A stretch of DNA of 64,000 bases from Nannochloropsis oceanica (Eukaryota > Sar > Eustigmatophyceae > Eustigmatales > Monodopsidaceae), in contig CP038106.1 of the NCBI GenBank assembly GCA_004519485.1, positions 879,501 through 943,500 of the forward strand, given 5' to 3'. Both the position numbers and the translations under genes were made by a program. The notes beneath the pieces are model-generated. The model saw only the letters and a program-made list of their open reading frames with translations, had not been told where the DNA came from and did no database searches. Of this stretch, positions 1-64,000 are shown one piece after another; the first letter of the stretch is position 1; each line of letters opens with the position of its first letter.

Positions 1-561
1 TGGGTGGTAATGAAGATGATGGGGGGGGATGATGATGAGAGAGCTACGATGGCAGGTAAGACAAGGGCCTGTCTGCGGCAGTTGAGTAGGGGGTTCGGCA
101 GCCATTTCCAGTACCTGCGCATGGATGGTGTGGGTCCTGCGACCTAGAAAGGTGGTAGTTAACTCATTTCTTATTGGCTCATCGGGCAAACATGATTCAG
201 CCAACGACCTGGCTGCATTTTTTTTTTAATTTCATTTTGGCCGACGGGCACAGATTCCATGTCTAAATGGCCCGGGTGCGCAGCGAATAAGTTGGGCAAA
301 GCGCCATAAATGAAATGACAATAGAGCCCGAGCCAAAGGCAAAAAAGTAAAATAGAAGATGAGGCACGAACTTCGAAAAGGCAAGACGGGGAGGGAGGAG
401 GTTAAAATTCCGTTGCCCCTAAGCATTTGGTTTATTGTTAGACCGATTGGTCGCTCGCCAGTGCAAGCTTTTGCGAACGCGAAAATAAAACAATCGCGCG
501 AGAATGAAAGGCAAGCACACTTCCTCATGTGTGAGTGTCATTCCCAATCTTCTGAATATAA
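1..561. other. Intergenic, no gene seen
   Basis: This stretch lies downstream of the malate synthase stop codon. It holds a T-rich run near 218-229 and only short frames without recognisable protein features. It probably contains the 3' untranslated region of the minus-strand malate synthase gene and part of a neighbour outside the window. Confidence 0.5.
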
Positions 562-3364
562 TTACTGAACGGGCGAGCGGTGCAGAACCATCTCTTGAAA
601 CAACGCTTGCTCGTATAAGAATGTGGTGATGAAGCGAGGAAAGCTGGGCGCCGAGACAAGCACCTGGAAAATTCGAAGGGCCGCCATCACGCGGTCGTTC
701 ACAAGCGCTGCAGGCACATCGGCCGCTCGTCCCTCCTCCCCTAATTCCCGAGCAGTTTGCTCAGCACAGTCCATGACCAACCCCATTGTCACTGTCACAC
801 CGTCTTCTGTGCGCAGGCTATGGCGCATCCACTGCCAAATCTGAGACCGAGAAATTTCTGCTGTGGCAGAATCCTCGGCGGCGTTTCTGTACACAAACGA
901 GCCCCGGCCGCGAAGCCAAGACTCAATAAAGCGCAGTCCAATAGCCACATTGAAGCGCACGCCTTCTTGAGTGATACCTCCCGGCGGCACTTCCAGAAGA
1001 TCAGCAGGACGGATAGGCACGAGGTCAAGTGGCCGGTCCCGCTGGTTGACGCGCCCAGGCCCGAGCACGTCGTCGAACACCTCCGCCACCACGGACCGCA
1101 ACCTGAGGTCGTAGACAAGAGCCCCGTCAGCGCCTCCCTCCTCGGCTTCCAAGCGCTTGATATCCCGCACCATCTTAAGCTTGGCCTCCCGTGTGTGGGA
1201 GTCCCATGTTGGGTCTAAGACCAGGCCAGCCATGCCCGTGGTGGCCGGCGCGCCGCGCCTGTGGCAGGTGTCGACGAGGAGGCGCATGTAGGAGCGCATG
1301 AAGCCACAGTTCATGTTAACGTATTTGGTGCGGTCGGGAAACACCATGTCACTACGCTGGGCAAAGCGAGCAATGAAGGAAGCCGAGTAATCCCAGATTC
1401 CGCAGTTAAGGCCCGCAGAATGGCCTCGCAGCTCGTACAGGATCTCGTCCATCTGGAAGGAGGCCGTAATGTTCTCGATCAACACGCAAGCCTTTATCCC
1501 ATTCTGAGCCCGAAGGGAAGGGTACGAATTAACAGAAGGGTATAGATAGTCAGGCAAAAGGCCAGGAAGGACGAGAAACTAGGGCAGGATATGCCGCTCT
1601 CTGTCCAAATAGGACGTAGAGGACATAGAGAAGTCATTTACCATGAGATGAAAGGTGACATGCCTCCATCGACGCTGCCCACACACGTACCCTCCTCAAG
1701 CCCAGTCTTGTTTCCGTCCAAGTGAAGATTGAATTCCAAAGGCGGGCTTCAAGGTGGTTCTCCACTTTGGAGCAGTAGAAGAAAGGCCCCACGCCCCGCA
1801 TCTCCAGCTCGCTGCCACAGTGGTATATGAGAAGCCTAAAAAGCAAAGGACGGAAGATGTGAGAGGATAAAAATGTAGATCTTGATTGAGCTAGTGGAAC
1901 TGGCAAAAAATAAAACTCTTTCAACGGTCTGCAGGCCGGTTACCATTTTCCCTGGTCCTCCAGCCCCCACACGCCCCCTCAACCCATCACACGATTCCAC
2001 TCATCACACGAATCCACCTACCCAAAATCCACCAAAGGCCCCGGCACGGCCCGTCCATTGACGTGTAGGTGCATCTCTGTCATGCACCAAGACCGAGGCC
2101 GCAGCATCATCACGCCTGATACGGCTCCAATGCCAATTGCTTGCGCCGTGGCAGAATCCGGGTAGGATAGAGCGCCACGGGAAGCCTGAGAGATGTTATG
2201 GATGCCCAGAAGGACGTTGCGCCAGGTCGGGCAAAATCCGTCATCAAAATCACATTGAATGCCTTGAGCACCGCTATTCAGGGCCGACACAAGGGCACGA
2301 GCATCGTCAGGTGAAACATCGCCCACATCCACGCGCCGGTCTAGCAGCACGGATGGGATGCGCTCCACCTCCCATGTGCCCTGCGGTTGGTTCGACGCGG
2401 GTTCGATGCGGGAAAGTGCGTCAGTGGAATTAGTGTGTTTCAATTGTCAATGATCAATATGGGCCGATCCATTCAAACGCGCGCCTTGTTCGAGCTAGAG
2501 GGCAATTAAACTGGCATGTCAATCTTACCTCGCGAATGTGGGCCGTCTCGGGCAGGAAGTCGAAGTTGTAGGTGCCAGCCTCCACTTGCGCCTGCACCTC
2601 TGCTCGCCGCTTGTGCAGCTGATGCATGTTGTGTGCATGAAGAATGGACGATGGGGGGGAATGAGGGAATCGTGAGCTGGCGAGCCTTTTGAACGAGATT
2701 GTAGACGGACAGCGTCAAATCTCCTTGAAGAACCCCCCCAGTATAAGGAGTGCTTTATTGAGCTCAGTCCATCACGAGAGCTTGATAAACACCAAAAAGA
2801 AGCTTTCTTACTTAATTCGGCTTCAGCTTACCTCAAAGACGTCTCCTTGAAACTGATGGACGAGCTGGGCCAAGAAGGTCAAGGCACCATCGGTAAGCAC
2901 CTCTTGGGCGATGCTAGGGTGAAGCCCGCCGCTGTCAGCGTCATACTCTACCTTCAAATTCATGTGGTCAAGCAGGATTGATTTCTGAATGAGACATGTA
3001 AGCAACCGATATCTGAGGAATGACAAGTAAGGTCGTTTCAGCTAAGCAAGCGGGGATGTCTCATTCAAAAAGGAATGAGAAAGGAGGGCGAAACAGGTAA
3101 CCCTCATTCTCACAGCCTGTACGGACGGTAAGCACTGACTCATTGCAATATCCTTCAACCATCCAACCCCTTAGTTCGTTCTTGCTATAACTCGTATTGC
3201 TACAATGTCCGGTTGGTCAAGCTCACCGGAGTGTGTCACAATCAATTACTCACGAGGTGCGGCCCGGCCTTGAAGGAATGCAAACGGATCTTGCGCCCCT
3301 CATCCGGCTGGATGAATTGCTGTTGCTGCAGGTGCCGGGACAAAGCTTGAATTCGCCGCGCCAT
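562..3364 (-). CDS. Malate synthase, PTS2-type, six exons
   Basis: Condenses glyoxylate with acetyl-CoA to malate in the glyoxylate cycle. My exon model on the minus strand is 3364-3254, 2951-2832, 2618-2529, 2380-2022, 1835-1691 and 1503-562, giving about 588 residues; all joins keep frame at GT-AG sites. The 2951 acceptor is the least certain. Family signatures run in order: FLPETAHIRE, an aspartate-rich FDDGFCPTW block, LVDFG, VENHLEARLWN, MDEILYELRGHSAGLNCG and EISRSQIWQWMRH. The chosen ATG (3364) sits in GCCATGG and begins MARRIQALSRHL, where RIQALSRHL fits the type-2 peroxisomal targeting signal. The C-terminus ends LHRSPVQ and has no SKL-type PTS1. The product is therefore probably peroxisomal through PTS2. 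The family call is very secure; the N-terminal exon rests on frame, context and motif. Confidence 0.93.
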
Positions 3365-4528
3365 GGCGCCACAGGCGTGATGCGTGCGGACTGCGAGGCA
3401 CGCAAGCCTGTTGTGTTGGGCGTGGGCGGGAGTGAGGAGGTTGGGTTCATCGGCTCGACTTTCAAAGTTTGCTATATATCTCGGGCGAGGGCACTGGCAC
3501 TAAGGCGCACCAAGTGTCGTAGCAGCACATTGACTGTGTACGTACGGGCCCGTCTCCGCCTGGCTGTGCAACGAGATTTCCAGGCAGAAATGCGCGCGTG
3601 GAGAATGATTACGGCCGATGCCGTCATGGATTGGGCATACGAACAAAGATGGGCATACGAGGGCACAACAACAACAATACACTTGAGTTTGTTTCAATAA
3701 GTCCCTTACCATGTCACGACTAGAATGACGAAGGCCGATGCCGGATGGAGGTGGATTCGGCACATGAGGACTCATTGGTTGAGAATTGTTGTTGTTGTTG
3801 CAACAAAAACAACAACAATCCTCATGAACCGTTAATTTCTCACGAGCGGGTCGTACCACATACGTCCACAGGGCATTCATGTCCTGTGCTGGGAGCTGTG
3901 TGTATGCGCAATCTCCACACGAGAATCATGCAAAGCAATCAAGCTAAGCAACATGTCATTCAAAAAGGGAAACTTTGATTAACTAGGTGGTAGTCAGCAA
4001 CATCCCCCTACATTCCCCCTTCTCAGAAGCCAAAAAAAAAGGGGCAAGCGAGAAACTGAAAGGCAAAGAGGATCTGTAAACGCCAAATCGTAACCAGATG
4101 CACCTTAACACAAACTGACTTCTTCCGCCTTGATGATGACATTCATAGATGCCGCAAACGCGGGAAGTCACCATAGCCCCACTGAAGAATATTGAAATTG
4201 ATTGTACAGAGCGTGAAACCTATATCTTGTCCCCCAGCCTCCACGCCCACGCACTGCCACCCACGACGCACACTCTCTCAGCTGAAGTATAGAAATCCTT
4301 CCATACACTTTCAAAAAATGATTTATGTTTCAACTCTGATTGTCTTCAGCCTCTCCTCTTTATCGTCTCTTGTCTTTTTGGTCTCCATGCAGCCCTTTCT
4401 TGCAGCTCTTGTTACTGCATTTCTGATATGACCACAACCCGTTCCTGTGGATTTGGTGCTCCTGAGTGTGTAGCTTCTGTGCAATTCTGCTCCAAGAAGG
4501 CAGCATGGGCCTTCCTTCAAAACGTTGC
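3365..4528. other. Intergenic, malate synthase promoter side
   Basis: This is about 1.2 kb between the start of malate synthase and the end of the peroxiredoxin gene, both on the minus strand. It contains a short inverted repeat of TTG/CAA triplets near 3787-3817 and no gene I can support. It probably holds the malate synthase promoter. Confidence 0.4.
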
Positions 4529-5886
4529 TCATGCAACCATCATACTTTTCATGAACTTCAGGGCCTCAACTGGGTTCTGGTTGACCTCCGCCTCCGGGAT
4601 GTCCGCAAACACGTTTAGGATATTTCCCTTCGGGATCGATTAGAACCGTTGTACGTGCCACATTTCGGCCCTAAATGACAATGTAGGTCGGGAAAGAGAG
4701 TGCGAATAAATAAGTAGGAAAGAGACATTTGAGAGTGCGAGACACAAAGTTTTTTTTTTAATTAAGCGGTGGCTTCGCTCCCAGGGCAAAAAAAGCGGAC
4801 GTTGTTGCATATATGCCGGAACAAATAAGGGAAACACACAGGGTGAATCGTCGAGATCAATTAGACATGGATACAATATGCAAACTCAAAAAAAAGACAC
4901 GGTACCTCATTCGTCGCTTTAGGTCAAAGGAGTCGTAGAGACTATTGGACAAATGGAACACACTCTAAACTAGCTTATTCTGATAGCAAACCGAGAAATC
5001 ATACGGATATATGCAGAACAAATAGAGCGCACTCGTAAGTTGTGAAACGCTCGGGCAACTTCCTTCTTCGAGTCGGAGAGGAGCGTGAAGGGGAGCTTGG
5101 CCTTCTCCTTGAACTTCTTGTGCGACTCGACACTGTATGGGTACACGGATGGAGAGGGGGGATACAGTGCGCGAATTGAAGACTGCACCAAAAGTAATAG
5201 TCATTGTTGGCAAGGGAAATGTCATCGACTGGAAACGTCACAGCTCCGAGACGTATACCCCAAATGCGAATACCACACGTTATTGTCTTTTCCTCTTGTG
5301 TAATTAGATGCTTCTCCCTCGTACCTGTCTGGTCCAATGAAGAGAAGAGAGATGCCTCTTTTCTCCATCTCAGGAAATATCTTGGTGAAGGCCATGCATC
5401 CACTGATGACCACGGGGGTATCATCCTTGTTATAGAAGTAGATGGCGACATGCTTGCCCTTAAAGTCCTTCAACGCCACTGTCTCTCCCTCTTCATTCAA
5501 CAAGGCAAATTCTGGTGCGGGTGAACCAACATCTAGCCCCAGACGCCTCTTTGAAGTCTGGCTACGGCCACCTTTGCCCTCTTTCACCTTCTTTGTCACC
5601 TCCTTTCCCTTGGCTCTCGCCGTCGTTCCCTTCGTCGGTAAGCCCGCCGAGGCCCCCTCCTCTAGCTCCTGCTGTTCCCCTTCCCCCACGGCCTTCTCCC
5701 CCTCTTCCTCCTTGCCCTCGAAATGACGGCCCCCTCTTCATGTCCTTGCTCGTTGGCCTGGCTGCCCTGGCTCCCCTTCCCTTCCGCACCTTTCGCTTTC
5801 TTCACAACGGGACATTCCTCCCGCTTCTTTGCCTGCTGTTTCTATTGTTCCTTATTCTCCTCCAGATATTTGCGGGTGGTCACCAT
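4529..5886 (-). CDS. Dot5/PrxQ-like peroxiredoxin, spliced
   Basis: Bcp/PrxQ-family thioredoxin-fold peroxidase. Clear exons are about 5689-5325 (possibly starting at ATG 5886), one starting at 5132, and the last, 4670-4529. The join 5325/5132 yields GPDSVESHKKFKEK, the normal PrxQ segment, and the last exon reads GRNVARTTVLIDPEGN to the stop. A short piece between about 5050 and 4880 is unresolved, because I could not find a join that keeps frame throughout. The N-terminus is Lys/Glu-rich and low-complexity, like yeast nuclear Dot5, so a nuclear site is possible. Odd: at the active site the usual TPGCT is replaced by TPVVISGC. The peroxidatic Cys position is Val, while the Cys about five residues later remains. 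It may be inactive or use the second Cys. The family call is firm; the exact model is not. Confidence 0.8.
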
Positions 5887-6609
5887 TTTGATCTCGTGAT
5901 CTCGTTGGTTTAAGCGATATGTGGAAGCGGATGTCTGAGTAGCTGTGGCGGGGGATGCAAGATGTGTCGGGGGATGCAAGCGTGTTCCTTTGTAGAGGGG
6001 AAAAAAGCTGGCGCCCACTAAATCGCAAAACCGAACACTCGTAGGACCCCCCAGGCTCAACTGAAGGCCCCCAAAAAGAAGTTTCCTACAAATCGCGTGT
6101 ATGAGCGAGCTACTGACAGCTGTGGCCTCATGTGTTCTAGCCGAGAAGTTTAAAGCAATTGTCCACTGGGTCAAGGTGTGCTCGGACAGCAAATTAGCCC
6201 TGTTACTTTAGAGGGTTTGGTCTCGAATGTGAGGACCGTGTCGAACCGCTTGAACTCAAACGAAAAACGAAAAACGAAAAAAAGCAAAAGCGATATGTCT
6301 TGACAATCGCATCACACCCGGAGATGTCCCAGCCACCCTCGTGGTCCTGATATTTACAACCAACCAACCGCAGGGCCTGAAAAATGGACAGGTCAGTCCA
6401 AGACATCTGGATCCTGACAGTCGTATGCAGGCAACGTATGCATTACTCCCAGGCGTCTTGTCATTCAAGAACCTCCCCATCCAGACCACACCACACCACC
6501 GCCCCCCATCCAGCAACACTACTCATGTCCTCCGCTTGTCGCATCGTCTATCACTCGCCCTTGCACTCTGAACCACACAGATTCGAGCCGTCTACGCGCC
6601 TAGGTAGCC
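5887..6609. other. Divergent promoter region
   Basis: Seven hundred bases separate the minus-strand peroxiredoxin start from the plus-strand HisIE start. I see no gene here, only A-rich stretches around 6257-6290. It probably carries both promoters. Confidence 0.45.
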
Positions 6610-8481
6610 ATGCTGGTGCCCTGCCTTTCACTGGACGGGGTGCTTGCCGATCCCGACCTGGCTAAGCGGTACGGCGTATTGGGTACCCTCCTGCTTCAGC
6701 CATCCCAATCATCCGCTCTCCCGGCCGTGTAAGTCAGCTAATCTTCCCCTCATGTATGCATCTTATTGCGACGGTCCGAATGTGTCTTCAATAGCGGACG
6801 CGGCTTCCTTTCCAAGTACACAAGTTGCGATCTCCCTTCCGCCCTCCCTTTCATGTCCCAACACAATTCATCACCTCAACTGAGCCTCACACTCACACGA
6901 GTCATTTCTTTTTTCTTTTCTTTAACTTCACTCACGTATCAATCCATGCGTCGGCCAATCCTTTTTTCCTTTTACTCCATTCTCGGCCTCTGCTTTCCCC
7001 TTGCGCTAACCCTCCCGACAGAATCCCTGTGGCGTTGCTACACCATCACAGCCTTGCGCTAGGACCCCTGGCCCTCGCCCAAGTTGAAGAAGTGCGGCCA
7101 TGGCTACATAGCGGTATCCGCAAGGCCTTCTTCACCATACCCAAGGATATGCCAGTGAACAGGGTCAGAGAAGAACTTGCCCCCCTCCCTCGCGATCGTG
7201 TGGGGGCCATCGTCGTCGTGGACGCCAAGGAGGGTGCCAGAGCATACTTGGCGGAGCGCGTGACACAGTTGTGCGCGGATGCGTCGACAATTATCTTGCA
7301 AATTGAAGAAGGTGTTGTAGATGGGGAGGAGTCACTTGTCGAAATGGTCAAGTCAGTGCGCCAGGCCACCAAGCCAAGTGCCTTGTTTTGGGGGATGATG
7401 GTTAAAGCACCTGCATCCATGACATGGTCGGCAACAAGCATCAGCGCTCTACACAAAATGGAAATACAGGCACTTATTCCCGCTACCACTGTGGCCGGAA
7501 ACAAGATCAGCACCACGACTACAACCAATACGGGCCCCACCGATCTACTTAATCCGTTGCTTCCCTTGGGCCAGTCGTTGGTTGATGGCGTAGACGCCTT
7601 CTTGGCATGCCTACGCACCGATCGTTCCGATGGACTTTTTACTACAGTGGTGGTGGACGAAAGCAACATGGCACTGGGCTTGGTGTATTCGAGCGGGGAA
7701 AGCGTGCGGGCGTCGGTAGCGGAGCAGCGTGGCATTTACTACTCCCGGTCTCGGTCCAGCCTTTGGCGGAAAGGAGACTCGAGTGGAGCTGTGCAGGAGT
7801 TGGTCAGTCTGGATATGGACTGCGACTCTGACGCTTTGCGCTTTGTTGTGCGGCAACGTGGCGACCCCCCGGTGAGTGGCCAGGTGGTGTTAGGGGAGGG
7901 CATGGTTAGCTATGTATGATGTGGTGTGCGGCCGTTTGAGAAATAATCATTAGGGGGAAAGACAGCACACACCGGCTTGTATGATTTCAAAGAAATCAAG
8001 ATCACCTTCGCTACAGGCACCATGTAATGTACGGTCAACTAATTCAATCTATACCTGGCGCTCTACCATCGCAACATAGGCCTTTTGTCACTTGAATCGA
8101 CGCAATTGTTGGCAACGAGATCGAGGCCTTACCGCCTTGCAACGAACCTTGGAGGAACGCTTGAAGAAAGCGACCGAGGGTTCTTATACTCGTAGACTCT
8201 TTCAGGATCCAGAGCTGCTGCGACACAAGCTGGTTGAAGAAGCACAGGAGCTTAGTGAGGCTGTGGAACCTGACGACGTGGCGGCAGAGGCAGCGGACGT
8301 GTTTTACTTTGCGTTGGTGCGGTGCGTGGCGGCGGGTGTTGGTTTAGAGGACGTCGAGCGGCACCTTGACGCCCGGATGCTCAAGCTAGCGAGACGACCA
8401 GGCAATGCTAAGGCCTACCGGATCGAGGCAGCTAAGGCTATTTTGGCTAATGAAAGTCCGCCATCGGCCTCCCCGTCGTGA
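6610..8481 (+). CDS. HisIE: PR-AMP cyclohydrolase / PR-ATP pyrophosphatase
   Basis: Bifunctional enzyme for steps 2 and 3 of histidine synthesis. Exons 6610-6728, 7022-7871 and 8080-8481 join in frame to about 456 residues. The first exon (MLVPCLSLDG...) and the first part of the second form an N-terminal domain like that of fungal His4, which precedes the catalytic domains. The HisI domain begins at about DGLFTTVVVDE and includes GIYYSRSRSSLW, the metal-binding DMDCDSDA segment and, across the second splice, AFCHLNRRNCW. The HisE domain follows, with SYTRRLFQDP and the acidic EEAQELSEA and EAADVFYF helices that bind Mg. There is no HisD domain as in yeast His4, because the frame ends after HisE. 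An additional small exon between 6728 and 7022 cannot be excluded. A plastid presequence is not obvious. Confidence 0.93.
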
Positions 8482-8784
8482 TCTCGTGATCTTGCGTGAT
8501 CTTGAGGCGGAGATGTCACCGATACATAGAGAACAGAGAGAGAGAGTAGAACATCAACCTTAAAAGAGAAGAAATTATCCTTTGAAAATGATTGCATAAT
8601 CGGTGTTTGCGAGAGTTACAAGAATGACGACGCGCAGATTGTCTATCTATTTAATTTTCTCATGTCATTGGTTAGAGTCCCATAGATATACATTGTCGAC
8701 TTGACCGAAAGCAATTTTATGCTTGCTGTGTCTGAACATCATCCCATCCACCAATCGCTTGTTGTTGGTGTCTCTCTCTTCTGA
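8482..8784. other. Convergent 3' intergenic region
   Basis: Short gap between the ends of HisIE (plus) and the RAD18-like gene (minus). Only 3' untranslated sequence is expected, and I see no feature beyond a GA-rich run near 8534. Confidence 0.4.
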
Positions 8785-10735
8785 TCAATACGAGGGACTG
8801 TAAAACTGACACGTCTCGTGCTCGTCCACTGACCAATTCTCCCCTGCTTCCATGGAGTCCTTCTTATTACCATGACAGCCCTCCTCGCGTTCCACGTTTT
8901 GCCCCTCCTGTTTTTCATATCTGGATTTACCCAGCATGTGGTAAGAAGGCCCGAGAGCTCCATCGACCCTAAGTAATCTGACTACAATATCGGCGCTGGT
9001 GCTGATATTAGCGCTGTTGAGATTCGGGCTGATACTCTCACCAGCCTTCCGTTCCAAAGTCACCGGCATACTACTTGGCACAAGCTGGGGCTGTTTTTGC
9101 TGTTGCTTGCGAGCTTCTTCAAAAAGCTTTTGCTGAGTGTCCTGAACAACTTTGAGGCTGTCTTTGCGAGCTATAGATACTTGGCGGGGAACACCGCACG
9201 CAGCACAGTTTCGGACCGGCCCCGCATTAGTCAAGGTGCAAGACTGACAATTCCAACTTGTGGTCATGATGGTTGACGGTGGTAAGGAGCTCTTTGCAGT
9301 CAAAGATGTAAGCAGAGAGTAGGGCCGTTTGTGATGACCGCTTTCATTTCCGTTTCCGCTACTGGCACCTACACGCCGCTTCAAATTATTGCTGTTGTAA
9401 CTGTTGCTTTTGGTTACCGAGTCAATAATCACGATGTCCTCCTCCTCCCTTTCCTCCTCTCTACCCATGGATATGTGCGCAACAGCACCAATATCCTCCT
9501 GTAATTCTATAGGAGAAAGGGAAGCAACTCCCCTTCCGGCCCCGTCCCCTATATTCCCCGCGTCAATCCCATTTCTCGTAGCGTCTAAATTAACATCTCT
9601 CTTTGCATTCCCTTTCACCCCTGCTCCTAAGTCTAATGCTGCGATCGATTGTGGTGCTGCGGTCCCTGGTTCCCTCTCGTCTGAGACGTCCTCCTTCACT
9701 TCCCTTTCGTCCTTCTCCCAGATCTTCTGTTCTGAGTTGTTATCCTTCCGCTCTACCTCTTGTCCTTCAGTATGAGCTACGACGTCTTCCCCCTTCTGTC
9801 TCCCACGTCCTTTTCCTCCATCCCCTTCCCTTCCCCCACCTTCTGATAATCTATGGTCTTTCCGTTTCTGCTCCTTCTGCTGGCGCTTTATTGCCCGAAT
9901 CATCTCGTCAAAGCCTTTGTGCTGTGCCACACTGTCCAAGTGTATAGCTTGTCGCCCTCCTCCCATTCCTCCACTGCCATTATTAAAGCGAACCTGAGCC
10001 TTTTCTTCCACTTCTTGGATCACTTCCCCCCGAGACCGCGTTTGGTGTCCAAGCTTCACCTTATCCGCCTCTGCCTCAGCCAACTTAATAAATGTCTGGT
10101 GCCGAAAGACAAGCTCCTCCTTCTTCCCATTCGACGTCATGTTCATTGCCCCCAACTCCTGACGCAGCACCTTCTCCTTAATAGTGTGATAGCCCGGGTG
10201 GCGCTTCAATATCGTGCTCCATGCCTTCCCCGCCCAGTACCCATCCAACTCTTGCTGTTGCTGCGCCCCGAACGCCCGCCGACTACTGTTCCCACTGCCC
10301 CTATCACCATAACCAACCCCACTTCTGCTGCTGCCAATTGCTTTTTTTCTGCTTCCTTTTCCGCAGCTGAGGCCTCCTGAATTGCTGTAACCCGGGTACA
10401 GAACGGCTTGCAAAAGTGTCGCCCTTGCCTCTTTGAATTCTCTGGCGGCGCTGTCAAGGCTCATGCAGGGTTTGAGCCGGTCTTTGTGTAAAACGGTGTT
10501 AGGCTTCCTGTTGCCCTTGCAGTGCGGGCAGGTTTGGAAATCCTCACCGCGGCCTAGCCAGTCTCTCACACATAAAGAGCAAAATGCATGTCTTTGGGAA
10601 AGGGTGAAGGGAAAAGTTGAGGAAGGGAATGAATAACATAAGAAATAAGACATCAAGAGGGGAATCACGCGGGGGCCGGAAAAAAACGCTCTCTTTCTCT
10701 CTCTCTATTCTCTCTCTCTCTATTCTCTCTCTCTC

Positions 10736-10780
<45 letters not shown>

Positions 10781-10937
10781 CACCCTCTTGAACCCACCCG
10801 CATTCGGCAACCATTGCCGTCTCCAAAAACCTGGCGCAAATCGGGCAGCGTAAGTGCGCCTCGAAGCGGGCCATTTGTGATCCTAATGCTCCTGCGGCCA
10901 GCCAATCCTCGGATATGTCCAACTGTTCGTCTTCCAT
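8785..10937 (-). CDS. RAD18-like E3 ligase: RING, SAP, NZF
   Basis: Exons 10937-10798 and 10591-8785 give about 648 residues. The splice falls inside the RING: LRCPICARFLETAMVAEC in exon 1 and GHAFCSLCVRDWL...TCPHC in exon 2. A SAP-type helix pair follows (HPGYHTIKEKVLRQELGAM, then KKEELVFRHQTFIKLAEAEAD), the arrangement seen in Rad18, which ubiquitinates PCNA for translesion synthesis. Near the C-terminus is a RanBP2/NZF finger, W-x-C-x2-C-x10-C-x2-C. The usual Rad18 UBZ CCHC finger between RING and SAP is not seen. The middle is low-complexity, with Lys/Glu/Gly-rich stretches and several acidic EEEREEEDIVIID-like patches. The intron carries a long TC microsatellite. It shares an upstream region of about 340 bp with the divergent alpha-galactosidase. 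It could be a general RING/SAP ligase, but the order of RING then SAP favours RAD18. Confidence 0.82.
10688..10779. repeat. (TC)n microsatellite in RAD18-like intron
   Basis: A run of CT dinucleotides, interrupted three times by TAT, lies within the only intron of the RAD18-like gene. On the transcribed strand it is GA-rich, so it is not a polypyrimidine tract for that intron. Confidence 0.95.
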
Positions 10938-11278
10938 TATGAAAAGCCGAAAGTAAGTGGTTATAGGGGTTGTGGCTGCGGCGACAAAAACTTTCCAAGG
11001 TGACTAAACGCGAAAATCTCCTTACGTAAGGCCGCGTCCCCTCTATCCGAAACTGAGCCCACACCTGTGAAGTGAATAGAGCATGTTAATCGTGAGCTCA
11101 CGGGCACACTACATGTCCACTATGGATAGGATTGCTAGACAGGTCTGCAGTGTACCTGCTTCGCCGTCATCATAATAATAATAATACCTCTCATCATCAG
11201 CGAAAGGTCATCCTCAACATCATCCCCTTGAGAAAGCAGGCCCTACATAACACACCACACACACACACACCCCAAAGA

Positions 11279-14272
11279 ATGGAGCAGGAATACAATGCCA
11301 ACGTGACGAAGGTGGTCTTGGAGAATTCGTTTGCGGTGCTGACGCTGTGGCCGCAGTGCACTCCCGTTAAATATCCCGACCACCGCTATCATGATCAGCA
11401 CCACCTGCACCAGCATCAGCATGCGCCGCCTTCTAGTCCCCGCTTTTCCTTTGTGAGCAAATCCAACACAGGGCTTGGTATATTTGACGCGAGCACCGTG
11501 GAATTTCGGGGTAAAGTCCGGAACAAGGCATGGAAGGCCACGATGGCGCAGGCTCTCAACGTGCAGGTGGTCGAGACGGACCTGGGAAAGGGGGAGGGGG
11601 CCTTGGTAGCGGGTTTGGCAGACTTCAGACCTAAGGCTTTGACATTGACTGCGGAGTTGCCTGAGGTTGGTCAGGTCTTTGTGGATTTTGCCTTGTCCAA
11701 CTCGGGGCCTGCGTTGATTGTGCGGCTACGCTGCCCGTCAATCGTCTGCTCTGAAGACTTGCGCTTGGACGAGTTTGTCCTCTTTGACGGGGACGGTGAG
11801 GTTTCTGAGGGACCGCGGCGAGACGGGAAATCGTTTATTCGCCTTTGTTGGGATTATATTGCAAGACGGGTTCGAGGGGGTGGTCCTCGGCGCGTGTTCG
11901 TGAATGGGTGGAATGCCTGGAGCTTTTCAGGGGCAATCCAGCAGGGGGAGCGGCCGTCGACGCCCGGGCTGCCTGGAATCTTTTGCGCCGCATTTCACCA
12001 CGGCGCTGGACCTGCTGAGTTCGACCGGAGCAATAACAAGGAGTTGTACTCTGAAATGTTCGCCCTTCTCTCGGACAAGAGTCGGGGCACGGGCTTGCTG
12101 CTGGGCTTTTTGACGCAGCACGAGCAGTTTGGCGCATTTTCGTTTGACGAGCGCTTTGTGGAGGTGGGCGCACACTGCCGCTGCGACGGCCAGTTGTTGA
12201 AGCCGGGCACGTTCTTGCAGTCTGATTGGTGTATGCTTGAGCTTCAACCCATTTTGCCCGAGGAGCCCTTGGCAGCCTTCATGGCACGATCTGCTCAGGT
12301 GAATGCGGCGATGTTGCCGCAACAGCACGGCATCGACGCATGCGTAGTTGATACCACGCGCGTGCCAGTGGGGTGGTGCTCTTGGTATCACTTTTACGAG
12401 GCCATCTCCGAGGACAACCTACTGGCAAATCTGGGCATGATGGCCAAGCTTCAGCCGCAGCTGCCTCTGGAGCTCTTCCAGATCGACGACGGCTATCAGC
12501 AGGCCTGGGGCGACTGGCTGGCTTTGGATTCTCTCAAATTCCCGACAAAGAGCATGCGAGACTTGGTTATGGCTGTGCGTGCGCAAGGCCTGCGACCAGG
12601 CCTCTGGCTGGCGCCTGTGGCGGTGGACAAGCATTCGCGGGTAGCGGCCGAGCACCCTGAGTGGATCATCCGGCGGCAAGGGGGACTCAGCGACGGATGG
12701 GCGTCCAACTCAGCCAACTGTGGCAAATGGTTTTATGGTCTGGATGTCACTGTCCCCGAAGTGCAGACCTTTATTCGCGAGACACTGACCACAGTCTCAC
12801 ACGGGGATTGGAGCTTTGATTACTTGAAGTTGGATTTTCTCTACGCTGCGGCGCTAAAGGGCGCCCGTCAAGATCCCACCCTCAACACAGCACAGGTCCT
12901 GCAGCTGGCTCTACGCTTGATTCGGGAGGCCGTCGGCCCCTCCACCTACGTCCTAGGCTGTGGCTCGCCACTCGGGGCCACCATTGGTTGGGTCAATGCG
13001 AATCGCGTCTCGGCGGACGCGGGCCCGGCGTGGCTGCCCACCTTTCCCTTGCCCGACTGCAAGTGGAACTTACCCTGCGGCCGCAACATGGTGCGCAACA
13101 CCATCAATCGCCTTCCTATGCATGGTATCTGGTGGGTGAACGATCCAGACTGCATGTTACTGCGGGAGAGCACGCAGTTTACCCCCTCCGAGGTGGTGGG
13201 CATCGCTACAGTCAAGGCTCTGTCGGGAGGCTCCTTCCTGGTCAGCGACGACCTAGAGTCAGTCAGTCGCTCCCGCATGCGCATTGCTCAGGCCATGCTA
13301 CCGGTCACTGGACGCGCAGCTGTTGCATTGGACATGTTGGAACGTGAGATGCCCGAAGTGTTGCGTTTACACATGGAAAAGAGGGGAGAAGAGCAAGAAG
13401 GGAGCAGCGCCGGGCGATTGGATGGCCTTCCGTTTCCTCATCATCGGGAGCAGCAGTCGCCTTGGGTGTTGATCGGGCTTTGTAATTGGGGGGATAGTAA
13501 GAAGGAAGTCACCTATCCTTGGAAGGCTTTGCTGCGACCGTTGTTGCCCGGGGCTACCGGCAGCAGCAGCAGCAGCAGCAGCAATGATGGCGTCGTTGGG
13601 GGCGCGATGGGGCCATTGACTTTGCACGTGCTCGAGTTTTGGACCTCCGAATATTTTCGAGTGCGGTTAGATTTAAATGCCACACCCGATGCAGTCATGA
13701 GCGCATCTGCCCTGTCAACAATCGGCGGTGGCGTGTTGCCTCACTCGGCGCGCCTATATGCTGTGCGTATCGATGAACGCGGGGAACATGCCGCGTGTTC
13801 ATCTCAGGAACAGCAGCAGCTACTACAGCTGCCACCTATGTACCTAGGTTCGGATGTGCATTTCACGTGCGGATGGGAGTTGAGATGTTTGGATTGGGGG
13901 GAGTTACTCTCCAAGAGGAAGGAAGAAAAAGGGACTCGGGTGATAGTACGCGTGACGCTTGACGCAGGCAAGCAGGTGGACGGGGGCCTGCACCATATTT
14001 GGTTGGACTTGCCTGGATCGGAGGACACCACAGTTTTGGAAGGGGCACCCGAGGGGTCCGAAAAGGTGCAGGGATCGGTACAAGGATCACCACACGGACT
14101 TCATCTGCCGCACATGCCTCGTGTACGTTCACACACAGAAGAACCTCTGTCTATTTACTCGATCACATCGTTGGGCCACATCCGTACCGTGTGGAAGATC
14201 CGTTTTCCCGAAGGGAATGCCCAGACAGTTACGTGGACACTGAGCTATGTTGTGAGGAAACGGGCGAAATAA
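11279..14272 (+). CDS. GH36 alpha-galactosidase (raffinose-type)
   Basis: Single-exon gene of about 997 residues. The frame is open upstream to 11132, but the first ATG in it is at 11279 (MEQEYNAN), which I take as the start. The GH36 (melibiase) core is clear: WCSWYHFYEAISEDNL, LFQIDDGYQQAWGDWL and GLRPGLWLAPVAVD. The nucleophile is in DYLKLDFLY (Asp about 519) and the acid/base in RVSADAGP (Asp about 580). A beta-sandwich N-terminal domain precedes the barrel. The enzyme hydrolyses alpha-1,6-galactosides such as raffinose or galactosylglycerol; substrate is not readable from sequence. No signal peptide or membrane segment is seen, so it is probably cytosolic. A short AGC run encodes a Ser tract near 13561-13583 in a presumed surface loop. 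Confidence 0.93.
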   Translation: MEQEYNANVTKVVLENSFAVLTLWPQCTPVKYPDHRYHDQHHLHQHQHAPPSSPRFSFVSKSNTGLGIFDASTVEFRGKVRNKAWKATMAQALNVQVVETDLGKGEGALVAGLADFRPKALTLTAELPEVGQVFVDFALSNSGPALIVRLRCPSIVCSEDLRLDEFVLFDGDGEVSEGPRRDGKSFIRLCWDYIARRVRGGGPRRVFVNGWNAWSFSGAIQQGERPSTPGLPGIFCAAFHHGAGPAEFDRSNNKELYSEMFALLSDKSRGTGLLLGFLTQHEQFGAFSFDERFVEVGAHCRCDGQLLKPGTFLQSDWCMLELQPILPEEPLAAFMARSAQVNAAMLPQQHGIDACVVDTTRVPVGWCSWYHFYEAISEDNLLANLGMMAKLQPQLPLELFQIDDGYQQAWGDWLALDSLKFPTKSMRDLVMAVRAQGLRPGLWLAPVAVDKHSRVAAEHPEWIIRRQGGLSDGWASNSANCGKWFYGLDVTVPEVQTFIRETLTTVSHGDWSFDYLKLDFLYAAALKGARQDPTLNTAQVLQLALRLIREAVGPSTYVLGCGSPLGATIGWVNANRVSADAGPAWLPTFPLPDCKWNLPCGRNMVRNTINRLPMHGIWWVNDPDCMLLRESTQFTPSEVVGIATVKALSGGSFLVSDDLESVSRSRMRIAQAMLPVTGRAAVALDMLEREMPEVLRLHMEKRGEEQEGSSAGRLDGLPFPHHREQQSPWVLIGLCNWGDSKKEVTYPWKALLRPLLPGATGSSSSSSSNDGVVGGAMGPLTLHVLEFWTSEYFRVRLDLNATPDAVMSASALSTIGGGVLPHSARLYAVRIDERGEHAACSSQEQQQLLQLPPMYLGSDVHFTCGWELRCLDWGELLSKRKEEKGTRVIVRVTLDAGKQVDGGLHHIWLDLPGSEDTTVLEGAPEGSEKVQGSVQGSPHGLHLPHMPRVRSHTEEPLSIYSITSLGHIRTVWKIRFPEGNAQTVTWTLSYVVRKRAK

Positions 14273-15223
14273 ACAATCCGAATGGAGCGGTATAAGTAGC
14301 TTAGGCTGAGCTGAAGACAGGCTAGGGATTGGAGGCTGAGGAGAGAGCAAAAGCATGTTTGATAAATAGATAGGCGAGCACTGATGCTTCCGATCTAGTA
14401 AAAGCAAGAAGTGTGATTTTTCTCACTTCAGTCGTTGACTTAGGATCCATCACCCTCCTGTAATAGAAAGTAGTGTAATATACAATCATGCTACAGTTAT
14501 GTAATAAGACGTTCAGGAAGGGGGCCAAGGCTTTCTTTCTTTTGAAATGTCTCTAGTCAGCCCCGACAAACAAGTGAATGACTCCCACTAAGATGTTAAA
14601 GAACATATTGACATTGTTTAGAAAGAAGAGGAATCTCACCTTGAAGCAGAGGTAGTGACTATCGTGAGTAGAACCCCAAGGGGCGAGGCTCAAACCCGAG
14701 AGGGTCCGTGACGAGCCATGCAGTGATGGAATACTCGAGTCTGCTTGGTGGTATAACAGACATCCTTCGGTATGCGGCCACCCGATCTTTTTTTTTTGGC
14801 TTTTGCTGTGCTGCCACTTTATTCTTTGGATGCTTTGGGTGTTGTGTTGTCCACACTTTGCTGTACAGAAGTCTGTAGGGAAGCTATGTAATGCCCTGCG
14901 ACTCAAATAGGCCTCTAAGAATGCAAAATGTCCTTTGTAGAACCATTTTTAGATTTTTAAAGCCATTCACTTCCTCCACGCTCTTCTCTATGCCAAGTCT
15001 GGAAGGATCTTTCTTTTCGCCTATCTTAATCTCATCTTGACTCTTGAACACACACGATATTTGATATTTGAACAGCAGAAGCTTTGATTACCTCATCAGA
15101 ATCAAATATTACCGCTGCTGCTCTCGGGCAAGTCAAAATGAAAACCAAAATGAGACTATGACTCCATATGTTAACTCAATCGACAGTTAATACGGGCTCT
15201 GGTGAGTGCGACCAGAGCCATGC
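14273..15223. other. Intergenic, no gene seen
   Basis: About 950 bp between the ends of the alpha-galactosidase (plus) and ITPase (minus) genes. It has short AT-rich stretches and no frame or RNA fold I can support. Confidence 0.4.
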
Positions 15224-16219
15224 CTACTTGAATACACCCCTTTCATCAAATCCTCCCTCGCCCCAATTATCTGCTATGTATTGTTGGAATTGGCGCAACG
15301 CCAAACTGCGGTGAGAAATGGCATTCTTCTCATTGACCGTCATCTTCGAGAAAGTGGTGGTGAACCCAGAAGGACGAAAGCAAGTATCCCATCCAAACCC
15401 GTTGTCGTCCTCTTCCGGGAGAACAATTTCGCCGTATGTGATACCAGTAAAAATTACGGGCTGCTGCCCTGGACCGGGAGAAAACCCGACGTTGCAGATG
15501 GCCCTGGCGGAGCGGTCTTCGTAAGCTTCCACCATCTGGGGGAGGTACAGGAGGAGGGAAGGTAGATCATGTGGGTCAACCTCTCCTCCACGAATACATG
15601 TTGAAAAGCATACCTTAAACAATCCCGCGCTTCCCAACTCATCCAAGAAGTGCTTGATGTATGGTCCTGGTAACCCGCCGAGTGCGTTGAGGCACAACGA
15701 GGTGTCCTCTACAAGGCATGGCGCCTGTACGTGTCAAAGGGAAGGGACAGGTAAGAAGTGACTTACTGGAAGGAAGCAGAAGTGAGTTGGTGGCGAGGAA
15801 ATGAAAAAGCTTACCTTTACTCTGTTTGAGGCTAGCCGAGTCTTTTCAATTGCAATCACCAGCGGAGACTCTTGCAGCTCAGGCAGCTGTATATCAAGAG
15901 TCTGAATGTCGAAGGGCACTCGAAGACCTCCTTCCGCCAATAGGGCTTGCACTTCACGCGTTTTAAGAGGATTGCTCGTAATGAATTTTATAACTGCCCT
16001 TTTTTGACTGTAGCTGGCTGCCGTAGGCGTTGAGCATGCCAGTGTGCTTCCAGGAACGTGGGTGGCACTTGCGATTATGGTGTGGCCGGAAAGAGAGGAA
16101 GAAAGTGTGCATCTGGCGGGAACGGGTCGAACAAATGCCCAAGAAGGTGCAATTACGCAGAATGAAAGCAGCACCACTGGTGCCAACGCCCGTGGGATGC
16201 CTTGCGCCCCCCCCATCAT
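15224..16219 (-). CDS. ITP/XTP pyrophosphatase (HAM1), plastid-targeted
   Basis: Hydrolyses ITP, dITP and XTP to the monophosphates, keeping deaminated purines out of nucleic acids. Exons 16219-15815, 15724-15614 and 15535-15224 join in phase 0 to about 275 residues. The core has KFITSNPLKTREVQALL (the substrate-loop SNP..K motif), LVEDTSLCLNALGGLPGPYIK, FSPGPGQQPVIFTG, GFGWDTCF and NAISHRSLALRQF, all standard for ITPA. An extra N-terminus of about 70 residues begins with two Met codons and a hydrophobic signal peptide ending PSWAFVRPVPAR. The Ala-Phe junction with a basic/Ser-rich stretch after it is the heterokont plastid signal. I therefore infer a plastid form; a cytosolic paralog would be expected elsewhere. 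Confidence 0.92.
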
Positions 16220-16452
16220 TGCGGTCAGGACAGAATTCTCTCAAGTGATGTTGCTCAGCTGAGAAATTCACCGCCGCTGCTCACAGGCTGTCTTCTCGAG
16301 AAAATGAAAAGGGAAGCAAGGTTAGACCGTGGTATTGTTTTCTTTGCACGCCTTCCCAGGAGAGCGCAGCAATACAAGCCACGCAAACCGGCTACCGAGG
16401 GGCGGAATAATGTGTCACGGAATTGAGCACCGTGGTAGGCGGGGGGGGGGGG

Positions 16453-17346
16453 CTTCAAATCACACGTTGGACGACTACCAATATTCCTTAGTCAGTCGTT
16501 AGTCGTCCTGTCCTGCGATTGTGCATGACTATTAGTCGTCACACTCCAATGATTATGGATGACTATTAGTCGTCATAGTCGTCGGAGATCGAAATGATGC
16601 ACGACTACGACGACTATTAGTCGTCGGAGATCAAAATGATGCACGACTACGACGACTATTGGTCGTCGACTCCTTGCGACGACTTTTAGTTTTATATTAG
16701 ATATTAGTATTAGTCTATTAGTCTTAGATCTTAGATCTTAGGATCTTACTTATAGTCTTGCGTAGTCATAGTTCTTTTGAGCGTGAACGTGATCCTACAT
16801 CTCTCTAGAACTATCGCATGCAACCTGACGTCTTCGAGGACTTGCATACGAGGGGGAGCCTTCCAACAAGAAATTGTTGTCATCCCTTATTCCTCGTCCG
16901 AGTTTTTCTAGCGACTTTGATAGGTTTTTCGACCTGGCAAAGTCCCCGGACGGCCCACGCAGGGCCAGGAGGAGAAGGGGAAGGAGGATAAAAGAGGAGG
17001 TCAGCGGGAACGCTACACATAGAGTGTCCGCACATCTTGCCGCGGTTGCGTAGTCGTAGGCCGACGAAGAATACGAATGAATGCGACGACTACTAGTCGT
17101 CGCTCGCGGAAAATCTGGACGACTGCGACGACTAATAGTCGTCGCTTGATGATTTATGCACGACTACGACGACTAATAGTCGTCGCTTGATGGAAATCAT
17201 GCACGAGTACGACGACTACTACTCGTCCTCGATGGAAATCATGCACGACTATGAATAATCACATGATTATCGACGACTATTGACGACTATCGTAATAGTC
17301 AGTCGTACAGGCCATTTTTGGAGAATAATCGTCCAACGTGTTGAAG
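16453..17346. mobile_element. Palindrome-rich 0.9-kb element (copy A)
   Basis: Both ends carry an imperfect inverted repeat of about 25 bp: CTTCAAATCACACGTTGGAC at the left and the reverse complement of CTTCAACACGTTGGACGA at the right. Inside each end are arrays of near-perfect palindromes of the form CGACGACTANTAGTCGTCG, joined by ATGCACGACTA spacers. The middle, 16771-17047, is a 277-bp core that recurs at 20586-20854 and, diverged, at 47948. The core is flanked by GCGTAGTCATA (16760-16770) and GCGTAGTCGTA (17048-17058). No target-site duplication is clear and no transposase is encoded. The structure resembles a non-autonomous foldback or MITE-type DNA element, but I cannot place it in a superfamily. 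Confidence 0.75.
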
Positions 17347-17686
17347 GCCTTATCGCTTGTCACAAGGACATGAGACAAAATTACCAGATATGTCATGAAG
17401 GAGGACGATGCGATCAGAAACGGTCATGACAGTGCTCGGCAAGATGAGAAAAAGCGAAAACCCATGTTTTTACATCAATCCATGAACTTAGTGACCAAGG
17501 GGTAGTCCTCTGTGTGACAGCTTCTCACATGGCTGACCGATCCGCCCCCTTCAAGCTCAAGCATCGTAAAGCCCCCAAACACCCGGCCATAAATATCGAT
17601 TTGCGATAGAATAAAGGGAGCTTTTAATTTGCTTTCTGAATTTTTACTTTACCATCGCTTTGCCAACCCTATTTCAATTATCGCCG
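17347..17686. other. Intergenic, nothing recognised
   Basis: Unique-looking sequence between the palindromic element and the next minus-strand coding-like region. No gene, RNA or repeat is apparent. Confidence 0.35.
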
Positions 17687-18639
17687 CTAGCTGGCCGGAC
17701 CCGCGCCCCCCCCTCCGACCGCCGCTTCCCCCACGAAGCACCTGCCCCTCCCTCCCCTTCGTCCTCCCCCCTCTGCTTCCCCCTCATCTTCCTCCTCATC
17801 TTCCTCCCCTTCTTCTTCCTCTCCCTCATCTTCCACCTCCACAACTTCCACAGGTGCCGCTGCGCCGGGCATTCCTTGCTCCGATCCCCTGCCCTTGCCG
17901 TTCCCTCTCGGCTTGGACTTGCGCGGCTTGTGCTGCCCGCCGATGGAGTAGTACTTGGCAAGAGCCGCCTTGCTCTCCCACACAACCTCCTCCAGGCAGA
18001 ATGACAATTGCGCGCCCTGCTTGTTGCCCTTCGCCTTGAGGATGGTTCGCATCTGTGTCAGCTTCCCCTCAACCTGCGCCGGAGTGTCCTCCCCCAGATC
18101 GTAGAACTTCCCACCCCGCTTTTCCGAAGACATGAGCTTTTGCAACTCTACCACCACAGGCCACCTACGCCGCCGCCACTCCTGGCCCCGGTCGGACACA
18201 GGGAGGGCATGGTCGTTCTGGAGCAGGTGGGGGATGATGTTGTACTTCCAGATCGTCTCCCCGTCTGCGGGTGATGGTTCGCCTTCTTATCGATAGCCGA
18301 ACCGTCCAGTAGCATCATCCACTGCCCCCCATAACTTTCCTTCCACTCCATCTTCCCATCCTGGATGGGCTTCAGCAGACCAGCGCGGAGGTTGGCTGTC
18401 GCTGCCTTCTTCACGTCCTCCGCGTAGTCACAATTGCCAGTGTAGATGATGGGCAAGAAGGCGGCTACCTCCCTCACCTTTCGGATGAGACGTGGAAATT
18501 GTGCTGCCGCAGCTGCACACGCCCAGTGAGACCTTCCAGGTTGGTGCTGTGGTCTCCAAGAGCTTCACGGCACGTGCCCCGATTCCCTCAATATCTTCTC
18601 CAATGCCAATAATTTGCAAACGCCACCACATCCTTTTGA
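17687..18639 (-). pseudogene. Unrecognised coding-like region, looks broken
   Basis: Minus-strand coding potential covers about 0.95 kb but is spread over more than one reading frame, and no single frame spans it. Translated stretches have protein-like composition, for example FLPIIYTGNCDYAEDVKKAA and AQLSFCLEEVVWESKAALAK, and the C-terminal end turns acidic (runs of Glu) then Gly-rich. I do not recognise a family. It lies between a mobile element and the KH gene, so it may be a decayed member of a repeated or mobile gene family, or a host gene with introns I could not place. No function is proposed. Confidence 0.35.
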
Positions 18640-19126
18640 CGCCGACTCCACCTCAATGAACTGCGCCTCGAGGTGCAAGGCTCTTCCTCCCCATCTCTCT
18701 CACCTCCCTAACTCCCCTGCCTGCTTGTTTTTCTGTCCTTCTTCCCCCCCTTAATACCACGCGTTCTTCCTTTAGTGTGCACCACATATTACTGCTCAGC
18801 GACTAGCGGGGCCGCAAAGACAATGTTATCGTTGTTGTATTCATGGTTGTCGAGACGTCATCTTCACTAGGACCTTAAGTGGTTTACGGCCTTGAGATTA
18901 CTTCACCTATTATACGTAAAGCAAAGTAATGATAGTAGTCAAGTAGATTTCGAAGGAAAATATGGATGTCACGTTTTGGGTCGTATAATTACTTTATCAG
19001 TCGCTTCTTTCCAAAAATCAAAAATCTACATTCATCAATACATCACGCGGACGGCGCAGGCGTTGAATTACAACTTCCTGTATCGCCGATAAGGGCACCA
19101 TCACATTTGGGCCTGTTGCTCTTCTC
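18640..19126. other. Intergenic, nothing recognised
   Basis: About 490 bp downstream of the KH-domain gene with no supported feature. Confidence 0.35.
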
Positions 19127-20461
19127 TCATCCGCGTTTGTTCAATCTCGACCCTCCTCCATCGCTGCTCTTCCAAGCAACCCTACCTATCCCTCCCTTCG
19201 ATTTGGAACGGCCTCCATTACCGCTTTGGAAAGCGGGAAATTCGATTTTAAGCCGTGCGATCGCCTCGAGGAGCGATGCTTGGCCTTCTCCTACTTCTCG
19301 CAACGCCCCCACGGCTGCCAGGACGGCCTTCTCGTCAGCACCTGTCACACAAATCTTGATCAAATTCCCCTCTCGTTCTCCTTGCTGACCTGTCTGGGGG
19401 CTTAACGATATGAATTCTGAGTCTGCCTCGTCCCCTCCATCATTGTCAACAACAGCGCTACCAGGCGAGACGGACGACGTAATTTGAACCCTCGGTCCTC
19501 CTCCCTCTCCGCCTCCTTCCTCGTACCCCCCTTCTTCCGCCTCTTTGTCCTTGGGTTGCGACTTGTCCATAAATACTTGTTCCTCAGCCTCTGGCACCGT
19601 GCCGTTCTCCTTTTCCCGCGGCTTGGATTCCTTCTTGATCCGCGTACCTGTGTGTTTACTTATCAAAACAATTGCAGCACTGGTGCTGCCTTTCGTCAAA
19701 ATATCAAGTTGACTAATAGACACAGGAATTATCTCCTCTATAATTGAGGTTGGTGCCCCTTTACTAGTGATTGGGTAAGCCGCAGCAATCGGTGTCGTTG
19801 CTTCATCTACCATGGCCACTTGGCCATCAGACTCGCCTTCTCTGTCTCCGCCCGCATTGCTGCTGCTCCGATATCCTCCTCCACTATATGCCGCATCAAC
19901 CACCTCCACCACTGCTTTTAAAACGGCGTCAACCTCGCCTTCCAGCTGCACGTAATTGCTTTCTTTGTCCTTCCAACCCGGTATGTAAATGCGCACGTTT
20001 GTGTCCGCGCTTATGCGACGTAGATTGGCGCTGCTCTTCCCGATGACTTGGACCAGACGGCTTTTAAACAGGGGAAACTGGGCGATGCAATCGTCTAGCT
20101 CTTCCACGAGTCCCGCGATCATGCGGGCCGCCGTGAAGCACCCCGAGGGTTTGCCTCGGACACTGACGAGAGACCAGGCTGAGTCGGTGACGTCCTCCGT
20201 TGGCTCCACGCTCACGCGGGCCCTGCTGGCGTCTTGAATGTATTTGATCTTTGCCCCCTTCTTCCCAATCACTAAACCCACCTGCTCAATGGGTACATAC
20301 AACGATAGCGTGCAGCTGTCCCTGAGGTGCAGGTCGGCCGATCGGAAGAAGTCGAGAGATAGTTTGCTTTGTGCGCCGTTGGGCAAAGGAGTGCCTCGTC
20401 CACGACTTTCGCGACCGTGAACGTGACCGTGACCGCCTCGCCAGTCCGCCTGAGATGCCAT
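19127..20461 (-). CDS. KH-domain RNA-binding protein
   Basis: Intronless frame of 444 residues with an ATG at 20461. Residues 1-30 are rich in His, Arg and Gly. The first KH domain spans about 50-115 and has an intact GXXG loop (VGLVIGKKGAKIKYIQ, GKKG at 66-69). A second KH-like unit follows directly (LVQVIGKSSANLRRISADTN), with GKSS in the loop position. A third degenerate unit near residue 250 reads LDILTKGSTSAAIVLISKHT. Between and after these are acidic/Gly-rich linkers, and the last 30 residues are basic. The protein presumably binds single-stranded RNA or DNA; which step of RNA metabolism is unknown. The promoter side carries the 2.8-kb mobile element whose left end is only about 125 bp upstream of the start. 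Confidence 0.8.
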   Translation of the reverse strand: MASQADWRGGHGHVHGRESRGRGTPLPNGAQSKLSLDFFRSADLHLRDSCTLSLYVPIEQVGLVIGKKGAKIKYIQDASRARVSVEPTEDVTDSAWSLVSVRGKPSGCFTAARMIAGLVEELDDCIAQFPLFKSRLVQVIGKSSANLRRISADTNVRIYIPGWKDKESNYVQLEGEVDAVLKAVVEVVDAAYSGGGYRSSSNAGGDREGESDGQVAMVDEATTPIAAAYPITSKGAPTSIIEEIIPVSISQLDILTKGSTSAAIVLISKHTGTRIKKESKPREKENGTVPEAEEQVFMDKSQPKDKEAEEGGYEEGGGEGGGPRVQITSSVSPGSAVVDNDGGDEADSEFISLSPQTGQQGEREGNLIKICVTGADEKAVLAAVGALREVGEGQASLLEAIARLKIEFPAFQSGNGGRSKSKGGIGRVAWKSSDGGGSRLNKRG

Positions 20462-21330
20462 GGCTTTGCTAGGGCTATACTGCCGCCTGCTGTGTAGATT
20501 GGTTGGAAAGACAAAAAAATATATAAACCAATAATAATATATTAATAAACGAAAAACGAAAAAACGAAAAAAAACAGACGACGTAGTTCTTTTGAGCGTT
20601 CCTACATCTCTCTAGAACTATCGCATGCAACCTGACGTCTTCGAGGACTTGCATACGAGGGGGAGCCTTCCAACAAGAAATTGTTGTCATCCCTTATTCC
20701 TCGTCCGAGTTTTTCTAGCGACTTTGATAGGTTTTTCGACCTGGCAAAGTCCCCGGACGGCCCACACAGGGCCAGGAGGAGAAGGGGGAGGAAGATAAAA
20801 GAGGAGGTCAGCGGGAAGGCTACACATAGAGTGTCCGCACATCTTGCCGCGGTTGACCAAACCGAAGATCATGGGGACGAGCTTCTCCACGGACCATTCT
20901 CCTGTACACCCGTAGGATATTACGTGCCCCATTGCCGTCCCGAGACACGAACTGTTCACAGGTGTTACATCAATACAGTCCTCGGATGGCCCGCCCATGA
21001 CCTCCTCCTCTGCCTCGTCCTCGTCCTCCTCCGCCTCCGCCTCGTTCTTCTCCGCCTCCTTCTCCTCTAATTCCTCCGCCTCCACCCCCTCCTCCTCCTC
21101 CGCCTCCTCCTCCGCCTCCTCCGCCTCCGCCTCCTCCGCCTCCGCCTCCTCCGCCTCCGCCTCCTCCTCGTCCTCCTTCTCGTCCTCCTCCTCGTCCTCC
21201 CCCTCCTCCTCCTCCTCCTCCTCCTCCTCCTCCTCCTCCTCCTCCTCCTTCCCCTCCTCCTCCTTCCCCTCCTCCTCCTCCTCCACCACCTCCTCCTCCA
21301 CCTCCTTCACCTCCCCCTCCTCCCCCTCGT

Positions 21331-22966
21331 CGGCGCGCCCTCACTATCTTTCTCTTTCCCTTCTCCATTCCTCCAGCAAGTGCCGCACGAATTCTACCAA
21401 TGGTTGCCAGTGCTCGTGCTGCCTGTTCTCTGGGTAAAGAGAGTATAGTGGGGATTCCTCTCATTCCCTCTCCTCCTCCTCCTGTTGCCGCTCCGGCCGC
21501 CCCGACTCCTCCCACTCCTACCCTTCCAGGATCCCCTCCTGTATCCATCCTGCTATCCCTTCCCCCTCCTCCTCCTCCTCCTGCAGCTGCCCGGGCTCGT
21601 GCTTCAGCAAGTGCCATCTGTATGGTCAGCCGCCTCTGGGCGGCTGCTGCTGCTTCCGCAGCCCGGGTTCTTTTCCCTCTTCTTCCTCCCCCTCCCCTTC
21701 CTCCCCCTCCTCCTCCTCCTTCCCCTCCCCCTCCTTCCCCTCCTCCTCCTCCTCCTCCTTCCCCTCCTCCCTCTCCTCCTCCTCCTCCTTTCCCTCCTCC
21801 TTCTCGTCCTCCTCCTCGTCCTCCCCCTCCTCCTCGTCCTCCTTCTCAACCTCCTGCTCCTCCCCCCCCTCCTCCTCCTTCTCCTCCTCCTCCTCCTCCT
21901 CCTCCTCCTTCCCCTCCTCCTCCTTCCCCTCCTCCTCCTCCTCCACCACCTCCTCCTTCCCCTCCTCCTCCTCCACCACCTCCTCCTCCACCTCCCTCAC
22001 CTCCCCCTCTTCCCCCTCGTCGGCGCGCCCTCACTATCTTTCTCTTTCCCTTCTCCATTCCTCCAGCAAGTGCCGCACGAATTCTACCAATGGTTGCCAG
22101 TGCTCGTGCTGCCTGTTCTCTGGGTAAAGAGAGTATAGTGGGGATTCCTCTCATTCCCTCTCCTCCTCCTCCTGTTGCCGCTCCGGCCGCCCCGACTCCT
22201 CCCACTCCTACCCTTCCAGGATCCCCTCCTGTATCCATCCTGCTATCCCTTCCCCCTCCTCCTCCTCCTCCTGCAGCTGCCCGGGCTCGTGCTTCAGCAA
22301 GTGCCATCTGTATGGTCAGCCGCCTCTGGGCGGCTGCTGCTGCTTCCGCAGCCCGGGTTCTTTTCCCTCTTCTTCCTCCCCCTCCCCTTCCTCCCCCTCC
22401 TCCTCCTCCTTCCCCTCCCCCTCCTTCCCCTCCTCCTCCTCCTCCTCCTTCCCCTCCTCCCTCTCCTCCTCCTCCTCCTTTCCCTCCTCCTTCTCGTCCT
22501 CCTCCTCGTCCTCCCCCTCCTCCTCGTCCTCCTTCTCAACCTCCTGCTCCTCCCCCCCCTCCTCCTCCTTCTCCTCCTCCTCCTCCTCCTCCTCCTTCCC
22601 CTCCTCCTCCTTCCCCTCCTCCTCCTCCTCCACCACCTCCTCCTTCCCCTCCTCCTCCTCCACCACCTCCTCCTCCACCTCCCTCACCTCCCCCTCTTCC
22701 CCCTCGTCGGCGCGCCCTCACTATCTTTCTCTTTCCCTTCTCCATTCCTCCAGCAAGTGCCGCACGAATTCTACCAATGGTTGCCAGTGCTCGTGCTGCC
22801 TGTTCTCTGGGTAAAGAGAGTATAGTGGGGATTCCTCTCATTCCCTCTCCTCCTCCTCCTGTTGCCGCTCCGGCCGCCCCGACTCCTCCCACTCCTACCC
22901 TTCCAGGATCCCCTCCTGTATCCATCCTGCTATCCCTTCCCCCTCCTCCTCCTCCTCCTGCAGCTG
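21331..22966. repeat. 690-bp tandem repeat, about 2.4 copies
   Basis: The unit starts at CGGCGCGCCC at 21331, 22021 and 22708, so the periods are 690 and 687 bp; the third copy breaks off at 22966. Copies are nearly identical, differing mainly in the length of a CCT-rich microsatellite. Both periods are multiples of three. The lower strand would be Gly/Glu-rich, the upper strand Pro/Ser-rich. Confidence 0.93.
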
Positions 22967-23259
22967 GTGGCCACCTCATGCCTCAAGGGTCCGCCTTGCA
23001 TATCCTCGCTTGTCGTCAGCAAGAGCAAGTTATTTCTGACTTTGAAGAGTTGAGTGCCTCGCCGCTGATGGTGGGGGACACATATTTGTCCGGTTGCGAA
23101 TGGTGGAGCGCGAAAAACTACCGTTGGGCATTGGCGCAGATCCACAGTCGATTCGTGAGTGTCGCAAGAGAGCCAGGGGAGCCTCCACGAAAGGCAATGG
23201 CTAATAGTCGTCGCTTGATGATTTATGCACGACTACGACGACTACTAGTCGTCGCTTGA
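21400..23259 (+). CDS. Open frame with SPPPP repeats inside element B
   Basis: A 619-codon frame runs unbroken through all copies of the 690-bp repeat and into the unique tail. Each unit gives a block beginning MVASARAACSLGKESIVG, followed by long Pro runs broken by single Ser, as in hydroxyproline-rich cell-wall proteins. The last 100 residues are different and look more protein-like (SGCEWWSAKNYRWALAQIHS). There is no signal peptide at the frame's start. A CCT microsatellite opens long frames on its own, so the frame may be fortuitous; against that, the tandem periods preserve it. Expression is unknown and I assign no function. Confidence 0.25.
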   Translation: MVASARAACSLGKESIVGIPLIPSPPPPVAAPAAPTPPTPTLPGSPPVSILLSLPPPPPPPAAARARASASAICMVSRLWAAAAASAARVLFPLLPPPPLPPPPPPPSPPPPSPPPPPPPSPPPSPPPPPFPPPSRPPPRPPPPPRPPSQPPAPPPPPPPSPPPPPPPPPSPPPPSPPPPPPPPPPSPPPPPPPPPPPPSPPPLPPRRRALTIFLFPFSIPPASAARILPMVASARAACSLGKESIVGIPLIPSPPPPVAAPAAPTPPTPTLPGSPPVSILLSLPPPPPPPAAARARASASAICMVSRLWAAAAASAARVLFPLLPPPPLPPPPPPPSPPPPSPPPPPPPSPPPSPPPPPFPPPSRPPPRPPPPPRPPSQPPAPPPPPPPSPPPPPPPPSPPPPSPPPPPPPPPPSPPPPPPPPPPPPSPPPLPPRRRALTIFLFPFSIPPASAARILPMVASARAACSLGKESIVGIPLIPSPPPPVAAPAAPTPPTPTLPGSPPVSILLSLPPPPPPPAAGGHLMPQGSALHILACRQQEQVISDFEELSASPLMVGDTYLSGCEWWSAKNYRWALAQIHSRFVSVAREPGEPPRKAMANSRRLMIYARLRRLLVVA

Positions 23260-23660
23260 TGGAAATCATGCACGACTACGAATAATCACATGATAATCGA
23301 CGACTATTGACGACTATCGTAATAGTCAGTCGTACAGGCCATTTTTGGAGACGTAGGTGTGGAAAGAACTGTAAAAGAGGTGAACAATGATGATGGGGCG
23401 GCGGACTGTCCAGCCACCGGTCATGAAATTACCACCGAAAGTGTAAACTGGTGTATGGCGTGGCTACCTCCCGTTCCATGGCCGTCTTGGTGAACTAAAT
23501 TAATATAATGCTCCAATGCTCCTCCTCTCCTCTGCTCTGCTCCTCTCCTCTCCTCTCCTCTCCTTCTCTCCTCCTTCATGTATGATCCTCATTTCGCCCC
23601 TCGCCGACTCCACGGAGAATGTCGTCGTCGTCAACCTCTCACGAGACACTATACCAAATC

Positions 23661-24575
23661 ATGCACGCATGCATGCGCCTACACACAGGGATGGTTTCTG
23701 GGGGGCACTGTCTGGCGTTTGCCTTGCGTCTTCCACACGGTGCCAGCATCTTGGCTCGATCTCAAGGGGTGGTGATGGGGATAGAACGCCGGTCACCTTT
23801 TGGAGGCCGCCGCATGTTGTCTACGGAGGCAAGTACTCAAGCAGCCGCTCATGCACCGTCCAAAGGTACATGAGAATGATACGAAGGAAAGGGGAAAGTG
23901 GAGGGGGCGGGGGGGAAGAGTGCAGGCTGGCCTTTGTGCGCGATGAAGAGGAGGGACAGAACGCAGGCCAGGGTCTTGATGTTGCCAGGCATGGAACCTG
24001 ACGAATCAAAAAAGTGCCATCTTACCCTGCCCTCCGAAACATTTGGCATTTCAAACAGGTTCTTCGCTCCTTCAGCGGTTATCCTCCTTCCTGGCTGGCG
24101 TGGGCGTGACGTCCTTGGTGGGCTACTATTTTCTCGTCCAGGATGTGAAGCGGTACGTGTTGGGAACGGACGAAGCTCAGCTCTGCTAGTGTCTGGTATT
24201 TGATATCATCCGAAAATATTGGTGACACTCGGTTTACCAACTACATCTCCTTGCTGGTGGCCACCTCATGCCTCGCTCCTACATCGGCTGCTCGGAGATG
24301 CAAGGGGAAAGAACATCTGGCCGAGAGGGCTCTCTTTTGGGATCAGGACCTTTTATTTATTATTCAATTTCTGGTTTTCGAACGGGGTACTTTTTTATGC
24401 GCTCCCTTTTGTCGTACCTACTTATCATATTGAAACTGTTCTCCCATTCTGACCTAATCGGCTCCTTTCCATTCTTATCTTCCTGCATTACGTCAAATAC
24501 AGGTCGACCGAGTCGGTACAAGCGGGCATGAGCGACATCACAAAGAGACTGGAGGCGCTGGAGAAGAGCAAATAA
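23661..24575 (+). CDS. Small mitochondrial single-span protein, three exons
   Basis: Exons 23661-23865, 24059-24152 and 24503-24575 join at GT-AG sites in frame to about 123 residues (137 if the ATG at 23619 is used). The N-terminus is rich in Arg, Ser, Ala and His without acids (MHACMRLHTGMVSGG..., RRMLSTEAS), which fits a mitochondrial presequence. The second exon encodes one hydrophobic span, SFLAGVGVTSLVGYYFLVQD, and the third a short amphipathic helix ending TKRLEALEKSK. Two introns separating such small exons make the gene easy to miss. I do not recognise the family; size and layout resemble small inner-membrane subunits of respiratory or cristae complexes, but that is inference. The upstream repeat element ends about 300 bp before the start. 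Confidence 0.68.
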
Positions 24576-25751
24576 GTCTGATAAGGAAGGGAGTTGTAAT
24601 GGCAGTTGAGGTGGTGGCACGGACACCTGCAGCAGCAATTACAGAGGAAATGAGTAGTGGTGGGGAGATTGGAATGCAAACAAAAGGGAGAAAAGAAAAA
24701 TAAGCATGCAAAAAAAAGGTATGGGTTTCATCCACCTCTATGGTGGCCTTTTGTTCGTGTTTCGTTGACCCGTTCCGCACTGCCAGTTCCTCGGTCTCTC
24801 GCTTTCATGGTGATCGACGTCAGCTCTCTTAATAAAAGAACTTTGCGTTCCAAAATATTCAAGGTTTTCACATTTGTGTTTTTCCCACGCACCACTCCGC
24901 CACTTGCCCTGTCGCACCAAAGATGAAAAAACATCAGGTCTACGTATTTCACTAGGTGACTTGGTGTGTCTTTTTCCTCTGTGTTGTGCATTTGGCGTTC
25001 CTGAGTAATTTCTTCCCAGGTGGTCGTCGCCTCGTGGGTCCACAGACGCAGGTCCCTCCCTCCCTCCTCATCGCCAAGTTTTCAGATCCCACATGGACGT
25101 TTGCACCACATGGAAGCCCTCTGCACCCCATGCATGCACACAATCAGACACATATAATGCCATTGTAAGCAAAGTGACGTGAAGAGAGGACATAGGCAGT
25201 CAGCCGTACAAACGCCAGGTACAGCCACAGAGCAGTCCTCCCACGACGCCGTTGATGATGATGATGATGGGCCCTTCGTCAGCAAAATGAAGGTAGCGCC
25301 ACTTTTCACCATCGTCCTCCTTCATCAAAAGGCCAATGCAACCACACTTTTAGCACCAAAGAAGTAGAAGACGACAAGCTAGAAGGTTACAACACTACCA
25401 CATGACCACACCCCAGAATACAAAGAAAATATATAATGTTAACAACTGTCCACGTTTGCTTTCCTTTTTTTCGGCGTTTTTCCTGTCCCTTTTCGAGGAG
25501 GGGAAATCTCCCTGATTTGACGGCTGCCTTCACCTGCGCACAATACATGAACAAGAATATCCTTTACAACCGTCCTCATTATGTTTTGTATCCCTCTACA
25601 CTTTTTCTGTGGCTTTGAGACTCGAGTCTTTGCAGAACGACGTTTCACCTTTTGCCGGTTTACGCTCCTCTGCCCTCTCTCCCTCCCTACCCCCCACACG
25701 ACGACCACCACCCTCTCACCCCACACCCACACACGTACTCACACACATACA
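24576..25751. other. Intergenic, nothing recognised
   Basis: About 1.2 kb between the small mitochondrial gene and a Helitron remnant. There are CA-rich and ATG/GAT microsatellite patches (near 25250 and 25730) but no supported gene. Confidence 0.4.
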
Positions 25752-26765
25752 GGGAAGTATACGCAGGGCTCAGGAGGAGGACGACGGCCGGACCATAACC
25801 AAGCCTCTTCCCAACGACGTCGACTTTACCACGACCACAACGACGGCCACAACGACGGTCAAGAGCAGGGACCCCCTCAACATGGCCGGGGCAACCGCAC
25901 CCGCCGGGCCACCTTCGCTCTTAGCAGCCAGTTCAACAACGACACACCGCGAGATGAAGACCAACCTCGCCGTCGCCCTGGTCGTCCGCGTGGGTCCACC
26001 AACGTTGCCGGCCGCCCCCGCGACCTTGAAGAAGCTACCTATGCGATCAAAGAGGCGCAGTGACACGTAACCGTAACTCACATCATCAACCTTGTAAGAG
26101 CTAACCTATGCGATCAAAGAGGCGCAGTGACATACTACATCTCAGCAGCACCGACAGCAAGCTCACCGCCAAGCCAAACAGCACCGTCAAGCCGCATATC
26201 GAGAAGCCATTCGCAAAGAACATGCCACACATGCTGCCCAACAAATCCGCGCTGGTCTTGAAGCCGGACAAGCCCGCGCACCACAAGAAGACATCCCCCC
26301 CGCCCCATTTACACCAGCCCCCCGACCGCTTGCGGCGCCGCATCGCACGCACGCGCCTGGACTTCCGCCACCGTCCGTGCCTCCCTTTGCTTGAGTTACC
26401 TCTAACGGCACAAGCAGCTCCTCTACCTCGACGAGAATATGCGCATTCACCAGTTCGCCTGGCTGGCCCACCTGACCACTCGAGTGGTTCGCCGACTTCC
26501 TTCTCGCCATTGGGGAAGGGCAGCCCCCTGCCCTTCCAGACCCGCTACACTCCCCGCATGCAACGCCACCGCCTCCTTCTCGCCACAAACATTTGCTGAT
26601 CCCGGCCTTCACGCTCCCCGAAACACCTCATAAACCATATCTACGGCTCCTTTGACGACCCCGCCGACCGAGACCACGACTACCTGTCTTCGCCCACAGC
26701 CAGCTTTACGTCGCTCTGTCCAGGGTTGGGAACCCCAACAACATCACCATTATAGTCACTCATCC
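25752..26765 (+). mobile_element. Decayed Helitron-like remnant
   Basis: Pieces typical of Helitron Rep/Pif1-helicase proteins appear in order on the plus strand, in several frames. First is a basic stretch with RRRPGRPRGSTNVAGRPRD. Next, around 26130-26290, is a Gln/His/Ala/Arg-rich stretch (AYREAIRKEHATHAAQQIRA). Near 26630 is HLINHIYGSFDDPADRDHDY, like the helicase segment before motif V. Finally, QLYVALSRVGNPNNITIIV at about 26700-26756 is the hallmark C-terminal helicase motif. Most of Rep and the helicase core is missing, so it cannot move on its own. I do not see the 3' hairpin with CTRR end. A 28-base sequence occurs twice within it, 67 bp apart (from 26038 and 26105). Confidence 0.6.
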
Positions 26766-27543
26766 TCCCATCGATTGCCAGTTACCTTTTATTTCAACAC
26801 CCAATGTGGTGTACACTGAATTTTTCCAACATATAAATGCCCCCCCCCTCGGGACAGCACCAGCCCCACCAACAACAAATCATCCAATTGTAGAAGTCCC
26901 CACAATTTTGTAGTTTATGTAACACACTGTACATAATTAAGAACAAAGTAATAAAGAACAAATCAAAATAAGAGATCGTGATTTCATGTAAACCAAAAAC
27001 TTTCTTCTCCCTCTCCGTCTCTTTACGCTTCTTCTACTTACCCGGACATCTCTCCTTCCCCAACAACTCACATGCGCTCCAGTTTCCCCGGCGACAAATA
27101 CACACACCTCCATCACAACATCCACATTCTCCTCCACAGATGTCTCCCCTCTTCTCACCTCTTCTACACTTTCTGTAACAACTTCTCTGACTACTGCAAG
27201 TCCTTTCGAGCACACACCCCGCAAAAGTGCGGGATTTCCAGCTAGTCGTCGTTGAAGGAAGAGGTTCGACGTCTATTTTCCAAAGCAATACGACAACCTA
27301 CTCACTCGTGCTCTGCGCAGGCTTTTACAAACAAGGGCTCTGGCTTGCTTGTATCGCTCCGCTCTGAAAGGAGCAAGTATTTTGCAGCTATCCACCCGTC
27401 ACAGATCATCATTCATCATTACCAATCGATCATCACCGTAATGACATAGTCGAAATGTGCTCTCCCTTACGAAGTACCCTGCTCCACCCATCCACCCGTT
27501 GCAGACCCAAAATACAGGCAGGAGACGTGATAGCCGCAGCATC
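26766..27543. other. Intergenic, nothing recognised
   Basis: About 780 bp between the Helitron remnant and the next gene; includes an AT-rich stretch near 26930-26990. No gene is supported. Confidence 0.35.
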
Positions 27544-28345
27544 ATGAAGCTTGTCCTAGTCTCTCTCTTGCTCAATGCTGCACACGCCTTTTTCTTGGCG
27601 CCACCCAGTAAGCCCCTGCAACGCTTGTATTCTACGGCGGGCGCTATGTTGGGCTCCGCCACTCACCCGCTGGCCAACCGCAAAATCCAGTTCTCCGACA
27701 ACGAGGACGAGTAAGTAATGCCCAATGAAGGGCTCGAGGTGTATTGTGGGCGTGCGAAGACAGTAGTTTGCTGGGTAGTTTTTTTGTGAAACGCCCAGGC
27801 CATAGATTTACATCCTTTGGGTCAAGCCATTTCATTTTCTACCCTCTTCCTGTCTATCATCTCGTATATATACATTTCTCATCACTTTATTCAATCGCAT
27901 TTTCGCCTTTCCATCCCATCCTTCATATTCTCATCTCCTTCATTCCTCCCCCCCCCCCCCGCATCATCTCACCCACAGCACAGATCGTGTAACCCAAGTC
28001 CAACTGCTGGCGGATGGGAGTATGAGCTTCATATCGGACAGCACCATGGCAGTGGATGTGAAGGGGAGCTGGAAACCCGCCGAAGGTGGGAAGGTTTCTT
28101 TCCTGGTGGAGCGCTTTTACGCGACCAGTGCGATGGATAGCAAGTACAGCATGGTCCGTATATATGAGGGGAAAATCACCATCTCAGGGAAAGCAATTTT
28201 AGGAGAGGGTAAAATAGAACAAGAAAAATACGATGCCCTTTTCCCGTGCGGCTTCTTTTCCCTTATTAGCGTGGATGATGGGCCGGATGATTTTTTTGAA
28301 AAGTTAGGGCCGGGGCACACGGTGATGCCGGGCGTGGATCAGTAA
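27544..28345 (+). CDS. Unknown plastid-targeted protein, 177 residues
   Basis: Exons 27544-27710 and 27979-28345 join in frame. The start MKLVLVSLLLNAAHAFFLAPPSK is a signal peptide with an Ala-Phe junction followed by Pro and Ser residues, the heterokont bipartite plastid signal; an acidic linker (SDNEDE) ends exon 1. The mature part looks beta-rich: alternating hydrophobic residues (KVSFLVERFYATS, YSMVRIYEGKITISGKAIL), then ALFPCGFFSLISVDDGP and a C-terminal Gly/Pro-rich tail. No family motif is recognised. The layout resembles small lipocalin-like or thylakoid-associated unknowns of stramenopiles, but that is only an impression. The intron contains a run of C (27951-27960) ahead of the acceptor. 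Confidence 0.8.
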
Positions 28346-28813
28346 GATGACGAATAAAGGCTGATGTGCGGGTGGTGACTTTCGATGCATGCATGTGGAT
28401 GTGTATTTTCAGTGAGGCATAGGGAGAGGCCTACACAAGGTCAAGGGCATCCTGGTGGATCATCCATCTGATATTTTGTTTTTCCATTTTACATTTTTAC
28501 AGGCCCCGTCATGTGTGTTTCCCCTGTCAATGTGAAGGAAGTTGTCATTGTCACTGTATGAGTTAGTGGAAAGAAAAAAGGAACACACACAAAGAAGATG
28601 AGCAAGTAATCGAGTGCTTAACTTCTCAGAGGGGGGAATTGCATACTGGCTAAATTTTGAATTTTGATCTGATTAATTTGGTCCTTGATAAACCCACCCC
28701 GAAAGCTTTTGTTTATTTTATTGAAGTCTTCCATCGCAGCCTAGTTGTGCCCATTCTTCTATCCGCAATCGATAACCTACGCATGACAGTGCCCGCTGAT
28801 CCAAGCACAAGCA
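28346..28813. other. Convergent 3' intergenic region
   Basis: Between the ends of the plastid unknown (plus) and the Nudix gene (minus). No feature is recognised. Confidence 0.35.
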
Positions 28814-29536
28814 TCACGATCCATCGAGAGACACGCGCTTGACGGCCAGCGTAATTGATTTCGAGCAGAGTATTGAGAAGGCGGCAGTCAGTAAGAAACG
28901 GCGAATCGAGATTCTGGTGAAGGTGTGCGGGACCCAGTTCACCCCGCCGTCGCTCTGAAAGAGAAGGCAGTCCCGCAGTAGGTCGGAGCACCAGAAAGCA
29001 TCTGCTACTTCCTTCTCGGCAAGGAGTAGTTCCGTGGATCCAGTGTCGAGCTGTAGGAAAACAAACGACGCAACAAAAAAGGGCTTGGCAGTGCGCACGA
29101 AGCGATCTGGCAGCCGCCCTAGTAGATGAAAGTGTCCATCACCCGAAGCCAGGTCTATGCGCACTTCTTTTTTCACTCCTCTTACGGCACAATCCAAATC
29201 TGCTCCTTTGGGACGTGACGATCGCCCGGCAAAGCCACCTGGCCGCTCCATCTATCTTGCGGGTTATGGGCGGCGGCGAATGAAAAGCACTTCCATCCCA
29301 GGCCGGGCAGACTTGGGGAATGATTCGTACCAGGCTCGAAAGCTATGAAGGTTATGAGGGAAGGCGACGTGATCGATAGCAGCAGTAGCGTCTGCAGTAG
29401 CCGCTACGCGCAATATTATTGCAACAGCAGCTCGAGATGCGGCGGAGAGCGGAACGTGTGGAGCAGGGAAAGTCGAGGTTGACGAGGTCGCCAGACGTCT
29501 GTTTAGAGGCATTTCCCCCTTCTCGGCTTCCTCCAT
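28814..29536 (-). pseudogene. Nudix hydrolase gene, degenerate
   Basis: Related to Nudix hydrolases of the type with NPxDRWSGxxALPGG. The ATG at 29536 opens a frame reading RAAVAIILRV and MEVLFIRRR. The next conserved stretch, HNPQDRWSGQVALPG (about 29260-29216), is in another frame. The first frame then resumes as ADLDCAVRGVKKEVRIDL through SKEEVADAFW-like EVADAFWCSDLL to a stop at 28814. The original frame has two stops in the shifted stretch. In the Nudix box REUxEExGU, the segment RGVKKEVRI keeps only one of the catalytic Glu residues. Together these suggest a pseudogene, unless an assembly error or an unusual splice restores it. No GT-AG intron fits between the segments. Confidence 0.65.
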
Positions 29537-29933
29537 GCGTATAGTGGGAAACCTGTGTAAAAGTGTGAGATAAGGATAAAATTTGTACAGTGTGATAGGT
29601 GCGAAAGGCTTTCAAAGTTGAGGAAAAGATATTATGCATGTAAGTGCAGGCATCCGAGTATCGCACCCGCTCGAGCTTCCTTGCTACTAATTCTAACTTG
29701 TAATTGACATTTGTTCTTTCTTCAACGTCGCCAAGAAACCAGCCTGGAAGCCAGTGTGCCTGTTTCTGCTGTACATTTATGTCAATTCCTATCTACACAC
29801 TGCTCTCAGTAGAGCAGCTGCTGCTCACGAGATTTCTTGCCGCGGCCGGACAGTAGTGATTTTTGCACATGTACATAAACCAATTCAAATATTTTCACGT
29901 GTGGAGATGCGTGAAAACGTCCGTCTGACTCTC
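29537..29933. other. Intergenic, nothing recognised
   Basis: Four hundred bases between the Nudix start and the cystinosin stop, both genes on the minus strand. No feature is recognised. Confidence 0.35.
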
Positions 29934-31203
29934 CTAGTCTTGTACCGCGACTTCTCCTCCTCGCCCTCGCCGCCGAGGCTCATGGGCTGACTTCGGTCGT
30001 GCCTTTGCAGCGTGAGGCGAGGGGTAAAGGATAAAATGCTGGACGATGAAAAATACATCGAAGGCCATGGAGAACAGCCCTAAAAAGAACTTGAGAAGGT
30101 CGCCATTGATACCCTTCCAATCGTTCGTCACTTGGCAGTCCACCACAAGTTGCATCACCGAAAAGAGGCCGCCTGTTTTGTTTTGGTAGATGAGGGATGG
30201 TGAAGAGGGGTTGAAACATTGGGTAGAACAAAACACTTGGGGAGGAAAGAATCTTGATGTTGCAAGTTGGATGAAACAAGGAAGAAAGAATGATCGAAAG
30301 ATGGAAAAAACATATGGCACACCTACCTGTGAAGTCGCACAATATGTTGTGAATCGACCAGCCCGAGGTGGATTTGCGTATATAGTTTAAGTATGCTTGA
30401 GGTATGCCTTTAATGATTGTAATAAAGAGCTTCATATATGACAAAATGTACAAAAAATCAAGCCAGTCCGACGGCTTAGCTCCCCGCGCGCCTGCGACAG
30501 TCAAAGCCAATACGGTGGTGGCAAGCAATCCAAGCACGACCAGGGAGATGGGCCTCGAAAGTCGCTTTCTTTTTGGATCAAAGCCATCGTAATAGAACAT
30601 TTGAGCGATAGTTACAGCAGTTATGAGGACGGCGTGCCCCGCAAAGACCACGTCCTGGATCGTCACTTTGTTTTCGTGGCCATCGTTCTGATTTCGATAC
30701 GCTTGCTGGATGGAAGGGGCCGTCTGGAGAGCCAGTGCAAAAGCCGTATAGAATAAGAAGCCCAGAAAATTCAGGAGTTCAAAGTCCAGGGAAAGTCCTT
30801 CAGTAGTTTGCTGCCGGTAGTTAAGAAGAAGTTGCGGATAGAAACTGACAGTCCAGGCCAGGAAGTACGTCCATCCCAGAATATTGGAGAGAGCGGCAGA
30901 GGCAGGGTCGTGCTGAAGCTGCTTATTCTTAGGCAATGCCAAACCCAAAACAAGGCCAAGCAGCAGTAATACGACATATCCCAAAAGTTTTCGCCGCGCC
31001 CAAATGAGACATTGAGCTGTGCTGGCACCGCAACTTGGTACTCTTGCAATCTCCTGATCCCTCTCCAAGCCGTTATGCTCCTCCTCGTCATTCCCCTGCT
31101 CCATCCGGAGGAGCAAGGGAGCTTGCAGTAGAGCATGAGGACTCTGCGCTGCCTTTTCCTCGTCATAATATGACCCGCTTCCTCCCCCATGGCGTCTAGG
31201 CAT
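29934..31203 (-). CDS. Cystinosin-like lysosomal/vacuolar cystine transporter
   Basis: Exports cystine from the vacuole or lysosome together with a proton. Exons 31203-30327 and 30172-29934 join (ACA-G/GC) to about 371 residues. A hydrophilic N-terminus precedes seven membrane spans with two PQ-loop units: FYPQLLLNYRQQTTEGLSLD and IKGIPQAYLNYIRKSTSGWS. The junction restores the family segment NILCDFTGGLFSVMQLVVDC, and FLLGL-like spans then lead to a C-terminal tail. The C-terminal tail is basic and lacks an obvious GYDQL motif, which sorts cystinosin in animals. It shares a 480-bp upstream region with RNA polymerase III subunit 2 on the opposite strand. Confidence 0.92.
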
Positions 31204-31685
31204 TTCTCCGTAAATATGTGAATGTGTGATGTTTGAGAGAGAGTGAGGTTGGCGAGCAGGCGAGCGCGCTCGCAGCTAAACCCCTTCTGTTGATGGAGGA
31301 AAGGGCCTTATGGGCTCCTGTGCGACAGTAGAAGAAGCACAAGACAGTGCTCTGTGTATTCGTAGCCCCCAGGTAAGGTCGGCCTCGGGCGCGTCCATGC
31401 TTGTGTGTCGTTTCGTCTCTTCACGAGCCATGACGCCACCAGCCGCCACCAGTATCAGGATGCATACGTTTACAACAAAATCATTGTGCATATTGCCAGA
31501 ACCACTCCCCCATTCCGATCCTGAGTTCACGCTGCTCACTTTTCCACCCCCACAGAACGTGTTCGTTCACAAAGCAAGACCCCGCATCATGCTGGCTATG
31601 ATGAGCTAGCGAGGCCGCAGCACAATTGCTCCCGTCTCTCCGCTTTCAGCATCAACACTCTTCATCCTCCGTCCGATTTTGATCT
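31204..31685. promoter_or_regulatory. Shared divergent promoter region
   Basis: The starts of the cystinosin gene (minus) and the RPC2 gene (plus) lie 482 bp apart, head to head. I see no clear TATA box; the bidirectional role is inferred from layout. Confidence 0.4.
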
Positions 31686-34184
31686 ATGGCGCCGCCCAGT
31701 GCTGGGGGTAGCATCAGCAACAACAGCACGACCACCCACCCCACCATGCAGTCCCCAGTAGCTTTAGCGACAGAAAGAGCATTTGACGACGCTGCCAAGC
31801 CTGTTAGGGATGTAGCGGACAAGTGGAAGTTGCTCCCGCATTTCTTGCAGCTGCGCGGGCTGATGCGGCAGCACATCGACTCCTTTAACTACTTTGTGAA
31901 CCGCGAGATTAAGGACATTGTCAACGCGGCGTCCAACCGGGAGTTGCGTTCTGAAGCCGATTCCAAGTTCTGGCTGCGGTACACCGACGTGCAGGTGGGA
32001 GAACCTTCGGTGGACGACGACGCATACGTGAGCTCGCGCATTACACCTTTCCAATGCCGTCTCCGCGACTGTACCTACTCGGCACCTATAACCGTGGACG
32101 TCCGCTACACTCGAGGACGGCAAATTGTTGTAAAGCGCGGCGTCATGATCGGCCGCATACCCATCATGCTTCGGTCCTGCAAGTGTATCTTGACCGGGCT
32201 GGACGAAGCCAAGCTGGCGGAGAAGAAGGAGTGCCCGTACGACCCGGGGGGGTACTTCGTCGTGAAGGGCGTAGAGCGCGTGATTCTAATGCAGGAACAA
32301 TTGAGCAAGAATCGTGTCATTATTGAGGAGGATAACAAAGGCAATGTCAGCGCCAGCATCACTTCCTCGACTCATGACCGGAAGGGCCGTTCAAATATCT
32401 TCATCAAAAACGGCAGCAAGGTCTATCTCAAGAACAACCTGCTAGGTGACGACGTTCCTATCGTGGTAGTGCTCAAAGCCATGGGCATGCAGTCCGATCA
32501 GGAGATCGTTTGCATGGTCGGTGACTCTCCTGAAATGCTCGACGCCTTCGCCCCCTCCTTAGAAGAGCCATACCATCTCGGCATCTGTACCCAATCCCAG
32601 GCACTCCGTTACATTGGTGCCAAGATCCGCACCACCACGCAAAATCGTGGACCCGGTCCCTCTGGTATGGGCTTTGCGTACTACCGGCGCGCGAGTTCGC
32701 CGGAGGAGGAGGCGAGAGAGGTGCTGGCTTCTGTAATTTTGAATCACGTGCCTGTGGTGAATTTTGATTTTCGGACAAAATGCATTTTTGTCTGTCACGT
32801 CATTCGACGCGTCCTCCTCACACATCGCGACCGGAGCCAGCTGGACGATAAGGACTATTATGGAAATAAACGTTTGGAGCTGGCAGGGCAGCTGCTGTCG
32901 TTGCTGTTTGAGGATTTGTTCAAGCGCCTGAACGTGCAACTGAAGAAGCAGGCGGACCAAGGCCTGAGCAAGCCAAATCGGACTCAGAGCTTCGACGTCA
33001 TTAAGTGCATCCGCACAGATACCATCACTAACGGCTTCATTCAGGCCATTGCCACTGGCAACTGGAAGCTGCAACGTTTCCGCATGGACCGGCAAGGCGT
33101 GACGCAGGTTCTGACCCGCCTCTCCTATATCTCCTGCCTCGGAATGATGACGCGCATCAACTCTCAATTCGAGAAGACCCGCAAGGTCTCCGGCCCCCGC
33201 TCTCTCCAACCCTCCCAATGGGGCATGATATGCCCCGCTGACACCCCGGAAGGCGAGGCTTGTGGGCTGGTCAAGAATTTGGCGTTGCTGGCGCACGTGA
33301 CGACGGATGAGGAGAGTGACCCCATTCGGGAGCTTTGTTTTGACTTGGGAGTTGAGGACGTGACGCTGCTGAGCGGGGCCGAGATCAACGCTTCCAGCAA
33401 TTACCTGATTTTTTTGAATGGGCTTATTGTCGGCTGTCACTGGCGGCCATTGCGCTTTGTTCGCTTGTTGCGCTTGCTGCGGCGAAAGGGGCTGGTAGCG
33501 GAGTTTGTGTCGGTGTACTTGCACGAGGTGCAGCGCGCGGTTTACATTGCTACAGACGGCGGCCGGGTCTGTCGTCCACTACTAGTGTGCGAGAGGGGCA
33601 TTCCCCGCCTGACTCATATGATGATGCGTCAGCTCTCTGCGGGCCTCTTGACGCTGGCTGAGCTTATTCGAAGCGGCGTGGTGGAGTACGTGGACGTAAA
33701 CGAGGAGAACAATTGTCTTATCGCTTTGGCTCAGACAGACCTGACGGCAAAGCACACCCATGTGGAGATCGACCCTCTGACGGTTCTAGGGGTGGTAGCG
33801 GGCCTCATTCCATATCCGCACCACAACCAATCTCCGCGCAACACCTATCAGTGTGCTATGGGTAAGCAAGCGATGGGCACTGTGGCTCTCAATCAATACG
33901 AACGCCTTGACTCCTTGCTTTACGCTATGGTCTACCCCCAGAAGCCCCTTGTCACTACCCGCACCCTCGACCTCATCAACTTCAACGAGCTTCCCGGTGG
34001 GCAAAACGCGGTGGTGGCCGTTATGTCCTACTCGGGCTATGACATCGAGGACGCCGTGGTCCTGAACAAGGCCAGTCTCGACCGTGGCTTTGGCCGCTGT
34101 CTCATCCTCCGCAAGCACCAGACCTCCCTCCGCAAGTATGCCAATGGCGCAGCCGACAATCTTCGAGGGCCACCCGAGGATACG

Positions 34185-34229
<45 letters not shown>

Positions 34230-35306
34230 GCCGCCACTGTCACCCTAGCAGGAGGGGGAGGCGAGGGAGGGGTGGCACATTACCCGGCCCGGCGGGACCC
34301 TCGATTGCGGCGTTTCGAGGCGCTGGATAGGGATGGGATCTGCCAGGTGGGAGAGCGGCTTGAGAATGGATCGGTGATGATAAATAAGGAATCGCCTGTG
34401 TCGGTGGCAGATCTGAATATGGGCAGCGGCGCTGAGCCGACGCCTTGTAAGCCAACGCCGCTTTCTTACAAAGGCCCGGCACCAAGTCATGTGGATCAGG
34501 TACTTATTACTTCCAATGAAGGAGGAGACTTGCTGGTTAAGGTCAGCTTGCGCCAGTGCCGACGGCCTGAGGTGGGCGACAAGTTCTCTAGTCGTCACGG
34601 GCAGAAAGGTGTGTGTGGGATTATTGTGGCGCAGGAAGACTTGCCTTTCAATGACGATGGGATTTGCCCTGATTTGATCATGAACCCGCACGGCTTTCCC
34701 TCCCGGATGACGGTTGGCAAGCTGATTGAGTTTGTGGCAGGCAAGGCGGGGGTAATGATTGGTCGTCAGGCGTATGGTACGGCATTTGGGGAGGAGTTTG
34801 GGAGTGCCGATCGGGTGGCTGCGTGCTCGGCGACGCTGGTCCAGCATGGCTTTAGCTACGTCGGAAAGGAGATTATCACCAGCGGTACGAGTGGAGAACC
34901 CTTGCTCACATATATCTTTCAGGGGCCTGTTTTTTACCAGAAGCTTAAGCACATGGTCATGGACAAGATGCACGCGCGTGCTCGTGGGCCTCGGGCGGTG
35001 CTGACGCGGCAGCCGACGGAGGGCCGGTCAAGAGATGGGGGGCTGCGGCTTGGAGAGATGGAGCGGGATTGTTTGATTGGGTATGGGGCGTCGTCTTTGT
35101 TGACGGAGCGGCTCATGATTTCGTCAGATGCGTTCACAGCCACAGTGTGTGAAAACTGCGGGCTGCTGGGATATGCGGGTTGGTGTCAGAGCTGTAGGTC
35201 GTCGGAGCGTATGGCTGACATCCGCCTGCCTTACGCTTGCAAGCTCCTGTTTCAAGAGCTGCAGAGCATGAATGTCATTCCGAAGCTCAAGCTTATGGAA
35301 TTTTGA
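31686..35306 (+). CDS. RPC2: RNA polymerase III second-largest subunit
   Basis: Intronless, 1206 residues. Forms, with RPC1, the active centre of the enzyme that makes tRNAs and 5S rRNA. It is assigned to Pol III rather than Pol I or II by [21 protein letters not shown], the segment [33 protein letters not shown] and DIPIV-like [20 protein letters not shown]. Later blocks include [57 protein letters not shown] and the C-terminal zinc ribbon [16 protein letters not shown] before the end at KLKLMEF. Odd: after residue about 834 comes an Ala tract of about 18 from a GCA/GCC run, followed by Gly-rich residues, in the loop region before the hybrid-binding domain. That insert is low-complexity and probably a surface loop. 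Confidence 0.95.
34187..34236 (+). repeat. (GCA)n tract within RPC2
   Basis: A run of AGC/GCA triplets in the coding strand, ending in GCG GCC GCC, encodes the poly-Ala insert of the Pol III subunit. Its length is probably variable between strains. Confidence 0.9.
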
Positions 35307-35497
35307 GTGTGGGTTGGGTTAGAGGGGATAGTGTAGGCAGAAAATAGGTGGCAATCAAATAAAATCAAAGCATATACGAAATATTGAGAGACAAAAAATG
35401 TACCGTCTAATTGCACGGCAGGGTTTCATTTTGCTCTTTCTTTTTACTTGCATCCATGTTCATTTGTCTTTCCCTTCTTCTTTCTCATTGATCTATG

Positions 35498-35549
35498 CCA
35501 CGACTATGCTTGCTCTGGATTCCATGCCACGACTATGCTTGCTCTGGAT
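35498..35549. repeat. Direct tandem duplication, about 28 bp
   Basis: The sequence starting ATGCCACGACTATGCTTGCT occurs twice in tandem in the gap downstream of both RPC2 and the AP-4 sigma gene. It is a short local duplication without coding sense. Confidence 0.85.
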
Positions 35550-35591
35550 TCCTTCAATTCCAGTGTACATGGCCTTGTGTGCTTTACGTCC

Positions 35592-36098
35592 TCACCCTCT
35601 TCTCGAGAAAATAGACTCCTCGCTTGCACTAGCCTTCTCCATGAGATGGATAGGCTTCAGAACATTGGCCTTGTTAGTGTCCACAATATAGCCATTACCA
35701 ACCATCTCATCCACAATGAAGTGTGCCTTTTCTAAATTGAACATGATGTCGAGCTCGCAGACGCTCTCAAAGTACTTGTCCAACGTCTCCACTAACGCAT
35801 GAATGAACTCCAAAATGCCCAGCTCATTCTCCCCTCCCCCCCCCGCATTCCCATCCCCACCGCCGGCCGCGACATCATCCCCGTCCACGCCAACAATGAA
35901 GAAGAGTGATGCGTACCGCCGGTATATGACCTTATGCCCCCGGTACTCGATGAATTGACACTGCAATTCGGACCGCGACAAGCACTTGCGAATAATCTCT
36001 GCTTCCAAGGCCACGCGCTCCGGGATACTCATCCATGTGTAATAGCTTGAAAGCCGGGTTTGGCCTTGCTTGTTAACGAAGAGAATAAACTTGATCAT
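35592..36098 (-). CDS. AP-4 adaptor complex sigma subunit
   Basis: Small subunit of the AP-4 coat that sorts cargo at the trans-Golgi network. Intronless, 168 residues with an ATG at 36098. The longin-fold start [20 protein letters not shown] and [20 protein letters not shown] match AP-4 sigma rather than AP-1, 2 or 3, followed by [13 protein letters not shown] and [20 protein letters not shown]. Between about residues 74 and 94 there is an insert of Gly, Asp and Ala that other sigma subunits lack; it falls in the loop between the central strands and the helix. The C-terminal 20 residues vary in the family. Confidence 0.94.
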
Positions 36099-36866
36099 GT
36101 TACCAAGTGATGAAGCTTGGGCTGGGGCAGGCGCAGAAGCGTGGCAGAAGGTGGCTGCGAGCTGAATGGTGCGGCGGGCACCGCCAAAAGCTACGCCTAA
36201 CCTAGCCTTGGCAGCCCTGTGGAGATGAATAAGTAGCCAGATGGCTGAGCCATGCAGAAAGGGGCGTGGTTTCTTCCAATTGCATAAATGCTGCCGCTAC
36301 GGGTACTGCCGGGTATGAGTTGGCCATGGGACGAGGAATGATGTGCGACGCTTACATGCGTACTCTAGCGAACATACTGATTTAAAGTGTGTTCGATCTT
36401 GAAATGCCTTCTGTTTTCATGCGAATGTCTGTGCAGATATCGAACTCTACCTAACACAAAAAAGCCAAATTGCCCATCCTCCAGCTGAAGCTTACCGTCC
36501 GTATAAGAGATTTCACGACGACAAAAAGGGCGTGGTATATACATTTGAACGAAAGGCAACGCCACTCGGAGCCACCGTCACCACGCCATGAGACAAACGG
36601 GGACGGTACAAGAGAGGAATAACTTCAAATTGACAAAATGTACAAATGTCTATAAGAAAGAGGATGCAAGTATCTATTGGGATTAATATAAGCGGGATCC
36701 TGAGATAGAACGAATCGTTTTTTTCTATATTTTTATTGTGGTCAAGAACGGGTATACATGTGTCAGAGCCACACAAGCTTTTGGCCGATTTTCTAAATCA
36801 CATCCCACAATTATGAAGTCCACGCAGTAATTTAGCTTTTCTCAACCTGTACAAACTGTGAGGACG
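36099..36866. other. Intergenic, nothing recognised
   Basis: About 770 bp upstream of AP-4 sigma and downstream of the Cys-rich protein gene. No gene is supported. Confidence 0.4.
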
Positions 36867-38223
36867 CTACTGGTACAAATAACTGAGGCATGCTGGACGC
36901 AGCGTTTGCTTTCTGACCCCCCTATTAACACAAACACGAAGCTGGCCTGAATTTTTTGCGTCCAAACATTCCGCCGACACTTCTTCTACGCACTGCAGCT
37001 GGTCCGCGTCCAAAGGAATCTCATGCCGGCCCAGAAGGCCCTGAATCTCTTGCAGCGCCAACGCATCGATATTTACTTCTTTCAAAACAATTAAACATTC
37101 TCCACCTAACTTACCTTGACGGACCGCTCTTTCTACGCATTTCTGGAAAATTAAAGGGTTTTGGGCGCCGCGAGCTTGGGGGCACAGATGAACCGCGGCT
37201 TCATAACAGTACATTGTGTGCTGCGTGCGCTCATCTGGGTGATAAGGCTCTCGGAAGTTACCCAGGATACCTTCTTCGCCGCCAAACTGCGGGTCGAGAC
37301 GATGGGATGGCTGCGATGCTGGTGGTAAAGGAGGGCCATCGATCGTCGCTGGCGCTGATTGACGATCTTGTTGCTCTTGGTCGGGTTGCTCTGGATGTTG
37401 GTGCTGCTGCCGCTGCTGCTGGACTGGAAAGTCCTTCGAAGGTGTCAGAACGGGAGAACCGTGCAACAAACCACATGACTGTGTGACATTATGAATTGCC
37501 GGCATCTAATAGTAGGTCGGGGCAGAGATGTGACGGGGTTGAGTTGACGAGAGACAATCAATGTGTTGGATTAGCATACAAAAGAAGATGTAGAAAGAGG
37601 GGGAGCGCGGCGGCTCGCATTCATCAATGTGTGTTTTATTCAAATATCTGAAGTATTTGAGGGTGACAAGCATGAAGTCCTCATGCTTGCTTGACATTCG
37701 TAAAGAGAGAGAGAGAGTCACACACACACTCACACACACCCTTCCACTCTCTTACCACGCCCCACCCTTCGCAGCTGATTTCCGAGACGTCGATGGCCTC
37801 GATACAGGCACACATTTCGTCCGGGTGGTCCCGAAATTTTGATGCAATTTTAGATGCTGGGCTCCCGTCGTGCAATGAGGCCTTCTCATCAAAGCGCGCC
37901 AACTCCTCCCTACAGGCCGCGCTCAAGACAAATTTCTCCTCCTTTTGTGCTTGCAAACAGGTTGTGATTTGGTCGAGGTCGATACCTCCAAGCAGATTGC
38001 CATGCTGCTTCTGCAAGAAGAGTGCCTCCTTCACATCATCGATTTTCACGTCCAAGCACATCCCCAGCGCCCGTGCGGCAAGTTGCACTCGAGCGGTCTC
38101 TGCGTAGGTGCATTGCAAAGTCAAGCGCTGCTGCTCACCTTCATAGCCAGCTGAAATTCGAGCAGCTCGACAGAGATGGGCGCCTAGGAACAGGTTGAAG
38201 ATGAAGGGGACAAGATGGACCAT
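36867..38223 (-). CDS. Secreted Cys-rich protein, GLG1-type repeats
   Basis: Exons 38223-37756 and 37505-36867 join in phase 0 (EGWGV then MPAIHNVTQSC) to about 368 residues. The N-terminus MVHLVPFIFNLFLGAHLCRA is a signal peptide. The rest has Cys spaced about 10-60 apart in helical units, for example GMCLDVKIDDVKEALFLQ, ITTCLQAQKEEKFVLSAACR and GECLIVLKEVNIDALALQ. This spacing is like the Cys-rich repeats of Golgi apparatus protein 1 (GLG1/MG-160). A Gln/Pro-rich low-complexity linker sits at the start of exon 2. No transmembrane span follows the signal peptide, so it may be luminal or secreted. The GLG1 relation is suggestive only. Confidence 0.7.
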
Positions 38224-38707
38224 GCCTTAACGCGGTTTCGGCCTAGTTTTACTGGGACAGGACTGGCGGGCGGGGGCCTCCAGCCGTTGGTTGGGTGACG
38301 CCGCCGCGCGGTAGGACCTCCTGTGCAATAAATGACCAAGTATGCAATTTTCAATCAGTCGTAACGTAATTAACCAAAGAGATGAGATGTCCATCACACT
38401 ACTACTACGGAGCAGCACCAAGAGGGAAAATGCAAAGCTTGGTGGGGTCTCGTCCTCAATGCAAAGCTTGGTGGGATCTCGTCCTCTTTTTTCTCAAACG
38501 GCGGCGAAATAGCGTTCGTAAGGAAGAACGCAGAAACGCAAAAACGGCTTTTTTTACGCTACTCTATTTTATTATGATTTATTTTAATTTACCTTGATGT
38601 TTTACCACAGTCGATGCTGTTGGTGCGGTTGCGGCCGTTTGCAGTGGTCGTTAACGACACCTGCACTTCCTCCCGCACCATGGTTTGTATGAAGAAGGAA
38701 GAAGAAA

Positions 38708-38741
<34 letters not shown>

Positions 38742-39601
38742 AGGTTCCTCCTCCTCCTTCTCCTTCTCCTCCCCCCAATCCTCTTAATCCTCGTGCTGCT
38801 GTCTCTGCTGCTGTTGTGCTTTGGGGAAAGGTATGATATGGCATCCCTCCTCACACCAAAAGCTACACCATGTCAAAAATAACGCACAGCAATCGCGTGG
38901 CTCCAGAAATGGTGCCTGATGACTGTGGAGCACACTGCAAAAATCAACATAGTCATTCCTCGCTTTTTTTTATCGTTTCGAGCAGCTACTTACATTCCCC
39001 GACAAAAAGTCTGGGAGGATCGACGGCTGTGAAAACCGTTGGGTTTGAACGGGAGATAGATCTAGGAGGAGTGTCAGTGCAAGTTTATGTTCATACTGTA
39101 TGTATGAATTCATGTACTTATGATGCTCGGTCAATGGCCCGGCAGGTGAGGGTGAGGGTACGTGCGCTGAGGGATTCTTCAAAAACGTCGAGATAAACAT
39201 GGCTGCCACATATTACGCTAGTCCGCTTTCTCATTTGTGTATATGCCCATAGGCTAAATAACGAACAGTATAGCGACCGGCTGGGACGAGATGACAGCAG
39301 CTGTGATAGCAAATTTTCATTTGTACTGATATCCTTATTGCTATATATGACAAAACGTATGTAACAAAAGCAGGGGACAAATTATTCAGTACGTGGCACG
39401 CACTCCCCGTCTCATGTCTACAAGACGTCCATCGCAGAGACAGAGACATGACGATACGAGGAGACGGTTGAGAGATAATCTGTATCTGTGCCTATATTCG
39501 TATATCAAACACATGTAAGGTGTTCATCATCTTGTCTACCTGAGCTGGACCGACTACTATACAATACCATGCTTGTCAGGTCACAGACGTAGGTGTCATT
39601 T
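38224..39601. other. Intergenic, 1.4 kb, with small repeats
   Basis: Contains a 29-bp tandem duplication (two copies of TGCAAAGCTTGGTGGG near 38431-38490) and a (GAC)n microsatellite at about 38710-38741. Short frames exist but none has features of a gene. Confidence 0.45.
38710..38741. repeat. (GAC)n microsatellite
   Basis: A perfect run of about ten GAC/ACG triplets in intergenic DNA upstream of the Cys-rich protein gene. Confidence 0.9.
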
Positions 39602-40681
39602 TTATTCAATCTGGTTTCCCCCGGACATCTCCAAGCCACCGGCCAGGTCCCTCCGCAATAAGAGCGTCGATGATGTTCGAGTCGATGTCTTCTCGTCAAT
39701 CCTGGGAGGCATGTCCCCGCCGAAAACGGTCCAGAATGAATACGTCTCCCTCATGAAGTTGCAGAAGGAGATCGTCATGGCCAAGGAGGATTGCGGACTG
39801 TAGCTCTGAAATATGCTAGGCTGTAGGTAAAACCGCGCGATAAAGAGGAAGAGGAAGGCTTGTATTGACACAACCAGGCTATATGCTTGAAGTGCAGACC
39901 TGGTGCTCTGTTCCTCATAGAAAGGGTCTCTTGCGGAGAAGATCATTGCAATGACGAAGTCCTGGACGGCGACAAGAAGAATGAAGCCTTTCACAACCAT
40001 AAATGCAGCAACGGGGTTGAATTCCGGCCAAATCTGCTGATAAACTAGATGATAAGTCCTTCCAATCGACATAACCGCATAAATGAGGGCCAATAAACTT
40101 AACAGTCTGAAGCCGCGCTCCCCCAAGTTGGCCAGCTGTCCGTGGGCGAAATGCTTGGAAATCGAACTCGCCGCCAGAAAGACAGGCCGTGAGACCATCG
40201 CCTGCATGACTGAGGCCTTTAGGAATGTATAAACGCTCCGCGCGCTATTGAACCGCATCGGCAAACACAAGCAAATGGAAAATTGCAATTTACCTCCGCT
40301 AGCTCCGTTGGTGCCGGCCCCATTCACCGCGGTGGAATTCCCCTCCATTTGTGGTAAATCCGATGCCAGGCGATGCATGACTTGCTCCTCACCTCCGGCC
40401 CCGAGTACCATCAGGCCAAAGAAACTGAAGAGAGCGTAACCATCCAAGCCAGCCATACATATGTCCCAGAAGGGTTTGCCGCGTGTGACGTAGCCAGTGA
40501 GCAAAAGGAAAATGCTGTACGTAGGTGCCAGGATGAAGAGACGGGCTGCGAGCTTTTGTAGGGGCAGAACATAGCAACGGGAGGCGTGCTCTTTTTGAAG
40601 GAGGATCAAGAAGAGGACTGTAAGGATGCCGAAGATGATGTTCGGGGTGATAGGGCCGCCCTTTTCCACAGAGTAGGCCAT
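39602..40681 (-). CDS. TMEM184 / Ost-alpha (DUF300) membrane protein
   Basis: Intronless, 359 residues from the ATG at 40681 (the frame extends 8 codons upstream but from GTG). It has seven predicted membrane segments: LFLILLQKEH..., LFILAPTYSIFLLLTGY, DGYALFSFFGLMVLGAGGEE, the LLSLLALIYAVMSIG span and three more. GYALFSFFGLMVLG with a following Gly-Gly-Glu is the usual DUF300 signature (organic solute transporter alpha, TMEM184, plant LAZ1). These proteins act in vacuolar or endosomal membranes, with solute transport shown only for animal Ost-alpha. The C-terminal 40 residues are soluble. The substrate here is unknown. Confidence 0.85.
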   Translation of the reverse strand: MAYSVEKGGPITPNIIFGILTVLFLILLQKEHASRCYVLPLQKLAARLFILAPTYSIFLLLTGYVTRGKPFWDICMAGLDGYALFSFFGLMVLGAGGEEQVMHRLASDLPQMEGNSTAVNGAGTNGASGGKLQFSICLCLPMRFNSARSVYTFLKASVMQAMVSRPVFLAASSISKHFAHGQLANLGERGFRLLSLLALIYAVMSIGRTYHLVYQQIWPEFNPVAAFMVVKGFILLVAVQDFVIAMIFSARDPFYEEQSTRSALQAYSLVVSIQAFLFLFIARFYLQPSIFQSYSPQSSLAMTISFCNFMRETYSFWTVFGGDMPPRIDEKTSTRTSSTLLLRRDLAGGLEMSGGNQIE

Positions 40682-41605
40682 GGTCGAAGCGCAGAACGAT
40701 TGCACTGCGGTTCAAGGAGTAGCCGTGCCTCAGGCGAGCTTCTACTTTGTCTTGAGCCTGTGCAATGTGGTTGCAAGGGGTGGATTCGTAGCAGTAAATA
40801 TGTTGTGGCACTCGTGCACGGGATGTACGTCAAAGCAGACGATCTGGCCCGGGGATAATTGCCAGCACACGGGGGGTATGGCCGTGCAACAGGCCACATG
40901 GCTACGGTCCGCTTTGGCTTGATCATGCGCATGTGATTTGGCATTGCAAAGGGGCCGGAGTGGCGCATTCAGGACGCTATTGGCATGTACTGTACATTCA
41001 GGGGGGCGAGGGAGAAACGCAACATTTTCCAATTTTGTTTCGACATGGTTCCCATGATAGTGATAACTAACGAAAGCATTCGAGCTCAAAACATTTCGCA
41101 GTGGGACTTAAAGCGTGGTGGGGGGTCCTCTTAATTTCTTTCTGATGTTCGATACTTTTCTTTTTGGTAGTGGTCGGAGGGGATTTCAAGGGGTGGGTTG
41201 TATGTAAAGGCACGAGTACATTGTGTGGCTTTAGCAACCGCGTAAAGCCATGGCCCACGGGTGCCTACAAAGAGAAAAAGTGTCGACTAGTATGTCGCGG
41301 AGGGTTTCTAAATACTCAAGAACAGGTAAATACGATAGAGCTTATACAACTCGCAGAAATGCAGCCGCCGTCTCTACCTCCTTTTACACAAAGCATCTCC
41401 TCCACAAAGTATTAGGGGGAACAAAGAAAGTAATAGGGGGAACATAGTGCAGTAGTTTTGTTCAGCAAGACTGCCGAGCAAGATTGCAGAAATCTGTGAC
41501 GATCTTTAATTCATATTTGATTCTTCTTGCTTAAGCTGGTCTATATAAAATGACGTTTTAAAAACAAAGGGATGGAATGAGATCACATCTCCGGATCCCA
41601 TCTAT
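40682..41605. other. Intergenic, nothing recognised
   Basis: About 920 bp, AT-rich near 41480-41570, with two copies of a GTATTAGGGGGAACA-like sequence at about 41408-41447. No gene is supported. Confidence 0.4.
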
Positions 41606-43183
41606 CTACTCGCTCGGTCCCACAGTCGGTCTCGGGCTGGGGACAGATGCCACCGCTGCTGCTGATGCCGCAGAGCTCGCCTTGCTCACAATCGTGTCCG
41701 CTTTCTTCTGGGCATCAACCAAAATGCTTTGCGCTTGGGCCTCAGCATTGGCCAGAATCTTTCCCTCGCTCGCCAAGGCCCCTTCCGCTTGCTTGCGTGC
41801 TTCCACGACAATCTTGCGGGCTTCTGCTTTGGCTTTTTCCAGCACCTTATCCGCCTGACTGTCTGCTGCGCGCAACGCTCCCTTAGACTGCTTTTCGGCA
41901 TCTTTGATCATGGCTTTTGCCATGTCCTCGGCTGCCGAGGGTGCCACTGATTGAGATCCGGCCGTCATGATATCGGCGACATCCCACCTGACGATCTTGA
42001 CCAACGATCTTGTCGCCAGGTGAGACAAAATACCTGTGGGTCCGAACAAGAATGCAAGCGTCAAGGAATGCGCCGTCCATACACCATTCCGAAGACCATC
42101 CAGATAAATCCACCGGCCCACAAACAGATCTTGTGCAATGAAGTGAGCCCATGCCGTGGCTGTGCCCGCCTCGCTTCCCAAACCTTTGCCCAACCCGGTG
42201 ATATCAGAAATAGACGCAAAGCCCTCCAACGCTGCAGGATCCTGGAAAGCCAAATATGCACTCCATGTATACGCCAACGCCGCGACCAGAATGGGAATAT
42301 AGGATGACATAAGCCCCTTGACCAGGCCGTTGTTCGGGGTCAATATGACGCTCACCCAAAAAGGCAAGACGATCAAGTTCTCGGTATTGAAAAGGTTGCG
42401 GGGGGTTCCCACCGATCGAAGTACCTGCAAAGCCGGTGATAAGGTCTCTGCGTCTTTACTTAACTCTCGTGTCGCCTTCTCCGTGAACTTGGAGACGAGG
42501 GAAAATTTGTCCGAAAGCTGGCTCTTAGTCTGGTCAATAAGAGGTTGGTACGGCGTGAGCACCTTATCCAACTGCTCCCCTATGATGGCGCCTGCGTTTG
42601 AAAACCTCGAGCCAACAGCATCGCCGACTTGTGTTTTAAGCACACCCAGCTGCGCCTTCACTTCTCCACTCAGAGGGAAGCTGTCCACGTCTACAGTTGG
42701 CAAAGATGGGAGGGAAGAAAGGGAGGGTAACTCAACAGAGCCTCCTTGTTGAATTTTTCCGACCGTGTCCTGCAGATCTTGTGCGAGTCCCTTGAGGCTG
42801 TCGATGGCTCCGGGCGTCGCGTCTTGGGCCGCCTTGAGCGCACCTTCTAGTTGAGAGGAGAGTTCTGGTAAATTCAATTTGGGCAGCGATTGTATGATGT
42901 TGGCCGGGATCTCGGGGGCTTTGGGGAAACTATCCATAAGCGCCTTAGCGTCCTCAATGTTGATGGAGGGAAGTTGGTCTTGCAACGTGGCGCTATCTGC
43001 TGCGAGCATGATCAAAGGCCACTGCTGCGCCATTTCGTGCAGCAAGGAAGCCTTCAACACAAGAGTCCGAGCCCGAGACGATCCCGGTTGACGTAAAGGT
43101 GGGCGCACGACGAAAGCAAGGACGCTGGAATACAGCAGAATGATGACGACGACGAGGACGCCTCGAGCAGAAGACGAAAGCAT
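41606..43183 (-). CDS. Plastid ABA4-domain protein with coiled-coil tail
   Basis: The frame is open to 43297, with ATGs at 43294 and 43183. I prefer 43183 because it directly precedes a signal peptide (MLSSSARGVLVVVIILLYSS) and LAFVVRPPLR, the Phe-containing plastid cleavage motif; that gives 525 residues. Residues about 60-280 are soluble and helical. About 290-440 is the DUF4281/ABA4 region: LIVLPFWVSVILTPNNGLVK, AWAHFIAQDLFVGRWIYLDG, NGVWTAHSLTLAFLFGPTGI. In Arabidopsis ABA4 this domain is needed for neoxanthin formation. The last 100 residues form a charged helix rich in Ala, Lys, Glu (EKAKAEARKIVVEARKQAEG), like the stalk of ATP synthase subunit b. The three-part arrangement is unusual; a role in allenic xanthophyll synthesis is inference. 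Confidence 0.85.
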   Translation of the reverse strand: MLSSSARGVLVVVIILLYSSVLAFVVRPPLRQPGSSRARTLVLKASLLHEMAQQWPLIMLAADSATLQDQLPSINIEDAKALMDSFPKAPEIPANIIQSLPKLNLPELSSQLEGALKAAQDATPGAIDSLKGLAQDLQDTVGKIQQGGSVELPSLSSLPSLPTVDVDSFPLSGEVKAQLGVLKTQVGDAVGSRFSNAGAIIGEQLDKVLTPYQPLIDQTKSQLSDKFSLVSKFTEKATRELSKDAETLSPALQVLRSVGTPRNLFNTENLIVLPFWVSVILTPNNGLVKGLMSSYIPILVAALAYTWSAYLAFQDPAALEGFASISDITGLGKGLGSEAGTATAWAHFIAQDLFVGRWIYLDGLRNGVWTAHSLTLAFLFGPTGILSHLATRSLVKIVRWDVADIMTAGSQSVAPSAAEDMAKAMIKDAEKQSKGALRAADSQADKVLEKAKAEARKIVVEARKQAEGALASEGKILANAEAQAQSILVDAQKKADTIVSKASSAASAAAVASVPSPRPTVGPSE

Positions 43184-43698
43184 CCTGCTAGAGGCTGCCA
43201 AGGAGTGGACAACGGTTACCTGCTTCGCGTGCCTTTGAGTGGTGAACAGGGAGAAGGGCTTGAGTATTGTTGAGCTGCTGGAGATCTTCGACATCACGAA
43301 GATGAGTCTAGGTGGTGCCTTATCTATACTTGGGTACAGTTAACGGTAAGTGTGGGGGCAAGATTGTTGTTTAATTGATTGATTGGTTGATTTAATGATT
43401 GTTGGGCTCTCCTTCAACCTCCTCTCCGGCAACAAGTGCAAGTCACATGTTGAACGGTGAGATCTCACACCTTGTGGCACAAGGCTTGTGCCCTCCTCAA
43501 CCCTTCATAGAGACCACAAATCCACGGCTTTGAGACTCAGGCTTTACGCCTCGGGTATGCATCACTACACTTTGTTTTATTTCCAAGTCATCTGGCGCTT
43601 TACATTGGTCCTCACTTTCGACTTCATCTCTAAGGATAACACATATTCTACCGTACCCTACTCCTTTCCCCATCCTACCCTTGTAGCATCAAACCACC
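43184..43698. promoter_or_regulatory. Shared divergent promoter region
   Basis: The ABA4-domain gene (minus) and ELP3 (plus) start head to head about 515 bp apart (about 400 bp if the upstream ATG of the former is used). Function as a promoter is inferred from layout. Confidence 0.35.
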
Positions 43699-45447
43699 AT
43701 GGCGCCTCATAACCAGGAGGTCGACCAGATGCAGAGCCGATCCTCGCCGGCCTATCTGGGATGCGTGGCGGAGCTGGTCAAGGAACTAATGCACGCCTAC
43801 GATGCCCGCCTCCCCACAAACCTAACGCGCTTGACGGCCGACCTGGCCCGGAAGCGGAAGCTCAAAGCAGTGCCTCGTTTGATGGACATTATTGCGGCCG
43901 TGCCTGAGGACTACCGAGACAAGCTTTTGCCATTCATCAAGTCCAAGCCCGTGCGGACAGCCTCAGGCATTGCCGTGGTGGCCGTCATGTGCAAGCCCCA
44001 TCGCTGCCCACACATCGCAATGACTGGCAATGTCTGCGTCTACTGCCCCGGCGGGCCTGACTCGGACTTTGAATATTCCACGCAGGCCTACACGGGATAT
44101 GAACCCACAAGCATGCGGGCGATTCGGGCGAGGTACCATCCCTACGCGCAGACGCGCGGGCGTGTAGACCAGTTGAAGCGCTTGGGGCACAGCGTGGACA
44201 AGGTAGAGTTTATCGTCATGGGTGGGACGTTCATGTCCTTGGCGGAGGATTATAAGGACTGGTTTATTCGGAATTTGCATGATGCTTTATCGGGACATTC
44301 GTCTGGGAGTGTGGCGGAGGCTGTGGCTTACATGGAGCAAAGTCAATGCAAGTGTATCGGGATCACCATAGAGACCCGCCCGGACTACTGCCTCAAGCCT
44401 CACCTGAACGAAATGCTCACCTATGGCTGCACTCGCATCGAGATTGGGGTCCAAAGTATCTATGAAGACGTGGCGCGGGATACGAATCGAGGGCATACTG
44501 TGCATGCTGTCTGCAACTCATTCCAGCTTGCAAAGGACTGCGGATTCAAAGTAGTCACGCACATGATGCCTGACCTCCCAAACATGGGCATGGAACGTGA
44601 CTTGGCCGGTTTCCAGGAATTCTTTGAAAATCCCCTTTTTCGGGCTGATGGCCTCAAGATCTACCCTACCCTCGTCATTCGTGGTACAGGCCTGTACGAG
44701 CTGTGGAAAACAGGCTGCTACAAAAACTACAACCCTGACGAGCTGGTTGACCTGGTGGCAAAGCTCCTTGCCCTCGTTCCACCCTGGACCCGCGTTTATC
44801 GGATTCAACGCGATATTCCGATGCCACTTGTCTCAGCAGGAGTCGAAAATGGGAATTTGCGGGAACTCGCGCTTAGACGGATGGCGGAGTTGGACTTGCC
44901 TTGTAAGGACGTGCGAACGCGAGAAGTGGGTATTCGGGCAATTCATCAGAGCACGCGCCCGCAGGAAGTCGAGTTAGTGCGCAGGGATTATTGTGCGAAT
45001 GGTGGGTGGGAGACATTTTTGAGTTATGAGGATCCCCATCAGGATATTTTGATTGGGTTGTTGCGGTTGCGGAGACCTAGTGGGGTGTCGTTTCGACCGG
45101 AGATAAAGTCGGGGCAAGCTTCGGTTGTAAGGGAGCTACACGTGTATGGTTCCGCGGTGCCGGTGCATGATCGGGATCCGAACAAATTCCAGCACCAGGG
45201 GTACGGGACGCTGTTGATGGAGGAGGCCGAGAGAATTGCCTGGTTTGAGCATGGGTCGGAAAAGTTGGTGGTTATTGCTGGGGTGGGGACGAGGCACTAT
45301 TACCGCAAGTTGGGTTATGAATTGGATGGACCTTACATGAGTAAATGGTTGGGAGGGAATGAAATGGGAGAGATGGAAGGAGTACAACGTTATGTAAGGG
45401 GGAAGGAGGAAGGCTGGAGGGATGAATTGCAGGGTTTAATGCTATGA
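43699..45447 (+). CDS. ELP3: Elongator subunit 3, tRNA-modifying
   Basis: Catalytic subunit of Elongator, which adds carboxymethyl groups to wobble uridine of tRNAs. Intronless, 582 residues. The radical-SAM cluster motif is [15 protein letters not shown], with Cys at about 103, 113 and 116, followed by [20 protein letters not shown] and [11 protein letters not shown]. Substrate and barrel segments are [24 protein letters not shown] and [13 protein letters not shown]. The C-terminal GNAT domain (about 400-560) has [29 protein letters not shown] and [14 protein letters not shown]. No targeting signal is seen, so cytosolic with nuclear entry possible. Length and motifs are normal for eukaryotic ELP3. 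Confidence 0.97.
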
Positions 45448-45688
45448 GACGCTCAAGCTGTTGAATTGCGAAATAGAGAAATAAAGTGTTCAAAACAATG
45501 TACAGAAAAATGAGAGTCTCTTTTCCAGTTGAATCGCGGCTCCATTTTTTCTTTCTCACATAACGGCCTTGCCTTTCAAATGTCCAGCCAATCTATACCA
45601 GCTTAATTTATTTACTTTTCCATGGGCACACTTCCCGTAAAAGATGCACCACCCAACCCAACCTTCTCAGCCGAAAATATACATTTAC

Positions 45689-47801
45689 TCAAAGCTTCCC
45701 GCATAACGAGCTCTTAAGCGACGGCCACAGGTGTTGATTTGACCTCGCCAACGCCAGAAACTCGTCAGCGCTCAACGTCCCATCCTTGTCTGTGTCCGCC
45801 GCAGCAAACGTCGAGTCTAAAAGCTCCGTTGTCACGTCAGGCCACAGCCGCCGTAGTACCTTTGCAGTGTCTTCCTTCGAGAGCCGCCCCTCCCCGCTCG
45901 AATCTTGAATTTTAAAAATCAAGCGCATGGCTCCATCAAAACCGTCGGTGCCTTGCTCGTTCAACTGAAAAGGTAAGGGAAAAGGGTAAGGAAAAAGGGA
46001 AGGAAGGGAGGGAGGGATTGTTAGATGGATGAAGCTGGAAGTAAGTTTTAAATTGGAGAGAGGGAGAAATTTTGCGAAGAGAGGGTGAAAAGAAGGGAAG
46101 AGAAGTTATCGAGAAGGACATCGAGAAAGGAGTGAGAGATGGGAGGAATACATACCAGTGCTAAACCTGTGGTGTACTCCACCAAATTGATCACTCCCCG
46201 ATCTTGCACGTCTAATACACAAAATAGACTCCTCAGTGCGTCTGAATCCTTGGAGCCGAAAGCTTTGATGAATTGAGGGTATGACAACAGCCCCTTCCTG
46301 TATGTGTCAAGCTGAGAGAAATCATGCAAGTATTCTTTTGCTTTGGCCAGGTCGATTTCTAGGATCTTTCGCATATTCTTCAGCTCAGAGATGCAATCAC
46401 GAAGACCCCCCTGGTACCCTAGCTTCTTCGCCTCCATTAACAGCAAAACGTCATCGAATGAGTGATCACTAGCAGGCACGCCCAACTCTGCGGCTATCAG
46501 CCGCCTGACATTTGTGCTAAACAGCAGGGGGTCAGCAATTTCAGCGGCGTCGGGATTATAAACAGGCAGGAAAGTAACATTCATACAGTTCCATGGCTGA
46601 CACAGCAATTTAAACAGAATCTCGCCGGGATGCGGCCCACCACTGACCCATGATGGATCGCAGATCTTGTTGGAGGGGTAGGATACAGCGACTGGTTGCA
46701 CGCTTACCCCACCGGCGAAAGAGCCGACTTTGAAGCTGATGACGGCACTACCGTTCGTGGTGGTCCCTTCTGGGAAGACGAGGAGTTGACGGTGCCACAG
46801 CCCCCTTTCTACTTTGGAGCGTCTCAAGATCTCGTCGGCGACAGTGGTCCGGGAGTCTTTATCGGTGCGCGAGACAAAAATACATTGGACTGTGGGGCGG
46901 AGGGGGAAGAGGGAAACGGGATGGGGGAGAGAAAATGCCAAGTTAAAAGCAAATATGAGGTGAATTCGCTCGGGGTCGGCTCTGCTCTCTGCTTCTCGTG
47001 CCACAATCAATCCATCCCTAAATGTTACTACTTGCCTTGCTGCATCAGTCCTCCAAAAAAAGGGATAGCAGCGTTTTCCCGGCGGGAAACAGCCATGGAC
47101 AAGAGGCGGCCGGGTAGATAGATGGCTTCACAGAAGGAGCAATGGTTGGAGACAACGATAGGAGCGTGTTGTGGGCTTGCTTGCTTTCCTTTGATGGAGA
47201 TCCAATGGTAGCCCAATGCAAACATAATCCCGCGCGCAAAGAACTTCATGGGATGCTGCAGGTTAATGCGCCATCTAGGCATGGGGCGCTCTAGTTCTGC
47301 GCCAATGGTAGAGAGCTTCCCGAACCCATAGGCTCCAAGAAGTGACACGATGAGCAGGAGCAGACGGGGAGGGATGAGCACTGGACCGAAGACCGCACAT
47401 TTAAGGCGCTCCAGCCTATAGATCTCCCAAGTATTGTTCATGAAGGGATTTTCGACGACTCCAGTCGTGGCGAGAAAGGAAAGCTTCCGCATCACAGGAG
47501 CTTTGCGCTCTGGGGATGTCGAGGGGGAGGACGACGATGCCAAGGAAGACTGCAGCATCCCTGCAACGACATTGGGCTTGGAGGACGATAGATTTCCAGA
47601 CAGAAGGGACACAAGATCAGACTCGGGCAAGTGCGCGGCATTCTTTTCGGTCTCAATTTTCTCCAGGTCTTTCAGCTTCAGCCATCTCAAGCGCGGGTTT
47701 GGACTGGAAAAGCGGCCGAGCACTACGTAGATAGTGACTGCGGCGCACGTATAATAGGCCAGCAGGGGGGGCATTGAGCTAAATATGATGGTCGTTGCCA
47801 T
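45689..47801 (-). CDS. LPCAT-like acyltransferase with EF-hands
   Basis: Lysophospholipid acyltransferase (PlsC family) for phospholipid remodelling. Exons 47801-47036, 46889-46156 and 45964-45689 join in frame to about 591 residues. Introns 1 and 2 have GC-AG and GT-AG ends respectively; donor 1 is CAAG/GCAAGT. Membrane segments lie at the N-terminus (PPLLAYYTCAAVTIYVVLG) and around residue 160 (RLLLLIVSLLGAYGFG). Motif I reads VVSNHCSFCEAIYLPG, an H-x4-E instead of H-x4-D, as in some plant and LPCAT-like enzymes. Motif III is VFPEGTTTNGSAVISFK. The C-terminal third has EF-hand-like loops, including ADTDKDGTLSADEFLAL with a complete calcium loop. A 230-residue insert between TM1 and motif I is Ser-rich. 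It probably sits in the endoplasmic reticulum. Confidence 0.88.
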
Positions 47802-47947
47802 GGTTGTGGTGGTGGGAATCCTTCCGTGGAAATTGAGGAGCGAGGCGAAGTTTCCTGTGTGTGTGTAAAAGGGCAGGCATGAGCGCCGGGACGGGGCATC
47901 TCGGTATCTCACGCATAAATTACAAAACAAAAATCAAATGCACTGTA

Positions 47948-48120
47948 GTTCTTTTCTGTCGTAGCTCGTAGCTATCCTACAATCCTAGAACAATCGCATG
48001 CAATCTGAAGTCCTCCAGCAATACGAGGAGGAGCCTTCCAATAATAAATTTTGCATGTTTTCCCCCTTATTCTTGTCCGAGTTGGTAAGCGACCTTGACA
48101 GCTTTTTTACCTCAGTCCCT
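47948..48120 (+). mobile_element. Diverged copy of the mobile-element core (copy C)
   Basis: Collinear with the core of copies A and B over about 170 bp, from GTTCTTTT through GAACNATCGCATGCAA, GAGCCTTCCAA and TTATTC(C/T)TGTCCGAG, with many substitutions and small indels, so clearly older than A and B. No palindromic arrays flank it. It lies in the divergent gap between the acyltransferase and UTP3. No reading frame is kept in common between the three copies, so I treat the core as non-coding. Confidence 0.6.
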
Positions 48121-48472
48121 ATGGGTCGGGCCGAAGCTTTTGTCCTTTCATCTTCCTTCACAATCTTCTACTGTCACCGTGTACCAAATGCTGCAGCACG
48201 GATACAGAGCTTCCTAGGCATGGCCATTACTGTCCATCTATTCGCAATAGGAGTCGTTCAAAATGTCACATCGAGTTTATCCCCCGGGAGCAAAAAGACG
48301 TCACTCGCGCGATTTTGGCCACCAAGGATGATATCGTATCGCACCCACCACCCACCCACCCACGTAGTGAGTGTCATTTGCTTTGCTTTTCGCTAACATT
48401 TTGCCACCTCTCTCCCAAAAATCCAGAAACACGCGTCGTCAAGCTCCCAGACGCGTGGTCAGCCATCTATTC
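48121..48472. other. Upstream region of UTP3
   Basis: Open frames exist in the first half but without family motifs. This is the promoter side of UTP3, next to the diverged mobile core. Confidence 0.3.
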
Positions 48473-51400
48473 ATGGTACGGCAGCAGCACAAAGGAGGCT
48501 CCAAAGGTACGTGGGTGGGGATGGCCCGACGGTCGGGAGTGAAAACAGACACATAGGCGGAACAATTATAGGGGTAAAGCATATGAATTTTGTGTTTGTA
48601 GGCAGAGCTTGAGTGCTTGGATGCTGTTGTATTGCTGTTTGAGCACGAGAGGCTATGGCGGGTAGGTTAAGAAGTCGTGGCTGGGATTAAGCAATCCTGC
48701 ACTCGTTCCCACATTGTACCCATGGTTTACATGACTGACTAAAAACAATGCACGCATTGGTCCTTGTGGGCCCTCTTCCTTAATCTCTCTCTCTCTCTCT
48801 TGCGCTTTCGCATCAGCGGGGGTGATGAGATGCGAGGCGTTTCGTGCTGTCCTACTTCAGTAATGTATCTCTCACTCCTTTCTATTTGAAAACGTTCAAG
48901 ATTATCCATATTTCACATCTATCTTTCTCTCCCTCCCATATCGACCTAGCATACTTCCTATAGCTCTTCTCTACCAATTGTGAACCTCCTGTCCCTTCCC
49001 TTCCCGATTTCATCCACCCCAATCACTCACAGCCCCTGCTAAAAAGCGCCAAGGTGCACCTGAAATGGACGAAGACATGTACGACGAGGTGGAGCAGCAC
49101 CTCAGGGCAAAGCAGCACGAGGACTTCATTGCTCTGAGTGGCGACAAAAATGATGATGGAGAGAGCGAGGAGGACGAGGAGGGTGTATTTGATCTGGATG
49201 TGGACACGGAGTCGAGCAGCGGAGACGATGATGATCAAGAAGACAACGACGAGGGCGAGGGTGAGGACGAGGGCGAGGACGAAGAAAGTGACAACGAACC
49301 ATCGAAGTGGCGAACGCAACAATCGTCGTTAGTGGAGCGTGCCGGTCTGCTTTCGGACGAGGAGGATGAAGACGAGGACGAGGCAGCTGGTGCCCGGAAG
49401 CTCCGGCAGTGGGGGAAGCACAAGCAGCAGTATTACAACGCCGACGCGACGGATTTGGAGATAGGACAAGATTTTGGGGATGCTGAGGAGGAGGAAGCGG
49501 CGGCTCGGGAGGTAGAACAGGCGCGATATGATGAGATGGACGATGAGGACTACGTGGATGGGTTGGAGGGATCCGATGGCAATGAGGACGAGGAGACAGA
49601 TAAGACTCTCTCGGCTCGCTTGAAAAAGAAGGAGGGAGCAAAGGAAGGGAGAAAGGTTAAGACAAAGCTGGCTCCTCTTTTAGGGGATTTTGCCCTGTTG
49701 CAGGGAGGGACCAATGATAGGGGGGATGTGGAAACGGCGCTGGTGCGAAAGGACCTGTCGAAATTAAGCAAGGCGGGCAAGCTCCAGGTGCTGATTACGG
49801 ACTCGCCTGAGTTGCTGGCGATGTTAGAGGAGTTCAAAGAGAAATTGGGTGAGCTGCGTTATCGAGTGGAGCCCTTGGTGCCTTTGGCGCGACAGGTAAG
49901 AATGGGAGGGAGGGAATGGTACTCTTTGCCTAGCAGGTAAGGAGGAGGAATAGGTTTGAGGTCGAGATGATTGAGAAGACATTGCAACTTTCGAAACCGC
50001 AGGCGGGGATAAAAGCCTACATGGCAACCATTCCCACGGCGGCTAATTATGTTGCTAGATTAACTGTCACCTATGTACTATCCTACATTCCACCTGAGGA
50101 CTCTTTCCCTTCTCTTTTTCTTGGCCCCCTGTCGCGTTTCGTCTTTTGTCTTTTCCTTCTCTCTTTAAAAAAAGGAGGTTGGGAGGGCAAGGCAAGACAA
50201 GGGAGGGAAGCTGGGGGAGAGAAGTAGGGGGCCACTTTCTCTATCGGGCGAGAATGCTTGTGTCCATAGGAAATTTTTGCACTTTCCTTTCTATAACTTG
50301 TAGCATGTTGATATATGCCGTCGTTCGATTTGTCTTTTTCTCTCATGTTTTCAGGTCCGTTTTTCCCTACTTGTCTGCTTGTGTTTTGCCTGCTTTCCCT
50401 GCCTTTTCGGTTTTTATACGCAATCGCTTCAAAATTTCTAACTCCCCACGTCACTTCTCTCCCCCACCCCCCACCCGTCCTTTCCATCAGGGTTGTATCG
50501 GCTCCGCGCGTCTCACGGAAGAAGGTGTCGCTTATCTCGAAGTTAAGCAACAACTTCTACTCAACTACTGTTTGAACCTGACCTACTACCTGCTGCTCAA
50601 AGCAGAAGGCCGAGCCGTCAAAAATCACCCTGTCATCGGGCAGCTGCTAGAGCTCCGTGCGGCATTAGAAAAAATGAGGCCTCTCGATGCCAAGCTCAAA
50701 TATCAACTCGATCGTCTCTTGCAGATTGCTGCTGCCATGTCTGCCGAGGCCGAGATCGGGCCGACAAATGGCCACAAGGACCCTCTGTCCTTTCGCCCTA
50801 ATCCGGACGCCTTGGTGGGTAAGACTGGTGGTGGTGATTTGGAGGAGGATGAGAAAGGGGAGAGATCAGAGGCGAATGTGATTGACGATAGGGGTGTGTA
50901 TCGTCCTCCACGGATGGCGGCGGTGCCGTATGGAGAAGGTGAAGGTGCGGAGGGCGGGCGGAAAAAGACGAGGAAGGAGGAGGCGGCGGCGCGGACGAAG
51001 CTGGAGAGGCTGCGGCGTTCGGAGTTACTGCAGACACTGACGGAGCAGTTTAGCGACACACCTGAGTTGGTAGCCGAGCGCGGAAATATGCGGACAGCGG
51101 CGCAGCAGAAGGTAGAAGAAGTGGAGGAGGAACGTCGGCGATTTGAAGAGGATCGCTTCATTCGTTTGGTGACGTCGAAGAAGGATAAGAAGGCACGCAA
51201 GACCGCTGATCAGCAGGCGCGTTTGGAGACTATTACAGACATAGGGGATTTCCATGAGCTTCAGGCCTCACTGACTGCCCTGCAGAAGATCAACCGACCG
51301 GTGACAGCTGTGGAGAGTGGAGCGGAGGCGGCGCCACGGGAGAAAAAGGGATTGAGCGCCCTGCAAAAGGCAGTTAACTCCCTTGCACAGAAGGAGCAGA

Positions 51401-51984
51401 CTAAAAAGCGTCGGCGCGAGGCAGAATTGGATGGAGATGTAGACATCCCTTATCGAAAGCGGGACGAGACGATTCGCGTGCGTCGCCTCGCACCATCGGC
51501 GGACGACGAGGAGGGCTTTGGAGGAGAAACTGGGATCGGCGGCACGAAGAAGAAGAAGGGGGTCAAGACCGAGCAGACTACGCATCTGAAGGCGGACGAA
51601 TATTTGCAGGCGATGAGTTTGATGGAGGAAGACCCGTTGTATGAGGAGGTGGTTGCAAGTAAGGCCAAACGCAAGGCGGAGAAAGCGGCTTTGTACGCGG
51701 TAGAGCCCCGGTATGGCGCAATGGAGGACGAGCTGGCAGCCGGGGCGTTGGGGGAGGGGGACAAACGTGGAATCAATCACGATATTTTGAAGAATCGGGG
51801 ATTGACGGCGTATAAAAGCAAGTTAAATCGGAACCCGCGAGTAAAGAAGCGCGAGGCGTACCGAAAAGCGGTTATCAAGCGCAAGGGTCAGGTCAGGGAT
51901 GTGCGGGCCTCGGAGGCGGGGAGTTATGGCGGTGAAACCACGGGCATTAATGCTAAGGTGGTCCGTGTGCGTGGTAAGAAATAG
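48473..51984 (+). CDS. UTP3: UTP3/SAS10, small-subunit processome protein
   Basis: Nucleolar protein of U3 snoRNP complexes that process 18S rRNA precursors. Exons 48473-48506, 49033-49895 and 50491-51984 join in frame to about 796 residues; the first, tiny exon (MVRQQHKGGSK) is basic, as usual. The acidic half (runs of Asp/Glu at about 40-180) is followed by LITDSPELLAMLEEFKEKLG and EEGVAYLEVKQQLLLNYCLN, the Sas10/Utp3/C1D domain. The C-terminal Sas10 domain has RGINHDILKNRGLTAYKSK and NPRVKKREAYRKAVIKRKGQ. An additional small exon within the second, 595-bp intron is possible but not needed. The start codon choice rests on a frame-consistent join and the basic N-terminus. Confidence 0.9.
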
Positions 51985-52721
51985 AGAGGAGGTATACATG
52001 TTTTCTTAATATGGTAGGGGATGGACACTTTTTGTTTTTAATATCTGATGGTAAGAGAGTGCGTGATAAAAAAAAATGGATACGACCAAAGAATGTAACG
52101 TCGAGGCAGAAATGAAAAAGCAGCAGCATTAACAACTTTGGAGCACTAAGGAGTCCCCCTTCTTTATTTTTCTTCATCTTCGTTTTCTTGTTTTTCTTCT
52201 TCTGCTTCCAGTTTTATCTCTGAAGGATCACAAACGGACTAATGAGAGCAGACGCGAAGGCAATCCTCTCTACCACTCCTCTCATCTTTAAGGAGAGAAA
52301 GAGAGATCGTCATCCTGGCTTAGCTCGCTCAGAGCACGAGAGCACACTCTTTCTTTCTTCGTCACCAAGCGCGAACTAATCAGTCACGACACGCAACGGG
52401 TCGATGTTTTTCCAGGTTGCCTCGCAGCACGAGCCCCTTGATTTTTTCTTCTGGTTTCATTCCCATCATTCTAACCCATCATTTTCCGATACTATCATTC
52501 CAGAATCGCCTCGCCTCGCTGATATGTTGTTCTTGCATGATGCCTATAGCTTTCCTCGAAAAAGAGAGGACGGGGGCTGCGCAGGAACAGGAGCAAAGGG
52601 AAAAATAGACGGTGCCTTGCTGTATGTACATACCCTAGCAACTCAGCTCGTCTTCAGCGGCTGAAGGCCCCTCCCTCTCTTTTCCTCACTCACCGACAAT
52701 ATCACTTACTCACACAACCGT
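51985..52721. other. Convergent 3' intergenic region
   Basis: About 740 bp between the ends of UTP3 (plus) and IMPDH (minus). Short frames near 52400-52660 have no family features and are probably untranslated sequence. Confidence 0.4.
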
Positions 52722-54287
52722 TTATGCGAACAGCTTACGCTCATGCATGTGCAAACCGTGTACCCCACCCTCGCGCTGTGCCGCCGGGGAGCGCACCTCA
52801 AACCGAAGTAAACCCGCATCCCGTCGCTTGTGGAGGTCAGCCAAAGAGACCGAGCCCAGATCTTGCAGACCGTGACGCACACCCGTGGTCAAGTAAGGGA
52901 TATAACGAGCCATGGACCCCCGGTCTGTCACTGCACCGCTCACACCCTGAGCGACCTTGACGACGGCGCCCGAAGCGAAATAACGCTTTTCCGACCCCTT
53001 GGCCATAGCCTCCACCGAACCCATTCCTCGGTACCGCTTCAGGCGCACGCCATCTTGGTAAAAGTACTCCCCAGGAGCCTCCTCCGTCCCAGCCAACAAC
53101 GAGCCCATCATCACACACGACGCGCCCACGCAAAAGGCCTTGACAATATGCCCCGTGCTTCCGATCCCACCATCCGCAATAACAGGCACACCAAACATGC
53201 TCGCCAACCGGCTCGTGTGGTAGATAGCTGAGCATGCCGCGCGCCCTGCCGCGCACACCTCTTGCGTGGTACAAATAGAACCGGAGCCCATCCCCACGCG
53301 CAGACCGTCCGCCCCAGCCCTTATGAGGTTAAAGGCTTGGTGGGCCGTCACCACGTTGCCAGCCACCACCTGCACCGCCGGAAAAGTCGTTTTGATGTGA
53401 TGAATCATATCGTACTGAAACAAAGAATCGCCCTGCGACGAATCAATGATGATGACGTCCACCCCAGCGGCGACGAGGGCAACGAGACGGTCCCGGTCGT
53501 TTGGGCGCGTACCGATGGCGGCCCCGCAAAGGAGCTGCTTGTTGGCGTCCTTGGAAGCCAGGGGATAGTCGCGGCTCTTTTTAATGTCGGCCCGGGAGAT
53601 AAGTGAGACCAACTCGCCGGCGTCGTTGACAATGGGCAGCTTGCCCTTCTTAGAGGTACGGATGATGGCATTGGCTTGCTCGAGGGTCACGCCGTCCTTG
53701 GCGGTCACCACGTCCGTTACCATAAGGCTAGAGAGCTTCGTGTCCTTGTCATCGACAAAGTCCACGTCCCGACGCGAGATCATCCCCACCAACTTCCCCC
53801 CTAACTTGCCGTTCTCCGTGATGGGGAAGCCCGCAAAGCCCTTGGCTGCTGTGATGGCGTCCACGTCACCCACGGTGTTGTCAGGCCCAAGCACGACCGG
53901 ATCGTGGATAAAACCGTTTTTGTACTTTTTCACCTTGTTAACCATCTCTGCCTGATCCTCAATGGTGCAGTTATAGTGGACCACGCCGATACCCCCGTGC
54001 AAGGCCATCATAATGGCCATCTTGTCCTCCGTTACCGTGTCCATAGGCGAAGAGGCCATGGGCGTCTTCAAGGCGATCTTGCGTGTGAAATTACTCTCCA
54101 ATACCACATCATTCACACCAAAATTAATATGTGCGGGCATCAAAATCAAATCGTCGTAGGTATACGCAACGCTGCCCTTCACGTCCTCAAACACTTCCGT
54201 GGCGGTATAGCCCCCGTTGCCCTTGGGCAGCAGCTTGACCAGCTCCTCCCACTTGGCGGTCTTGGGGTCGAGCGGCGCGCCGTTCAT
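52722..54287 (-). CDS. Inosine-5'-monophosphate dehydrogenase
   Basis: Converts IMP to XMP with NAD, the committed step to GMP. Intronless, 521 residues from the ATG at 54287. The barrel has [20 protein letters not shown] and [13 protein letters not shown], then two CBS domains (about residues 110-230; [16 protein letters not shown] and [20 protein letters not shown]). The cofactor/active-site loop is [13 protein letters not shown] with the catalytic Cys at about 339. Later come [13 protein letters not shown] and the flap segment [12 protein letters not shown]. The C-terminus has 25 residues beyond the usual end and lacks a peroxisomal signal. Cytosolic. Standard length otherwise. Confidence 0.96.
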
Positions 54288-55668
54288 CTTGCTTGTTTGC
54301 TTGGATATACAGGGAAGAGGGATCTATAAGATGTGTGTTGGAGAGGGTGGTCTAGTGAGTTTTCTAAAGATCAGATGAGACGGTGGAGCAGAATATGGAG
54401 GGGAGAGGTTGCCATCCGATTGATTTGCACACATGCAGCTCTCCTCAAAAACAGGCTTGCGACTAAGCTGGGGAAATGAGTGCGTAGATACGACTCAGGC
54501 AGAACAATAAACTTGGCGGGCGGCCATGGAACAAACGCTTTCACAGTGGACCAAACAAAATACCACAGGGGAGGTTTGTTTGCCATGGCAAAAAACAACT
54601 GCGTCCTCCAACCTAAGGACAGCTGCACTGGCACGCCCTTGGCTGGCAGCTGCAGAATCGCCTTGCATCCTTGGGCATTCCCCAGTCCGCAATTCAATTT
54701 GGCCAAGTTAAGGGGACAGGACGGGGCGTGGGAAGGCACTGGACAACGCAACAAGAAAATCCCCGCGTCGTGACTTCGTAGTAGATAAGGACACAAAGGT
54801 CTCCTCTGCCGGCGTTGACTGCTCATGGACATGCCCAAGAAGACGTAGGAGGCCTTCCCGCTAAGAGATGCGGCCATCCGCGACGGCAAAAGGTTGTAGC
54901 GTCCGGGAATGGCCGCGGTGGAAGAGCACAAGCACCAACCGCGGGAGTTGCTTGTGGATGGTGGTTGAAGCAGAAGGATGGAAATGAATGAAGTTACATT
55001 TTAAGGTTGTTGGGGATCTGGAGCATGCCGTGTCGGTGTGTGCTCAGCTATCACACAAGCCTCATTCTAACTCTGCATCACCTGAATGTTAGACTTTGTT
55101 GGTCCATGGCGCGTCCATAACGAATAAGCCAGGCCGGAAGTGGAGAAAAGACTCTCTTCGGATGAGGACTCCTTGGAGGCGATGCTACATGTTGCCTTGA
55201 CCGTTTGGAGATGCTCCATGAGTGCGCGTCTTGCTTTTCACCTCCTTGAGTGTTGGTCCACATAGACCACGAATGCAAGGGCCACGTACAAGACCCTTTC
55301 CCGAGAACCACCAGTATGCATTGTAATTCTTCTTCCGCCTCGCATTTTAGAGGCGCAGAGGGCCGGTCAAAATGCCCCTCGGCACGAAAATGGGCTTCGC
55401 CAGGACCTCACCAATCATCAATGCGTACTCTTCTCATCCTTTATGCCCCTCCCCTAACCATATGACAGGCCCGACGCATACCTCTGAGTCAATCCGGAGA
55501 GTACAGGTAGGCGGTGAGCCCTGCGCAAGGCGTGTGCGCCCAGTACATCCAAAGCAAACAGCCAAATCGAGACGCGCGAACGTGGGAGGGTGAACTTGCC
55601 TACGTGGCATATCGGTCGACGCCTCTCCGCTTTCCTGCCTGGGCACATAGATACATCCTTACCAAGAA
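54288..55668. other. Divergent promoter gap, 1.4 kb
   Basis: Between the heads of IMPDH (minus) and the MscS channel (plus). One longer minus-strand frame at 54371-54931 starts at TTG and has no family features. The area presumably holds two promoters. Confidence 0.4.
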
Positions 55669-57888
55669 ATGACCATCAAACGGACGCTGTCGATATGTGT
55701 TTGGGATTGGAAGAACGCCACCGCTGAGCGACAGCGTCCGTCATCATCGTCAGCGGCTCTCGGAAACCCCATCGGCCACGGTCCTTTTTATTATTTTATG
55801 TCCTCATTGTCGCCACAGTCCTCCTCGAGATCATGTGCGCCGTTGAGGACGGTGGTGACAGTTGTGGGAGATAACCCGTCTCAAGCAGTCTTCCCGCTGT
55901 CATCATCGCCATCTTCCCTTTCGAGAAAGACGACCCCACTTCGTTCATCCCTCTACTTTTCCTTCATCCCCTACCTTCTCGTTGCCATCCTCCTGCTGCT
56001 GGTCCCGCAATCGGTGCAATCTTTCAAGCCATCAATCTTCCATACTCGCGCCAACCGCTTGGATCAACACCCTGGCCTTCCTTTCCGCTCATCCTTGCTA
56101 CATGGCAGTAGACGGCATCGCCCAGCTCCAACCATGCTCTTTGGCTGGCTTTTCAAGCCCAAGGCCGCCCCGCCCGTGGCACGGAAAGGACCGCTGACAG
56201 TGCTGATTCTCGATCCGGTGCGACGGGCAATTGAGCTTTTTCCAAACACTAAGGCTGTGGTTGAACAGGTTTGGAACGTCTTGCCTCTGGCGTTACGGGC
56301 ACTGATCAATCCCCGTGACCTCTTATTGTTTCTCACCACTCGCCTATTGTACCGGAAGGCTTGCCGGGCTTTACATGCATTCCACCAGTTCCTGTGGAAG
56401 CGCGGGGGGATTTTAGACGAGCCGCGTCCGTACGAGGACTCAGTGCTGGGTTTCATGGAACCAAAACTCGGCACTCTCACCTCCTTCATTGGCGTCACCT
56501 ACATCATCAATGTGGTACTTTCCTTGCTCGTCGACATTGGCTGGCGCGTCCGGGCGGACTCTGGGCGGCTGATGGCCTCTCTACTCTATATTGCATATGG
56601 CGCGTATTTTGTAAATGAAGTCAAGAAGCAGTACCTCACCAGCTGGGTCCCCTCTCTCCAAGAAGACCGTCGTCGCTCTTACATCATTGATCGGTCCTCT
56701 TCTGTCGTGCTCTGGATCTTGGCGACCTTCTCGTGCATTGAGTGTGTTTCCTCTTTTCTTAAGGTGCCCCTCTCCTCTACGCTTGCTTTTGGTGGATTCG
56801 GAGGGCTGGCGTTCGGGCTGGCGTCCAAGGACGTGGTCAGCAACTTCTTCGGGGGGGTCATGCTTTTGTTCACTGAGCCGTTCACCCCGGGGGACATGGT
56901 TTCATTTACCACTCGCGGCACGCATTATGAAGGAAAAGTAGAGCGGGTGGGTTTCTACCAGACCCGGCTTCGAGGCAGGGATACGCGACCGACGTATGTG
57001 CCTAACTCAGTGTTTGTCGATACGATGGTCACAAACATGGACAGAATCACGCACCGGAGGTTCGAAACATCCTTTACTCTACGCTATCAAGACTTTGAAA
57101 CCTTGCCAGAAATCATCCTGGAGATTAAAAAGGCCTTGCGTGTTCTGCCAAAGGTGGATGTCCTTTCCCCCTTTCGTGTGCATTTCACGCAATTCGGCTC
57201 CTACTGCCTCAGCCTTACCGCGTCCTGCTACTTTGCAACCAAGAGCTTGGACGAGTACCTCTACCTGCAACAGCTTGCCCTGATGGAAATCACACGTGTA
57301 GTGACGGAGTGCGGCTGTCGCTTCGCCTACCCCACCACGCACCTCGACCTGGTGCCCAAAGAGCTAGGGCAAAGCTTGATCACTGGTGTGGTGGACTACC
57401 AAAACGAACTCGAGCAAGTAGCAGCCGGTCAAGGAGGGGGGGGGGGGGCAGGAGGAAATAACTCAATGAATAGGGGGGGGCCTTCTGACTTTGCTTCGGG
57501 CTTTACTGGCGCGCCTCCAAACCCAATGAATAATGGAGGTGGGGATGGAGCAGCCGGGCCGGGGGCAGCGAGTAGCAACGCAGGAAATTACGGTCCGCGC
57601 CCCACTCGCGGCGTCCGAATAACGCCCAACATGTATGGGGACGAGGACGTAATGCCCACAAGCGTCATGCCGGGTCCTCCCTTCCCACCTCCTCCACCAA
57701 CGCCCACCCACGCCCAGCCTCCTCCTTCTCCACCACCAATCTACAACCCTTCCCCTCCCCATCAACAGCAGCAGCAGACAGCGCCCTCTGTGTCTGTCAA
57801 TGCAGCATCACCACCGGCCACGCCAGCATCGGAACCAGAACTGCATGTGGGCCAATCGCCGCCGCAACACCCCGCCGTAGCTGCTTGA
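55669..57888 (+). CDS. MscS-like mechanosensitive channel, probably plastid
   Basis: Releases osmolytes when membrane tension rises. Intronless frame of 739 residues. Residues about 100-125 are a hydrophobic signal-like segment (SFIPYLLVAILLLLVPQSVQ) followed by SFKPSIF, a Phe-containing plastid motif; a start at the Met near residue 44 would bring it closer to the N-terminus. Two to three membrane helices precede the pore helix LAFGGFGGLAFGLASKDVVSN. The beta domain is FFGGVMLLFTEPFTPGDMVS, and YVPNSVFVDTMVTNMDRITH and a ferredoxin-like C-terminal domain follow. The last 140 residues are Gly/Asn-rich then Pro/Gln-rich (PPPPPTPTH) and probably disordered. It resembles plant MSL2/3 of plastid envelopes. 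Confidence 0.88.
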   Translation: MTIKRTLSICVWDWKNATAERQRPSSSSAALGNPIGHGPFYYFMSSLSPQSSSRSCAPLRTVVTVVGDNPSQAVFPLSSSPSSLSRKTTPLRSSLYFSFIPYLLVAILLLLVPQSVQSFKPSIFHTRANRLDQHPGLPFRSSLLHGSRRHRPAPTMLFGWLFKPKAAPPVARKGPLTVLILDPVRRAIELFPNTKAVVEQVWNVLPLALRALINPRDLLLFLTTRLLYRKACRALHAFHQFLWKRGGILDEPRPYEDSVLGFMEPKLGTLTSFIGVTYIINVVLSLLVDIGWRVRADSGRLMASLLYIAYGAYFVNEVKKQYLTSWVPSLQEDRRRSYIIDRSSSVVLWILATFSCIECVSSFLKVPLSSTLAFGGFGGLAFGLASKDVVSNFFGGVMLLFTEPFTPGDMVSFTTRGTHYEGKVERVGFYQTRLRGRDTRPTYVPNSVFVDTMVTNMDRITHRRFETSFTLRYQDFETLPEIILEIKKALRVLPKVDVLSPFRVHFTQFGSYCLSLTASCYFATKSLDEYLYLQQLALMEITRVVTECGCRFAYPTTHLDLVPKELGQSLITGVVDYQNELEQVAAGQGGGGGAGGNNSMNRGGPSDFASGFTGAPPNPMNNGGGDGAAGPGAASSNAGNYGPRPTRGVRITPNMYGDEDVMPTSVMPGPPFPPPPPTPTHAQPPPSPPPIYNPSPPHQQQQQTAPSVSVNAASPPATPASEPELHVGQSPPQHPAVAA

Positions 57889-58208
57889 GTTAGTGAATGC
57901 GAGGCATGAGAAGAGGAGTAGAGAGATGGGGGTTCATAAGGCGCGCCTATTGTCCATTGGTTTTTATAGATGCCTAGGTAGAATTCACATGCTATTTGTG
58001 AAAGAGAGATTTCTTTTATCCCAACACGCAACACATGCATTGCTCAATACCTCCTACCCGGCGGACGTAAAAAAAGTATGAAGCTAAGAAGAGGGAAACA
58101 GAAAATACCACTGTCCAAAGCAAGTCAAAGACGTAAGGCATCATTCCCCTCGCTTTTTCGCATTTTCAAAAAAGAATTTTAATATAACATATGGAATAAG
58201 TTTTACCT
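57889..58208. other. Convergent 3' intergenic region
   Basis: Gap between the MscS channel and prefoldin stop codons. No feature is recognised. Confidence 0.4.
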
Positions 58209-59216
58209 TTATGCCAACACCCCTCCTCCCGACCCCTCCCCTCCATCCGCACCAGCACCTGCAGCAGCCGCGGCCTTCTGTTGCGCTGCCTGAATCTCCT
58301 TGGGACTCTGTGCTCGAATGTTGTACTTTTCCCGCCATTCCCTCGTTTGCTTCTGCTTCTTCACCAAGGCCTCGTCCAGTTGAGGGACAATCGTCCTGAG
58401 CTTTGACGCTGTTTCTTTTAGAATAGGCAAGACCTCGGCAACCGTTCGCTCCATTAAGACCCCCCCGACCAATCTGTACGCCTTGCGGGACGGGTCCAGC
58501 GGCGTTAGCTGTTGGATGACCAGCTCGTGCTCACTGCACTCTTGCTCCAGCTCGTGGAGCTTCGTCGCCATCTGTTTGTGTACAGGTCGGAAGAGAGATG
58601 GATGTGTGAGCATTTGTCATAGATCATAACAACGGAGGGAGTAGGTTGAAGAGTAGATTGATCAGTCAAGCAGTCACAAAGAGGAGCAAGGTTCGGGCAG
58701 CAACTTGTCCTTCCGGCACATTTTCCGCTGTAGCACAAAACCATCAAGTATGGGAGAGGGCCCAACACATGACTTTTTTGGCTAATGTTTGTCCTTTCTA
58801 AGTTTATGGTCACTGATTGACATCTATGTTTCCATTTATGGGTACACGTTCATTCCACTAAGAGATTGAGAAAAACATAGGGTTTCGCTGTATAAATGGA
58901 TTGATCCTGAAAATTCTCTTTCTCCAGGCCCCAGGGTGCTCGAAGCCAAACCATCATAGCTAACCAAGATTGTCATTCATCAGCCTCCCTAGCCCGCTTA
59001 TTTACACAATAACGTACCTGCTGACATTCTCCTTGAAGTCTCTGGAACACCTGTGCTTGGCATGGATGGTTGGAGTATGAGGGGTACCGGGCAGGGCGAT
59101 GGGGACAAGGGGTTTTCGAGCATTTGCACTCCACTCAACAGTTCCAAGCACAATTAAAAAAGTACCTGGATTATGGCACTAGGATCAGAGAGCTCTAAAT
59201 TGCTGCCGGCATCCAT
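58209..59216 (-). CDS. PFD2: Prefoldin subunit 2, with a 33-nt exon
   Basis: Beta-type subunit of the hexameric prefoldin chaperone that passes unfolded actin and tubulin to CCT. Exons 59216-59166, 59050-59018 (33 nt) and 58571-58209 all join in phase 0 to 148 residues. The sequence runs MDAGSNLELSDPSAIIQ, VFQRLQGECQQ, then MATKLHELEQECSEHELVIQ, forming the first coiled-coil helix. The beta hairpin segment is TPLDPSRKAYRLVGGVLMERT and the second helix is LRTIVPQLDEALVKKQKQTR. The tail is Ala/Gly-rich. The third exon starts with ATG, so an annotation without the first two exons would lose most of the first helix. Confidence 0.93.
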
Positions 59217-59728
59217 GACTTTCCGTTCCTGTGAAATTTTGTATGGCGTGTGGCATGGAGGGAGAAGAGACGTGGACCGTGAAATATGCAATATATACAT
59301 CTTATCGTCTATCCCCTTCTTCGCCTTTCAGAAGCTTTGTTGGAAAAAAACTCTACAGGTTTCCAGCACCCCCATGCAGCCAATTTGCACGTCGCAGCAC
59401 CTGAGTTGGTTCTGAGCATCTCGACTTAGACGCAAAATAAAATATCACTCTGACTCTCAGAACGAAAGGAAGCTAGCCTCACCAAGCGGCAGGTCGTCGC
59501 TTGAAGCGGGGCCAGGCGAGCGGGGCGCAATAATTCTGACTCGAAATTACGAAGTATGCTCTTCCTTATACCACCTTCGCACTCACCCCTGTGTGCACCT
59601 ACATAACCATCCGTAGATTTCGTTGCCATAGCGCCCATACCGCCTCGCGGGCCCGCCTGCGAGGCAATTACGCTTCACGTCATCATCACTTTGGCAACAA
59701 GCTTCCAGATTCCACCACACACAGTAAC
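59217..59728. promoter_or_regulatory. Shared divergent promoter region
   Basis: Prefoldin 2 (minus) and the DA2-like gene (plus) start head to head about 510 bp apart. No defined elements are seen. Confidence 0.35.
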
Positions 59729-61243
59729 ATGGGGCTAATGCACTCCAGTCACAGCAAGCGGGCGCACGTGATCAAGGAATTGGAGAGGTAAGTCCTCAGG
59801 GAGCAAGCTTGAGCTCGGGGAGGGAGGGGGAAGAAGGGGGAGGGAGGGCGAGGTGCTTGTTCGGACCGTTCCTTCCCTTCTGTTGTGTCCTGTGGCGGAT
59901 GGCTTATGGTACACAGGGCATAACTGTAATCGTCTCCACGTTTGTGGCTATCGCCTTTCCCTGTTCGATAAGACGTGGTTTACTAGCATAGGAAAGTCTG
60001 GCGCCTCTTTGTGAGCGTCGTGGTCTTGTCCTCAATGCCAGCTCCTTGGAGCTGGCTTTTCTTCCTTGTCTCGTCCACTCCTCGCAGTGAAATCAATTCT
60101 CCTCCCTCCTCTAATTCTACACGTAGATTCACCAAACCTACTGGCCTGTATCCGTCTTGCGCCTGGGAGGACAAGGTAGTGCGCAAGCTCATCCTTGACG
60201 GCAAACTTGCTCCACGCTTCGCCGGTTTGGAAGACAAGCACAACGGCACTAAGGAATGTCCCATCTGCTTCTTGCGCCACGTGGTACTCAACCGCACGAG
60301 CTGCTGTCGTCACGGATTGTGTACTGAATGCTATTTGCAGGTACGGAAGCCAAAGGGGACCTCTCCCTGTCCTTATTGCCAAAATTCCAAGCTCCAAATT
60401 CTCTACGGGACGGACGACGAGGAAAAAATGGCAACTCAAGAGCTAGCCAACATTCGTCATTATGACGTTTTGACGGCCTCGCCTCAGTCGATCCCTGTTG
60501 CTATGTTTAGCAGCAGTAGATCGAAGGAGGAGGCTCAGGAGGCGTGGGCCGTTGCGACGCAAACATCCTCTGGACCAGCCGCTCACGCTGTTGCTTCTCC
60601 TGTTGCCCCGTGTGCGGCATCAGGCAGTGGTTATACGGCCAAGAACAGTAGAGTTGAAAGTGAGAGTCACATCAATTCCTCCCGCACCACTGCCGGCAGT
60701 CTAAGAGGCAGTAGCAGCAGCAAGAATAGCTACATGGGCGTCATTCCATATGCGACCGTCAAGCAGCGGAGTCAGATTGAAGAGGAAATGCGGAAGCAGC
60801 ACCTCACCCCAACTTTAGGAGAAGAACTAGGAGAGAATACGACGGCAGCAGCAGCGGCAGCAACAGCATTGCTCTTTTCTTTTCGAGGCGCAGACTGCCA
60901 GGGCGGTGGCGGCGCAGGTGCCGGTGGAGAAAGAGTAGGGCGTGGAGGAGGAGAAGAGGTGGAGCGACGGGCGGCGCAAGCGCAATCGTACCCGCGAGCG
61001 CACGAGGATTTTGTGATGCGCCGGGCCTTGCTGGAGTCCTTTGGAGTGCCGGCTCATTTGCAGCACGTGGAGGACTTGATGTTGATGGAGGCGATACAAC
61101 GGTCGTTGGAAGAGACGGGAGATGGTGCTGGTGGAGGAGGAGGAGGAGGAGGAGAAGGAGGAGGAGAAGGAGGAGGAGGAAGGGAAGGAGCAGGAGGGGG
61201 GGGGGGAGGGGAGGAGGAAGTTGAAAGGGGATTGGGTGGTTAA
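59729..61243 (+). CDS. DA2/SIP5-like RING protein with UIM
   Basis: Exons 59729-59787 and 60127-61243 join (GAG-AG/A) to 391 residues. The N-terminus MGLMHSSHSK fits the N-myristoylation pattern (Gly2, Ser6). RFTKPTGLYP and VVRKLILDGKLAPRFAG, followed by KECPICFLRHVVLNRTSCCR and CTECYLQV...CPYC, match plant DA2 and yeast SIP5 proteins, whose RING controls organ size through ubiquitination. The middle is Ser/Ala-rich and low-complexity. A well-formed ubiquitin-interacting motif is near the C-terminus: VEDLMLMEAIQRSLEETG. The tail is almost only Gly and Glu. The protein probably binds and attaches ubiquitin at a membrane. Confidence 0.85.
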
Positions 61244-62566
61244 TAAGCCGTGGTAGGTGTGTAAGCTGGAGGAGGCTAAGTTGAGAGGCGGAGAGATGGG
61301 GGTGGTGGGCGGTAATGTTGTGTAAAGGAGTGTAAATATGTAGACGTATTGGACAGGACGGGAAGTTGAGGCGGTGAAGAAAAGATAGGAGGGGTGGAGG
61401 AGGAGGCGGTGGTGCAGCAGCACACCACAACAACCACCACCACCACCATTACCACCTGCAGCAGTAACAGCGGCAGCAACAGTAGCATCAGCACGGAGAG
61501 ATTTGAGGATATCGGTAACGACATCACAGGTAAAAAAGATCTCGAGGCACGGATGAAGGTTGTCGTCTTATATGATGAGAGGTGAGAAGGTGGGGCCTGT
61601 TTCGTAAATCTTTGTCTTACTTCCTCGAATAACATACATATATACAACCAAGGAAAAGAAATCCCTCAAGATGACGACAAAGATAAGGAGGAGGGGGGAG
61701 AGTCTGAGAGGGAGGAGAAGAAGAAGCGAGTGTAAGGGAAAGGCTCCATGGTCCGATATGCGAGTAAATTTCTGAGATTTGTGTAGGTGTTCATTTGTTA
61801 AAAACGAGAGAGATGAAAGAAAGAAGGAAAATAAAAAGGGTAAGATGTAATGGAAAGATATCACAGACAGGAATGCATAGAAAAAGAGAACCAGTCAATC
61901 ATACAATCAATCAAACACGTACATTCAAAGGGAGATAAACATGAAGCCCTGGAGCGACTTGCCTGATTATAGCGCTCACATTCAGGAAAAGGCAGCAGTC
62001 GGGCCGAGAGCTACATAAAGAAGTAAATCAACGAAGCAAGGAAAATGTATCCAACATAGAGCGAGTAGCTTTTCATTGTTCACTGCTTTTTTAATACAGG
62101 TGGCATATCTCTCACGCATATAGTGGAAACCTAGGTCGTGAGTCTGTCTCCTTAAACGGCAGTCCTCATTTGCACATTCTACTCTTGCTTGGTGTTATTT
62201 CTTACCCTCACCACACGATTATTGGTTCCTTTAATTCCAATCAATCTCATCTTTCCACTTTCGATTCGAATTTTTACAAGCATGGACTAGATCAGAACCC
62301 ATGCACGCACAAAATTACGCGACGGAAGACACATATGTCTGCGTGGAGAATGATATTGACGTTATTTTACCCGCGACAAGAAGACACTATGGTACACAAC
62401 AAAACAAACAAGGCATGGTCATCAAGAGACAAGTCTGCATGCTTTATCCTTTTCTCATTCTCTCCCTTCTCTCTCTTCTCATCCACATAGCAGCACGCGA
62501 GGCGACAAAATGCGGCTGTCTCTTCCTCATATTTCCATTACTATTCACACATTCCCACTCACTCAC
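61244..62566. other. Convergent 3' intergenic region, 1.3 kb
   Basis: Between the ends of the DA2-like gene and the partial gene at the right edge. It has a CAC/CAA-rich patch near 61420-61455 and GA-rich stretches, with no gene I can support. Confidence 0.4.
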
Positions 62567-64000
62567 TCAAGCGGCCACTTCAATCCCCTTTTCATTCGCT
62601 GCCTTCCAAATCAAGTGCTTTTGCGGATGGGTAGTGTAGGTGTTCATTATCGCCTGCACCGGCCCAGCAATAGCAGTAGAATGAGTCCTGCTCAACTCCG
62701 CAAGCTTCGAAAAGCAACCAGCCACCGCCTCCACACAACTTATGTCCGCCGACGGCGGCCCCAACGCAGCAAGTAAAAAAATCTGATTTGAAAACAAACG
62801 CTCCAACACACACGGCGGGAACTGTCCACCTCGAACACCGGCGAAGGCAAAATCCATCCACCTCTTAGCCTTCGCGAGACGCTCGGGTCCCTCACTGCTG
62901 GCTTCCAACGAGGCCACAATAGATTTGACAGCCGACTGGACAACGCCTTCCACGAGGCGAATACCAATCGAAAGCTCGCCCATAGGGTCGAGCTGATGAA
63001 GGAGGGGGCGGACCAACGTTGGCAACGGGTCCGAGAAACAGCCACGGCACTTGAGGTACAAACCCAGGCTAGGCATGCCCTGCAGTGCACGAAGTACCAT
63101 CAAATGCACGCCACGGGTACCAGGTCCCCAGTTTTGCACTGCCCGCCGACACAGATTGAGGGCCATACCCTCGTAGTTCTTTCTGGGAACACGCGCCAAA
63201 GCCCGATCGATGACAGCGAGGGAGGCTTGCCCATAGACCACGGCATGACAGGCAATCCGCTCAAGCTGCGTGCGGGACTGGATACGGGGGAGGATGAGGC
63301 GAGAGAAGACTGCCAAGTACCTTCCTTCCTCATGGTTTATCGCCCATTCCAACGCCTGGGTGACTCGACCCGTGGAAAAGATCTCTTGTTCGTCCATCAG
63401 CAGAGGCTCAAGAAGGAGAAGTGTGGCTTGAAAGCCAATTTTAGACGATAACAAGTCAAGGTACCCGTCTAGCTGTCCCGTCGGGATAATAGTAGCAACG
63501 CGGTATAAAAACGGTCGCGACCTCACGAAGAGCAAGCTCGAAGGCGACAATGACGGCGCCGCCGCTGCGTCAGCAATATTTGTACCTCTAATCCCATCTC
63601 TCCCGTCCTGCAGAGCGCTTGGAGTTGTCTCAAAAGCCTCTAAAAAAGTCCGTACACGGAATAAAAAATCAGGTGTTACCACCCTTCGGTACTCATGCTG
63701 ATGCAAGCTCATAAAATCCATGTATTGGTCCACTTCCCCGTCTTCCAACGCCGCCTTAGTGCGCCACCGCTCAGCTCCTGCCACGCGGGACCCACTCTCT
63801 TGTCCTTCCCGATCCGAAGAACGGCGAATATTGGAAAACCTAGAAGAGGGAGCAGCTGCTGTTTTCTTCGGTAGAGTTGCTGGTGTTGTAGTGGGTAGGA
63901 CGATGACAGCGGGGGACGAGGCAGGATGAACCGGTTGGATGTGGGAGATAGAGGCGGGGTTTGGACTGCAGCACGTGTTATATTCGCCGACATCGCCGGG
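62567..64000 (-). CDS. Unrecognised helical protein, 5' partial
   Basis: The frame stays open from the stop at 62567 to the right edge of the window, at least 477 codons, so the start lies outside. The beginning seen here is Pro/Thr/Ser/Ala-rich (VIVLPTTTPATLPKKTAAAP) and probably disordered. From about 63760 on the protein is almost all helical, with alternating amphipathic helices such as YMDFMSLHQHEYRRVV, GYLDLLSSKIGFQATLLLLE, GRVTQALEWAINHEEGRYLA and RALARVPRKNYEGMALNLCR. That pattern suggests a HEAT- or TPR-like alpha solenoid. No membrane span or catalytic motif is seen. I cannot name the family. Confidence 0.75.
   Translation of the reverse strand, partial: PGDVGEYNTCCSPNPASISHIQPVHPASSPAVIVLPTTTPATLPKKTAAAPSSRFSNIRRSSDREGQESGSRVAGAERWRTKAALEDGEVDQYMDFMSLHQHEYRRVVTPDFLFRVRTFLEAFETTPSALQDGRDGIRGTNIADAAAAPSLSPSSLLFVRSRPFLYRVATIIPTGQLDGYLDLLSSKIGFQATLLLLEPLLMDEQEIFSTGRVTQALEWAINHEEGRYLAVFSRLILPRIQSRTQLERIACHAVVYGQASLAVIDRALARVPRKNYEGMALNLCRRAVQNWGPGTRGVHLMVLRALQGMPSLGLYLKCRGCFSDPLPTLVRPLLHQLDPMGELSIGIRLVEGVVQSAVKSIVASLEASSEGPERLAKAKRWMDFAFAGVRGGQFPPCVLERLFSNQIFLLAALGPPSADISCVEAVAGCFSKLAELSRTHSTAIAGPVQAIMNTYTTHPQKHLIWKAANEKGIEVAA

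Follow-up and report, generated by a model that had tools for sequence, protein, structure and literature searches.

The element at positions 16461–17342 (882 bp, left end to right end on the forward strand) of the 64,000-nt stretch of Nannochloropsis oceanica DNA analysed here, hereafter the window, is very probably a non-autonomous deletion derivative of a hAT-superfamily transposon, dead or dependent on functions supplied in trans, that later received the 3ʹ end of a Fanzor1-bearing element. As a transposon it is of a known kind; the architecture of its ends is unusual, and it carries a fragment of a second mobile element. A sequence-only reading of the region had proposed a palindrome array with inverted ends and a bracketed core, and motif, repeat and genome searches recovered all three. 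The extent given there, 16453–17346, holds the element, whose ends lie slightly inside it; the core, described as 277 bp, is 279 bp long with limits 16769–17047. The proposal that this is a mobile element is borne out by ends common to many copies and by longer relatives with transposase sequence. A merely local repeat, the outcome that the same reading held against mobility, would have palindromes found only here or copies that never share their ends, whereas the palindrome has 28 sites in the genome and the ends recur.

The limits 16461 and 17342 were placed by the tips of copies that have 8-bp target duplications. An inverted-end search and comparison with other copies identified the left terminal repeat, CACACGTTGGACGACTA (16461–16477, forward strand), and the right one, the reverse complement AACACGTTGGACGATTA (17326–17342, reverse strand). 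These 17-nt repeats are identical at 15 positions, with two mismatches, and are also found in other copies; the inverted ends at 16462–16477 and 17326–17341 are complementary at 15 of 16 positions. The tips of the family are CACACGTTGGACGAC, and the last base of the window copy is T, not G. At its junctions (16453–16458 and 17341–17346) we observed CTTCAA and TTGAAG, an inverted 6-mer in place of a target duplication. The window copy encodes no transposase sequence.

All searches of the organism's own genome covered 29,264,788 bases in 32 contigs (29.3 Mb). With the whole feature as query there were 43 matches: the element itself, two matches of one arm to the other, and 40 core matches confined to query positions 302–596 or less, a number to be read as at least 40, with 40 of 241 first-look candidates scored. 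The right arm alone matched at least 55 genome rows, 49 of them at E < 1e-20 (40 of 56 candidates scored), and the left arm at least 59, part of which are merely palindrome cross-matches to right arms (40 of 51 candidates scored). Because the core and arm searches return different sets of matches, core and palindrome arms represent separate repeat families. Left and right arm matches pair in the genome at distances of 0.2 to 5.6 kb. Megablast against phage records gave no near match to the element, and nothing in window positions 15800–24000 reached the gathering score of an Rfam family.

A search of the window for the palindrome CGACGACTANTAGTCGTCG, allowing up to three mismatches, gave 10 matches, against a shuffle mean of 0.01. 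Seven are non-overlapping sites in the element, located by motif search: three in a left array (16557–16668; sites 16557–16575, 16608–16626 and 16650–16668) and four in a right array (17084–17228; sites 17084–17102, 17126–17144, 17167–17185 and 17210–17228). Both arrays have a 42-bp tandem period; the spacing inside the arms is 41–43 bp, with a first step of 51 bp. Of the remaining three, one is a shifted overlap and two lie near 23.2 kb. There, window positions 23201–23351 hold a right-arm fragment of the same family, which matches the window element at 93% identity along 151 bp and lacks the tip. With one mismatch allowed, the palindrome occurs at 28 places in the genome (control, 0), and 27 of these, on several contigs, lie inside arm matches, a comparison that used 49 right-arm rows and 16 of the 59 left-arm rows. 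The palindrome is made of paired copies of ACGACTA, which is also part of the terminal repeat. ACGACTA or its complement is present 22 times in the ~600 nt of arms, 14 times in the ~63,100 nt outside the element (a stretch that takes in the additional arm fragment around 23.2 kb), and is absent from the core. Among other copies it forms clusters at both ends only in C6a, C6b, C28 and C20f, and C20a has an extra internal cluster.

What is the functional significance of these palindromes? The sequence-only reading had offered protein-binding sites and hairpins as the two possibilities, and the comparison of copies favours the first. In 14 aligned right arms the palindrome halves are mostly retained and the centre is variable. 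If the palindromes were kept for hairpins or cruciforms in single-stranded DNA, as in a foldback-like or rolling-circle element, changes on one side would be compensated on the other. Both sides changed in one of 25 pairs (0.8 in shuffles), and the covariation score of the right arms is 0.069, against 0.073 for shuffles. A looser count over 132 sites, which includes shifted overlaps and is biased low by its mismatch limit, gave five compensated changes, and shuffles gave 15. Because the palindromes lack an excess of compensatory changes, there is no support for selection on hairpins. The right array does fold as DNA far better than its shuffles (z -6.83), which is true of any perfect palindrome array, and one element end, on C12, adjoins a palindrome with 8-bp arms. 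Taken together, we consider the hairpin explanation unlikely. A variable centre, retained halves and no compensatory excess fit paired protein half-sites better.

Our best reading, by analogy with Hermes and Tol2, is that the palindromes are subterminal sites bound by the transposase. Excerpts of one study (PMC10368747) describe two BED domains of Hermes that cooperatively bind a quasi-palindrome made of subterminal repeats, and, in Tol2, a palindrome that follows the terminal repeat. The N. oceanica family resembles both systems in its hAT dimerisation region and, as those excerpts present them, in having subterminal repeats, some of which are palindromic near the tip (PMC10368747). It differs in that each arm, left and right, holds three or four 19-bp palindromes ~42 bp apart, and in its motif, GACGACTA. 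No such array is described in the titles and abstract openings of the papers listed by literature searches on palindromes or subterminal repeats at hAT ends.

The sequence-only reading could name no superfamily for the element, a conclusion overturned by relatives with 8-bp target duplications and a hAT dimerisation domain. Judged from these sequence comparisons, the arms are hAT-superfamily ends. Of 18 hand-picked end pairs, eight have flanking 8-bp sequences, just beyond the tips, that differ at no more than one position; these correspond to five independent sites once duplicated segments (C17=C18, C20c=C20c2, and C6c and C6d, whose flanks are near-identical) are removed from the count. The other 10 pairs have no 8-bp duplication. 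The window copy is one of these, its flanks CTTCAAAT and GAAGGCCT differing at seven positions, and the search for target-site duplications recommended earlier thus succeeded for the family and failed for this copy. Short inverted ends and 8-bp duplications are likewise features of Hermes and Tol2.

Longer relatives with both ends as in the window element have transposase sequence in between. Four of the 18 end pairs are long copies of this kind (C6a, C6b, C28 and C20a), and a target duplication, which is perfect, is present in C6a only. Their ORFs run on the strand opposite to the left-to-right direction. The C6a ORF, which lies between the ends, matches the Pfam family Dimer_Tnp_hAT with 34.8 bits (E 1.4e-8; curated cut-off 21.4); the longest transposase ORF, that of C20a (P0001, 624 aa), scores 21.2 bits, marginally under the cut-off. 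Six database relatives of the transposase were found, and all four that were scanned exceed the cut-off. An ORF of the family is identical to NocV09_04600020 [Nannochloropsis oceanica] over 93% of the ORF. A phmmer search of the PDB gave a weak Hermes match (E 0.0011) covering residues 467–528 only. A C..C..H..H-like stretch was seen by eye in P0004 and P0006, and Pfam gave no BED finger match in the ORFs or database relatives scanned. The AlphaFold model of relative P0004 (pLDDT 36.7) was unusable. The genome has 43 transposase-matching pieces, many with stops, and none is in the window. The terminal consensus of hAT elements is YARNG; the CACAC tip agrees with it at positions 1 and 2 only, plus the free position 4.

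Derivatives that keep both ends and have lost the transposase region are a recognised class of MITE-like hAT elements. The window element is the same in both respects, and differs by its nested Fanzor-element end and by having no target duplication. The earlier idea that an internal segment had been lost therefore holds in one sense, since, in comparison with the long copies, the arms no longer enclose a transposase region; that loss is a separate event from the insertion of the core.

Could the arms instead come from a different cut-and-paste superfamily that has subterminal arrays, such as CACTA/EnSpm? The element ends start with CAC, and subterminal repeats are typical of CACTA elements. 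However, the target duplications of CACTA elements are 2–3 bp, whereas those of this family are 8 bp, and the transposase between the family's ends has the hAT dimerisation domain. We regard a CACTA origin as very unlikely, even though in one annotation, as given in an excerpt of PMC10943562, CMC-EnSpm accounts for ~60% of TEs in N. oceanica. No CACTA transposase was recognised by eye in nine translated stretches, and four ORFs were domain-scanned.

Several other observations concern the hAT family. A copy at C12:371919-372164 has ATGAGACG on both sides, and the left one is followed by its own inverse, ATGAGACGTCTCAT, and then by the tip. This inverse resembles a hairpin-opening scar, and C28 looks similar by eye. 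Across the family, palindromic scars with arms of at least 5 adjoin element ends in 5 of 42 flanks, against 4.7% of random windows, a weak difference that is not significant. By eye, left and right hAT ends surround an unrelated methyltransferase-like ORF at C8:1106649-1110828, and helicase-like pieces resembling Helitron sequence at C10:27271-30302; capture and nested insertion are both possible. At C20:711716-725508, tandem copies of ~5,270 bp carry hAT fragments whose positions recur at 713216, 718490 and 723760.

We propose that transposase made elsewhere would bind the many GACGACTA half-sites through an N-terminal zinc finger. One half-site lies in or near each terminal repeat, and the rest are mostly head-to-head pairs at ~42-bp intervals. 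The transposase would assemble on the array as an oligomer and cut at the CACACG tips. In a later event, the 3ʹ end of a Fanzor1-bearing element, in the opposite orientation, entered one of the right-arm palindromes with duplication of 8 to 14 bp. The Fanzor gene is reduced in this piece to its end, and beyond it the piece retains just the 3ʹ noncoding region, which in other Fanzor systems is the source of the guide RNA and is a candidate for that role here.

The core (16769–17047, reverse strand) is a Fanzor1-bearing repeat truncated to its 3ʹ portion, and its fixed 3ʹ end, ..CTCAAAAGAACTA, lies at 16769; this assignment draws on at least 40 other copies, on alignments, on the ORF of a long copy and on the fold of a relative. 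When a copy at window position 20584 was used as query, 31 of 41 other matches shared a starting point, the TAG of TAGTTCTTTTGAG, to within 4 nt; three extend further and seven begin later (40 of 188 candidates scored). The far end of the copies is variable. A long copy on C4, read in the reverse direction, contains a 450-aa ORF whose stop is shared with the core. Read by eye against this ORF, the window retains the last 10 Fanzor codons, PRQDVRTLYV, and the stop (17013–17045, reverse strand).

We aligned the C4 ORF with 11 of its 23 database relatives. Invariant in the 12 sequences are TDG at 100–102, D157PG, TT at 317–318, C324, C402 and C405 (CxxC), and RD at 411–412; at the first position of the finger most rows have H, and P0028 has C. 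Excerpts from the literature give the Fanzor/TnpB motif as D-X(125,275)-[TS][TS]xx-[C4 finger]-X-RD (PMC3627910), and name DPG and TDG as Fanzor signatures (PMC10711439). As judged by sequence on the long copy and those 11 relatives, the parent element of the core carries the Fanzor1 motif. PF07282 scores 13 bits (E 0.12) on the C4 ORF, in which the finger is split by a Gly-rich expansion, and is precomputed in four of the 23 relatives (P0009, P0011, P0012 and P0028). Fold comparison was made on the relative P0009, which is 47% identical over 83% of the N. oceanica ORF; in a Foldseek search with the P0009 model (pLDDT 77.3), ranks 1 to 7 are Fanzor structures (E 2.7e-18 to 2.1e-15). A sequence search of the PDB with the Fanzor ORF gave 75 matches (E up to 10), mostly on the Gly-rich stretch and with a best E of 0.0017, and no Fanzor is among the 60 listed. 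The ORF was scored at 94 places in the genome, 72 of which reach the C-terminal residues 446–450. Among 11 long copies, divergence at codon positions 1, 2 and 3 is 0.036, 0.020 and 0.104. In viral contigs nine stretches fit a pattern, and none proved related to the Fanzor alignment by tblastn.

Other features of the core family were seen in passing. Window positions 20584–22965 hold a longer copy, in which the C-terminal codons adjoin a Gly/Glu-rich expansion on the minus strand, with ~690-bp tandem units; visual inspection showed the same expansion in copies from C27 and C9. At L063 (C15) and at C11:850057-850758, pairs of copies have their fixed 3ʹ ends facing each other, with matches 6 to 10 bp apart. 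Many copies, by eye, have a simple-sequence tract ~10–15 nt past the fixed end, which suggests a target preference or a by-product of repair.

A repeat search found 14-nt direct repeats, identical at 13 positions, on the two sides of the core: TTGCGTAGTCATAG (16758–16771, forward strand), whose final TAG is also the fixed end of the core, and TTGCGTAGTCGTAG (17046–17059, forward strand). Between the broken palindrome and the core lie ~67 bp (16691–16757) of A+T-rich, imperfect short repeats (TTAGAT/TATTAGTC), read from the sequence. They are missing at the equivalent point of the relatives compared, and are apparently a local expansion. In the relative at C20:792285 the site of the core is uninterrupted, ..CTTTTAGTCGTGTGTAGTCGTAGGCCG.., and about two bases differ from this in C6b, C20a and C20:731072; C14, C28 and C6a are more altered just ahead of the empty site. 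The window copy reads ..CTTATAGTCTTGCGTAGTCATAG [core] GGTTGCGTAGTCGTAGGCCG.. at the same point. Since relatives are uninterrupted where the window copy is split by the core, the target was duplicated over 8 to 14 bp, a range that arises because the ends of the core match the target by chance. The contiguous empty sites agree with the original suggestion that the core had been inserted into the array with a duplication.

The fixed 3ʹ end, the 5ʹ truncation and the long direct repeat are retroposon-like, and a 5ʹ-truncated LINE or SINE was our own early working idea for the core, encouraged also by simple repeats beside many copies. We dropped it when long copies were found to read Fanzor. The fold of a relative agrees, and a search of the genome for RVT_1 gave two matches, both under the cut-off, so that a retroposon origin seems highly improbable. 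The same pattern is known in DNA elements: the Chlamydomonas Fanzor1/Helitron2 families CRe-1,2,3, in an excerpt of Bao and Jurka (PMC3627910), have intact 3ʹ ends, 5ʹ truncation and 7–19-bp duplications. The core family shares their bias towards intact 3ʹ ends and 5ʹ truncation, and the duplication in the window lies within their range. Among nine copies tested, however, several with uncertain far ends, flanking direct repeats were found in the window copy alone and nothing comparable in the other eight; the best repeats elsewhere, in C4 and C28, are exact over 7 bp and do not adjoin the fixed end. A table from Bao and Jurka 2013, as excerpted (PMC3627910), has one N. oceanica (NOc) family, apparently in the Fanzor1 column, and we set the core family beside it on the basis of this listing. 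Helitrons are described as the commonest recognisable elements of N. oceanica CCMP1779 in the part of PMC3499364 cited here.

It is most improbable that the palindromes have no tie to mobility and serve the host as transcription-factor or chromatin sites, or form a local satellite: a mechanical ORF list has a reverse-strand ORF that starts at 16219, with the element ~240 bp upstream of it, but the palindrome sites lie almost entirely in element arms on several contigs, and their motif is also in the terminal repeats.

Published Fanzors, according to excerpts of PMC10432273 and PMC10711439, use an omegaRNA from the element end with a guide from the flank. The 244 nt of 3ʹ noncoding sequence in the core (16769–17012, reverse strand) is a candidate omegaRNA scaffold on the basis of its fold, conserved blocks and stem counts. 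RNA folding of 16769–17014 gives z -3.18 against shuffles. Divergence of the noncoding part among the 11 long copies is 0.056, with two blocks at 0.018 and 0.028 and four others at 0.063 to 0.087. In a MAFFT alignment of 16 copies (10 diverged and six close), a 10-bp stem (16842–16851 with 16814–16823) is paired in 149 of 160 cells, a count reached by 13 of 300 shuffles. Two of its pairs changed on both sides (reached by 62 of 300 shuffles), including A-T to G-C in four sequences. A second stem is weaker (30 of 300 shuffles), three further stems had no support over shuffles in the 16 copies, and among 14 close copies none of 76 pairs was compensated. These data are suggestive of a conserved, structured omegaRNA scaffold. 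The arrangement of this candidate is like that of the SpuFz1, GtFz1 and SfAV Fanzor omegaRNA/reRNA loci, which in the excerpts cited have a structured noncoding region from the Fanzor stop to the element end and a guide expected in the flank (PMC10432273, PMC10711439). It differs from those loci in that the window gene is cut to 10 codons and covariation support is modest.

We also considered that the core is a working stand-alone omegaRNA gene, and that scattered 3ʹ ends serve the long Fanzor ORFs in trans. This seems decidedly unlikely. If true, one-ended copying would scatter at least 40 Fanzor 3ʹ ends, each of which would gain a new guide from the DNA beside its landing site. The guide of this copy would come from the array on which the transposase of a rival hAT element docks, and an RNA-guided nuclease would be aimed at the ends of another transposon. 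By manual count, the first 20 nt past the fixed end have four differences from the nearest empty site, C20:792285; therefore, the window copy as a guide locus would target that relative poorly.

The biological interest of the element lies in both of its parts. In the hAT family each end is a long array of palindromic sites, which makes it a clear case in which to study how hAT transposases acting as oligomers locate their termini. The other part belongs to a Fanzor family that has many members and conserved 3ʹ noncoding ends. Its host is a small alga that can be transformed, and the idea of scattered guides acting in trans would be testable there.
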